Shown here: one piece after another, positions 1-45,441 of the stretch
Position numbering within the stretch: position 1 is the first letter of the stretch
How the letters are laid out: each line of letters starts with the position of its first letter
Origin: Methanobacteriota archaeon
GTDB lineage: Archaea; Thermoplasmatota; Thermoplasmata; RBG-16-68-12
Direction: 5' to 3'
NCBI GenBank assembly: GCA_005878485.1
Contig: VBMG01000041.1
Span: 1 to 45,441, forward strand
Length of the DNA: 45,441 nucleotides
Translations under genes and position numbers: made by a program
The notes under the pieces: generated by a model
Databases searched by the model: none
What the model saw: only the letters and a program-made list of their open reading frames with translations
What the model was told of the DNA's origin: nothing

Positions 1-152
1 CGGACGCGATGCAGGGGAAGTCCCTCAAGGCGCGCGTCCTCGAAGTCGTCGGCACGGCGGTCTCGATGGGCGTGACCGTCGAGGGGAAGCCTGCGAAAGA
101 GCTGTCAAAGGAGATTCAGGCGGGCAAGTTCGACCGGCAACTCGCGGCCTGA
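1..152 (+). CDS. rpl11: Ribosomal protein uL11, C-terminal fragment (starts upstream of window)
   Basis: Frame from base 3 reads [49 protein letters not shown], typical archaeal L11 C-terminus; followed by L1-L10-L12. Confidence 0.9.
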
Positions 153-193
153 GTCGTGCACAGGCCGACCGCGCACGGCTTTCGGGTAACACG

Positions 194-1012
194 TCATTGG
201 GCCTTCGGCAGGACCTTCCTTTCCGCCCGTGCTGGACGCGCGAGGTCCAAGAGCATCGCCTCGAGCTGGATCCGGACGAAGTCCATGTCGCCGACCCAAA
301 GTCCCTGGAGCTTGTCCGCCGCGAACTCGCCGTCTCGATAGAACGAGTTCAGGATGAATACTTCCTGGTCGCTTGGAAAGACATAGGTGTGCGCGAGCCG
401 CGTCGTCGAGAGAGGCCGCGCCGGGAAATGAAACTGCACGCGCGTGGTCCGGCCCAGGAGGCCACTCAGCTCCGCCAAGTCCGACCGGTTCGATTCGTTC
501 AGGACGACCCGAACGAGACGGCGCGAACGCCCGAGCGCGTCGAACAGGAGGTGCAGGATCTCCGGCGCGACGGGGAACGGACTCACGCAGAGGATCTGGC
601 CGCTGCTCGAAAGGATCACTTCGCGGAGCTTGCGTCCGATCGACTCCGCGCCTTTGTAGATCCACACATCCGTCTCGGGAGCGCGCCCCTTCGAGGGGGA
701 GCTCTCCCTGAGACCGCCGACGATTTCCGCGGCGGCGACCAGGTCGTCGCCTCTCGTCTGCTGGGCCTCTTCCGCCACGATTCGGGGCGCGCGGGCACGG
801 TATCGATTCGGCCGCTCGCGGGACACTTCGATCCAGCCCTTTGTTTGGAGCGATTGGAGGATGCGATACACCGCGGGATACTGGACGCCGAGGAGCTGAC
901 TCACCTGATGGGCCGTCGACACGCCATTCCGCACCAAGCCCAGATAGGCCCGCCCTTCTTTCCCGGTGAGGCCGAGCGTCTCGAGCGCCCGCCCGATGTC
1001 CTCCTCCCGCAT
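194..1012 (-). CDS. TrmB-family transcriptional regulator (N-terminal wHTH, C-terminal effector domain)
   Basis: 272 aa ORF; N-term ALETLGLTGKEGRAYLGLVRNGVSTAHQVSQLLGVQYPAVYRILQSLQTKGWIEV is a TrmB-type wHTH. Confidence 0.85.
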   Translation of the reverse strand: MREEDIGRALETLGLTGKEGRAYLGLVRNGVSTAHQVSQLLGVQYPAVYRILQSLQTKGWIEVSRERPNRYRARAPRIVAEEAQQTRGDDLVAAAEIVGGLRESSPSKGRAPETDVWIYKGAESIGRKLREVILSSSGQILCVSPFPVAPEILHLLFDALGRSRRLVRVVLNESNRSDLAELSGLLGRTTRVQFHFPARPLSTTRLAHTYVFPSDQEVFILNSFYRDGEFAADKLQGLWVGDMDFVRIQLEAMLLDLARPARAERKVLPKAQ

Positions 1013-1032
1013 CGGGCCGGCTAGGGAAGCCC

Positions 1033-1042
1033 GCTACAAAAG
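1033..1042 (-). promoter_or_regulatory. Candidate TATA element of the TrmB gene (minus strand GCTTTTGTAG)
   Basis: About 25 nt upstream of the ATG at 1012, consistent with a leaderless or short-leader archaeal transcript. Confidence 0.4.
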
Positions 1043-1053
1043 CGTTGCGCGCG

Positions 1054-1074
1054 TTATCAGCCAGTCGCTGATAA
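1054..1074. promoter_or_regulatory. Operator candidate: perfect inverted repeat TTATCAGC-CAGTC-GCTGATAA
   Basis: 8-bp perfect arms, 5-nt spacer, between divergent TrmB gene and rpl1. Confidence 0.65.
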
Positions 1075-1264
1075 TTTGATTCATGCGTGGCCCGCACCGC
1101 GAAGGAACCGCGATTTGGAGGAAGGCCCTCGTCCGCTGCCCATCGGCCGCGCGATTCGCCGGAGGGCTCGAGTCCCGCAAAGCCTTATTAGGGCCACACT
1201 CTTTCGCCGCCTCCCCCGTGCAGGAGGCTCCGTTGGCCGCGCGCACTGCAGGAGGCGATTTCCC

Positions 1265-1903
1265 TTGGCGGACAAGCATTCGGTTGAGACGATCAAGAAG
1301 CTCTTGGAGGCCGCGAAGCCCCGGGAGTTCAAGGAGTCCGTCGAGGTCTCGGTGAACCTGCGGGACGTCGACCTGTCCGTGCCGAAGAATCGCGTGGACG
1401 AGGAAGTCGTCCTTCCGAAGGGGCGCGGCAAACCGATTCGCGTTTGCGTGTTCGCCTCCGGGGAACTCGCCTTGAAGGCGCGGGCCGTCGCGGACCTCGT
1501 CATCCAGCCGCAGGAGATCGAGGAATACGCGAGCGACAAGCGGAAGGCGCGGGCCCTTGCGGCCGCGTACGATTTCTTCATCGCCGAGGCGCCGCTGATG
1601 CCCGTGATCGGGAAGCGGCTCGGCGTCGTCCTCGGGCCTCGCGGGAGGATGCCACGGCCGCTGCCACCCACGGCGGACCCGACGAACCTAATCAACTCGA
1701 TGCGCAACACGGTCCGCGTCCGGAGTCGCGACAAGCGGACCTTCCACGCGGCGATTGGAACGCGGGACATGCCTCCCGAGGATCTCGCGGACAACCTCGA
1801 CGCCCTGATTCGACGCGTCGTCGGCAAGCTGGAGCGCGGTCGATTCAACATTCAGTCGGCGTACGTGAAGACGACCATGGGTCCCTCCGTGAGGTACCTC
1901 TGA
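1265..1903 (+). CDS. rpl1: Ribosomal protein uL1 (TTG start preceded by GGAGG)
   Basis: LADKHSVETIKKLLEAAKPREFKESVEVSVNLRDVDLSVPKNR...GPRGRMPRPLPPTADP; internal start inside ORF 1076..1903; GGAGG at ~1250-1255. Confidence 0.93.
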   Translation: MADKHSVETIKKLLEAAKPREFKESVEVSVNLRDVDLSVPKNRVDEEVVLPKGRGKPIRVCVFASGELALKARAVADLVIQPQEIEEYASDKRKARALAAAYDFFIAEAPLMPVIGKRLGVVLGPRGRMPRPLPPTADPTNLINSMRNTVRVRSRDKRTFHAAIGTRDMPPEDLADNLDALIRRVVGKLERGRFNIQSAYVKTTMGPSVRYL

Positions 1904-1912
1904 GGTGTAACG

Positions 1913-2794
1913 ATGACCCACGTCGCCCCGTACAAGAAACAGCTCGTCGAGGACCTCGCGGCGCGATGCGCGGCGGCGCGCGTCGTCGGCGTCGCGAACA
2001 TCCACGGGATCCCCGCGCCTCAGTTCCAGGCGATTCGCAAGAAGTTGTCCGGGCGCGCCACGATCACGGTCGCCAAGAACAATCTCTTACGTCTCGCATT
2101 CGAGCAAGCGAGCGCAAAGAAGCCGGAACTCGTCAAGTTGAGCGATACGATCGAAGGGCAGACCGCCGTCGTGACGGCCGACATCAATCCCTTCCGGCTC
2201 TTCAAGGAACTCGAGGCGACGAAATCGCGCGCTCCGGCGCGCGGCGGCGAGGTCGCCCCGGAGGATCTGTGGGTCCGCGCGGGTGAAACGCCCTTCAAGC
2301 CCGGGCCCGTCGTCGGGGAGCTTCAGAAGGCCGGCATCCCCGCGGCGATCGAACGCGGCAAGGTCGTGATTCGTCAGGACAAGCTCTTGGTGAAGACCGG
2401 ACAACGCATCCCGCGAGACGTTGCCCAGCAGCTCGCACGGCTCGAGATCTTCCCGCTCGTCGTGGGGCTCGATCTGCGCGGCGCGTACGAGGCCGGCACC
2501 GTGTTCCGCCGGGAGGCGCTCGCAATCGACGACGCGATCGTTCGGGGCCAAATCGGGCAGGCGGGCCGGCAAGCGTTCGCGCTGGCGCTCGAGATCGCGT
2601 ATGTCACACGAGAGACGATCGGCCCGCTCCTGGCGAAAGCCCACGCCCAGGCTCTGAGCCTCGCGGTCGAATCCGAGTTCCCTACGAAGGAGTCGATCAA
2701 GTTTCTCCTGGCGAAAGCCCAAGCTCAGATGCTCGCCCTCGCGGCCCGCGTACCGAGTACGGCCGGCGAGGGAGATCCACGGAACAGGAGGTGA
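1913..2794 (+). CDS. rpl10: Ribosomal protein uL10 (P0)
   Basis: 293 aa, archaeal L10 signature ([16 protein letters not shown]...[22 protein letters not shown]), position between L1 and L12. Confidence 0.93.
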
Positions 2795-2799
2795 CACGA

Positions 2800-3108
2800 A
2801 TGGAATATGTGTACGGCGCGCTGGTCCTGCACGCGGCCGGCAAGCCGGTGAACGAGGAGAACCTGAAGAAGGTCCTCACCGCCGCCGGCGTGAAGGTCGA
2901 CGAAACCCGCGTGAAGGCGCTGACCGCCGCGCTGGAAGGCGTGAACATCGACGAGGCCCTCAAGGCCGCCGTCGCGGTGCCCGCCGCGGCTCCCACGGCC
3001 GCGCCGGCCCCGGAGAAGAAGGAAGAGAAGAAAAAGGAAGAGAAGAAGGAAGAAGAGAAAGTCTCCGAGGAAGAGGCCGCCGCGGGACTGGGCGCGCTCT
3101 TCGGGTAA
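2800..3108 (+). CDS. rpl12: Ribosomal protein P1/L12, ATG start after GGAGGTGA
   Basis: [35 protein letters not shown]...[25 protein letters not shown]. Confidence 0.95.
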
Positions 3109-3172
3109 GTCCGAAGGACCGCCCTCTCCCGTTTTTCCTTCGCCGCGGAAGGTTAGCGAGAGCGCCTTTGGC

Positions 3173-3198
3173 CTCCCGCGGCACGGTCAGCGCGGGAG
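3173..3198. other. Hairpin: CTCCCGCG-gcacggtcag-CGCGGGAG downstream of rpl12
   Basis: 8-bp perfect inverted repeat in the intergenic region, ~65 bp after the rpl12 stop; T5 run at ~3131. Confidence 0.4.
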
Positions 3199-3315
3199 AC
3201 GTCCCGGCAATACCGTACGCCAAGGTGAGCGAGGTCCGGATCGGTTTCGATGAACCCCGGGCAGCGGTCCCGTCAATCTTCCCCTTTTTTTCGCAGGGCC
3301 GTGCACGCCTGGCGA

Positions 3316-3636
3316 TCAAGCCGGGCTCTTTTTCGCGGCGTCTTGGGCGCGCTTGCTCCGCTCCTTCGCTGTGAAGCCGGTCGCCTTTTCGAGGAATGCG
3401 TTGAACGCCTTGATTGTGTCCGTCGCCACGCTGTCCGAGACGCCGCTCTTCATCGTTATGTCGACGAAAAGTTTCTTTCCGTCGGTCCAGGCAATCATTC
3501 TCTCGACGGCTCCATACGACACGGTGACCTTCGAGCCGTCGACTCCCGCGTCCCCAAACATCTCTGCGGCGATTCGGCGCAAGCCTTCTCCTTCGAGGAC
3601 CTTTCCCGCACCCCGTTTCAGTTCGTAATCGCGCAT
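3316..3636 (-). CDS. Small archaeal conserved protein (tentatively DUF5611/COG4004-like)
   Basis: 106 aa MRDYELKRGAGKVLEGEGLRRIAAEMFGDAG...; family recalled from memory. Confidence 0.6.
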   Translation of the reverse strand: MRDYELKRGAGKVLEGEGLRRIAAEMFGDAGVDGSKVTVSYGAVERMIAWTDGKKLFVDITMKSGVSDSVATDTIKAFNAFLEKATGFTAKERSKRAQDAAKKSPA

Positions 3637-3675
3637 CCGGATCCGGCCCCCCGAACTTCGGGATTCGTAAGAAGG

Positions 3676-4692
3676 TTACGTTTCCAGAATCGCGAGCGGG
3701 TCGGAAGGGCCGAGCATGAACCCCTGGGCTTCCCGGTACGCGCTCCAAACGGCCTTGCAGTCGCACCTGAGGTCCTCGAAATCCTTTCGCAGCCCGAGGG
3801 AAAACTCTTCGATCGCGTTCACGACCGCTCGGTCGCACTTGCCGCAGTTGTGGGCCCCGCGGACCATGCCGCCTGCGGTGGGGTGGCTCTTCACGTGGGC
3901 CTTCAGATCGTGCGTGCGTTCGAGGACCTCGACGACGGACCAAAGCCAGGGTGGCCGGTATTCGCCGCGGCGAAAGAGGCGGTCCACAAGCGTGTGGCTT
4001 TGCACGTTCACCGGGTTGAAGGAGATCGTGTCGCTGTACGGATCCGCATCGTGGCCGGACTGGACCGCGTCCTCGATGGACTCGCGCTCCGTGAGAAAGG
4101 GCGGCTTGACCAGGAGGTACGTCTTGACGCTCGCGCCGGCCTCATGGCAGAGGGCGGCGGCTTTCGCGTGCTCCGGGAGGCCCCACACTTTGTTTACGGC
4201 GTACCGCAGGACGCGTTCGCTCGTCGATTCGAGCCCGAATGCGACCTCGAGCTGATCGGCAAGTTGCACGGCCCGTTCGAGCTGATCCACCCGCAGCAGG
4301 TGGCTCAAGGTTTCGACGATCACCTTGTCACATCGGTCCCCGAGCTCCCGGAGGATCCGTTCGCGAATCTCCGGCGGCACTTCGTGGTCGTCGAAGAAGT
4401 TCCCCGAGGTGTATACCTTCACGAGCGGCTGTCCCGAATGCTTTCTCAGGACGACGTCGAGCTGGTGCCCGATGTCGGCGGGGGCGACTTCCTGGGCCAC
4501 ATCGTTCACGTACCCGCACATGGAGCAGCCGCTGGCCCGGGCCCAGTAGCAACCGCGGGTGCGGAAGATGATCACCCACGCGTCGACGACCTTGCCGTGG
4601 AGGAGGTCTTTCTCCGTCCAGGTGGAGATGTATTCCCGCGGATCGAACTCCCGCGGGCGCCGCTCGTCTTTCACGACTTCCTGGAGTCGCAT
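3676..4692 (-). CDS. Archaeosine-synthesis radical SAM protein (RaSEA-like, TIGR01210-type)
   Basis: Start at MRLQEVVKDERRPREFDPREYISTW; CYWARASGCSMCGY radical SAM-type Cys motif; VKVYTSGNFFDDHEVP; C-terminal CGKCD/CDC. Confidence 0.8.
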   Translation of the reverse strand: MRLQEVVKDERRPREFDPREYISTWTEKDLLHGKVVDAWVIIFRTRGCYWARASGCSMCGYVNDVAQEVAPADIGHQLDVVLRKHSGQPLVKVYTSGNFFDDHEVPPEIRERILRELGDRCDKVIVETLSHLLRVDQLERAVQLADQLEVAFGLESTSERVLRYAVNKVWGLPEHAKAAALCHEAGASVKTYLLVKPPFLTERESIEDAVQSGHDADPYSDTISFNPVNVQSHTLVDRLFRRGEYRPPWLWSVVEVLERTHDLKAHVKSHPTAGGMVRGAHNCGKCDRAVVNAIEEFSLGLRKDFEDLRCDCKAVWSAYREAQGFMLGPSDPLAILET

Positions 4693-4735
4693 GGCCCGGC
4701 GTCGAACGGGCCGATGCGGAAAAACCTTTGCCGGT

Positions 4736-6130
4736 TTATCGGCGGTCGCGGACCGCGGACAGGCCCATGATCGCCCCGACCGCGACGAGGACGAAAGCAA
4801 AGAAGCGAAGGCCGAACGCGAGATTTGGTGCGACGGCAATCCCGGTTTGATACGACAACACGCTGGGCAGGTCCACGAGGACCTCGTACAGGACGAAGAG
4901 CATCACGCCGAACCCCACGAGACTAATCCCGCTTCCGGGACTTCGGTGCCGGTGGACGACCGTTGCGGTCGAGAGCGTGGCGACTTGCGCCGCCGGCCGT
5001 GCGACGACGGCGGAGACGCTCTCCGCTTCCGCCTCCGGCTTCGGGAGGTCCGCCGGTGCATATCGTCGGCAGGCGTCGCACCACCAACGTTCGTACTGCG
5101 CGATCCACCGGAGCGCCGAACCGCAGTTCGGGCACGCGAATTTCGACGTGCTCACCGGAGCATACGCGCGACAGTGGTAGCAATACCAACGTCGATACAA
5201 GGCGATGTAAGTGAGTTCGCGGCCGCAGGTCGGGCATGGATGTATCGTGCGCGCCTGCTGGTAGACAGAAGCCGACGCGACCGAAGGCTGCATTTCCGAA
5301 GGCGTAACGGCTGACGCCGCGGAGAAGGCCTCGACGACGGCCTGCGTGGGCTCGTCCGTTTCGACGACGGCCGAAGCTACCGCGACAGCCGGAGAGGGCA
5401 CCTCCGTCGCGGCCTCCTCCTCCGGGCTCTCCTCCGCCACAACCCGGTCGTCGGGGACCTCCGCGGTGGCGGCCTCCGTTTCGCTCTCTTTGGCGGGCAT
5501 CTCTTCCATGGGAGGCGGTCCCTGCTGTGCCGACACCTCCTCCTCTGGGATTTCTTTCGGCTGGGCCTCGGCCTCGAGTGTATCGAGGTAGCTCAACAGT
5601 CGCTCTCGGAGTTGCTCTTTCGTTCCCGTCGGATCGAGATTGTAGTCTTTGCACAGATCGAGGAGAGTGGTTTTCTTCGCTTGGAAGATTTTGACACGGT
5701 TCAGCGGTTGTGTCGGTCGCTTTGGGGCCGGCTCGTCGGGCGGGATTTCTTCCTCGGCCAGCGGTGCGTGCTCCTGCACAGGTTCCTCGGGCGGTTCGAC
5801 GACCCTCGCCGCGGGCTTCTCGACTTTCGGCGGTTCCGTGAGGAGGACCGTGGGCGCCGTGGAGGCCTCCTGCGTCGGAGGATTGGAGACCGCGTCGTAG
5901 ATCGATTTCAGGTCTGCCTCTTCGGCCGGGAACTTGCTCTCGCGGTAGCAGTAGTAACGATTGTACTCGGTGACGTACGAGAGGATGCCGCCACACGACG
6001 GACAAATTTTCGCCCCTTCGTCGCCGAACCCCTGGGGCGCGTACTGGCCGCACGCATAGCAATAGTGTCGGCGATACTGCTCGAGCAAAGCGAGTTCGCT
6101 ACCGCAGTTGGGACAAGGAAGGCCCGTCAC
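4736..6130 (-). CDS. Membrane-anchored protein with four zinc-ribbon-like repeats and a SAP domain
   Basis: Repeats CPNCGSELALLEQYRRHYCYACGQYAP / CPSCGGILSYVTEYNRYYCYRESKFP / CPTCGRELTYIALYRRWYCYHCRAYAP / CPNCGSALRWIAQYERWWCDACRRYAP; SAP-like KTTLLDLCKDYNLDPTGTKEQLRERLLSYL; two C-terminal TM segments; GTG start at 6130 likely. Confidence 0.75.
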   Translation of the reverse strand: MTGLPCPNCGSELALLEQYRRHYCYACGQYAPQGFGDEGAKICPSCGGILSYVTEYNRYYCYRESKFPAEEADLKSIYDAVSNPPTQEASTAPTVLLTEPPKVEKPAARVVEPPEEPVQEHAPLAEEEIPPDEPAPKRPTQPLNRVKIFQAKKTTLLDLCKDYNLDPTGTKEQLRERLLSYLDTLEAEAQPKEIPEEEVSAQQGPPPMEEMPAKESETEAATAEVPDDRVVAEESPEEEAATEVPSPAVAVASAVVETDEPTQAVVEAFSAASAVTPSEMQPSVASASVYQQARTIHPCPTCGRELTYIALYRRWYCYHCRAYAPVSTSKFACPNCGSALRWIAQYERWWCDACRRYAPADLPKPEAEAESVSAVVARPAAQVATLSTATVVHRHRSPGSGISLVGFGVMLFVLYEVLVDLPSVLSYQTGIAVAPNLAFGLRFFAFVLVAVGAIMGLSAVRDRR

Positions 6131-6259
6131 GCAACGCCGCGGAGGCCGGGTGCCGCGAATAAAAGCTCTTTCATGATTTCCAAAAATGAGATTCTTCACG
6201 ACTTGTATCGCAGGTTCTCGCGGAAACCCTTTTACCGAAAGCCTCCATGGGCTCGCTGC

Positions 6260-6332
6260 GCCACCCTAGCTCAGCCGGTAGAGCAGCCGCCTTGTAAGCG
6301 GCAGGTCGGGAGTTCGATTCTCCCGGGTGGCT
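6260..6332 (+). tRNA. tRNA-Thr (anticodon UGU), intronless, CCA not encoded
   Basis: Acceptor GCCACCC/GGGTGGC, anticodon arm GCCGC-CTTGTAA-GCGGC, T-arm TCGGGAGTTCGATTCTCCCG. Confidence 0.95.
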
Positions 6333-6351
6333 TCGACTCGGAGCCGTTGCG

Positions 6352-6777
6352 CTATTCCAGAAGGAACCCAGCCGGGTTCCGCTCTCGGGGCACCTCTCGG
6401 AACTCGACCTCAAGCCCTGCGGCAATACGGGACGCCTCGTCGCGAAGGCCGCGAAGATGCGCCGCCTTCACACGGTACTCTCCGCGCATCTGCCGAATCA
6501 CGAGCTCGGAGTCGCCGCAGATCAGATACGAGCCCCGCTCACCGTGTGTCCGATCGAGATCACTCAGGTACTGGAGCAGGTAAATCAGACCGAAGTACTC
6601 GGCGATGTTGTTGCTCCGAATGGGGCCGTCCGCGGTTGACAAGTCCGGCACCTGACGGACGATTTTCGTATCGCCCACGACGAACGCAGCCCGCATCGGT
6701 CTGCTCCCTCCGAACTGGTTGCCGGGGCAGGAACCATCGAAGTAGCAGACGATCCGAGAGTCGTTTCCCCGGGACAT
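6352..6777 (-). CDS. Ribonuclease HI-family protein (142 aa)
   Basis: CYFDGSCPGNQ...NNIAEYFGLIYLLQYL...CGDSELVIRQMRGEYRV...FREVPRERNPAGFLLE. Confidence 0.8.
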   Translation of the reverse strand: MSRGNDSRIVCYFDGSCPGNQFGGSRPMRAAFVVGDTKIVRQVPDLSTADGPIRSNNIAEYFGLIYLLQYLSDLDRTHGERGSYLICGDSELVIRQMRGEYRVKAAHLRGLRDEASRIAAGLEVEFREVPRERNPAGFLLE

Positions 6778-6927
6778 TGCCACGCCGGTACAGCGCTCCC
6801 CGGACACTTGAGCGTTGTTCGCACGCCGGCTCGGTTTCGTGCGCCGCCTCAGTCCGTCCCGCGATAATCGGTCAAAAAACGTTACGTACTCTCGGTGCTC
6901 CTCCACCGCAGCCGAAGGGGCCGACAA

Positions 6928-7173
6928 ATGCGATTCCCACGGAGAGGGCCAAGGGCAGTCGTTTCGACTCCTCTTCCCGCGGCGGATCCGCTCCGGATCC
7001 TCTCGGAGTACGTCCTCCACATGTCGATCACGTGCCTCGGAGAGCATGACGTCACTCCGCTCTACGAGGAATACATTCAGGACGCGAGGTTGGGAGATGC
7101 GGAGCGGGCGGAGCTTACCGCGGTGTATCGGACCCTCTTGCCGCGAACAGCCGTAGCCGCTGCGGCCCCCTGA
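6928..7173 (+). CDS. Hypothetical protein
   Basis: ORF 6895..7173 with likely start ATG 6928 (MRFPRRGPRAVVSTPLPAADPLRILSEYVLHM...); no family recognised. Confidence 0.45.
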   Translation: MRFPRRGPRAVVSTPLPAADPLRILSEYVLHMSITCLGEHDVTPLYEEYIQDARLGDAERAELTAVYRTLLPRTAVAAAAP

Positions 7174-7194
7174 CCGAGAGCCCCTACGAAACGC

Positions 7195-7308
7195 CTACCG
7201 GCGTTTGCATTCGGATCGACAGCAATCTGCGCAGCAGGCGGATTCACACCGGCACCCGTGCTGCTCGCGTTCTTCCCCAAGCGCCTGTGCGAGGCTGAGC
7301 GTGATCAC
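7195..7308 (-). CDS. 37-aa cysteine-rich microprotein (metallothionein-like), GTG start, directly downstream of arsM
   Basis: MITLSLAQALGEEREQHGCRCESACCADCCRSECKRR*; 7 Cys in the last 19 residues; GGAGG (7316-7320) 7 nt upstream of the GTG and overlapping the arsM stop region; below the ORF-track size cutoff. Confidence 0.7.
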   Translation of the reverse strand: MITLSLAQALGEEREQHGCRCESACCADCCRSECKRR

Positions 7309-7312
7309 GAGT

Positions 7313-8032
7313 TCACCTCCCGCCCGGTTTTCGAGCGACGAGTGTGACCGCCGAGGCCTCGACCCCGTTTGGCCCCGTGCGCCACGCCCGGTCTTCGGCG
7401 ATGTGAAGTTCCCGAAACCCCGCGTCGCGAATCGTGTTCAGGTATTCCGCGCGGACCATGGCCGTCGCCACACATCCGCAATCATCCTCGATCTTTCCGA
7501 GATCTCGTTCTTGCACGATGTCCGAGATCGCGAGACGCCCTCCCGGCTTCAGGATGCGGAATGCTTCCGCAAACACGGCCGGCTTGTCGGGGCTTAGGTT
7601 GATCACGCAGTTGCTGAGGACGACGTCCGCGATGTTGTCTGCGAGAGGAATCCGTTCGATGGGCGCGAGGACGAACGACGTATTCGGGGCTCGGGGGGAG
7701 TGGGCCGCGCCACGGGCGCGATCGACCATCGCGGGTGTCATGTCGACTCCAATGGCCCGGCCTTGAGCTCCGACGACGCTCGCGGCGAGGAACACATCGA
7801 CGCCGGCGCCCGATCCAAGATCCACGACGGTTTCGCCCGGGTGCAGGCCCGCAACCCGCACCGGATTCCCGCTCCCGAGCCCGAGAACCGATTCCGCTGG
7901 AATTCGCGCCAGCTCGTCGGCCGAGTAGTCGGACGCGCAGCAAGCATTTCCGTTGCAACATCCGGCACCGGTTGCCGCGAGGGCGTACCGCTCTTGGATT
8001 TTCGTGCGGATTGCCTCCATGTCTGAGCCCAT
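7313..8032 (-). CDS. arsM: Arsenite S-adenosylmethyltransferase
   Basis: [39 protein letters not shown]...[37 protein letters not shown] motifs near N-terminus. Confidence 0.9.
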
Positions 8033-8038
8033 GATTAT

Positions 8039-8055
8039 CTACTACCGAATAGTAG
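8039..8055. promoter_or_regulatory. Operator candidate CTACTA-CCGAA-TAGTAG between divergent arsM and TrmB genes
   Basis: 6-bp perfect arms, 5-nt spacer, immediately upstream of the arsM start. Confidence 0.55.
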
Positions 8056-8094
8056 TAGTCAACCTCAAATACCTTCCCTACCTCTGGCTAAGAG

Positions 8095-8880
8095 ATGTCG
8101 GAAGTCAAAGCGCGCGCGAACGCTCTGCTCCAAGACGCCCTCGGGCCTTCCGAGGAACGAATCCGGGGGACGCTGCGGGATGTCGGCTTCAGCAGCTCCG
8201 CCGCGGAAGCGTTTTGCGCCTTAGTCCGGGTGCGCGAAGCAACTGCAGGCGACCTCGTCCGGAAGATCGGAATCCCGGACTCGAAAATCTATTACGCGCT
8301 CGACGAACTCGCGGAAAAAGGTCTCGTGGAGGTTCAAGCGGGGAAGCCGAAGACGTATCGCGTCGTGCCGCCGAAAGAAGTAGAGATTCGCCTCCGGCGG
8401 ATCGTCGATGCCGACTACGAGCGGCGGAGGGCCGCGACAACTCGGCTCGGTGGCCTCCTGGAGCCCCTTCGTGCCGCGACCAAGTCTCCGGCAACGGACA
8501 TTGCGTACATTGTGAAAGGCGTACCAAATATTGTCGCCCGCGCCCAGTCGCTTATCGCCTCCGCTCGGAAGGAGATCGTGATCCTCGCCTCCGACGAGCC
8601 GTTCTTCCGCAAGGTCGAGGCCGATCTCGGGAAAGCCAGTCGGCGGCGCGTTCGAGTGAAGCTCGCGATCCCAGACATTCAACTCGAGAGAGATCTTGAA
8701 AAGGCCGCCGAGGTCCGGTCGATTGTGTGCAATTGTCTACTGATCATCGTGGACGCGCAGCAGGTCCTCACAATGACGCGCACCCTGGACGGCGATGCCT
8801 ACGCCATCACCTCAACGGATCCCACGTTGGTTCAGCTCGGCCTGGACTACTGGGCGAGTCCCCGCTGTTGCGTCATGTGA
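8095..8880 (+). CDS. TrmB-family regulator with Cys-bearing C-terminus (candidate arsenic/metal-responsive)
   Basis: wHTH VREATAGDLVRKIGIPDSKIYYALDELAEKGLVEVQAGKPKTYRV; PLD-like C-terminal domain with CNC and terminal RCCVM. Confidence 0.85.
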   Translation: MSEVKARANALLQDALGPSEERIRGTLRDVGFSSSAAEAFCALVRVREATAGDLVRKIGIPDSKIYYALDELAEKGLVEVQAGKPKTYRVVPPKEVEIRLRRIVDADYERRRAATTRLGGLLEPLRAATKSPATDIAYIVKGVPNIVARAQSLIASARKEIVILASDEPFFRKVEADLGKASRRRVRVKLAIPDIQLERDLEKAAEVRSIVCNCLLIIVDAQQVLTMTRTLDGDAYAITSTDPTLVQLGLDYWASPRCCVM

Positions 8881-9018
8881 CGCCGGGCATGTCGCCACGA
8901 GCGGGCCATTCATCTATCTCGCTCGATAAAAACGACACGCGAAACCGTCGGGAGGTCTGGTTTCTTCCGTGTGCGAAAGTGCTCTCTGGTCTTGCCAACC
9001 ACGATTGAGCAAGATTCT

Positions 9019-9039
9019 AATACCGTGTTATACAGTATT
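9019..9039. promoter_or_regulatory. 21-bp near-palindrome AATACCGTGTTATACAGTATT overlapping a putative TATA box
   Basis: Matches its reverse complement AATACTGTATAACACGGTATT except at 4 symmetric transition positions plus centre; upstream of XRE regulator at 9071. Confidence 0.65.
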
Positions 9040-9070
9040 CACTCGGGCCTCCACAGGCCGGGCGCTACGG

Positions 9071-9457
9071 ATGCTTCAACCTCAGGAACTGGTGGTCGCC
9101 AAGCTCCTCCCCACAATCCGCGCGCGCTTGGCCCGCGAGCTTCTGCGGACGTACAAGATGAAGCAAGTCGATGTCGCGAGGTCCATGGGCATCACCCAGG
9201 CGGCCGTGAGCCACTACAACACGCAGAGCCGGGGCGTGGACCAAGAGATGCTCCGTCTGTTCCCGGAGATCAAGGCGTTCGTGAACGAACTCGCGGATCG
9301 GCTCGCGAACGGCATGACGCTCTCCGACCAAATCGCGAGTGTCAATGAATTCTGTTCGGGACTCATGCTCACGGCTCGTTTCTGCGAGTACCACAAGAGC
9401 CTGGGGGACATCGACCCCCACTGCACCGCCTGCTTTCCCGTGCCGCCCCGGCCGTAG
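9071..9457 (+). CDS. XRE-type HTH regulator with C-terminal Cys cluster (putative Fe-S or metal sensor)
   Basis: ELLRTYKMKQVDVARSMGITQAAVSHYNTQSRG HTH; FCSGLMLTARFCEYHKSLGDIDPHCTACF carries four Cys. Confidence 0.8.
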   Translation: MLQPQELVVAKLLPTIRARLARELLRTYKMKQVDVARSMGITQAAVSHYNTQSRGVDQEMLRLFPEIKAFVNELADRLANGMTLSDQIASVNEFCSGLMLTARFCEYHKSLGDIDPHCTACFPVPPRP

Positions 9458-9478
9458 CGGTTCGCGTGGCGGGACGCG

Positions 9479-10516
9479 TCAATTCACGGGCATCGATTTG
9501 ATTGGCACGCCGTAGTGCCGGAGCCACTGTCCGACCGTCCGGTTGTCGACACGCCGATAGGCCCGCCGCATCCGTCGTTTCTGGAACGCCATCCGCAGGC
9601 CGGCATAGGCGTCGAGGCGCGCGCGCACAGTGGCCGCTGCGAACTCCGCGAAGGACGGACCGCGCCCCGCGCCCGTCGTGGGAGGGGAGGGATACCGCCC
9701 CGGGAGGATTCGCCGGCGCAGGGCCGCGAGCACCCGCATTCCGTTCCAGGGGATCCCTCCCGCGAGGTACTGCATCGGATAGTTCTGGACGAGATTCCAG
9801 ATCCGGTTGCGCTCACCCTGATAGGTCTTCCACGCGGACTGGTAGCTCGAGGAGGCGGAGTACTTGTGGTACACGACGGCCCGAGGCGCAAACCGCGTCT
9901 CCCAACCCGCAAGACGCGCCCGCCAGGCGAGGTCCAGGTCCTCGTAGTACGCGACGAAATCCCGATCGAAAAGGCCCACGCGCTCGAAGAGAGTTCGGCG
10001 ATAAAGAGCGGCACCCGCCGTCGGCGCGAACACGTCCGTCTCGCGGTCGAATTGCCCGTCATCCCGCTGGTTCCACCCGCGGTCCACGCCGCTCCCGTCG
10101 CGCGTCGGGCAAATGCCGGTCGTGTTTAGGATCGTCGGCCGGTCCATGAACAAGAGTTTCGCGGCGACCATCCCGACCCGTTCTTCTGCGGCCGCCTTCA
10201 CGAGGCCGGCGAGGAACTCCGGATCCGACCGAGTGTCGTTGTTCAACGTGACCACGAACTCGCACGCGGGATCCTGCAATGCGACCTCCACCCCCGCGTT
10301 TGTGCCTCGCGCGAAGTGGACGTTCTCGGGCAGTGCGATCAGGACCGCCTCCGGGAACTCGTCCCGAATGAATTCCGCGGACCCGTCCGTGCTCCCGTTG
10401 TCGACGACCAAGATCTTCGCGTCCCCATAGGTCTGCGCGAAGATGGAATCCAAGCAATCTTGAACGTATCGTCGGCCATTCCAGTTCAAAATCACGACGT
10501 GCGTCCGGGAGCCCAT
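9479..10516 (-). CDS. Family 2 glycosyltransferase (rhamnosyltransferase-like)
   Basis: VVILNWNGRRYVQDCLDSIFAQTYGDAKILVVDNGSTDGS...YYEDLDLAWRARLAGW. Confidence 0.9.
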   Translation of the reverse strand: MGSRTHVVILNWNGRRYVQDCLDSIFAQTYGDAKILVVDNGSTDGSAEFIRDEFPEAVLIALPENVHFARGTNAGVEVALQDPACEFVVTLNNDTRSDPEFLAGLVKAAAEERVGMVAAKLLFMDRPTILNTTGICPTRDGSGVDRGWNQRDDGQFDRETDVFAPTAGAALYRRTLFERVGLFDRDFVAYYEDLDLAWRARLAGWETRFAPRAVVYHKYSASSSYQSAWKTYQGERNRIWNLVQNYPMQYLAGGIPWNGMRVLAALRRRILPGRYPSPPTTGAGRGPSFAEFAAATVRARLDAYAGLRMAFQKRRMRRAYRRVDNRTVGQWLRHYGVPIKSMPVN

Positions 10517-10582
10517 CGTCCCGCGGCGGTAGTGGACGGGGCCATTTGAACCTCTCGCGGCTCGAGGACGTCCGAGCCGAGT

Positions 10583-11668
10583 TCACTTCCCTTCGGCGGC
10601 TCGCCGCACTTGCGTTTGCATCGCGTCGATGAACGCGCGCGTATCGAAGCGGCGTGCTTGCGCCTCGCAGGCGGATCGCATTCCCTCCAGGTTGGCGCCC
10701 ACCGCAGATTCCATCGCACGCGCCACCGACTCCGGATTGGCGGAGACGAGCCAACCGGTCCGGTCTGGGACGACGCTCTCGCGGTAGCCCCCTTCATCGA
10801 CCGCGATCACGGGCTTCCCCGCAGCCATCGCCTCCACGGGGGCGAGGCCGAAATCCTCGTCTCTCGATGTCGCGAGGAGGCCGCGGCACTTCGCGTACAA
10901 GTCGATGAGACGTCCCTCCTCCACTTCTCCGAGGAACTCCACGTTCTTGGGCGGTCGCAAGGAACGGAGGAACTTCTTCGCGTCAACCCCCATCTGAGGT
11001 CCGCCGACGACGACGAGCCGTTCCCGAGGCGACTGGCGAAGCGCCTCCACTTGGAGTTCGATCCGCTTCTCGTGTGACAGTCGGTTCACGGACAGCCAGA
11101 AGTCACCAACTTCTTCGAAACGATACCGCGCGGTGTCCACCGGAGGGTAGACGACTTCGGCGGATCGGTGGAGGTATCGCGCAACGCGGCCTGCGACATT
11201 TCGGCTGTTCGCGACGATTCGCCCGATCGTGGCCACGTCGGCCTCGTACCGCGGGCGCGCACGACGGATCCACGCCCGGGCAGCGACGCGCTTCGGCGGC
11301 GACAGGTCGCGGAGAAAGTCTTCCCGCAAGTCGTAGAAAACCCTCGCGGGTGTGTGGCAATACCAGAGATTCGGCCGATGTCGGGGCGCGGCCTCGATGG
11401 CCCAGTTTCCCGAGAACACATAGACGTCATAGCCCGGCAACTCGGCGCGACGGAATGCGGCGGCTTGTCGCTCTTGACGCAAGATTGGCGTGCGAGGCGC
11501 CTTCCCGAGCTCCGTCGCCCGGACACTCCGCAATCCTGCACGCGTTGGCAACCCGGGGTCCAAGTCGGTCACGAAGAGGTCGGCATCGAACGCCGCCGCG
11601 AGGGCCAGGGCGACCCGCTCACCGCCGCCGATGAAACTCAGGTGGTCATGGAGGACGGCAACGCGCAT
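10583..11668 (-). CDS. Family 4 glycosyltransferase
   Basis: MRVAVLHDHLSFIGGGERVALALAAAF...FGLAPVEAMAAGKPVIAVDEGGYRESV. Confidence 0.9.
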   Translation of the reverse strand: MRVAVLHDHLSFIGGGERVALALAAAFDADLFVTDLDPGLPTRAGLRSVRATELGKAPRTPILRQERQAAAFRRAELPGYDVYVFSGNWAIEAAPRHRPNLWYCHTPARVFYDLREDFLRDLSPPKRVAARAWIRRARPRYEADVATIGRIVANSRNVAGRVARYLHRSAEVVYPPVDTARYRFEEVGDFWLSVNRLSHEKRIELQVEALRQSPRERLVVVGGPQMGVDAKKFLRSLRPPKNVEFLGEVEEGRLIDLYAKCRGLLATSRDEDFGLAPVEAMAAGKPVIAVDEGGYRESVVPDRTGWLVSANPESVARAMESAVGANLEGMRSACEAQARRFDTRAFIDAMQTQVRRAAEGK

Positions 11669-11708
11669 GGGCTCGGTATGATGGGATGCGCGACCATAAA
11701 GCGTGACG

Positions 11709-13403
11709 CTAGCAGGCGGTCGTGCAACCCCAAGCGATCCAGTAGAGTTGAGCGTATCCGTTGTCGAACACCTTGACGAACGGGGACCCATCGAACTTCG
11801 CGACGACGTCGGGGGGCATCGGGACCGCCGGCTCGAACGGACCGAGACGGACACCGGCCTTCATGTCCCGGTCGATCCACACGTACGTGGCGTTCTTCAC
11901 TCCGGACGGCGAGTCGATGGACGCCAAGCCGTTCAGTGGGTCCCCTGGCATGTTCGCCAAGAACGGCGCTCGCGTGCGATCCCACGTCGCGTTGATTCCG
12001 CCGTATCCGAAGACCGTGGACGAGCCGTGATGATCCGTTGCGACGAGTCCGCTCGCGTACTCGCGAGCCCAATAGGCGGGGTCGAGCGCTTGAGGGACGG
12101 TGCCTTCGTGCCAGCCCGCGAACGCCGATGGGGGCGGGATGCTCGTGATGGCGGTTCCGACCAGCAGGAGACCGCATACCGCAAGGGCGGCGGACCGGCT
12201 CCGGCCGCGAAGCCCGGCGAGATCCAGGAGCCGGAAGAACCCGACGCCCGCGAAAATCGCGAGCGGCACCAACACGTACTCCATGTGGCGGTACGGGATG
12301 AGGACCTGCGGTGCGGCGACGATGCCCAAGGCCGCGGAGAGCAGCAGGGCGATCAGCCATGCGCTCGCGTCGGCGCCGTCGCGGAAGAAGTCGAGGAACT
12401 TTCGGCCTGACGCCGAGAAAGGCAGGAGCGCCACGAGGGGCACGAAAAACAGGAGGGTGGAGGGTGACTCCTGAAACGTGGTTCCGGGGACGGCGACCAA
12501 CACGGTCACAAGGCCGACCACGGAAATCGCCGCGAGTCCTACGACATATGCGGCCGCAGGCCGTCGCAGGTTCGGATATCGCGGCCGGTATCGCCACGGA
12601 ATCCGTCGCCGGGCGAAGATAATTCCCGCAAGAATCGCGACCCCGACTGGGAACGCGAGGATCAGCGCCCACCAGGGTTGGATGTTCACGGAGGGGAGGA
12701 TCGTGTCCCGGAAGGGAGTCGCGTATCCGAACCAAAACGCGAAGGTGCCCACCGCGAGGACGAACGCAAAGGCGATCTCGCGCCGCGTCCCCGCGCCTCC
12801 CTGCCAAGGTCGGGCGAGGCCGCGCACGACGATTGCACCGACGATCATCACGAGTAGGAAGTAGAGGGACAGGTGGTGCGTTACGACCAGGCTCCCCGAC
12901 ACCAGGAGAAGCGGGATGATCGCGCGCCGGTCGGCACGAAGCCGTAGGAAGAGGAGAAGGCAGGTCAAGGCGAGGAGATCGCCGAGGGTCGCCGGCGCCG
13001 CGTGAGAGGTCGTGTAGACGTGCGGATTGGCACCGGCGAGAAGGGCCGCAGCAAAGAGCGCGAACCGATCCTCCGTGACGATTCGAGCGGCGAGGAGGAA
13101 CATCGGCCCAACCGCCAGCGCACCCAAAATCGGGACGAGGAGGTTCAGGACCGTCGAAACATCGACTCCTCCGAGATCGGCGAGGCCCGCCTGGACGAAG
13201 AACATCCCGGGAAAGTACGGATACGTGATGCCCCACCCGTAATACGGGGTCGAGACGTGCCCCGTGCGCACGAGCGTCCGGAATATCGAGAAGTACTCGC
13301 CCGTGTCCGAGCCCCAGTACACAAAGGACCAGAGCGGGGAGAGCCGGACCGAGATCGAGCCGAGCGCAATCGCGGCCAGCCCGAGGGCGGTGGACTTCCG
13401 CAT
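11709..13403 (-). CDS. Polytopic membrane protein, probable GT-C-type glycosyltransferase
   Basis: 564 aa, many hydrophobic segments, N-term YWGSDTGEYFSIFRTL; upstream of GT4 and GT2 genes on the same strand. Confidence 0.7.
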   Translation of the reverse strand: MRKSTALGLAAIALGSISVRLSPLWSFVYWGSDTGEYFSIFRTLVRTGHVSTPYYGWGITYPYFPGMFFVQAGLADLGGVDVSTVLNLLVPILGALAVGPMFLLAARIVTEDRFALFAAALLAGANPHVYTTSHAAPATLGDLLALTCLLLFLRLRADRRAIIPLLLVSGSLVVTHHLSLYFLLVMIVGAIVVRGLARPWQGGAGTRREIAFAFVLAVGTFAFWFGYATPFRDTILPSVNIQPWWALILAFPVGVAILAGIIFARRRIPWRYRPRYPNLRRPAAAYVVGLAAISVVGLVTVLVAVPGTTFQESPSTLLFFVPLVALLPFSASGRKFLDFFRDGADASAWLIALLLSAALGIVAAPQVLIPYRHMEYVLVPLAIFAGVGFFRLLDLAGLRGRSRSAALAVCGLLLVGTAITSIPPPSAFAGWHEGTVPQALDPAYWAREYASGLVATDHHGSSTVFGYGGINATWDRTRAPFLANMPGDPLNGLASIDSPSGVKNATYVWIDRDMKAGVRLGPFEPAVPMPPDVVAKFDGSPFVKVFDNGYAQLYWIAWGCTTAC

Positions 13404-13429
13404 CTGCTCGCGAACCGAGCCCCGCTACT

Positions 13430-13449
13430 AAAGGGTATCCGCACCCTTT
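13430..13449. promoter_or_regulatory. Inverted repeat AAAGGGT-ATCCGC-ACCCTTT in a divergent intergenic region
   Basis: 7-bp perfect arms, 27 bp upstream of the GT-C start, between divergent genes. Confidence 0.4.
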
Positions 13450-13506
13450 GTTTCGGCTCGAAAAACTGTCGACGCAAACTATTTCTCCGCGGCGCTTCTC
13501 TCTACA

Positions 13507-13836
13507 ATGATGGCCCGCCGGTGCCCCGAGTGCTACGCCGAGTTACCGGATGACGTGGTGTGGGTGTGCCCGGTCTGCCGGTACACGCTCCGCACGCCCG
13601 CGGCGGCGAAGGCCGGCCTCGCGTTCATGATCGTCGGCCTTTTCCTGCTCGGCGCGTACGTCTACGGGCCCGACCGGCTCCCGTTGCGGTCGGGAGTGTT
13701 GCCCACGGACCTCGCAAACCTGACGATCGCGAACTTTGTTCTCATGGTCCTCGGCGCCTTTGGGCTCGGCATCCTCCTCGTCGCAGCGGCCGCCCTCAAG
13801 ATCCGAGGCGAACAGGCCCGGCTCGCGGCCGCTTAG
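13507..13836 (+). CDS. Small zinc-ribbon membrane protein
   Basis: MMARRCPECYAELPDDVVWVCPVCRYTL plus two hydrophobic segments. Confidence 0.75.
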   Translation: MMARRCPECYAELPDDVVWVCPVCRYTLRTPAAAKAGLAFMIVGLFLLGAYVYGPDRLPLRSGVLPTDLANLTIANFVLMVLGAFGLGILLVAAAALKIRGEQARLAAA

Positions 13837-16800
13837 AAGAAATCGTCGAGCTTCAGGTCCTGCGTCTTGTCGTTCGTGAACAACGACGTGATCGCGTCCT
13901 CGATCAGGTCGATCCGTTGCCGCAAGTAGTTCGACACGTTGAATTGCTGGCTGATCCGCTTCGAGATTTCCAGGTACTTCTTCACGGAACTCTCGTGGAC
14001 GGTCAGTGTGAGGTTGCCCCCGCACGCGAGGCATTTCCCCCGGAGGGGGATTCGCCGGTACTTCTCGCCACACTTCGTGCAGCGGACCTGCTGACTCGAG
14101 AACGCCTTCAGGTTCCCAATCAGGTCCGGCAGGAAGTGATGGACGACAATCCGGGCTACAACGTCGTTCGGATCCACGGCCCGGATGCGGAGCGCGAGTT
14201 CGAGTTGCTTGTCGATCTTCTCCGCCATCGATCCCTCGCCGTACGCGGAGGCGAGGGGGCCTTGCGCGACGTCCGAGGTCTCGTGGGTGTACGAGAACCC
14301 CTCGTATTGGAGGACGCTCCCGATCCGTTTGCTGACCGTGTCGATCAGGGGCTCGATCTCCTTCGGGTGGGCGAACCGCTCCGCGGCGTCGTAGAGCCCC
14401 AGCGGGTACGCAGTCAACAGGTCGATGTTGTGGGCCTCCTTGTCGATTTCGTTTGGATCGATGCGTGTCGTGAGGACGAGGGGCGCGTCCATCAGTCCGC
14501 CCCGTTTGTCCGGCAGGAACGCGCGGGAGAAGTTGATGAGGGAGTCGAGGAGCAGGATCACGGAGTCTTCGTCTCCGTCGCAGTTCCGTCGGCGGGCGGC
14601 GATCAGGTAGGGATGCGCGAAGCACGCGTTCGCGTCCGTAAATCCGACGATTCGCGCGAGGACCCCGCAGCTCGTGTGGGGCGCGAGCGTGAGGACGAGG
14701 TGGCCGAGGAGGTCCTCCGGTGCCTTCGCGTCGTAGAAACCCTCGAGGCCGTAGAGGCGCTCCAAGAGGTCGTCCAAAAACGCCGCGACCTGAACCAGGT
14801 ATTTGCCGCCGGACCTCGCGACCACGATGTCTTGGGGACGGAGTTCGAGGATCTGGTCGGCCCGCTCCAGCGGCTGTCCGGTCCGGTCCTTCGTGTAGCC
14901 GAGCCGACGCGCTGCCTCGACGGAGATGCCCGCCTCCTTTGGCGTGAAGTGTGTCAGAGGGAGGTTCGTCATGTCGAACCGGGTGGTGCCGTCTTTGAAG
15001 ACGTAGATGTCGTGCTTCGCCCGCAAGATGCCTTTCTCGAGCGGCTCCGGCGTCTTCGTCTTCGAGATCATCCCTTGAACCGCCTTAATTTCCGGCGGTT
15101 TTGGCTCGCCGACTCGATCGAGCGCCGTCCGCAGGACCTCCGCGAGGGGAATGTGTTGGCGCGCCGGACCGTTCCGCGGGAGTGTGTGACCGCCGCACGA
15201 GCATTTCGGGAGGAACCAGCGTTTCCCGCACGCACTGCAGATGCGTAGGCCGACTTCCGCTTCGATCGTCTCCTTCGCGGCGGCCTCGACGAGGAGCCGC
15301 TGCGGGCCGCCCTCGTGGCCGATCGGGAATAGGGAATGCGGGGCAGGTTGCATCTTGCGAGGTGCGGATTTCTCGGGTCTCGCCATCCGAGCCCCGATCC
15401 GGGTCGGGCCCCGTGCCTTCACGGGGAACCCTGCCAGCTGGGAGACGAACACGAGGGGGTCCGTCGCCTCGGGTGCGGGTCTCATCGTCAGCGAAGGTCC
15501 CTCGGATTCGATTCCGAGGGTCGCGAGGAGAATCTCCGTGTGCCGCTCCACCACGATTTCCTGACCTGCCACGTGGTAGGGCACGCCGAGGTGCACGAGG
15601 AGCTCTCGCGGTTCCTCGTCGCCGGGGAGAATGAGCCGGCCGTCATCGATGCGGCCGTGGGCCGCCGTCAGGTCGCGGAGCCGCTTGAGTTCTTCGACGG
15701 TCAGGTCGTGGAAAAACAGGTTGTACCGTGGATGCAGAGGCAGCCCGAACTCCCGAGACCAGGCGATTGCCTGCGGCGCGTCGACCGTCTCCCAGTTCTC
15801 GGGCAACCGCCTGAGTTTCTCACGCAGCAGGGCGCCGTACCACTCGAGGCCGAACGCCCCGGGCATCAGGACATGGTTGTTCTCCAAGAACTCTCCGAAG
15901 GGGACCAGGATTTCGCCGAGGTCCGCGATGACGCGGACGTGGCCGGCCACCCGCCGGGCGGTGGCGGCGTCCGAGATCTCGACAAAGTCCCCCGTGTCGA
16001 GGACCACGAGCGGTCCTTCGATTTGGTCGCACGGAGTCACCGCGCCCGCCTTCCCGGGCCGCTCAGTCTTGATCTGGGTGCCCACCGCGATGAAGTCGTC
16101 GAGGATGTGCATCGTCGCCGGATGCAGGGCAAGCGCCGCGAGCCCCGTCGCCCGGGTCCGGCCGTACCGGAGCCGGAGGCCGCCGGGCCGGCTGGGATGG
16201 CAGAGGACCGGCCGCCCCGCGACGATGTTCTGGATGAACACCTCGCTCGGCTCCACGCCGGCTTCGTCCTTCGTCTCCTCGGGGCGGGCCTCTTTCTCCT
16301 GCAGATAGGCGTCGATGAACTCCCACCCGTCGATTCGCAGTTTCTTCACGTGTTTCTGGATCTTCGGCGCCTTCAGGCACATGCCGTCCGCGATCACGAG
16401 GCAGGCGCCCCCGCGAATCCGGTTCGTCTCGATGCGAGGCAGGTCCCGGAAGCCGCTGATCTCCGCCTCTTCCGTGCCCTCGCCGTTGATCCCGACCGGG
16501 CAGTTCGAGACGATGAGCGAGATTTCCTCGTTGGACGGGGCGTACTGCAGATGCTGGATTTGGCGGTAGAGCGGGATCTCCTCCTTGAATCGCTCGACTT
16601 CCTCCCGGGCGGGCTGATACGAGCCGATCCCGAGTTCCCGGCGAACGACGTCCGCAATCAGGACGCTCAGGGCCTGACCCGTCCCTCCGGCGGACCGAAT
16701 CGGGCCCGCGTACGACAGGTCGACGTACGTCGTGCCGTCCCGGTTTCGTTTGATTTTCACGCCCGCGAGTCCCTCGAGCGGCGCGACGAGGATTCCTTCC

Positions 16801-17141
16801 GTCAGAATCGCGAGGCCAACCCGGACCGCCCGTTCGACCGCTTTCTCCTTGTTCGAGGCGGGCCGCAGCGCCATCTCCTTCGCGACCAAGATCGCGAGCT
16901 CCTCCCGGTCGTGGGTCTTCGCGAGCTCGCGGATTCGGCGCGCGACGCCTTCGACCTCGTAATGTTCCAGGAGGCGCTCGACGCGGGAGGCGAGGTCGTC
17001 CGTGAGGGGAATTTCCACGTCCAGTTCGGGATCGAACCCTCGGCGGCGTGCGGCGCGCGCGACCGCATAGGTCGTCTCGACCTGATTCAGCAGGCCCGCG
17101 AAGTAGGCGCGGACCTCCTCCGATGCGATGGGTGAACCCAT
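13833..17141 (-). CDS. polC: DNA polymerase D large subunit (DP2), no intein
   Basis: 1102 aa; RSAGGTGQALSVLIADVVRRELGI, NCDGDEDSVILLLDSLINFSRAFLPDKRGGLMDAPLVLT, C-terminal zinc-binding CTKCGEKYRRIPLRGKCLACGGNL. Confidence 0.96.
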   Translation of the reverse strand: MGSPIASEEVRAYFAGLLNQVETTYAVARAARRRGFDPELDVEIPLTDDLASRVERLLEHYEVEGVARRIRELAKTHDREELAILVAKEMALRPASNKEKAVERAVRVGLAILTEGILVAPLEGLAGVKIKRNRDGTTYVDLSYAGPIRSAGGTGQALSVLIADVVRRELGIGSYQPAREEVERFKEEIPLYRQIQHLQYAPSNEEISLIVSNCPVGINGEGTEEAEISGFRDLPRIETNRIRGGACLVIADGMCLKAPKIQKHVKKLRIDGWEFIDAYLQEKEARPEETKDEAGVEPSEVFIQNIVAGRPVLCHPSRPGGLRLRYGRTRATGLAALALHPATMHILDDFIAVGTQIKTERPGKAGAVTPCDQIEGPLVVLDTGDFVEISDAATARRVAGHVRVIADLGEILVPFGEFLENNHVLMPGAFGLEWYGALLREKLRRLPENWETVDAPQAIAWSREFGLPLHPRYNLFFHDLTVEELKRLRDLTAAHGRIDDGRLILPGDEEPRELLVHLGVPYHVAGQEIVVERHTEILLATLGIESEGPSLTMRPAPEATDPLVFVSQLAGFPVKARGPTRIGARMARPEKSAPRKMQPAPHSLFPIGHEGGPQRLLVEAAAKETIEAEVGLRICSACGKRWFLPKCSCGGHTLPRNGPARQHIPLAEVLRTALDRVGEPKPPEIKAVQGMISKTKTPEPLEKGILRAKHDIYVFKDGTTRFDMTNLPLTHFTPKEAGISVEAARRLGYTKDRTGQPLERADQILELRPQDIVVARSGGKYLVQVAAFLDDLLERLYGLEGFYDAKAPEDLLGHLVLTLAPHTSCGVLARIVGFTDANACFAHPYLIAARRRNCDGDEDSVILLLDSLINFSRAFLPDKRGGLMDAPLVLTTRIDPNEIDKEAHNIDLLTAYPLGLYDAAERFAHPKEIEPLIDTVSKRIGSVLQYEGFSYTHETSDVAQGPLASAYGEGSMAEKIDKQLELALRIRAVDPNDVVARIVVHHFLPDLIGNLKAFSSQQVRCTKCGEKYRRIPLRGKCLACGGNLTLTVHESSVKKYLEISKRISQQFNVSNYLRQRIDLIEDAITSLFTNDKTQDLKLDDFF

Positions 17142-17264
17142 TCCATCCCTTCGAGAAGGAAGCGGCCGGCCCTATCCGGCGAAGCTCGTATATGTCTTTC
17201 CCTGCGCGCGCACGCGGACACGCGAAATTCCACGCGTGAAGCTTTATCGCCTTCGGATGACCTC

Positions 17265-17615
17265 ATGGGCAACGCGATGCTCCAAGTGAAAGATCTGGCG
17301 GCGTTCCGGGAGACGGTCGTCGAGTCGGACGAGCCGACCGTCGTCATGTTTTGGGCCACGTGGTGCCCGTTCTGCCGCCGGTTCAAACAGGAGTTCGAGC
17401 GGCTCGCCGCGGCGCACCCGTGGCGCTTCGCCGCCGTGTACCTCGACGACGAGGACAACCCGCTCTGGGACGACTACGCCGTCGATGTCGTCCCGACGCT
17501 TGCCTTGTTTCAGGACGGCAAGGTCGTGGACCGCCTGAACGGCGTCCTGGGTTACGGCATTAGCCGGAAGATGGTGGACGAGTTCGTTCGACGGCTCCAG
17601 CCGGTCCTCGCCTGA
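17265..17615 (+). CDS. Thioredoxin-family protein
   Basis: VVMFWATWCPFCRRFKQEFERLA...VVPTLALFQDGKVVDRLNG. Confidence 0.9.
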   Translation: MGNAMLQVKDLAAFRETVVESDEPTVVMFWATWCPFCRRFKQEFERLAAAHPWRFAAVYLDDEDNPLWDDYAVDVVPTLALFQDGKVVDRLNGVLGYGISRKMVDEFVRRLQPVLA

Positions 17616-17682
17616 CCCGTTTCGGTTTCGTGCCTGATTTTCAGGGCGCACGTATTTAGTGCCCCCGCCCGGATGAAATCGT

Positions 17683-18549
17683 GTGCGCAAGATTCGGAGC
17701 GGGATCTACGGTCTCAACCCGCTCTTGGACGGCGGCGTGAATGAGAACAGCACGACCGTCGTGATCGGCCGGTCCGGCGCGGGCAAGACGACCCTCGCAA
17801 CCCAGTTCATCCGCCGGGGGCTCCAGGACGGCCAGGAAGGCGTCTTCGTGTCCCTCGACGAGAACAAGGAGCAGATCATCCGCGAGGCCGTGGAGATGGG
17901 CTGGTCCGACATCCTCGACTATCTGGCCGACGAGCTGCTCGTGTTCATCGATGCGTCGGGCCGCGAATTCTCGAACTTCATCCGGAAGGAGCTCCCGGCG
18001 TTCGTCGCGGACTGGAAAGGGAGCAATGCCCGCATCGTGGTCGACCCGCTCACGCCCGTGCTCTGGTCCACGAAAGACCTGTACGAGCAGCGGGATTTGA
18101 TCGGCTACATGTTCAAGCAGACCCGGAAGGTCGGGACCGTCCTCTGTACCCTCGAGGAGCACGGCCCCGGGGATCTCGCAGGACCGGAGACCGTGATCCC
18201 GATGTACCTCGCGGACTGCGTCGTCCATCTGAAATACAACAGCGACCAGGCGAATCCCTCGCGGCTCCTGAGCATCGTGAAATGCCGCAACAGCCGACAC
18301 AGCCCGACATCCCACCCGTTTCAAATTCTCCGCGGCCTCGGGATTGTGATCGACGGGGTCGACAGCCGAAAGCCCACGACCGCGAAGGCGCCCTCCCAGC
18401 TCAGGCAGCTCCTCCTCACCCGCCCGATTCCAAAGAACGTGCGAGATGCGCTCGAGAAATCGCTCGACGGCCTCACGGATGAGGACTTCCGAACGTTGAA
18501 GCCGGAACAGGTCCTTGAGTTGATCCTCCAGGAGTACCAGGGGGCGTGA
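17683..18549 (+). CDS. KaiC/Rad55-like RecA-superfamily ATPase
   Basis: GIYGLNPLLDGGVNENSTTVVIGRSGAGKTTLATQFIRRGLQDGQEGVFVSLDENKEQI. Confidence 0.88.
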   Translation: MRKIRSGIYGLNPLLDGGVNENSTTVVIGRSGAGKTTLATQFIRRGLQDGQEGVFVSLDENKEQIIREAVEMGWSDILDYLADELLVFIDASGREFSNFIRKELPAFVADWKGSNARIVVDPLTPVLWSTKDLYEQRDLIGYMFKQTRKVGTVLCTLEEHGPGDLAGPETVIPMYLADCVVHLKYNSDQANPSRLLSIVKCRNSRHSPTSHPFQILRGLGIVIDGVDSRKPTTAKAPSQLRQLLLTRPIPKNVRDALEKSLDGLTDEDFRTLKPEQVLELILQEYQGA

Positions 18550-18550
18550 G

Positions 18551-19246
18551 GTGGCCCGCGGCATCGGGCGCGCCCTCCAACGGGCGGTGTCGCTCGAGGG
18601 CTTCGATATCGATTTGGCGGCCGAAGGCCGCACCCTCGCGAACGCGCGACGCCGTCAAGTGTTCCGATACCTCTGCCTCCGTCCCTGCGCCCGGATCGGG
18701 GACATCGGGCGACAACTCCGGATGTCCCAGGCGACGGTGCGGTGGCACGTTTGGAATCTCTTGGAACACCGGTACGTCGATGCGGACCGGACCCGGATGT
18801 TCCCGGCCGGTCTCATCGACCCGGAGGACGCGGCGCTCTTTGCCACCCTCGCGGCCCCCGGACGCGCCGCCGTCCTCGCGGCGACGTTCGAGACCCCGGG
18901 AATTTCGTTTCAGGATCTTGCCGCTCGAGTCGGGCTGACACGGCAGTCGATCAGCAAGATCGCGTCCGAGCTGACCGAGTTCGGACTCGTGAAGCTCCTC
19001 GAGGACGGTCGGCACCGGCGCGTGCGTCCGACGGACGTCCTCGCTCGAAAGCGCGAGGCGAACCGCGTTCGAGCGGATGCGTTCGGGGAGGCGTTGGTCC
19101 GTCGGCTCGCGTCGGAAGGTCTCTCCCCGGAACTGCTTCGCCGGGACGAGACAACCCTCCTCGTTCGATTTGGGATGGGCACCCAACGGGTCCTCCTCGA
19201 TCTCTCATTGGACCCGTACGGGACCGTGTTGCAGCGACTTGAGTGA
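18551..19246 (+). CDS. Two-wHTH transcriptional regulator
   Basis: RRRQVFRYLCLRPCARIGDIGRQLRMSQATVRWHVWNLLEHRYV and FQDLAARVGLTRQSISKIASELTEFGLVKLLEDGRHRRVRPT. Confidence 0.8.
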   Translation: MARGIGRALQRAVSLEGFDIDLAAEGRTLANARRRQVFRYLCLRPCARIGDIGRQLRMSQATVRWHVWNLLEHRYVDADRTRMFPAGLIDPEDAALFATLAAPGRAAVLAATFETPGISFQDLAARVGLTRQSISKIASELTEFGLVKLLEDGRHRRVRPTDVLARKREANRVRADAFGEALVRRLASEGLSPELLRRDETTLLVRFGMGTQRVLLDLSLDPYGTVLQRLE

Positions 19247-19330
19247 GCGGCACATGTTAACGGACTGGATAGACATCGTGATAGGAGCGTTATAAGTCGC
19301 TTTAAGCCGGAGTCGAACCCGTTCTCCACG

Positions 19331-22300
19331 ATGGACCAAAGCTATCTCGAGTGGCTGCTTGGCCTCCCCGGATTCACCGAGGCGACGGCGCGCAAGGTCG
19401 CGGAGCGGTTCCCGACCTACGAACGGCTGGAGGCCGCCACCCGGGAGGAACTCGCGTCTCTCGTGGTGTTGAGGTCCGCGGACGTCGACGCCTTGCTTGG
19501 AGTTCTGCACGGCACGACCCCGCCCAAGGCCTCGGACGAACTCTTCCTGTGCCCGGAATGCGGCTCGTTCGTGGGGACCGGTGCGACAGCATGCCCGTCC
19601 TGCGGCGTCGAGTTCGCCGGATCCGCGGAGGCCGACCTCTCCGAGGAGCTCGAGGAATTCTTGGACGAGGACGGGCTGCCGGCCCGCCTCTGCCTCACGT
19701 GCGGCGCCGCGATGGAGAAGGAGGCGACGAAGTGCGGGATGTGTGGCCGCGAATACGCGCGGAGCGAGCTTGCGCTGCTCCCGGGTTTCGCGGGGCGCCT
19801 CGAGGAAGGCGCACCATTGTGTGCCCATTGCGGGGCTTACCTCTTCTCGGATGAAGCGGATTGCGCGATCTGCGGCACGGCCGTGTCTCCGACCGTCCCG
19901 CCACCCGCGGGCGTCGGCGGGAAAGGGGTCGTGAAAGACTTCCTGAGCCGCTGGCAGCGGATGGCCGAGGCAGGCGTCCCCGTTTCGGAGACGGACCGGC
20001 TCCAAGAGGAACTCGAGCACTTCGACCGGCTCCTTGAGACCGATGCGACGCTCGAGCGGGCGTGGGCGAGCCGCGCCAAGATTCTGGAGAAACTGGGCCG
20101 ACGCGACGAAGCCCTCGAATCGCTCTCGAAGGCCGCGGACCTGAACCCCGCGAAGGAGAATCAGTATCGGGTTGAGGTCCAAAACATCCTCCACGCGACG
20201 GCGGACTCGCCCGTCCTGCCGCCCCGGTGGCGCCAACCCGCCGCGACCGCCGCGCCGGCAGCGGTCGACACCCGCCTCGTGGAAGCCCTCGACCACTACG
20301 AATCCTTGCTCCACGCGGATCCGTCCCTCGTCGTTGCGTGGCGCACGAAGGGGGAGATCCTCGATCGCCTCGGGCGTTCCGGGGAGGCCCGCGAGTGTTT
20401 CGAACGTGCCGATTCACTTGAGCGGGCGGAGGGCCGCTCGCTTCAGGCCGCGGTCTCCGGCTTGCGCTCGAGCGGCTTGACAACGTCCGGTCCCGCGGGC
20501 ACCGGCCGCGTGAACGGTCGGGTGAACGGTCAGGTGAACGGGACGCGCGGCGGGCGGACGAACGGTCGAACGAATGGGCGAACGAACGGTCGGACGAACG
20601 GACGAGTGAACGGACTCCGGGAGGGCCGCGTGAACGGCCTGACCACCGGTGCCGTGAACGGCCTGACGTTTGGGAAAGGAGCGACAAACGGCCTCGTCAA
20701 CGGGAACGGCTTCACGAACGGAGCTCGTGGTCGACCTGGGCTTCGAATTCCGGTCCAGCCCCACTGGTCCCGCTCGCTCATCGGGATCGCGGCGGTCGTG
20801 GCGCTCCTGCTGATCGTCCCGATCCTTGCGAGCATGTTCTCCCCCTCGCCGACCGGTCCATCCCCGTTCGTCCAGATTGATGGGGACTTCAGCGACTGGG
20901 CGAAGTTTCCCGCATACGCGGACGCCGTGACGGACCAGGTCCAGAATCCCGATGTGAACCTCGTTTCCATCAAGGTGGCCTCCCAGGGGCAGGACCTGTT
21001 CGCGTACGCGCGGGTGCAGGGACTCCTGTTCCAAGGGACCCGCACGGGCGAGACGGACAGCATCTTCGTGTTCCTCGATGAGGACAACAACCGCTTGACC
21101 GGCTACCCGGTCGGCGATCTCGGAGCGGATGCGCTGGTCGAGATCACGGGATGGCGAGACTCCCGCGGGCTGCAAGACCACGTCACCAGTTACCTCTTCG
21201 ACGAGTCGACGACGCCCCGCTCGAACGACTGGAACCGGTTCATCCCCGGCGGTTCGGCGGACGCAGCGTTCAACGGGCAGCAGATCGAACTCCGGACGAC
21301 CGTGAAGCAGCCCACGATGACTAGAGTCCTCGTGTACGCGGCCGACAACCTCGGCGATCAGGATCCGGCGGACGGTTCCGTGCAACCGACGATCCCGACC
21401 GTGGTCATCGGCCAGCAGACCGTCGCACCGGACATCGTTGTGGGCCCGAACGCGACTGTGCTTCGGATCACCCTGAGCCCGATGGGCGGCGTGCCCCACC
21501 TGACCGCGCTGAATCTGACCCGGCTCGGGACGTCCGTGGACTCCGTCAACGTCTCGTTGTACCGCGACGATGGAAGCGGTGCCCTCGACCCGGCCGACGT
21601 GCGTCTCGCGACGGCGTCCATGGTAGGGAAGACCGCGACATTTCCGATCAATTTCGATCTGGCGTCACCCGCCGTCCTATGGGTCGAAGCGGAGTGGGGG
21701 AACCTGACGCCGACCGCGACCTTCGGCCTGAAGGTGGCCGGAATTTCGTCGAACGGGAGCGCGAGTTTCCTGCCACCGGAGACGGGGCTCGTCTACCTGG
21801 GCGCGGCTCCCGCCACCTTGCGGGTCGACGGCGCCTTCGGGGACTGGCGCGGCCGGCCGTACGGGCAAGATATCCTCGGCGACGTGACGAACCGGACCGG
21901 GGCGCCGCAATACGATGCGAATGTCGACCTCCTCGCGACCGCGGTCGATGTCGGGGCCAACTTCACCGGGTACGTCCGGGTGGACGGCCGACTCCTCGGC
22001 GGTCAGGACATCCCGACGAGCCGCACTCGAACGTATCCGGTCCCGCTTGACACCGACCTCGACACGGTGCCGGACGCGGTCGAGAACACGCTCGGCCCCA
22101 ACCTCACATTCGATTTCAACAACGACAACGTCACGGACAACCGGACCGGGGGCGATGTCGATGGGGACGGAATCATCGACTCCCCGAACGGACCGGACTG
22201 TTGGCTCAACACCACGATTTCGGCGTGGTATCCCCCGCCGTACGCGGGACGACAAGTGTCTCGCTACATTTGTCCGATTGGCGCGATCCCGCAGGAGGGT

Positions 22301-23899
22301 ATCGACGTCGTCTATGCGTACATCGACTCCGACAACTCGACTTCGACGGGGTTGCCGTCGGACGTCCAGGGCCGCCTCTATGGATTCGACTATGCCATCG
22401 CGGTGATCGGGCGGAACGGCGTCGTGAACTCGAGTGGCCTTTACGCGTTCGCGCCCGCGCAAGCGAACCCGTGGACCCTCGTGCGGCCGATTGCCGTGGC
22501 GTTGGACGCACACCGGATGGAGTTCGCCGTGAACGCGACGGTCCTCAATCTGACCGCCGGATACCGGGTCGCCTACTTCGCTTCGGACTGGAGGCTCGGA
22601 TATGATGTCGCATTGCCGGATGCCGCGGTGTCGCGGTTCCCCGTTGGTGCGCAGGCGGCGACGAACGTCGTGATCAACGAGCTCGCACCCCAACCGAACC
22701 CGGAGTGGGTGGAGCTTGCGAATCCGACCGCGGTTGCCGTGTCGTTGAATGGCTGGACACTCGCGATCCTCCGCGGAAACAAGCTGGTCACCGTCTTCGC
22801 GTTCACGACCGAAGTCCTCGGCGCGTGGGGCTCCGGTTCGGAATACCTCTCCGTCGGGCTACCGGGCAACTCCCTCCCGAACGGGAATGGCCAGCTCGAG
22901 CTGCTCCAAGGCACGACCGTGATCGACTCGACGACGTATTCGTCGAATGTCGGCAATGGCCAGTCGTGGGCCCGGTTCAAGGATCCGATTACCGGCCTGC
23001 CGATGGACACGAACAACGATGCGACGGACTTCTACGTCTCTCTCCTGCCGTCTCCCAGCCAAGGGAACGATCGACACCGCCCGACGATCGCGGTGGCGAA
23101 GACCGCGAGCCGCGCGGCTGCGGTCCCCGGGGACTTCATCACGTACTCACTCTACTACAACAATACGAACACGGGGATGGCGAAGACGGTCTGGGTGAAC
23201 GACACGCTGCCCAGCGGGGCGGTGTACACGTCCTCGAGTGTGCCGTACAGCAGCGTCTCGGGTTCGAGATACGGCTGGGTCTTCGCGAGCGTCCTGCCCG
23301 GTGCGCATTCGTTCACCATGACGGCGCAGGTGACGGCGGCGACGACGGACGGGCAGGTCCTCCGGAACACGGTCACCTTGGACTACGCGGACCAACTCGG
23401 TCGCTCTCTTCCGCGGAGTCTGGGGTGGGCGAATACGACCGTGTCGCGTCCGATGATTACGATTGTGAAGACCGCAAACCCGGCGAACGCGAAGGCAGGC
23501 GATCTCGTGACCTTCACGCTATACTACAACAACACAGGGTCCGTCGCGGCCGGGACGGTGACGATCAAGGACTCGCTTCCAAACGGGTTCGACTACGTCG
23601 GAGCGAGCCCCGCACCGACCTGGACGAACGGTCGCACGTTCTACTGGAACTTCACGAGTGTGACCCCTGGGGCCCACAGTCTCACGATGACGGCGCGGGT
23701 GAACGCGAGCTTCACCGGCACGCAGCTCGTAAACTGGGCGTTCCTGAACTACACGACCCCGGCCGGGTACGCGCTGATCGGCGGCAGCTCCTCCGCGACG
23801 GTCGCGATTCCGGAGCTCTCTGACATGATCTTCGTGCTCGCAGTCCCTTTGATCATCGTCGGACTGAAATTCCGCGCGAGACGCCACGAAAAGGAATAG
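19331..23899 (+). CDS. 1522-aa protein: HhH + three zinc ribbons + TPR + NG-rich repeats + TM + extracellular Ca-binding-like, lamin-tail-like and two DUF11 repeats + C-terminal TM
   Basis: CPECGSFVGTGATACPSCG, CLTCGAAMEKEATKCGMCG, CAHCGAYLFSDEADCAICG; RVNGRVNGQVNG...RTNGRTNG; LIGIAAVVALLLIVPILASMF; DTDLDTVPDAVENTLGP; VVINELAPQPNPEWVELANP; two copies of VAKTA...YSLYYNNT-like DUF11; IFVLAVPLIIVGLKFRARRHEKE. Confidence 0.85.
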   Translation: MDQSYLEWLLGLPGFTEATARKVAERFPTYERLEAATREELASLVVLRSADVDALLGVLHGTTPPKASDELFLCPECGSFVGTGATACPSCGVEFAGSAEADLSEELEEFLDEDGLPARLCLTCGAAMEKEATKCGMCGREYARSELALLPGFAGRLEEGAPLCAHCGAYLFSDEADCAICGTAVSPTVPPPAGVGGKGVVKDFLSRWQRMAEAGVPVSETDRLQEELEHFDRLLETDATLERAWASRAKILEKLGRRDEALESLSKAADLNPAKENQYRVEVQNILHATADSPVLPPRWRQPAATAAPAAVDTRLVEALDHYESLLHADPSLVVAWRTKGEILDRLGRSGEARECFERADSLERAEGRSLQAAVSGLRSSGLTTSGPAGTGRVNGRVNGQVNGTRGGRTNGRTNGRTNGRTNGRVNGLREGRVNGLTTGAVNGLTFGKGATNGLVNGNGFTNGARGRPGLRIPVQPHWSRSLIGIAAVVALLLIVPILASMFSPSPTGPSPFVQIDGDFSDWAKFPAYADAVTDQVQNPDVNLVSIKVASQGQDLFAYARVQGLLFQGTRTGETDSIFVFLDEDNNRLTGYPVGDLGADALVEITGWRDSRGLQDHVTSYLFDESTTPRSNDWNRFIPGGSADAAFNGQQIELRTTVKQPTMTRVLVYAADNLGDQDPADGSVQPTIPTVVIGQQTVAPDIVVGPNATVLRITLSPMGGVPHLTALNLTRLGTSVDSVNVSLYRDDGSGALDPADVRLATASMVGKTATFPINFDLASPAVLWVEAEWGNLTPTATFGLKVAGISSNGSASFLPPETGLVYLGAAPATLRVDGAFGDWRGRPYGQDILGDVTNRTGAPQYDANVDLLATAVDVGANFTGYVRVDGRLLGGQDIPTSRTRTYPVPLDTDLDTVPDAVENTLGPNLTFDFNNDNVTDNRTGGDVDGDGIIDSPNGPDCWLNTTISAWYPPPYAGRQVSRYICPIGAIPQEGIDVVYAYIDSDNSTSTGLPSDVQGRLYGFDYAIAVIGRNGVVNSSGLYAFAPAQANPWTLVRPIAVALDAHRMEFAVNATVLNLTAGYRVAYFASDWRLGYDVALPDAAVSRFPVGAQAATNVVINELAPQPNPEWVELANPTAVAVSLNGWTLAILRGNKLVTVFAFTTEVLGAWGSGSEYLSVGLPGNSLPNGNGQLELLQGTTVIDSTTYSSNVGNGQSWARFKDPITGLPMDTNNDATDFYVSLLPSPSQGNDRHRPTIAVAKTASRAAAVPGDFITYSLYYNNTNTGMAKTVWVNDTLPSGAVYTSSSVPYSSVSGSRYGWVFASVLPGAHSFTMTAQVTAATTDGQVLRNTVTLDYADQLGRSLPRSLGWANTTVSRPMITIVKTANPANAKAGDLVTFTLYYNNTGSVAAGTVTIKDSLPNGFDYVGASPAPTWTNGRTFYWNFTSVTPGAHSLTMTARVNASFTGTQLVNWAFLNYTTPAGYALIGGSSSATVAIPELSDMIFVLAVPLIIVGLKFRARRHEKE
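20503..20731 (+). repeat. Degenerate tandem repeats coding (R/Q/L)(V/T)NG units
   Basis: Protein GRVNGRVNGQVNGTRGGRTNGRTNGRTNGRTNGRVNGLREGRVNGL...VNGNGFTNGARG; 12-bp DNA unit near CGGACGAACGGT. Confidence 0.9.
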
Positions 23900-23987
23900 G
23901 GAGTGGCTGACAGCGTTCCAAGGACCAACGGCCGTTAGAGCGGCACGTTTCGTCGTCCACCACAAGGATGGACGGCTAGCGTACCTA

Positions 23988-24129
23988 GGTCGTCGGCCCA
24001 AGCCCTCCTCAAAGGAGGGCAGGCTTCGCGCGGGCTCGCGCACCGCACTACCGCAGGGAACGTGGGCGGGCTTAACTTCCGGGTTCGGGATGGGACCGGG
24101 TGTATCCCCGCCGCTTTGGCCGTCAAACC
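23988..24129 (-). rRNA. 5S rRNA (unlinked from 16S/23S in this window), with an internal hairpin insertion
   Basis: Minus strand GACGGCCAAAGCGGCGGGGATACACCCGGTCCCATCCCGAACCCGGAAGTTAAGCCCGCC is canonical 5S; 3' GGGCCGACGACC partly complements the 5' GGTTTGACGG (helix I); ends approximate. Confidence 0.9.
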
Positions 24130-24156
24130 ACTGCTGAGACCGCCGAGAGGACGCGA

Positions 24157-24164
24157 GATATATC
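24157..24164 (-). promoter_or_regulatory. TATA box of the 5S rRNA gene (GATATATC, with upstream CGAAACGCT)
   Basis: Centre ~26 nt upstream of the predicted 5S 5' end. Confidence 0.65.
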
Positions 24165-24332
24165 AGCGTTTCGATTTCGTGTTTTGGAACATTGTCGTGG
24201 GCCGCGGGGAGTCAGAGTCAGGATCCCCCGGGGTGTACCGCGTCACACCACGCGGATGCCCCGTCCTGCCGGTTTCATGCTGAAGGCTTATGCGGTCCTC
24301 GCGGTTCTGGTCGACGACGAGGTGGTGCGGTC

Positions 24333-24956
24333 GTGCCTGCCGATTCGAGCCGCCGTCTTGCCGCCACGTTCTTCGTCTCCTTGGACGGGGTCGTTGAGTC
24401 GCCGGAGAAGTGGTCCTTCCCATTCTGGAACGACGAGATCCAGAAATTCAAGCGAGACGAAACGTTCGCGACGGACGCGCTCCTCCTGGGGCGCGTGACC
24501 TACGAGGGGTTCGCGGCCGCCTGGCCCGGGAGGAAGGACCCCGACGGTTTCGCGGATCGGTTCAACAGCATTCCGAAGTACGTCGTCTCGTCGACGCTGA
24601 CGAAGCTGGATTGGAACAACTCGCATCTGATCCGCGACGACGTTGTCCGCGAAGTTGCCAAGCTGAAGCAGCAGCCCGGCCAGGATATCGTGATCCATGG
24701 AAGTCCCGGCTTGATTCGGTCTCTCTTGCCCCATGACCTGATCGACGAATATCGGCTGCTCGTCTACCCGCTCGTTCTGGGGAGCGGAAAGCGTCTCTTC
24801 GACGAGGGCAGCGCCGCGAATCTGAAACTTGCTGAATCAGCGGCCTTCGATACAGGGGTCGTCAAGTTGATCTACCGGCCTGCGGACAAGGCCCCCCGCA
24901 CCGTCCGTGCTTCGCCAAGCTCGCCTCGCAAGGCTCGGAAGCCCGGCCAAAACTAG
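24333..24956 (+). CDS. Dihydrofolate reductase / RibD C-terminal-domain family protein
   Basis: ATFFVSLDGVVESPEKWSFPFWNDEI...DALLLGRVTYEGFAAAWPG...DIVIHGSPGLIRSLLPHDLIDEYRLLVYPLVLGSGKRLF; GTG start likely. Confidence 0.88.
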   Translation: MPADSSRRLAATFFVSLDGVVESPEKWSFPFWNDEIQKFKRDETFATDALLLGRVTYEGFAAAWPGRKDPDGFADRFNSIPKYVVSSTLTKLDWNNSHLIRDDVVREVAKLKQQPGQDIVIHGSPGLIRSLLPHDLIDEYRLLVYPLVLGSGKRLFDEGSAANLKLAESAAFDTGVVKLIYRPADKAPRTVRASPSSPRKARKPGQN

Positions 24957-25061
24957 GCACCGGCCCGACGACCAATTCCCCTTGCCGAACGTCGGCGAAA
25001 TTCTCCGGTAGTTGCTCTCAGCCGCGATTTTTCAGATGGTCATCGACCCGCTTTGAGCGAC

Positions 25062-26039
25062 CTAGCGGGCGAGGCCCAGGACGGCGACGAGGAGGTTTCC
25101 GGCGAAGAAGGCGAGCATGAACCCGAGCAGAAGCGGCACCATGAATGGCGTCTGTGGTGTGACCCAAGCGCGTTCGACCCCCGCGGCGCGAAGTCGTGCG
25201 ATCTCGCCCGTCGGATCCGCGCCTCGCCTCGGGAAGAGGACGAGGACATGTTCCCCGCGAGCCGTGATTTTCTCCATGAGCCAAGCGTGCGCCGGGAACG
25301 GATCGAGAGGAGCCCGATACCCCAGGAGCGCTTGCGGGAGGGCGAGGTCTCCGCGCGCCACGTTGTAAATGAGCAGTGCGACGGGAACGGCCAGCGAGAG
25401 GATTGCGGCGTCGACCCAGATCACCAGGGAGAACGGAAACACAACGCGAAGCAAGGCATCGACCCTCGCATCGGCCTGCAACACGGGGAACGGAAGTGCG
25501 TCGGGATACGCGGGGATCAGCAGGGTGAGGGCGATGAGCCCTTTCGCGTCTGCACCGCCGTGGAGGAGGCGAAGTCGGTAGAATCCCTGGTAGACAAGGA
25601 CCATGATGGGCATCGAGGCCAGTTGAGGGAGGACCTCGTATCCGGCTCCACTTGGTATCGACCCGGCCGAAACCAGGAACAAAGCGCCGGCCGCGAGCAA
25701 CAACACGATTCGGATGGGCCGTGCGTGGAAACCGTCCTCGCCAAACAGAGGGTCGCCGAAGAAGACGGCGTAGAAGAAAGTCGCTGCTGACAGGAGGAGT
25801 AGCCAGGCCGGCCAAGCCAATCCCCGGAATGCGATTTGCGCCGCGAGGATCATCAGCCCAGCGGTTCCGAGTGAAATCCACAACGGGTCTCGGACGCGCC
25901 GCGAACGGAGGTCCGACGTTGCCGCGATGACGAGGAATCCGACGCCGGCCGCGAGTCGCGTCGCCGCGAACGCGTCCACGTCGCTGCATCCTTGCGTCGT
26001 TATTTCAAGGGTTGTGTGCGATGAAACCGCGTCGCACAA
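25062..26039 (-). CDS. Archaeal prepilin peptidase (A24 family, FlaK/PibD-like)
   Basis: Aspartate motifs in ATSDLRSRRVRDPLW and HGGADAKGLIAL; polytopic. Confidence 0.85.
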   Translation of the reverse strand: MCDAVSSHTTLEITTQGCSDVDAFAATRLAAGVGFLVIAATSDLRSRRVRDPLWISLGTAGLMILAAQIAFRGLAWPAWLLLLSAATFFYAVFFGDPLFGEDGFHARPIRIVLLLAAGALFLVSAGSIPSGAGYEVLPQLASMPIMVLVYQGFYRLRLLHGGADAKGLIALTLLIPAYPDALPFPVLQADARVDALLRVVFPFSLVIWVDAAILSLAVPVALLIYNVARGDLALPQALLGYRAPLDPFPAHAWLMEKITARGEHVLVLFPRRGADPTGEIARLRAAGVERAWVTPQTPFMVPLLLGFMLAFFAGNLLVAVLGLAR

Positions 26040-26129
26040 ACTGCAAGTCTTGCGGCAACGACTAAATAGACCCTAACGAATAGCCGCAAATCGTCGGAGG
26101 TTTTCTCCGCTCTCTCCGGTCGGTCCGCC

Positions 26130-26681
26130 ATGATGGAACCCCGTCGCATGAAGGTGAAAGTCTGCCTCGTCGGAGAGCACGCCGTGGGCAAGACGTCCCT
26201 CATCAAGCGGTACGTCTTGAACGAATATGACGACCGATACATCGTGACGCTCGGCGCGAAGGTTTCGAAGAAGGAACTCGCCTTGACCCCGAAAGGCTCG
26301 GACGCCGTGCAGATGGACATGACGATATGGGACATCATGGGTTCCAAGGGATTCCGTGAGCTCCTGCGCGAAGCGTACTTTCACGGGGCCCAGGGGATCC
26401 TCGCGGTCGCGGACGTCACGCGGTACGACACCCTCGAAGACCTCGATTCGTGGGTCGAGTCCGTTTTCCGGACCGTCGGGGAGATTCCCGTCACCTTCGC
26501 AATCAACAAGATGGACCTCAAAGATCAGGCGGCGTTCGGCGAGGAACAGGTGAAGCAGGCGACGGAAGCGTTCGATGCGCCGTACTTCTTCAGCTCCGCG
26601 AAGACGGGCGACAACGTGGAGCGCGTCTTCCGCACGCTCGGCGAGACGATTGCGAAGACCGCCTCGAAGTCCGCCTCGTGA
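26130..26681 (+). CDS. Ras/Rab-like small GTPase
   Basis: GEHAVGKTSLIKRYV, WDIMGSKGFREL, NKMD, SSAKTG. Confidence 0.88.
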   Translation: MMEPRRMKVKVCLVGEHAVGKTSLIKRYVLNEYDDRYIVTLGAKVSKKELALTPKGSDAVQMDMTIWDIMGSKGFRELLREAYFHGAQGILAVADVTRYDTLEDLDSWVESVFRTVGEIPVTFAINKMDLKDQAAFGEEQVKQATEAFDAPYFFSSAKTGDNVERVFRTLGETIAKTASKSAS

Positions 26682-26762
26682 CGTGAACGGACCTCTCTTT
26701 GCATCGGTCGAGTGGACGCCTTCTCCCGGTCAGGCGTCGCCATAGTCTCAAGTAGCCGGGCT

Positions 26763-29081
26763 ATGCTGCGCCCCCGCGTGTCGGGCCCAGGCCTCCCAGC
26801 GGGATCCGTCCGCGTGCGGGTCACGCGGGACCTCGGCCTGTTCGACGTCACGATGGCCGCCGTCGGGGCGATGGTCGGCGCCGCGATTTTCCTGCTCGTC
26901 GGCGCCGCCTATACGGTCTCGGGTCCCCTCGTCCTCGCGAGTTTGGGAGTCGCGGCCTTCATCGCGGCGCTTGCCGGCATGGCGTATGCGGAGCTGGCGT
27001 CAGGTCGGCCCGACGCCTCGGGAGGCGCGTATATCTGGGTGCGGAGCGCGTTGCCCTCGCCGAGCGGTTTCCTGAGCGGATGGCTGTCGTGGGGCGGCCA
27101 CATGGCCGCGTCCGGTTTGAGCGCCCTCGGTCTCGGCGTGTTCCTCGTCGAATTCGTCCGCCCTTCCGACCTCGCATCGATCTTTGGCCCGAACCCTCTC
27201 GAGGTTGGCCTCGTCGCGCTGGCGGTCCTCGCGCTCTCGGCGGTCGCGCACTTCGCGCGAATCCACTTGCCGGTCCGCGCCCTCGGCCGACTGACGTTGG
27301 GGAAGGTCCTCCTCATCGTCCTCGTCGCCGGTCTCGGGATCGCATCGCTGTTCCAGCCGGGTCCGCCGCGGGGCTTCGCCGTCGGAGACCCGGTCTCATC
27401 CCTCGAACTCATGCTAGGGACCGGCGTGCTCTTTATCGCGTTCCAGGGTTTCGAGGTCGTCGCCCAGCTGTCGGACCAGGTGAAGCATCCGGAGAGCAGC
27501 ATCCCGCGGGGCGTGTTCGCCGCGCTCGCGCTCGCCTTCCTGGTCTACGCGGGGTTCTTCATCGCGATCCTCGGGAACGTGCCGACGGACGCGCTCACGA
27601 GTTGGCCGAATTGCACCGCGTGCGTCGGCGGGTCCGAGCACATGGTCCTCCTGGGCATCCGGTACTTCCTGGGCCAGCCGTACCAGCCATACGTGCGGGG
27701 TGCCGTCCTGACGATCGGGATCGTCTCGATGTACGGAGCGTTGAATTCGAACCTCACCGCGGCGATCAAGACCTCGTTCAGCATGGCCCGGGACGGCCTC
27801 CTTCCCGGAATGTTCGCGCGGATCGGGGGACGGGAGGTGCCCCCCGCGGCCGTCGCCGTTACGCTCGTGGTTGCGGGCGTCCTCGTCTTCCTCACGATTG
27901 AGACGATTGCGATCATCGCGAGCCTCGCGTTTCTCGGGCTCTTCGCGTTCGTGCACGCGTCCGTGATCGCGCTTCGACGACGGGAGCGGCGCAGCGGCCC
28001 CGGTTTCCGCGTGCCGCTCGTCCCCGCAGTCCCCATGGTCGCGATCGCCCTGAACCTCGCCCTCGGGGCGGTCCTCTGGAACTTCCCTGCCCGACGCGAT
28101 TCGCCGATCCCACCGGGGGTCCTCGCGACGTTCCTCGGCGCGGCCTGGATTGCGATCGGTCTCGCATACCACGTATTCCGAAGCCGCCGCGGCGCGGTCC
28201 GTCCGGCCCGTGCCGCCTCCGGCTCCGAGGTCCGTGACATCTTGGCGACCGCGGAAGACCGCGTGGAGCTCGAGCGGTACCGCGTCTTCCTCCCGCTCCG
28301 GGAGTTCACGGACGAGGCGCTCGTGGAACTAGGGGCGCGGATCGCGAAAGCCCGTAACGCCGAGTTGAGCCTCCTGCATGTCGTCGAGATTCCGCGCAAC
28401 CTCCCGCCAAAGGCCATCCGCTTCCGGTATGTCGACGACCGGATTCGCGGTCTCCAGCGACTCACACGGATTGGCGAGCATCTCGGCGTCGACACGCGCC
28501 CCGTCGTCAAGATCGGACACAAGGTGTACGAGATCATCTTGGACACAATCCGCGAGGAGGCGGTGAATCTGCTCGTCATGGGGTGGCGGGGCCAGCGGGT
28601 CGAAGGGGATCGCAGGGTCCTCGGGAGCAACATCGATTACCTCATCGAGAACGCGCCGTGCGATGTCATCGTGTTCAAGACGCAGGGCTTCCGGAAACCT
28701 CTCCGTCGCATCGTCATCCTGACGAGCCCCATCTGGGGACTCGAAGGGATCGACGATCTTGCACTGATCTTGGCCTCGACCGACCACCCGGTCATCGAAG
28801 TCGTGAGCCTCGCGAGCGACCCCGCCGAAGCGGAACGACTGAAGCAGGAGAGCTCTCGGTTCGAGGGCCGGGCCCACGAGCGTCGAGTCGCCGTGGAGCC
28901 CAAGATCATCTACTCGACGCAATGGGAGTCGGAGGCGCTCCGCGAGAGCGCGGAGGCGTCCCTGCTGATGATCCGCGCGAGCTCGCCCGGCGGGTTCCGG
29001 AAATTTGCACTGGGCCCGGTGGAAGACCGAATCGTCAAGCTCGCGAAATGTCCGGTCCTGATTCTTCGGAAGGGTGGCTAG
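26763..29081 (+). CDS. APC-family permease fused to two C-terminal USP-like domains
   Basis: LGLFDVTMAAVGAMVGAAIFLLVGAAYTVSGP; C-terminal USP-type segments (LLVMGWRG...GSNIDYLIENAPCDVIVFK; KFALGPVEDRIVKLAKCPVLILRK). Confidence 0.88.
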   Translation: MLRPRVSGPGLPAGSVRVRVTRDLGLFDVTMAAVGAMVGAAIFLLVGAAYTVSGPLVLASLGVAAFIAALAGMAYAELASGRPDASGGAYIWVRSALPSPSGFLSGWLSWGGHMAASGLSALGLGVFLVEFVRPSDLASIFGPNPLEVGLVALAVLALSAVAHFARIHLPVRALGRLTLGKVLLIVLVAGLGIASLFQPGPPRGFAVGDPVSSLELMLGTGVLFIAFQGFEVVAQLSDQVKHPESSIPRGVFAALALAFLVYAGFFIAILGNVPTDALTSWPNCTACVGGSEHMVLLGIRYFLGQPYQPYVRGAVLTIGIVSMYGALNSNLTAAIKTSFSMARDGLLPGMFARIGGREVPPAAVAVTLVVAGVLVFLTIETIAIIASLAFLGLFAFVHASVIALRRRERRSGPGFRVPLVPAVPMVAIALNLALGAVLWNFPARRDSPIPPGVLATFLGAAWIAIGLAYHVFRSRRGAVRPARAASGSEVRDILATAEDRVELERYRVFLPLREFTDEALVELGARIAKARNAELSLLHVVEIPRNLPPKAIRFRYVDDRIRGLQRLTRIGEHLGVDTRPVVKIGHKVYEIILDTIREEAVNLLVMGWRGQRVEGDRRVLGSNIDYLIENAPCDVIVFKTQGFRKPLRRIVILTSPIWGLEGIDDLALILASTDHPVIEVVSLASDPAEAERLKQESSRFEGRAHERRVAVEPKIIYSTQWESEALRESAEASLLMIRASSPGGFRKFALGPVEDRIVKLAKCPVLILRKGG

Positions 29082-29929
29082 CGACCGGGATCGTTGGAAC
29101 GGGCCGCGGTCGGCTCCCTCGATCCCTCGGTCACGTCTGGGGTGCGGGCTTCCCAGGCGATTCGCCCGGCCGCGAGAAGCATGAGGAACGCGAGGACCCG
29201 CGTGACGGTCGCGTCCGTCATCTGACGTAAGAGAGCGACGCCGAGCCCGACGCCCGCGATTCCCACCCCGCCCATGATGATTGCGAGCCGAAGCGTCTTC
29301 CGAGTTGCCTGTCCCAACTGTCGATGCTTCAGGAATCCGACGACCTGCTGCGGCAACGAAACGAGCGAGCTGATCGTTCCCGCGGCGATGGTGGGCAGGC
29401 CGAAGATCAGGATTAGTGCGGGGATGCGGTATTCGCCCCCTGCGACCCCCAGGAGCCCTGAAATGGTGCCGAGGCCGAATCCGATCAGGAGTCCGAGCGC
29501 GACCTGCGCGGGCCCGAATGAGAACGGCCCGGGGACGGGGGACTCGAATACGAGGAGCCGCAAGGAGGTCGCCACGAGGATCCCCGCGAGGAGAAGTTTG
29601 AGCCATTTCGACGGGGTGCGCCGCGCGACGAGCGCTCCGCAATAGGCACCTGGCATCGAGGCGATGACCATCACGGCCGCGAGGACGAGGGCGTCGAGCG
29701 GCTGCGAAAACGCTCCCCGAAGGATAGCGGTCGAAAGTCCGATCATCGCCCCCGCCAGGAGATTGCCCGCGATCGTCCAGCGGACATTCCGGAGCAGCGC
29801 CAAGAGGACCGGAGCCCGGTACTCGCCGCCTCCGACCCCCGTGACGCCCGCGACGACGCCGATCGGGAGTGCGGCAATCCCGGCCACGAGATCGCTCCGC
29901 GAAATCCCGGGGGCGTGCGGCTCGGCCAC
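29078..29929 (-). CDS. TauE/SafE-family permease
   Basis: Duplicated GVVAGVTGVGGGEYRAPVLLALL and GTISGLLGVAGGEYRIPALILIF. Confidence 0.88.
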   Translation of the reverse strand: MAEPHAPGISRSDLVAGIAALPIGVVAGVTGVGGGEYRAPVLLALLRNVRWTIAGNLLAGAMIGLSTAILRGAFSQPLDALVLAAVMVIASMPGAYCGALVARRTPSKWLKLLLAGILVATSLRLLVFESPVPGPFSFGPAQVALGLLIGFGLGTISGLLGVAGGEYRIPALILIFGLPTIAAGTISSLVSLPQQVVGFLKHRQLGQATRKTLRLAIIMGGVGIAGVGLGVALLRQMTDATVTRVLAFLMLLAAGRIAWEARTPDVTEGSREPTAARSNDPGR

Positions 29930-30017
29930 GATTTTAGTCCTCCCTCGCCCTCACGGTCCTCAATTGTGGAGTGCCTGATAAGGACGAGGAAAAGAAGGAT
30001 GCGACGAGGATCGAAGG

Positions 30018-30278
30018 CTAGACGAGGGTGACATCAACGGTCTCGACGCTCCCAACCCCGGGAATCGCGGCGAGCGTCTCTTCCAACCGATCGGAACCTC
30101 CCTCGGCATCGCTCACCAACGCGACGGCGAGGATCGCCGTGAGGCCGAACGCGACGGGCTGTTCCCGGAGGTCGCGGAGGGAGCCCGTGAGACGTTCGCG
30201 GATGCGGGTCTTGAGCCGCTCGAGATCCGTCTCCGGATCGTCGGGCATGACGCGGAATGTGATGGCCACGGATCCCAT
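30018..30278 (-). CDS. Elongation factor 1-beta (aEF1B)
   Basis: MGSVAITFRVMPDDPETDLERLKTRIRERL...EPVAFGL-like core...PGVGSVETVDVTLV. Confidence 0.92.
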   Translation of the reverse strand: MGSVAITFRVMPDDPETDLERLKTRIRERLTGSLRDLREQPVAFGLTAILAVALVSDAEGGSDRLEETLAAIPGVGSVETVDVTLV

Positions 30279-30287
30279 CGTGGCACC

Positions 30288-30458
30288 TCATGGGCCGCCG
30301 AATGAACAGACCGGGCAACGATACGCGACCGACTGGTCCCGACAACGTGCACAACGCCCAATCATCGACTTGCCGCAGCTCGGACACGAAAAGAGAGTCG
30401 TGCCTTTCCCGGACAGGACGGCCCCGCACGAGGTGCATCGGCTCTCGGATCGAATCAC
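30288..30458 (-). CDS. 56-aa double zinc-finger protein (HVO_2753-like), GTG start
   Basis: VIRSESRCTSCGAVLSGKGTTLFSCPSCGKSMIGRCARCRDQSVAYRCPVCSFGGP*; directly upstream of aEF1B; below ORF-track cutoff. Confidence 0.85.
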   Translation of the reverse strand: MIRSESRCTSCGAVLSGKGTTLFSCPSCGKSMIGRCARCRDQSVAYRCPVCSFGGP

Positions 30459-30578
30459 GACATGTGGGATGGGCCCCGCGTATTAAGCATTGCGCTCCGA
30501 CGCGACTTGTATCGCTTTCAGTCAATAATTATCGGCTTCCGGGCCGGTCCATCCCAGGGGTCCGCGCTGCACCGCAAA

Positions 30579-30586
30579 CTTTATTA
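30579..30586 (+). promoter_or_regulatory. Candidate TATA element (CTTTATTA) upstream of the tRNA-Lys gene
   Basis: AT-rich island in GC-rich context, ~50 nt before the tRNA 5' end. Confidence 0.5.
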
Positions 30587-30634
30587 CAAGCGCCCGATTT
30601 GGCAAACGGTCGCATGTCGCCGCCGCTAGCCGGA

Positions 30635-30799
30635 GGGCCCGTAGCTCAGCTAGGTAGGATGGCGAACGAACCGTCCCTAGAAAGAGCATCCGGCTTTTAG
30701 CCGCTCCCCCTGATCGGAGAGCGGAAAGAAACCGGGTGGTCCGGGGTTCGAACGGGCCCTGCGGACCGCGCGGAGGCCCCGAAAGTCCCCGCGGGCCCG
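30635..30799 (+). tRNA. tRNA-Lys (anticodon UUU) with three introns: 30656-30682 (27 nt, D-loop), 30700-30730 (31 nt, 37/38), 30753-30785 (33 nt, T-loop)
   Basis: Spliced product GGGCCCG-TA-GCTC-AGCTAGGTA-GAGC-A-TCCGG-CTTTTAA-CCGGG-TGGTC-CGGGG-TTCGAAT-CCCCG-CGGGCCC-G (74 nt) is a canonical tRNA; each junction forms a 4-bp central helix flanked by 3-nt bulges. Confidence 0.93.
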
Positions 30800-30859
30800 T
30801 ACGGCTCGCGCGCGCGTGACATGCCAGGTGGAAAAGGGTCGCCCAGGGAGGACCTCCCC

Positions 30860-31111
30860 TTGAGGTTTAACGTGTTGGAGCATCAGCTGGTCCCAGAGCA
30901 TCGCCTCGTCGCCGAAGAAGAGGCCGAGCGCGTTTTGAAGGCAATGAAGATCACCCGGGATCAGCTCCCGAAGATCCGGAAGAGCGATCCCGTGATCCAG
31001 GTCCTCGAGAAAATCGAGGGGCCCATCGAGGAAGGCCGGATCGTCCGCGTCACGCGGGTGAGCGGGACCGCGGGCGTGTCGGAGGCATATCGGCTCGTCA
31101 TCGGGAGGTAG
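30860..31111 (+). CDS. rpoH: RNA polymerase subunit H (Rpb5 C-terminal homologue); TTG start preferred over ATG 30821
   Basis: LRFNVLEHQLVPEHRLVAEEEAERVLKAMKITRDQLPKIRKSDPVIQ; GGGAGG ~10 nt upstream. Confidence 0.9.
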   Translation: MRFNVLEHQLVPEHRLVAEEEAERVLKAMKITRDQLPKIRKSDPVIQVLEKIEGPIEEGRIVRVTRVSGTAGVSEAYRLVIGR

Positions 31112-31114
31112 AGC

Positions 31115-34100
31115 GTGCGCGAACTCATCGATGCGTTCTTCCGAGAACGCTCCATCGTAAACCATCACATCGCGTCGTTCAACGATTTCCTGCCCACGAT
31201 CGACAACCCGAATTCGCGGATGCAGCGGATCGTGGACAACCTCCGGTCGTCCCCGGAAGACGAGCGCCGCGGGATCATCAAGCTCGATGAAGACCGGACC
31301 GAGGGCGACGTGATCGAGATCCGGATTGGCCGGAAGCGGGACGAGCGCGGTCGGATTGACCTCGAGGCGAAGCCGACGATCACGTTGGGCCTGCCGGTCG
31401 TCAAAGAGGCGAACGGTGCGACCCACCCGCTGAACCCAATGGAAGCCCGGCTGCGGAACCTGAACTACACGGCGCCGATCTACCTCGACTTCACGGTCGT
31501 CGAGAACGGCATCGAACGGGAGCCGGAACGGGTGCACATCGGGAACTTCCCGGTCATGGTCAAGTCGAAGCGCTGCCTCCTCTACAAGGAGAACATGGAG
31601 ACGGAGGGGGAGCTGGGCCTCGACGAGTACCGTCAGCAGCTCGTGCGGGAGTTCCACGAGGATCCGTTCGATCCCGGCGGCTACTTCATCATCGGGGGGA
31701 CGGAGCGCGCCCTCATTTCGCTGGAAGATCTCGCGCCGAATCGCGTGCTCGTCGAGTTCAACGAGCGGTACGGACGCAAGGTCGAGGTCGCGAAGGTTTT
31801 CTCCCAAAAGGAAGGGTACCGTGCGCTCACGCTGATGGAGAAGAAGAAGGACGGGCAGCTGATCGTCAGCGTCCCGACCGCTTCGGGCCAGATTCCTCTG
31901 ATCATCCTCATGAAAGCGCTGGGCATGGAGAAAGACGAGGACATCTACAACGCGGTCGTGTCGACGCCGGAGATGGCGAACATCGTCTACGCGAACATCG
32001 AAGAATGCCAGAACAAGAAGAACTACCCGCCAAACGGCATTTTCACCAAAGACGATGCGATCAACTATCTGGAGAAGAAATTCGCCACGGGCCAGGCGAA
32101 AGAGTACCGGATCAAGAAAGTCGAGTCGATCTTGGACCGGTCCCTCCTTCCGCACCTCGGCGATACCCGGGAGGATCGGATCAAGAAAGCGATTTTCCTC
32201 GGCCGCGTCGCGCGGACGGTCCTCGAGCTTTCCCTCGGCATGCGCCGGGAAGACGACAAAGACCACTACGCGAACAAGCGACTGAAGCTCGCGGGCGACC
32301 TGATGGAAGACCTGTTCCGGGTCGCGTTCGCGAACCTCGTGAAGGATCTGAAATACCAGCTCGAGCGGTCGTACGCCCGACGGCGGGAACTGAAGATCTC
32401 CTCGGCCATCCGCCCGGACTTGCTCACGCAGCGCCTGCTCCATGCCCTCGCGACGGGGAACTGGGTGGGCGGCCGCGCGGGCGTGAGTCAGCTCCTCGAC
32501 CGCACCTCGAACATGAGCGCGCTTAGCCACCTCCGGCGCGTGACGTCGCCGCTGACGCGCTCGCAGCCCCACTTCGAGGCCCGCGACCTCCATCCGACCC
32601 AGTGGGGTCGGCTTTGTCCGAACGAGACGCCGGAAGGCCAGAATTGCGGTCTCGTCAAGAATCTCGCCTTGGTGATCGACGTCTCCGAGGGCTTCCCGGA
32701 GGAAGAGGTCAAGTTGCTCCTCGCGGACCTCGGGACGAAACAGGTGAAGGGCCAGCAGACCCAGCTCACCCGCGTCTACGTGAACGGCGACCTGGTCGGG
32801 CTCCACGAGGACCCGAAGATGCTCGTCGCCGAGATCCGCGAACGACGGCGGTCCGGGCTCCTGAGCCACGAGGTCAATGTCCGGTACGACGAGAACATGG
32901 GCGAGATCATCATCAACTGCGACGAGGGGCGGATCCGTCGTCCGCTTTTGGTCGTCAAGGACGGCCACATCGTCTTCTCGCGAAAACACGTGGAGGAGCT
33001 GAAGATGGGCCGCCTCCGGTTTTCCGACCTGGTCCGGAACGGCGTCGTCGAGTGGATCGATGCCGAAGAGGAAGAAGACACGTTCATCGCCCTCTATCCG
33101 TACGATGTCCCCAGCCGCTGCAAGGAGTGCAAACACCCGTTGAGTCGGAACGACGTCACCTGGGTGAACATGGGGAGCCGGGATGAGGACGCGGAGCTCG
33201 AGTGCGCCCACTGCCACAAGACGTTCGCGGTGAAGTCCGCGATTACGAAGGAACACACTCATATCGAGGTCGACCCGGAAGTCATCCTCGGCGTCGCCTC
33301 CGGCGTGGTCCCGTACCCGGAGCACAACTCGTCCCCGCGCGTCACGATGGGCGCGGGGATGGCGAAGCAGTCCCTGGGCCTCGGCTCGAGCAACTATCGC
33401 CTGCGGCCGGACACGCGGAGCCACCTCCTCCACTATCCGGAACAGCCGCTCGTCCAGACGGACTCCATGAAGTACGTCTCGTTCGACGAGCGCCCGGCGG
33501 GCCAGAACTTCGTCGTTGCCGTCATGTCCCACCACGGCTACAACATGGAAGACGCGCTCGTGATGAACAAAGCCTCGATCGACCGGGGCCTCGGACGCTC
33601 GTCGTTCATGCGGACGTACCGCGCGGAAGAGCGGCGGTATCCGGGCGGCCAAGAGGACCACTTCGAGATCCCGTCGCCGGATGTGCGCGGGGCCCGAGCC
33701 GACCTGTCGTACGCGAACCTGACGCCGGATGACGGCCTGATCTCGCCCGAGGTCCTCGTCCAGGGCGGGGAGGTCCTGATCGGGAAGACGAGCCCGCCGC
33801 GGTTCCTCGAAGAGGAGACGGACTTCCTGACCCCGCAGAAGCGACGGGAGACGTCCGTCACGGTGCGCCACGGGGAGAGCGGCTGGGTGGACTCCGTCAT
33901 GTTGACGGAGAGCGAGAACGGCTCGAAGCTCGCGAAGGTCAAGGTGCGCGACCTCCGCATCCCGGAGCTCGGCGACAAATTCGCGTCTCGGCACGGGCAG
34001 AAAGGGGTGATCGGACTCATCGCGCCCCAGGAGGACATGCCCTTTACCGCACAAGGGATCATCCCGGACCTGATCATCAACCCGCACGCGATCCCGTCGC

Positions 34101-34711
34101 GGATGACGGTCGCCCACGTCCTCGAGCAGATCGGCGGCAAAGTCGGTTCCCTCGAAGGCCGATTCATCGACGGCACGCCCTTCAGCGGAGAACGCGAAGA
34201 GGCGCTCCGGAAGGCCCTCGAGGAGAACGGGTTCCGGTCGAACGGGAAGGAGATCCTCTACGACGGCCGCACGGGCCGCATGATCCCCGCGGAAATCTTC
34301 GTCGGCGTGATTTACTACCAGAAGCTCCACCACATGGTCTCCGGGAAGCTCCACGTCCGCTCCCGCGGCCCCGTCCAGATCCTGACACGCCAACCGACGG
34401 AAGGCCGGTCCCGCCAGGGCGGCCTCCGGTTCGGCGAGATGGAACGCGATTGCCTGATCGGCCACGGCGCCGCGATGGTAATCAAAGACCGCCTCCTGGA
34501 CGAGTCCGACGGGACGATTCAGTACGTCTGCGGCAACCCGGACTGTGGGCACTTCGCGATCAAGGACCGCAAGGGGAATCTGCGGTGTCCCGTCGACGAC
34601 AACACATCGAAGATCTATCCCGTCCAGACGTCGTACGCGTTCAAACTCCTGCTTGACGAGCTCCTGTCGTTGGGCGTCGTCATGCGGCTTCAGCTGGAGG
34701 ACATGCGATGA
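31115..34711 (+). CDS. rpoB: RNA polymerase subunit B, unsplit
   Basis: 1198 aa; [43 protein letters not shown]. Confidence 0.97.
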
Positions 34712-37500
34712 TGTCTTCGATGAGGGGGGTCACGAAGCGGATCGCGTCGATCAAGTTCGCCCTCCTGAGCCCGGACGAGATCCGTCGGATGTCCGCGACG
34801 AAGATCATCACCGCGGACACCTACGACGACGACGGCTTCCCGATCGACATGGGCCTCATGGACTCCCACCTCGGAGTCATCGAGCCGGGCCTGCGCTGCA
34901 AGACGTGCGGCGGCAAGGTCGACGACTGCCCGGGCCATTTCGGCCACATCGATCTCGCGATGCCCGTGATCCACGTTGGATATGTGAAGGACATCAAGAA
35001 GCTCCTCCAGGCGACGTGCCGGAAGTGCGGCCGTCTTCTATTGACCCGCCAGCAGGCGATGGAATACATTGCGGAGATGGAACAGGTCGAAGAGCTCGGC
35101 GGCGACGTCACCGAAGTCGGCTACGTCACGAAGGAGACCGCCCGGGAAGCGCAGAAGCGCCAGCGGTGCCCTCATTGCGGCGAGGAACAGGGCAAGATCA
35201 CGCTCGACAAGCCGACGACGTTCCGCGAGGACGGTCACAAGCTCACGCCGAAGGAGGTCCGGGAACGCCTCGAGCGGATCCCGAACGAGGACCTCCGCGT
35301 GCTGGGGATGAACCCGGAGGTCGCGCGACCGGAATGGATGGTCCTCACCGCCCTGCTCGTCCCGCCTGTGACGGTCAGACCATCGATCACGCTGGAGAGC
35401 GGCGACCGGTCCGAGGACGACCTCACGCACAAGCTGGTCGATGTCTTGCGGATCAACCAGCGGTTGCGGGAGAATCGGGACGCCGGGGCGCCCCAGCTGA
35501 TCGTCGAGGACCTGTGGGAACTGCTCCAGTATCACGTGACGACGTACTTTGACAATCAGACATCCGGCATTCCCCCCGCGAGGCACCGGTCCGGACGTCC
35601 GCTGAAGACACTCGTCCAGCGACTCAAGGGCAAGGAAGGCCGTTTCCGTTCGAACCTCTCCGGCAAGCGGGTGAACTTCAGTGCCCGAACGGTCATCTCC
35701 CCGGACCCGATCTTGTCGATTAACGAGGTCGGCGTCCCCGTCGAGGCGGCCCGCGAACTGACGGTCCCGGTCCACGTCCAGTCGTACAATCAGGAGCTCG
35801 TGAAGACGTGGGTGAAACGGGGTCCGACGCCGCTCGGGGCGTTCGGCGAGTACGCTCCCGGGGTGAACTACGTCATCCGCCCGGACGGCCGGCGGATCCG
35901 GGTCACGGAGAAAAACGCGGAGGTTGTCGCCGAGGCCGTTGAGATCGGATACACGGTCGAGCGGCAACTCGTCGACGGCGATATCGTCCTGTTCAACCGG
36001 CAGCCGTCTCTTCATCGGATGTCGATGATGGCCCACGAGGTCCGCGTGATGCCGCACAAGACGTTCCGGTTCAATCTGGCCGTCTGTCCTCCATACAACG
36101 CGGACTTCGACGGGGACGAGATGAACTTACACGTCCTGCAGAGCGAGGAGGCCCGCGCGGAGGCCCGCGTGCTGATGCGCGTCCAAGAACACATCCTCTC
36201 TCCCCGGTTCGGCGGGCCCGTGATTGGCGGCATCCATGACCACATCACCGGGTCGTTCCTGCTAACGCACAAGGAGAGCAAGTTCACGCGGGAGGAGGTC
36301 ACGTACATCTTGAGCAAGATCGACATTCGCGACCTCCCGCCGCCGGACGTCAAGAAGGGCGGCAAGGAGTTCTGGTCCGGGAAAGCGTTGTTCTCCGCGA
36401 TCCTCCCGAAGGACCTGAGCATGACGTTCAAATCGTCGATCGCGCCGAAAGGGGACATCGGCTTGAAGGAGCTGAAGGAGGAAGACTCCCTCGTCGTGAT
36501 CAAGGACGGGGTCGTCGCCTCGGGGACGATCGACGAGAATGCGGTCGGCGCGTTCAAGGGCAAGATCGTGGACAAGCTCGCGCGGGACTACGGCCCGGAC
36601 GCCGCGCGGGAGTTCATCGACAAGGCCACGAAGATGGCGATCGGCGCGATCATGATCCGGGGCTTCACGACCGGCATCGACGACGAAGACATCCCGGAAG
36701 AAGCGAAGAAACAGATCGCGGACGTCCTCAAGGCCGCGATCGAGAAAGTCGAGGGCCTCGTGGAGTCGTACAAGCGGGGCGAACTCGAGCAGATGCCCGG
36801 ACGGTCTCTCGAGGAGACCCTCGAGGTCGAAGCGATGAAGATCCTCGGCCGCGCGCGGGATCAAGCCGGCCAGATCGCCGGCAAACATCTCGGGATCGAG
36901 AACAGCGCGGTGATCATGGCGCGGTCCGGGGCCCGCGGCTCCATGCTGAACCTCTCCCAGATGGCCGGGTCGATTGGACAGCAGGCGGTCCGCGGCGAGC
37001 GGCTGAGCCGCGGCTACTGGAACCGCACGCTGCCGCACTTCAAGAAGGGCGACCTCGGCGCGGAGGCGAAAGGATTCGTCAAGTCGTCGTACAAAAGCGG
37101 CCTCCACCCGACCGAGTACTTCTTCCACGCGATGGGAGGTCGGGAAGGGTTGGTCGACACGGCCGTCCGGACGTCCCGCTCGGGGTACATGCAGCGCCGC
37201 CTGATCAACGCCCTCGAAGACCTCAAGGTCAAAGAAGACGGGACGGTCCGGAACACGGCGGACACGATCATCCAGTTCAAGTTCGGCGAGGACGGCGTGG
37301 ATCCGTCCCGCAGCGTCCAGGGCCGCGCGGTTGACATCGACGACATCTTGCAAGAGGTCCTCGGCGAGGAGCCCTCCTGGAAGGAGCGGCTCCGCGAGCA
37401 GGAGATGGCGTCGTACGGCCTCACGGAGAAGGACATGTACGTGGAGATCTCCGAGGAAGAGGTCGAGGTCGAGGAGGAGGAGCCTCCGTCGGAGGAGTGA
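34708..37500 (+). CDS. rpoA1: RNA polymerase subunit A'
   Basis: 930 aa; [24 protein letters not shown]; no intein. Confidence 0.97.
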
Positions 37501-37502
37501 CG

Positions 37503-40500
37503 ATGGCCCGAGCGACGACGATCCAGGCGCTGCGGAACCGCGGGATTTCCAAGAAGACCGCCGAAATCCTGACGGACGCGGGGTTCACACTCGAAAAGCT
37601 GTCCGCCTCCAAGGTGGAGCGCCTCGCAAAATTCATTGCAAAGAAGGAGGCCGAGAAAGTCCTCAAGAAGCTCGGGGCGGCCCCCGCCGAAGCGAAGCCC
37701 GCCCCACGCCTCGAGAAGGCGCGGCCGTCGGTCCGCGCGAAGAAGCCTGCCGCGAAAGGGGCGGAGGCGGAACCGGAGACCCCTTTGACGATTCCGGTGA
37801 AAGCGCCCCCGCTCACCTCGGGCGAGCAGGAAATCGCGGATGGACTCAAGGAGATCGGCCGGTGGCTTCCGCGGTTCGTCGAGACGGAAGTCGCGAAGAA
37901 AATCCACGGCCTCAAGCTGAGCAAGAAACGCCTTCAGGAGGTCCTCGAGAAGATCTGCCAAAAGTTTGACCTCCATGTGATCGATGCGAACGAATCGGCC
38001 GGGATCGTGTCCGCGCAGTCGATCGGTGAGCCGGGCACGCAGATGAGCCTCCCCTCCGACGAGCGAATTCTCGTCCGCAATGAGGGCCGGGTGCGCGTCC
38101 TCCCAATCGGTGAACTGGTGGATCAGCTCATGGCCCTCAATACCGTAGTCCGCGAAGGCGACACGGAATGGTGCGACCTGCCCGACGGTACCCGTCTCGA
38201 GGTCCCAAGTCTCTCGTCAAGCGGGAAGGTCGTCTGGAAGCCGGTCCGCTCGGTGAGCCGCCATCGCCACGGTCGGCCGTTGGTGCGAATTCGCACACGG
38301 AGCGGCCGCGCTATGGCCGCGACGGGAAATCATTCGTTCGTGGTCCGCAACGCTGGCCGCATGACACCCATCCGTGGTCGCGAGCTCAAGGCGGGGGATC
38401 GAATCCCCGTGGTGCGGCGCTGGTCGATTTCCGAGCCGAGCTCGGACCTGGACGTGAGCGAAGTCCTGCCGAAGACCGAGTTCTGGTATGGGAGCGAGCT
38501 ACAGAAGGCCCGAGCGATGGGCACCCGGTGGAAGCAACGCTACGGACGCGAGTTCGTTGTCCCGGTCGGACCCGACGCACTCGGCCGCCACTTGGGCGGT
38601 CGTTCGAGCCTCGCTATCAATGAGGGTTTCGTGTATCCGTACCAGAATCACAACCGCGCTCGGTTCCCGGAGTCGCTCCCCCTCGACGAATCGCTCGGCT
38701 GGCTCGTCGGCGCGTACCTGTCCGAGGACCGGCCACGATCTCCACCTTCGGTCCGTCGTGCTCTCTCGATTCCTTCGCGCGGTTTGTGGGCTTGGATCCT
38801 CAAACAAACGAGTCCCCGACTTTGCATATGGCGCGAACGACGCCTGCGTCTCGGCCCTGCTGCGCGCGTATTTTGAGGGGGACGGAAACGTCTCCGTGTC
38901 GCGCGGTGCGATTCGAGTGAGCTCCAACTCAAAGGGCCTCATCGACGGGATCGCCTTGCTCTTGGGCCGATTCGACATCTTCGCGAGCAAAGGAGAGACC
39001 GCGGCCCAGCACACCCTGCGGATTCCACGACGGTATGCAAAACGATTCCGCGCCTCGATCGGATTCGAGTCGAAGGAGAAACAGCGCCTCCTCGCCGCGC
39101 TATGTTCCGATCCCGGCGGCCGGTACACGTACGATGCCTTGGACATGATTTCCGGATACGGGGATGCCCTCAGGACCGTGGCGAAGAGGCTTCGGATCCC
39201 GACCCGGTACGTGAACAACTTCACCCGCCGTCAGCGGATCGGCCGGGCGACCCTGGCGCGCTACGTTTCGCGATTTGAGGCGCGCGCCCGTGAGCTTGGA
39301 ATGAACGTCGAGTCGGATGTGCAAGGACTTCGCGCATTGTTGGACGAGGACGTCCTCTGGGACGAGATCCTTGAAGTTGAAGAGGTTCCGCCATCCCGCG
39401 ATCTCGTGTACGACCTGTCCGTCCCCGGCCTTGAGACGTTCACTACGGCGGACGGCATCGTCACGCACAACACGATGAGGACGTTTCACTACGCGGGCGT
39501 CGCGGAGATGAACGTCACCCTCGGCTTGCCGCGGCTCATCGAGATCGTCGATGCTCGGCGTGTCCCCTCCACCCCGATCATGGAGTTGTACGTGAAGAGC
39601 GGTCACGGCGACCTCGAGAAGATGCGCAAGATCGCGACGGAGATCGAGATGACATCGATCGAGGACATCGCGTCGATTGAAACGGACCTCGTGAACATGC
39701 GGGTCCTCGCGTTCCCGGATGACCACCGCATGAAGTCGCGAGGCGTCACGTGGCCTGAGCTCGAGGAACGGTTCAAGAAACTCGGCGAGGCCCAAGAGGT
39801 CAAGCGCCAGGTCGGGAACGTGGAGCGGAAGGCCCGTGCCCTGGTCGTCGAGGCGGGCGAGCCGTCGTTCAAGAAACTCCAGCGGCTCGTCGAGCAAGTG
39901 CGCACGATGAAGATCAAGGGCATCGACGGGATCTCGCGGGCGATCATCAAGAAGCGGGGGGAAGGCTACGTCATCTACACGGAAGGCTCGAACCTCTCGA
40001 AGATTCTCGAGCTCCCGTACATCGACGCCTCAAGGACCTCGACGAATTCGGTCCAAGAGATTTACGAGGTCCTGGGGATCGAGGCCGCGCGGAACGCGAT
40101 CGTCAACGAGGCGTACAACACGCTCCAGGAGCAGGGCCTCACCGTGGACATCCGGCACATCATGCTCGTCTCGGACATGATGACGAACGACGGGGACGTG
40201 AAGGCGATCGGCCGGCACGGCATCTCGGGCCGCAAGTCGTCCGTCCTCGCCCGTGCCGCGTTCGAGATCACGGCCCACCATCTTCTGCGGGCAGCGATCA
40301 CGGGCGAAGTGGACTACCTCGACGGGGTCGCGGAGAACGTGATCGTGGGCCAACCCGTCACGCTCGGGACCGGGGCGGTGAACCTGATTTACAAGCCGCC
40401 ACCCGGCCTGCCGAAGCCGATGGCCGTGCCCAAGCCAAAGCCCGCCGCCACGGCTCCCGTGCCTCCCCCGTCGGAGCCAGAGGAACCGTTGGAGGAAATC

Positions 40501-40509
40501 GTCCCGTGA
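37503..40509 (+). CDS. rpoA2: RNA polymerase subunit A'' interrupted by an intein and by a reading-frame break inside it (frame 37503..38876, then frame ..40509)
   Basis: N-extein ends IDANESAGIVSAQSIGEPGTQM; C-extein resumes TMRTFHYAGVAEMNVTLGLPRLIEIVDARR in another frame. Confidence 0.92.
38046..39471 (+). mobile_element. Intein with LAGLIDADG endonuclease region in rpoA''; Ser1 and terminal HN, +1 Thr; frameshift near 38725-38735
   Basis: Block A SLPSDERILVRNEGRV, block B MAATGNHSFVV, first LAGLIDADG LGWLVGAYLSE (frame 0); second LAGLIDADG VSALLRAYFEGDGNVS, block F/G VYDLSVPGLETFTTADGIVTHN (frame 1). Confidence 0.93.
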
Positions 40510-40781
40510 TCGACATGTCCCGCGCCCTCCGGGTCGCGACGGACACGGGCGACGTGCGGTTCGGGCTGCGGGAAGTCCGTCGCGCGACGAAGGCGAAGAG
40601 CGCGAAGCTCGTCGTCCTCGCCTCGAACTGCCCGGAGGACGCCGTCCAGGACCTCGGGGAAGTCCGCCGGTTCCGGTTTGCGGGCACGAACGTGGACTTG
40701 GGCGCCGCGTGCGGGGTGCCGTTCTCCGTTGCCGCGATTGTGGTGATCAGCCCCGGCGAGTCGAACATCCTCAGCGTCTAG
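40506..40781 (+). CDS. rpl30e: Ribosomal protein eL30
   Basis: KSAKLVVLASNCPEDAVQDL...; between rpoA'' and nusA; start GTG 40506 or ATG 40515. Confidence 0.88.
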   Translation: MIDMSRALRVATDTGDVRFGLREVRRATKAKSAKLVVLASNCPEDAVQDLGEVRRFRFAGTNVDLGAACGVPFSVAAIVVISPGESNILSV

Positions 40782-40788
40782 GATCCGC

Positions 40789-41214
40789 ATGGCCGAGATC
40801 GTTTTTGACGAGCAGACGATCAAGTACGTCGCGCTGTTCCAGGATCTCACGCGGACGACGGTCGTCGATTGCGTCGACGCGGGAGACAAGCTCATCTTCG
40901 TGGTGAAGGAAGGCGACATCGGGAAGGCGATCGGGAAGAAAGGAGAGAACATCGCCAAGCTGAAGCGTCTCATGAACAAGGACATCCACGTCGTCGAGTA
41001 TTCGGATCAACCGGACAAGTTCGTGGCGAACGTCTTCCGGAACTTCGACGTGAAGTCGGTCGCGATCGAACAGCGGGGGGACATCGTCCACGCGACCGTA
41101 ACGGTCGAGTCGACGAAGAAGGGACGCGCAATCGGGAAGGAGGGGCGGAACCTCCGCGTCTCCCGGGACCTCATCGCCCGCCACCACCCGATCCAGAGCG
41201 TCAGCGTCGCATGA
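40789..41214 (+). CDS. nusA: NusA-like transcription factor, two KH domains
   Basis: MAEIVFDEQTIKYVALFQDLTRTTVVDCVD...IGKAIGKKGENIAKL...GRAIGKEGRNLRVSR. Confidence 0.93.
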   Translation: MAEIVFDEQTIKYVALFQDLTRTTVVDCVDAGDKLIFVVKEGDIGKAIGKKGENIAKLKRLMNKDIHVVEYSDQPDKFVANVFRNFDVKSVAIEQRGDIVHATVTVESTKKGRAIGKEGRNLRVSRDLIARHHPIQSVSVA

Positions 41215-41296
41215 GCGCCGGGCCGCGCCTGTCATCGATGTGAGTCGGAAAGTTCAGGTAGCCCTTCCGCTTCGTCGCGCGCCAACGCGGTAGCGC

Positions 41297-42790
41297 GTGG
41301 GCAAGGTCGTTTTCCTACCGTCCGCCGCGGAGGCGATTCCGATTCAGTACAAATGGACAGTCCTGACGGTGACGACCGTCGGCGTCCTCATGGCGGGGAT
41401 TGATTCCCGCATCGTGATTGTCGGACTGCCCCAGGTCGTCCGTAGCCTGCAGGCGGATCCAGAACAAGGGATTTGGATTACCCAGGCGTACGTCCTCGGG
41501 AGCACGGTCGCCCTCCTGCTCATCGGGCGCGTCTCCGACATCGTCGGCCGGGTGAGGCTGTACACGAGCGGGTTCGCGGTGTTCACGGTCGGCTCGTTGC
41601 TGACGAGCCTCGCGGTCAACCCGCCGGAGGTCATCGCGTTCCGAACCATCCAGGGCCTGGGCTCCGCGATCCTGTTCACGAACAGCGCGGCGATGATCGT
41701 CGACGCGACGCCCCCGCAGGAACTCGGCTTGTCTCTCGGGATCAATCAGGTCGCCTTCCGGATGGGCTCCATGGCGGGGCTCACGGTCAGCGGGATCATC
41801 CTCTCGTTCCTGGACTGGCGGGCCCTCTTCTACGTCAATGTGCCGATCGGGATCTTCGGGACCGCGTGGGCCCACTTCCGCCTCCGGGAAATCGGGAAAC
41901 TCGAGCGCGGCGCACCGATCGATTGGGGCGGCTTCGCGGCATTCACGGTCTTCATTACGAGCCTTCTCCTCGGGCTGACGCTCGCCGCATACGGCGTCGC
42001 CGAAACCCGAGTTGCGGTCACTCTCCTGCTCCTCTCGTTCACCAGCCTCGCGGTCTTCGTCGCGCTCGAGCGGCGTCATCCGCATCCGCTGCTCGACCTG
42101 AAGCTACTCCGCATCCGCGAGTTCACGGGTGGGGTCCTCGCTCAGCTCCTGAACGCCATCGCCTTCGGCGCCGTCCTCCTTCTCTTGAGTCTGTACTTCC
42201 AGCTCGTGTTGGATCAGAGCCCGCTGATGACAGGGCTGCTCATCCTCCCACTCGACATCGCGACCCTCGCAGCGGGGCCTCTGAGCGGTCGCCTTTCCGA
42301 CAAGTATGGCCATGTGCCCTTCACGACGACGGGCCTCGCGGTGATCAGCCTCTCCCTCTTCCTCTTCTCCACCACGGACGCGACCACTCCATACGCCTCT
42401 CTCGTCGCGTTCATGATGCTTTTCGGCGCGGGCCTCGGGTTTTTCGCGTCGCCAAACATCAGCTCGATTATGGGATCCGTCCCGGCGGAGCGGCGCGGGA
42501 TCGCCTCGGGCTTCCGCGCGACGTTCTTCAATGTCGGCTACACGATCAGCCTGAACCTCGCGATCCTCATCACGACCTTCACGGTTCCTTACACCCTCGT
42601 CACGCAGATCATCAGGTCCGTGGATCCCGCGACAATCCCGGTGGCGGATCGGATCCTGTTCGCCCAGGGGATCAAGACGACGTATCTGTGGCTGGCCGGC
42701 ATCAACACCCTCGCAATCTTGCCATCCCTGCTGCGGGGGGGACGCTCGAACCGACGGGCCCCCGTGCCATCCGCCGCTGTGGAACCCTAG
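41297..42790 (+). CDS. MFS transporter (DHA2/EmrB-QacA-like)
   Basis: VLMAGIDSRIVIVGLPQVVRSLQADPEQGIWITQAYVLGSTVALLLIGRVSDIVGRV. Confidence 0.88.
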   Translation: MGKVVFLPSAAEAIPIQYKWTVLTVTTVGVLMAGIDSRIVIVGLPQVVRSLQADPEQGIWITQAYVLGSTVALLLIGRVSDIVGRVRLYTSGFAVFTVGSLLTSLAVNPPEVIAFRTIQGLGSAILFTNSAAMIVDATPPQELGLSLGINQVAFRMGSMAGLTVSGIILSFLDWRALFYVNVPIGIFGTAWAHFRLREIGKLERGAPIDWGGFAAFTVFITSLLLGLTLAAYGVAETRVAVTLLLLSFTSLAVFVALERRHPHPLLDLKLLRIREFTGGVLAQLLNAIAFGAVLLLLSLYFQLVLDQSPLMTGLLILPLDIATLAAGPLSGRLSDKYGHVPFTTTGLAVISLSLFLFSTTDATTPYASLVAFMMLFGAGLGFFASPNISSIMGSVPAERRGIASGFRATFFNVGYTISLNLAILITTFTVPYTLVTQIIRSVDPATIPVADRILFAQGIKTTYLWLAGINTLAILPSLLRGGRSNRRAPVPSAAVEP

Positions 42791-42870
42791 GCGACGCGGC
42801 GGGCAAACGGTTAATACCGCGAGGGACGATTTCACGCCGCCTGCGATCGCAGGTGAAGGGATCCCCCCTC

Positions 42871-44637
42871 ATGTCCCTCCCGCCCAGGGAGCCCCCTCCG
42901 TCGGCGGATGCCTCCCTCTCCCTCCGGTTTGACGACGCGGACCGGAACCTTCTCGCCCGTGCATTCCGGACGCCGAGCGACGGACCCCTCGCATGGCGAT
43001 TGAACGGCGAGGCGCACCGCATCTCCCTGGTGGACGGGTTCGACCGGCTGTTGGCTTGGCCGTCGCTCCGAGGCGTCGCCCGATACGAGCATCAGGAGCG
43101 TGCGGTGTTCCGCATCTTGCGCGAGATGCACGGCCGGGGGATCCTCGCGGATGAAGTCGGTCTCGGCAAGACCATCGAGGCCGGGCTCGTCCTCAAGGAA
43201 TACGCGATCCGGGGCCTCGTTCGGCGCGCCTTGATCCTCACGCCGGCTGCTTTGACCGGCCAGTGGCGCGAGGAGATGGGGGAGAAGTTCTCCCTTCCCT
43301 TCGCGGTGCTTCACTCCGTCCGGGATTGGGACCGGCGGCCGCTCCTCATCGCCTCGATGGACACGGCGAAGCGGGAGCCTCATCGTCGGGCGGCTCAATC
43401 CCGGCCGTGGGACCTCGTCATCGTGGACGAGGCTCATCGGCTGAAGAATCGGTTGAGCCTGAACTGGCGGTTCGTCGCCGGCCTGTCGAAGAAGTACATG
43501 CTCCTCCTGACCGCCACGCCGGTCCAGAACGACATGGACGAGCTGTTCAACCTGGTCAGCCTCCTCACGCCGGGCCAGCTCCACACCTACGATCGATTCT
43601 TGGAACGGTACGTCGCGAGTGCGGACCGGCGGGTGCCCACGCACGTGTCCGAGCTCCGGGGCCGCCTCCGAGACGTCATGGTCCGCAACCGCCGGGGGAT
43701 TGCGTTCACACTGCCTCCGAGGCGGGTCCACAGCCTTGCGGTACGGTTGAGCGCCGCGGAGCGGCATCTGTACGACGACGTGACCCAGTTCGTGCGAGAT
43801 GCGTACTGGTCCTCGTCGGGCCGCCTTCCGTGGACCGCCCGGCTCACGTTGACGGTCCTGCAGCGAGAAATCGGCAGCAGCACGTTCGCGGTCGCGGAGA
43901 CATTGCGCCGTCTGGCGCAGAGTCCACTCTTCGGTCCGGACGATCGGGACCGGCTCGACGGGCTTCGGCAAGATGCGGTGGCCATCGCATCGAACGTGAA
44001 GGCATCACGCCTTCGGGCGTTCATGGAATCGTTCAATGAGAAAGTCCTGATCTTCACGCAGTACCGGAGGACGCTGGAGTACCTGCGAGGTGCCCTCGAG
44101 GCGGACGGACATCGCGTCGCCGCGTACCACGGTGGCCTTTCCCCCGGGGCCAAAGACGAGGCCGTCCGGACGTTCCAGGCGGGGGCCGACGTGTTCCTGA
44201 GCACGGAGGCGGGCGGCGAGGGTCGGAACCTGCAGTTCGCGCGGACCGTGGTCAACTACGACCTCCCTTGGAATCCGCTCCGGATCGAGCAACGGATCGG
44301 GCGGGTGCATCGCCTCGGTCAGGAGCGCGAGGTCCATGTTGTGAACGTCTGGGCCGAGGACACCGTGGAGGCGTATCTCATCGAGCTCCTCGACCGCAAG
44401 ATTCACATGTTCGAGCTGGTCGTCGGAGAACTGGACCTGATCCTCGGGAATCTCGAGGCGCGCCGGCCGTTCGAAGACCTCATGATGGATATCTGGGTCC
44501 TGCGTCAGGCCGAGGAGCGGCGGGCGGCGCTCCGGCGCCTCGGCGAGTCCCTTGTACAAGCCCGCAGCCAGTACGAACGGATCAAAGAACGGAACGATGA
44601 CGTCCTCGGCGACGTGAGCGAGGCGGTGCCGACATGA
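42871..44637 (+). CDS. SNF2/RapA-type superfamily 2 helicase
   Basis: GILADEVGLGKTIEAGLVL, VDEAHRLKN, LLTATPVQND, FLSTEAGGEGRNLQFARTVVNYDLPWNPLRIEQRIGRVHRLGQ; real start ATG 42871. Confidence 0.93.
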   Translation: MSLPPREPPPSADASLSLRFDDADRNLLARAFRTPSDGPLAWRLNGEAHRISLVDGFDRLLAWPSLRGVARYEHQERAVFRILREMHGRGILADEVGLGKTIEAGLVLKEYAIRGLVRRALILTPAALTGQWREEMGEKFSLPFAVLHSVRDWDRRPLLIASMDTAKREPHRRAAQSRPWDLVIVDEAHRLKNRLSLNWRFVAGLSKKYMLLLTATPVQNDMDELFNLVSLLTPGQLHTYDRFLERYVASADRRVPTHVSELRGRLRDVMVRNRRGIAFTLPPRRVHSLAVRLSAAERHLYDDVTQFVRDAYWSSSGRLPWTARLTLTVLQREIGSSTFAVAETLRRLAQSPLFGPDDRDRLDGLRQDAVAIASNVKASRLRAFMESFNEKVLIFTQYRRTLEYLRGALEADGHRVAAYHGGLSPGAKDEAVRTFQAGADVFLSTEAGGEGRNLQFARTVVNYDLPWNPLRIEQRIGRVHRLGQEREVHVVNVWAEDTVEAYLIELLDRKIHMFELVVGELDLILGNLEARRPFEDLMMDIWVLRQAEERRAALRRLGESLVQARSQYERIKERNDDVLGDVSEAVPT

Positions 44638-45441
44638 GTGAGGCAGGCGCTTTGCGGTCGTTCGTCGTGGAGGCGCTGGCCGGGCTCGGCGCGGCGATTT
44701 CCGAGGGAGGCTCCCTCGTCTGGGTGAGAGCCCCCGAGTCGCTTCAGCGGGATCTCGAAGTGGCCGCGAACTTCGCGTTGGCCTTCGAGCCGGAACAAAG
44801 CGGCGCGTTCGACGCGGAGCTCGTCGCCCCGGGCAGCTACTTTCTCGAGCGGCTCGTCGCGGTGACGACGGCTCGCGGTCGGTGGGATACGTCGCGGTTC
44901 GAGCCCTCGGAGGCGGACTGGGTTTCGGTCGCATTGTCCGATTCGGGTTTCGGATCGGAGTCTGGGGTGCGCCTTCGTGTGTTGGCGATCGAAGACGGGG
45001 TCCTCCTCCTCTTTGGATTCCGCGTGACCTTGGTCTCGGACGAGAAGCGAGAGAGCTTCCACCTGATCGCCGTGTCGCCCGTCGATGGCTCGGCCTGGGC
45101 CGTCCTCCCTGACCCCGAGGATCCGAGGTTGGTCCCAGACGCGCCGATCGACTTCCACCCGGATCTCGAGGCGGCCTACCGTTTCGCAATCGAAGCGGTT
45201 CGAGACGAGACGCGGGCCGAGGTCGACCGATTCCGATCGAGAAGTCTGGGCCTCTTGGAAGAAGAGGTACGGAGGGTCTTCGCGTACTTCGACAACACGC
45301 TCGCGGGGATCCGCGAGGCGGACCCGGAAGGATCCCAAGATCTCCTGCGGGCGGTCATGGCCGAGCGAGACCGGCGGCTCGCGGAGGCGGTCGAACGGTT
45401 CGATCCGAAGGCAAAGGCCTCCCTCTGTTCGGTACGCGCCG
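44634..45441 (+). CDS. Helicase partner protein of unknown function, truncated by window end
   Basis: MSEAGALRSFVVEALAGLGAAISEGGSLVWVRAPESLQRDLEVAANFALAFEPE...; open to window end; ATGA overlap with helicase stop. Confidence 0.8.
   Translation, partial: MSEAGALRSFVVEALAGLGAAISEGGSLVWVRAPESLQRDLEVAANFALAFEPEQSGAFDAELVAPGSYFLERLVAVTTARGRWDTSRFEPSEADWVSVALSDSGFGSESGVRLRVLAIEDGVLLLFGFRVTLVSDEKRESFHLIAVSPVDGSAWAVLPDPEDPRLVPDAPIDFHPDLEAAYRFAIEAVRDETRAEVDRFRSRSLGLLEEEVRRVFAYFDNTLAGIREADPEGSQDLLRAVMAERDRRLAEAVERFDPKAKASLCSVRA

Follow-up and report, generated by a model that had tools for sequence, protein, structure and literature searches.

Directly behind a gene for an ArsM-like arsenite methyltransferase, the 45,441 nt stretch of archaeal DNA analysed herein (the window) carries an unannotated reading frame of only 37 codons that is rich in cysteine. 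This raises the question of whether the frame is a gene at all and, if so, what its product might do beside an arsenic-methylating enzyme.

A cysteine-rich reading frame at the arsM stop codon

The locus comprises the following features.

7195..7308, minus strand: microprotein gene, a conserved ORF (six species, purifying selection); 37 aa, GTG start, TAG stop, 7 Cys, MITLSLAQALGEEREQHGCRCESACCADCCRSECKRR
7316..7320, minus strand: GGAGG, Shine–Dalgarno (SD) sequence of the microprotein; adjoins the arsM stop, with 7 nt to the GTG
7313..8032, minus strand: gene for an arsM-like arsenite methyltransferase, 239 aa; Ser54 at the site of CmArsM Cys72, Cys142 and Cys187 at those of Cys174 and Cys224, extra Cys185
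8039..8058, no strand assigned: putative operator CTACTAC-N6-GTAGTAG, between arsM and the regulator
8066..8071, minus strand: TATA-like box of arsM, TATTTG
8095..8880, plus strand: divergent gene for a TrmB-family regulator (TrmB PF01978, E=3.5e-17); C212xC214 and C258C259

On the minus strand the 3′ end of arsM reads ..CCG GGC GGG AGG TGA, and this stop codon (7315-7313) is followed by ACTC and then by the start codon of the microprotein, which is GTG and not ATG. An earlier note on this DNA had described a seven-cysteine ORF 4 nt past the arsM stop, with GGAGG in the stop region; its translation is exactly as claimed, and the GGAGG is found abutting the TGA (7320-7316). The cysteines (residues 19, 21, 25, 26, 29, 30 and 34) all lie in the C-terminal half, spaced CxC-x3-CC-x2-CC-x3-C. 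Within the window, this is the sole ORF of 25-70 aa with at least 15 % Cys, and no equally Cys-rich ORF arose in 20 windows simulated with a first-order Markov model (~7,400 ORFs).

Conservation and selection

The search for ArsM covered 200 related genomes and 400 genomes of the class. In the window's own family, which comprises uncultured archaea, six of the seven loci with a complete arsM of this type have a Cys-rich ORF of 35-37 codons at the same place (genomes G000, G008, G011, G016, G019 and G021). It is absent from the complete arsM locus of G020, also of this family, and from G026, a genome of the order outside the seven family loci that harbours the same type of ArsM. At five of the six loci the microprotein start overlaps the arsM stop (GTGA or TTGA, −4), with GGAGG at the same distance; in the window the start lies at +4. 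The SD region 5′ of the start reads GGAGGTGA in G000, G008, G011, G016 and G021, and GGAGGCGA in G019. The microprotein is read in frame +1 relative to arsM in the window but −1 at the remaining five loci, and because this relation varies whilst start codon and SD are kept, reinitiation by coupling is favoured over a conserved frameshift. Programmed frameshifting to an ArsM–tail fusion was rejected as a conserved mechanism on the same grounds.

Substitution patterns point to selection on the encoded peptide. Values of dN/dS are 0.04/0.25 (G016–G008), 0.29/0.75 (G011–G016) and 0.28/1.29 (G019–G021), and 47 of 85 differences in three independent pairs fall at third positions (p=2.6e-5). For the closest pair, so few amino-acid changes were obtained under neutral simulation at p=0.006. 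The earlier note had held that a substitution pattern typical of non-coding DNA, or the lack of a conserved start, stop and Cys pattern, would speak against a gene. Purifying selection is seen instead, and the start position, SD and near-constant length are retained in five other species; the Cys pattern, however, is kept only loosely (4-8 Cys). A small-ORF profile search was also proposed in that note; a profile of the six members matched 6 of the 400 class genomes (E from 6e-16 to 2e-11, the window's own genome at E=8e-15), each match adjoining arsM, with the next at 0.006. No free-standing copy away from arsM was detected in those 400 genomes at E below 0.005.

It is barely credible that the ORF arose by chance in the GC-rich sequence beside the arsM stop. 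Although it is short, starts with GTG and is missing at one of seven family loci, its conservation, its SD and start codon placement in six species, and the excess of third-position differences all argue otherwise. The microprotein is, with near certainty, a real and conserved gene, and the claim that it is an unannotated, translationally coupled member of the arsM operon is strongly supported.

Properties of the microprotein

The six sequences share a consensus of roughly MI-x4-LA-x-AL-x-EE-x4-GCC-x3-6-CC-x2-C-x2-C, and their C-terminal tails are GCRCESACCADCCRSECKRR, GCCGGATCCCGDCCTCGG, GCCGSGPCCADSRCGCCA, GCCGSCPCCADSRCGCCA, GCGPCDPGCRLECRPR and RCCGGPCCEEWCRLECRDC. Each contains 4-8 Cys (11-22 % of residues), with three Cys columns being invariant. 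The fewest occur in the G019 microprotein, which has four, all single. A CC-x2-4-C motif is brought next to the ArsM C-terminus by the microproteins of the window (as CC-x2-CC), G008, G011, G016 and G021. A structural model of low confidence (pLDDT 61) predicts an N-terminal helix of ~15 residues followed by an open Gly/Cys-rich tail. No match was found in Pfam for the three members tried, or in NCBIfam for the one tried, and a search for PDB relatives returned a chance match alone (E=0.78). The microprotein is thus a new small family without a Pfam or NCBIfam model.

Two known kinds of protein invite comparison. Like metallothioneins (the bacterial SmtA type and others), the microprotein is small, Cys-rich and presumably binds soft metals, but it is tied to arsM and lacks both sequence similarity to them and a fixed Cys pattern; the searches above (three members in Pfam, one in NCBIfam) gave no match to a metallothionein family. 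The earlier description of the peptide as 'metallothionein-like' therefore holds for composition only, as no such model is matched and Cys number and spacing vary, and the variation in Cys number speaks against a fixed metallothionein fold. ArsD is an arsenic metallochaperone of ~120 aa that hands As(III) to its partner, the ArsA ATPase. Vicinal Cys pairs encoded in an ars operon are common to ArsD and the microprotein; the latter, however, is of 37 aa in the window, does not match the Pfam ArsD family and adjoins ArsM rather than ArsA.

The partner methyltransferase

By fold and sequence, the window methyltransferase groups with ArsM/AS3MT. The best Foldseek matches are CrArsM (5evj) and CmArsM (4fr0/6cx6), with E-values down to 6e-16, and Pfam Methyltransf_31 is matched at E=5.5e-30, in line with an ArsM fold that includes a SAM-binding Rossmann domain. 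Its score against NCBIfam NF008823, 244.9 bits, does not reach the curated cut-off of 263, hence the label 'ArsM-like', with activity on arsenite being putative.

The enzyme falls in a monophyletic clade (support 100/100) with a long stem, all eight members of which carry Ser54 at the site of CmArsM Cys72, whereas Cys is found there in 100 of the 102 further ArsM that were sampled. Cys72 has been reported as conserved in all ArsM examined (PMC5552862), and the C72A variant of CmArsM loses As(III) methylation whilst retaining that of MAs(III) (PMC3877260). An ArsM enzyme needing only two Cys has also been reported (Huang 2018, as cited in PMC8649762). The clade has gained Cys185 (in DDCGC), two residues before Cys187, the counterpart of CmArsM Cys224; this residue is present in 6 of the 102 other ArsM and could by itself restore a third arsenic ligand. 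Enzymes of this clade may thus be specific for MAs(III), may rely on Cys185, or may obtain thiols from elsewhere; in the last case the microprotein is the obvious candidate source. It is not strictly required, since Ser54 occurs without it in G020 and G026. Rather unlikely, in our estimation, is a two-part methyltransferase, that is, a one-chain ArsM split into a core lacking the third As-binding Cys and a co-translated microprotein that would give thiols in trans, as donor or as third ligand.

Several related enzymes were encountered during this survey. In G021, ArsM (L009, G021:C32) seemingly lacks its N-terminal 35 residues, including the CC motif, and the microprotein is kept. A second ArsM-like clade in the genus (L164, G012:C16; L165, G003:C35) shows GVGDP where Cys72 would lie and lacks the microprotein; Acr3 is present in both genomes. 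Open frames of up to ~600-680 aa (L163, G011:C21:424-2451; L168, G012:C16) join a DsbA-like thioredoxin domain to an ArsM-like methyltransferase in which SNGVLNL replaces SNCVINL, with a middle region that by eye resembles a winged helix; comparable long frames occur in several genomes of the family.

Regulator, operator and gene neighbourhood

A divergent TrmB-family gene is found at all eight loci of the clade. C212-x-C214 and C258-C259 are invariant in the five aligned regulators, and the other three also show IVCxC and an SPRCC end. The putative operator likewise recurs at all eight loci, G026 having a single mismatch, and lies 5-9 nt ahead of the arsM ATG. It is preceded by a TATA-like box, which in the other loci reads TATTTA, TATATA or TACTTA and lies 38-42 nt before the ATG. 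The common operator, together with the CxC and CC motifs of the regulator, indicates a soft-metal(loid) regulon. The layout of operator and TATA-like box would fit repression that is lifted by a thiophilic metal(loid), and we infer As(III) as the ligand of the TrmB-type regulator. Neither a TrmB-type arsenic regulator nor a small Cys-rich protein beside arsM was found in the open-access literature. Acr3 (TIGR00832) was absent from every family genome with the locus and present in four without it, these genomes being incomplete.

Elsewhere, the window encodes the large subunit of DNA polymerase D, which marks it as archaeal. A convergent 92-aa ORF without a Pfam match (6895-7173, plus strand) ends 21 nt from the microprotein stop, and a similar ORF lies 3′ of the microprotein in G016 and G008. 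On the minus strand, 4736-6199 encodes a protein of 487 aa in which several double zinc ribbons are combined with a SAP domain and a hydrophobic segment at the C-terminus, and 30288-30458 is a 56-aa ORF with four CxxC motifs that looks like the archaeal zinc-ribbon (HVO_2753-like) family.

Cysteine-rich modules attached to other ArsM proteins

Of 110 ArsM sampled, 12 carry three or more Cys within the C-terminal 30 aa, and CCx2-4C occurs within the C-terminal 25 aa of nine, mostly right after the final '..KPG' strand (..EAVKPGGKACCGPSCC). No member of the window's clade is among either set, with the tail-bearing enzymes falling in other ArsM clades than the microprotein-linked one. The CC-x3-CC tails of bacterial ArsM (e.g. 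L048, ..KPGGKACCGPSCC; L104, ..KPGGCCSSSACC) resemble the microprotein in having similarly spaced Cys pairs that directly follow the ArsM core. They differ in being part of the same chain with no short helix ahead, whereas the microprotein is encoded by a separate gene at the arsM stop and has such a helix. For the vicinal cysteines of algal ArsM, a role as strong As(III) sites has been proposed (PMC9812998). An attached thiol or selenol module is similarly seen where ArsM is fused to AhpD, DUF2284 or UXPK-star selenoprotein domains (NF041537, NF041536, NF047649), although these too reside in one chain, in contrast to the separate, coupled gene described here. For a comparison of ancestry, the fused tails and the microprotein are short and of low complexity; by analogy, the simplest reading is that the microprotein would be the separately encoded equivalent of a fused ArsM tail.

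Amongst ~100 other loci, no convincing case of another small Cys-rich ORF directly 3′ of ArsM was found. Small Cys-rich ORFs do lie 5′ of bacterial arsM at L056 (MKKECCNIK..SCCCGKEQ), L089 (..SSCCCFQ..SSCCK) and L117 (ending AACCAACC), two of them with a good SD and none matching Pfam or NCBIfam; these are possibly independent cases of the same idea.

Proposed role of the microprotein

As judged from sequence and context, there is an even prospect that the microprotein is an As(III)/MAs(III)-binding thiol partner of ArsM. Its gene would close a divergent unit responsive to metalloids, with the TrmB-type regulator on one side and arsM and the microprotein on the other. Coupling of translation at the arsM stop implies joint production of ArsM and the microprotein. 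The vicinal Cys pairs would bind As(III) or MAs(III), and the bound arsenic would be passed to ArsM, or the thiols kept available there, both contact and transfer being presumed; as a separate subunit, the peptide would do the job presumed for the CCxxxCC tails fused to some bacterial ArsM. The role proposed in the earlier note, buffering of As(III) or its donation to ArsM, is plausible by context, given the exclusive linkage to arsM, the Cys-bearing regulator and the fused bacterial CC tails. Counted in favour of a thiol partner are the occurrence at six of seven family loci, the start position and SD, selection, linkage, fused tails, regulon, Cys72 loss and the vicinal Cys sites proposed for algal ArsM. 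Counted against it are G020 and G026, which lack the microprotein, the presence of only four Cys in G019, Cys185, the two-Cys enzyme reported in the work cited above, the low-confidence model, and a helix that has no counterpart in fused tails.

A somewhat unlikely alternative is that the microprotein acts as a free, metallothionein-like buffer, sequestering cytoplasmic As(III) or soft metals (Zn, Cd, Cu) with no contact to ArsM, such that coupling would serve co-induction only. Small size, abundant Cys and loosely conserved spacing are expected of a sequestering peptide, and with no Acr3 found in the (incomplete) locus-bearing genomes, the cells would benefit from a sink. Against this stand the strict association with a single ArsM type, the strict coupling of translation, a Cys number of 4-8, which is low for a metallothionein, and the lack of a match to any metallothionein model.

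Distinctly unlikely is a thiol/redox partner, the Cys pairs of which would reduce the ArsM disulfide or As(V) intermediates in each cycle and carry no arsenic. Thiols are consumed during ArsM turnover, and both the NCBIfam fusions of ArsM to redox or selenoprotein domains (NF041537, NF041536) and the DsbA-type thioredoxin domain fused to an ArsM-like methyltransferase in this family would accord with such a role. Against it, no CxxC is conserved throughout, and CxC and CC pairs are no less suited to binding a metalloid.

Still more improbable is completion of the active site in trans, with a microprotein Cys serving as the third arsenic thiolate that the clade lost with Cys72. The Ser at this site in all eight members, the confinement of the microprotein to the clade and the inability of C72A CmArsM to methylate As(III) (PMC3877260) all lean this way, but in G020 and G026 the Ser occurs where no microprotein is encoded, the newly gained Cys185 may stand in as the ligand, and a bacterial ArsM (L076) combines Ser54 and Cys185 with no microprotein.

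Implications

Unannotated proteins of fewer than 40 aa mostly escape gene callers, and the tight link of this one to a single enzyme renders its function testable. If ArsM does receive arsenic from the microprotein, the peptide would count as an arsenic metallochaperone serving methylation, and what the CC tails do on some bacterial ArsM could be tested directly. The three-cysteine rule for ArsM would, moreover, be relaxed across a whole archaeal clade, which would bear on the prediction of arsenic methylation from metagenomes.
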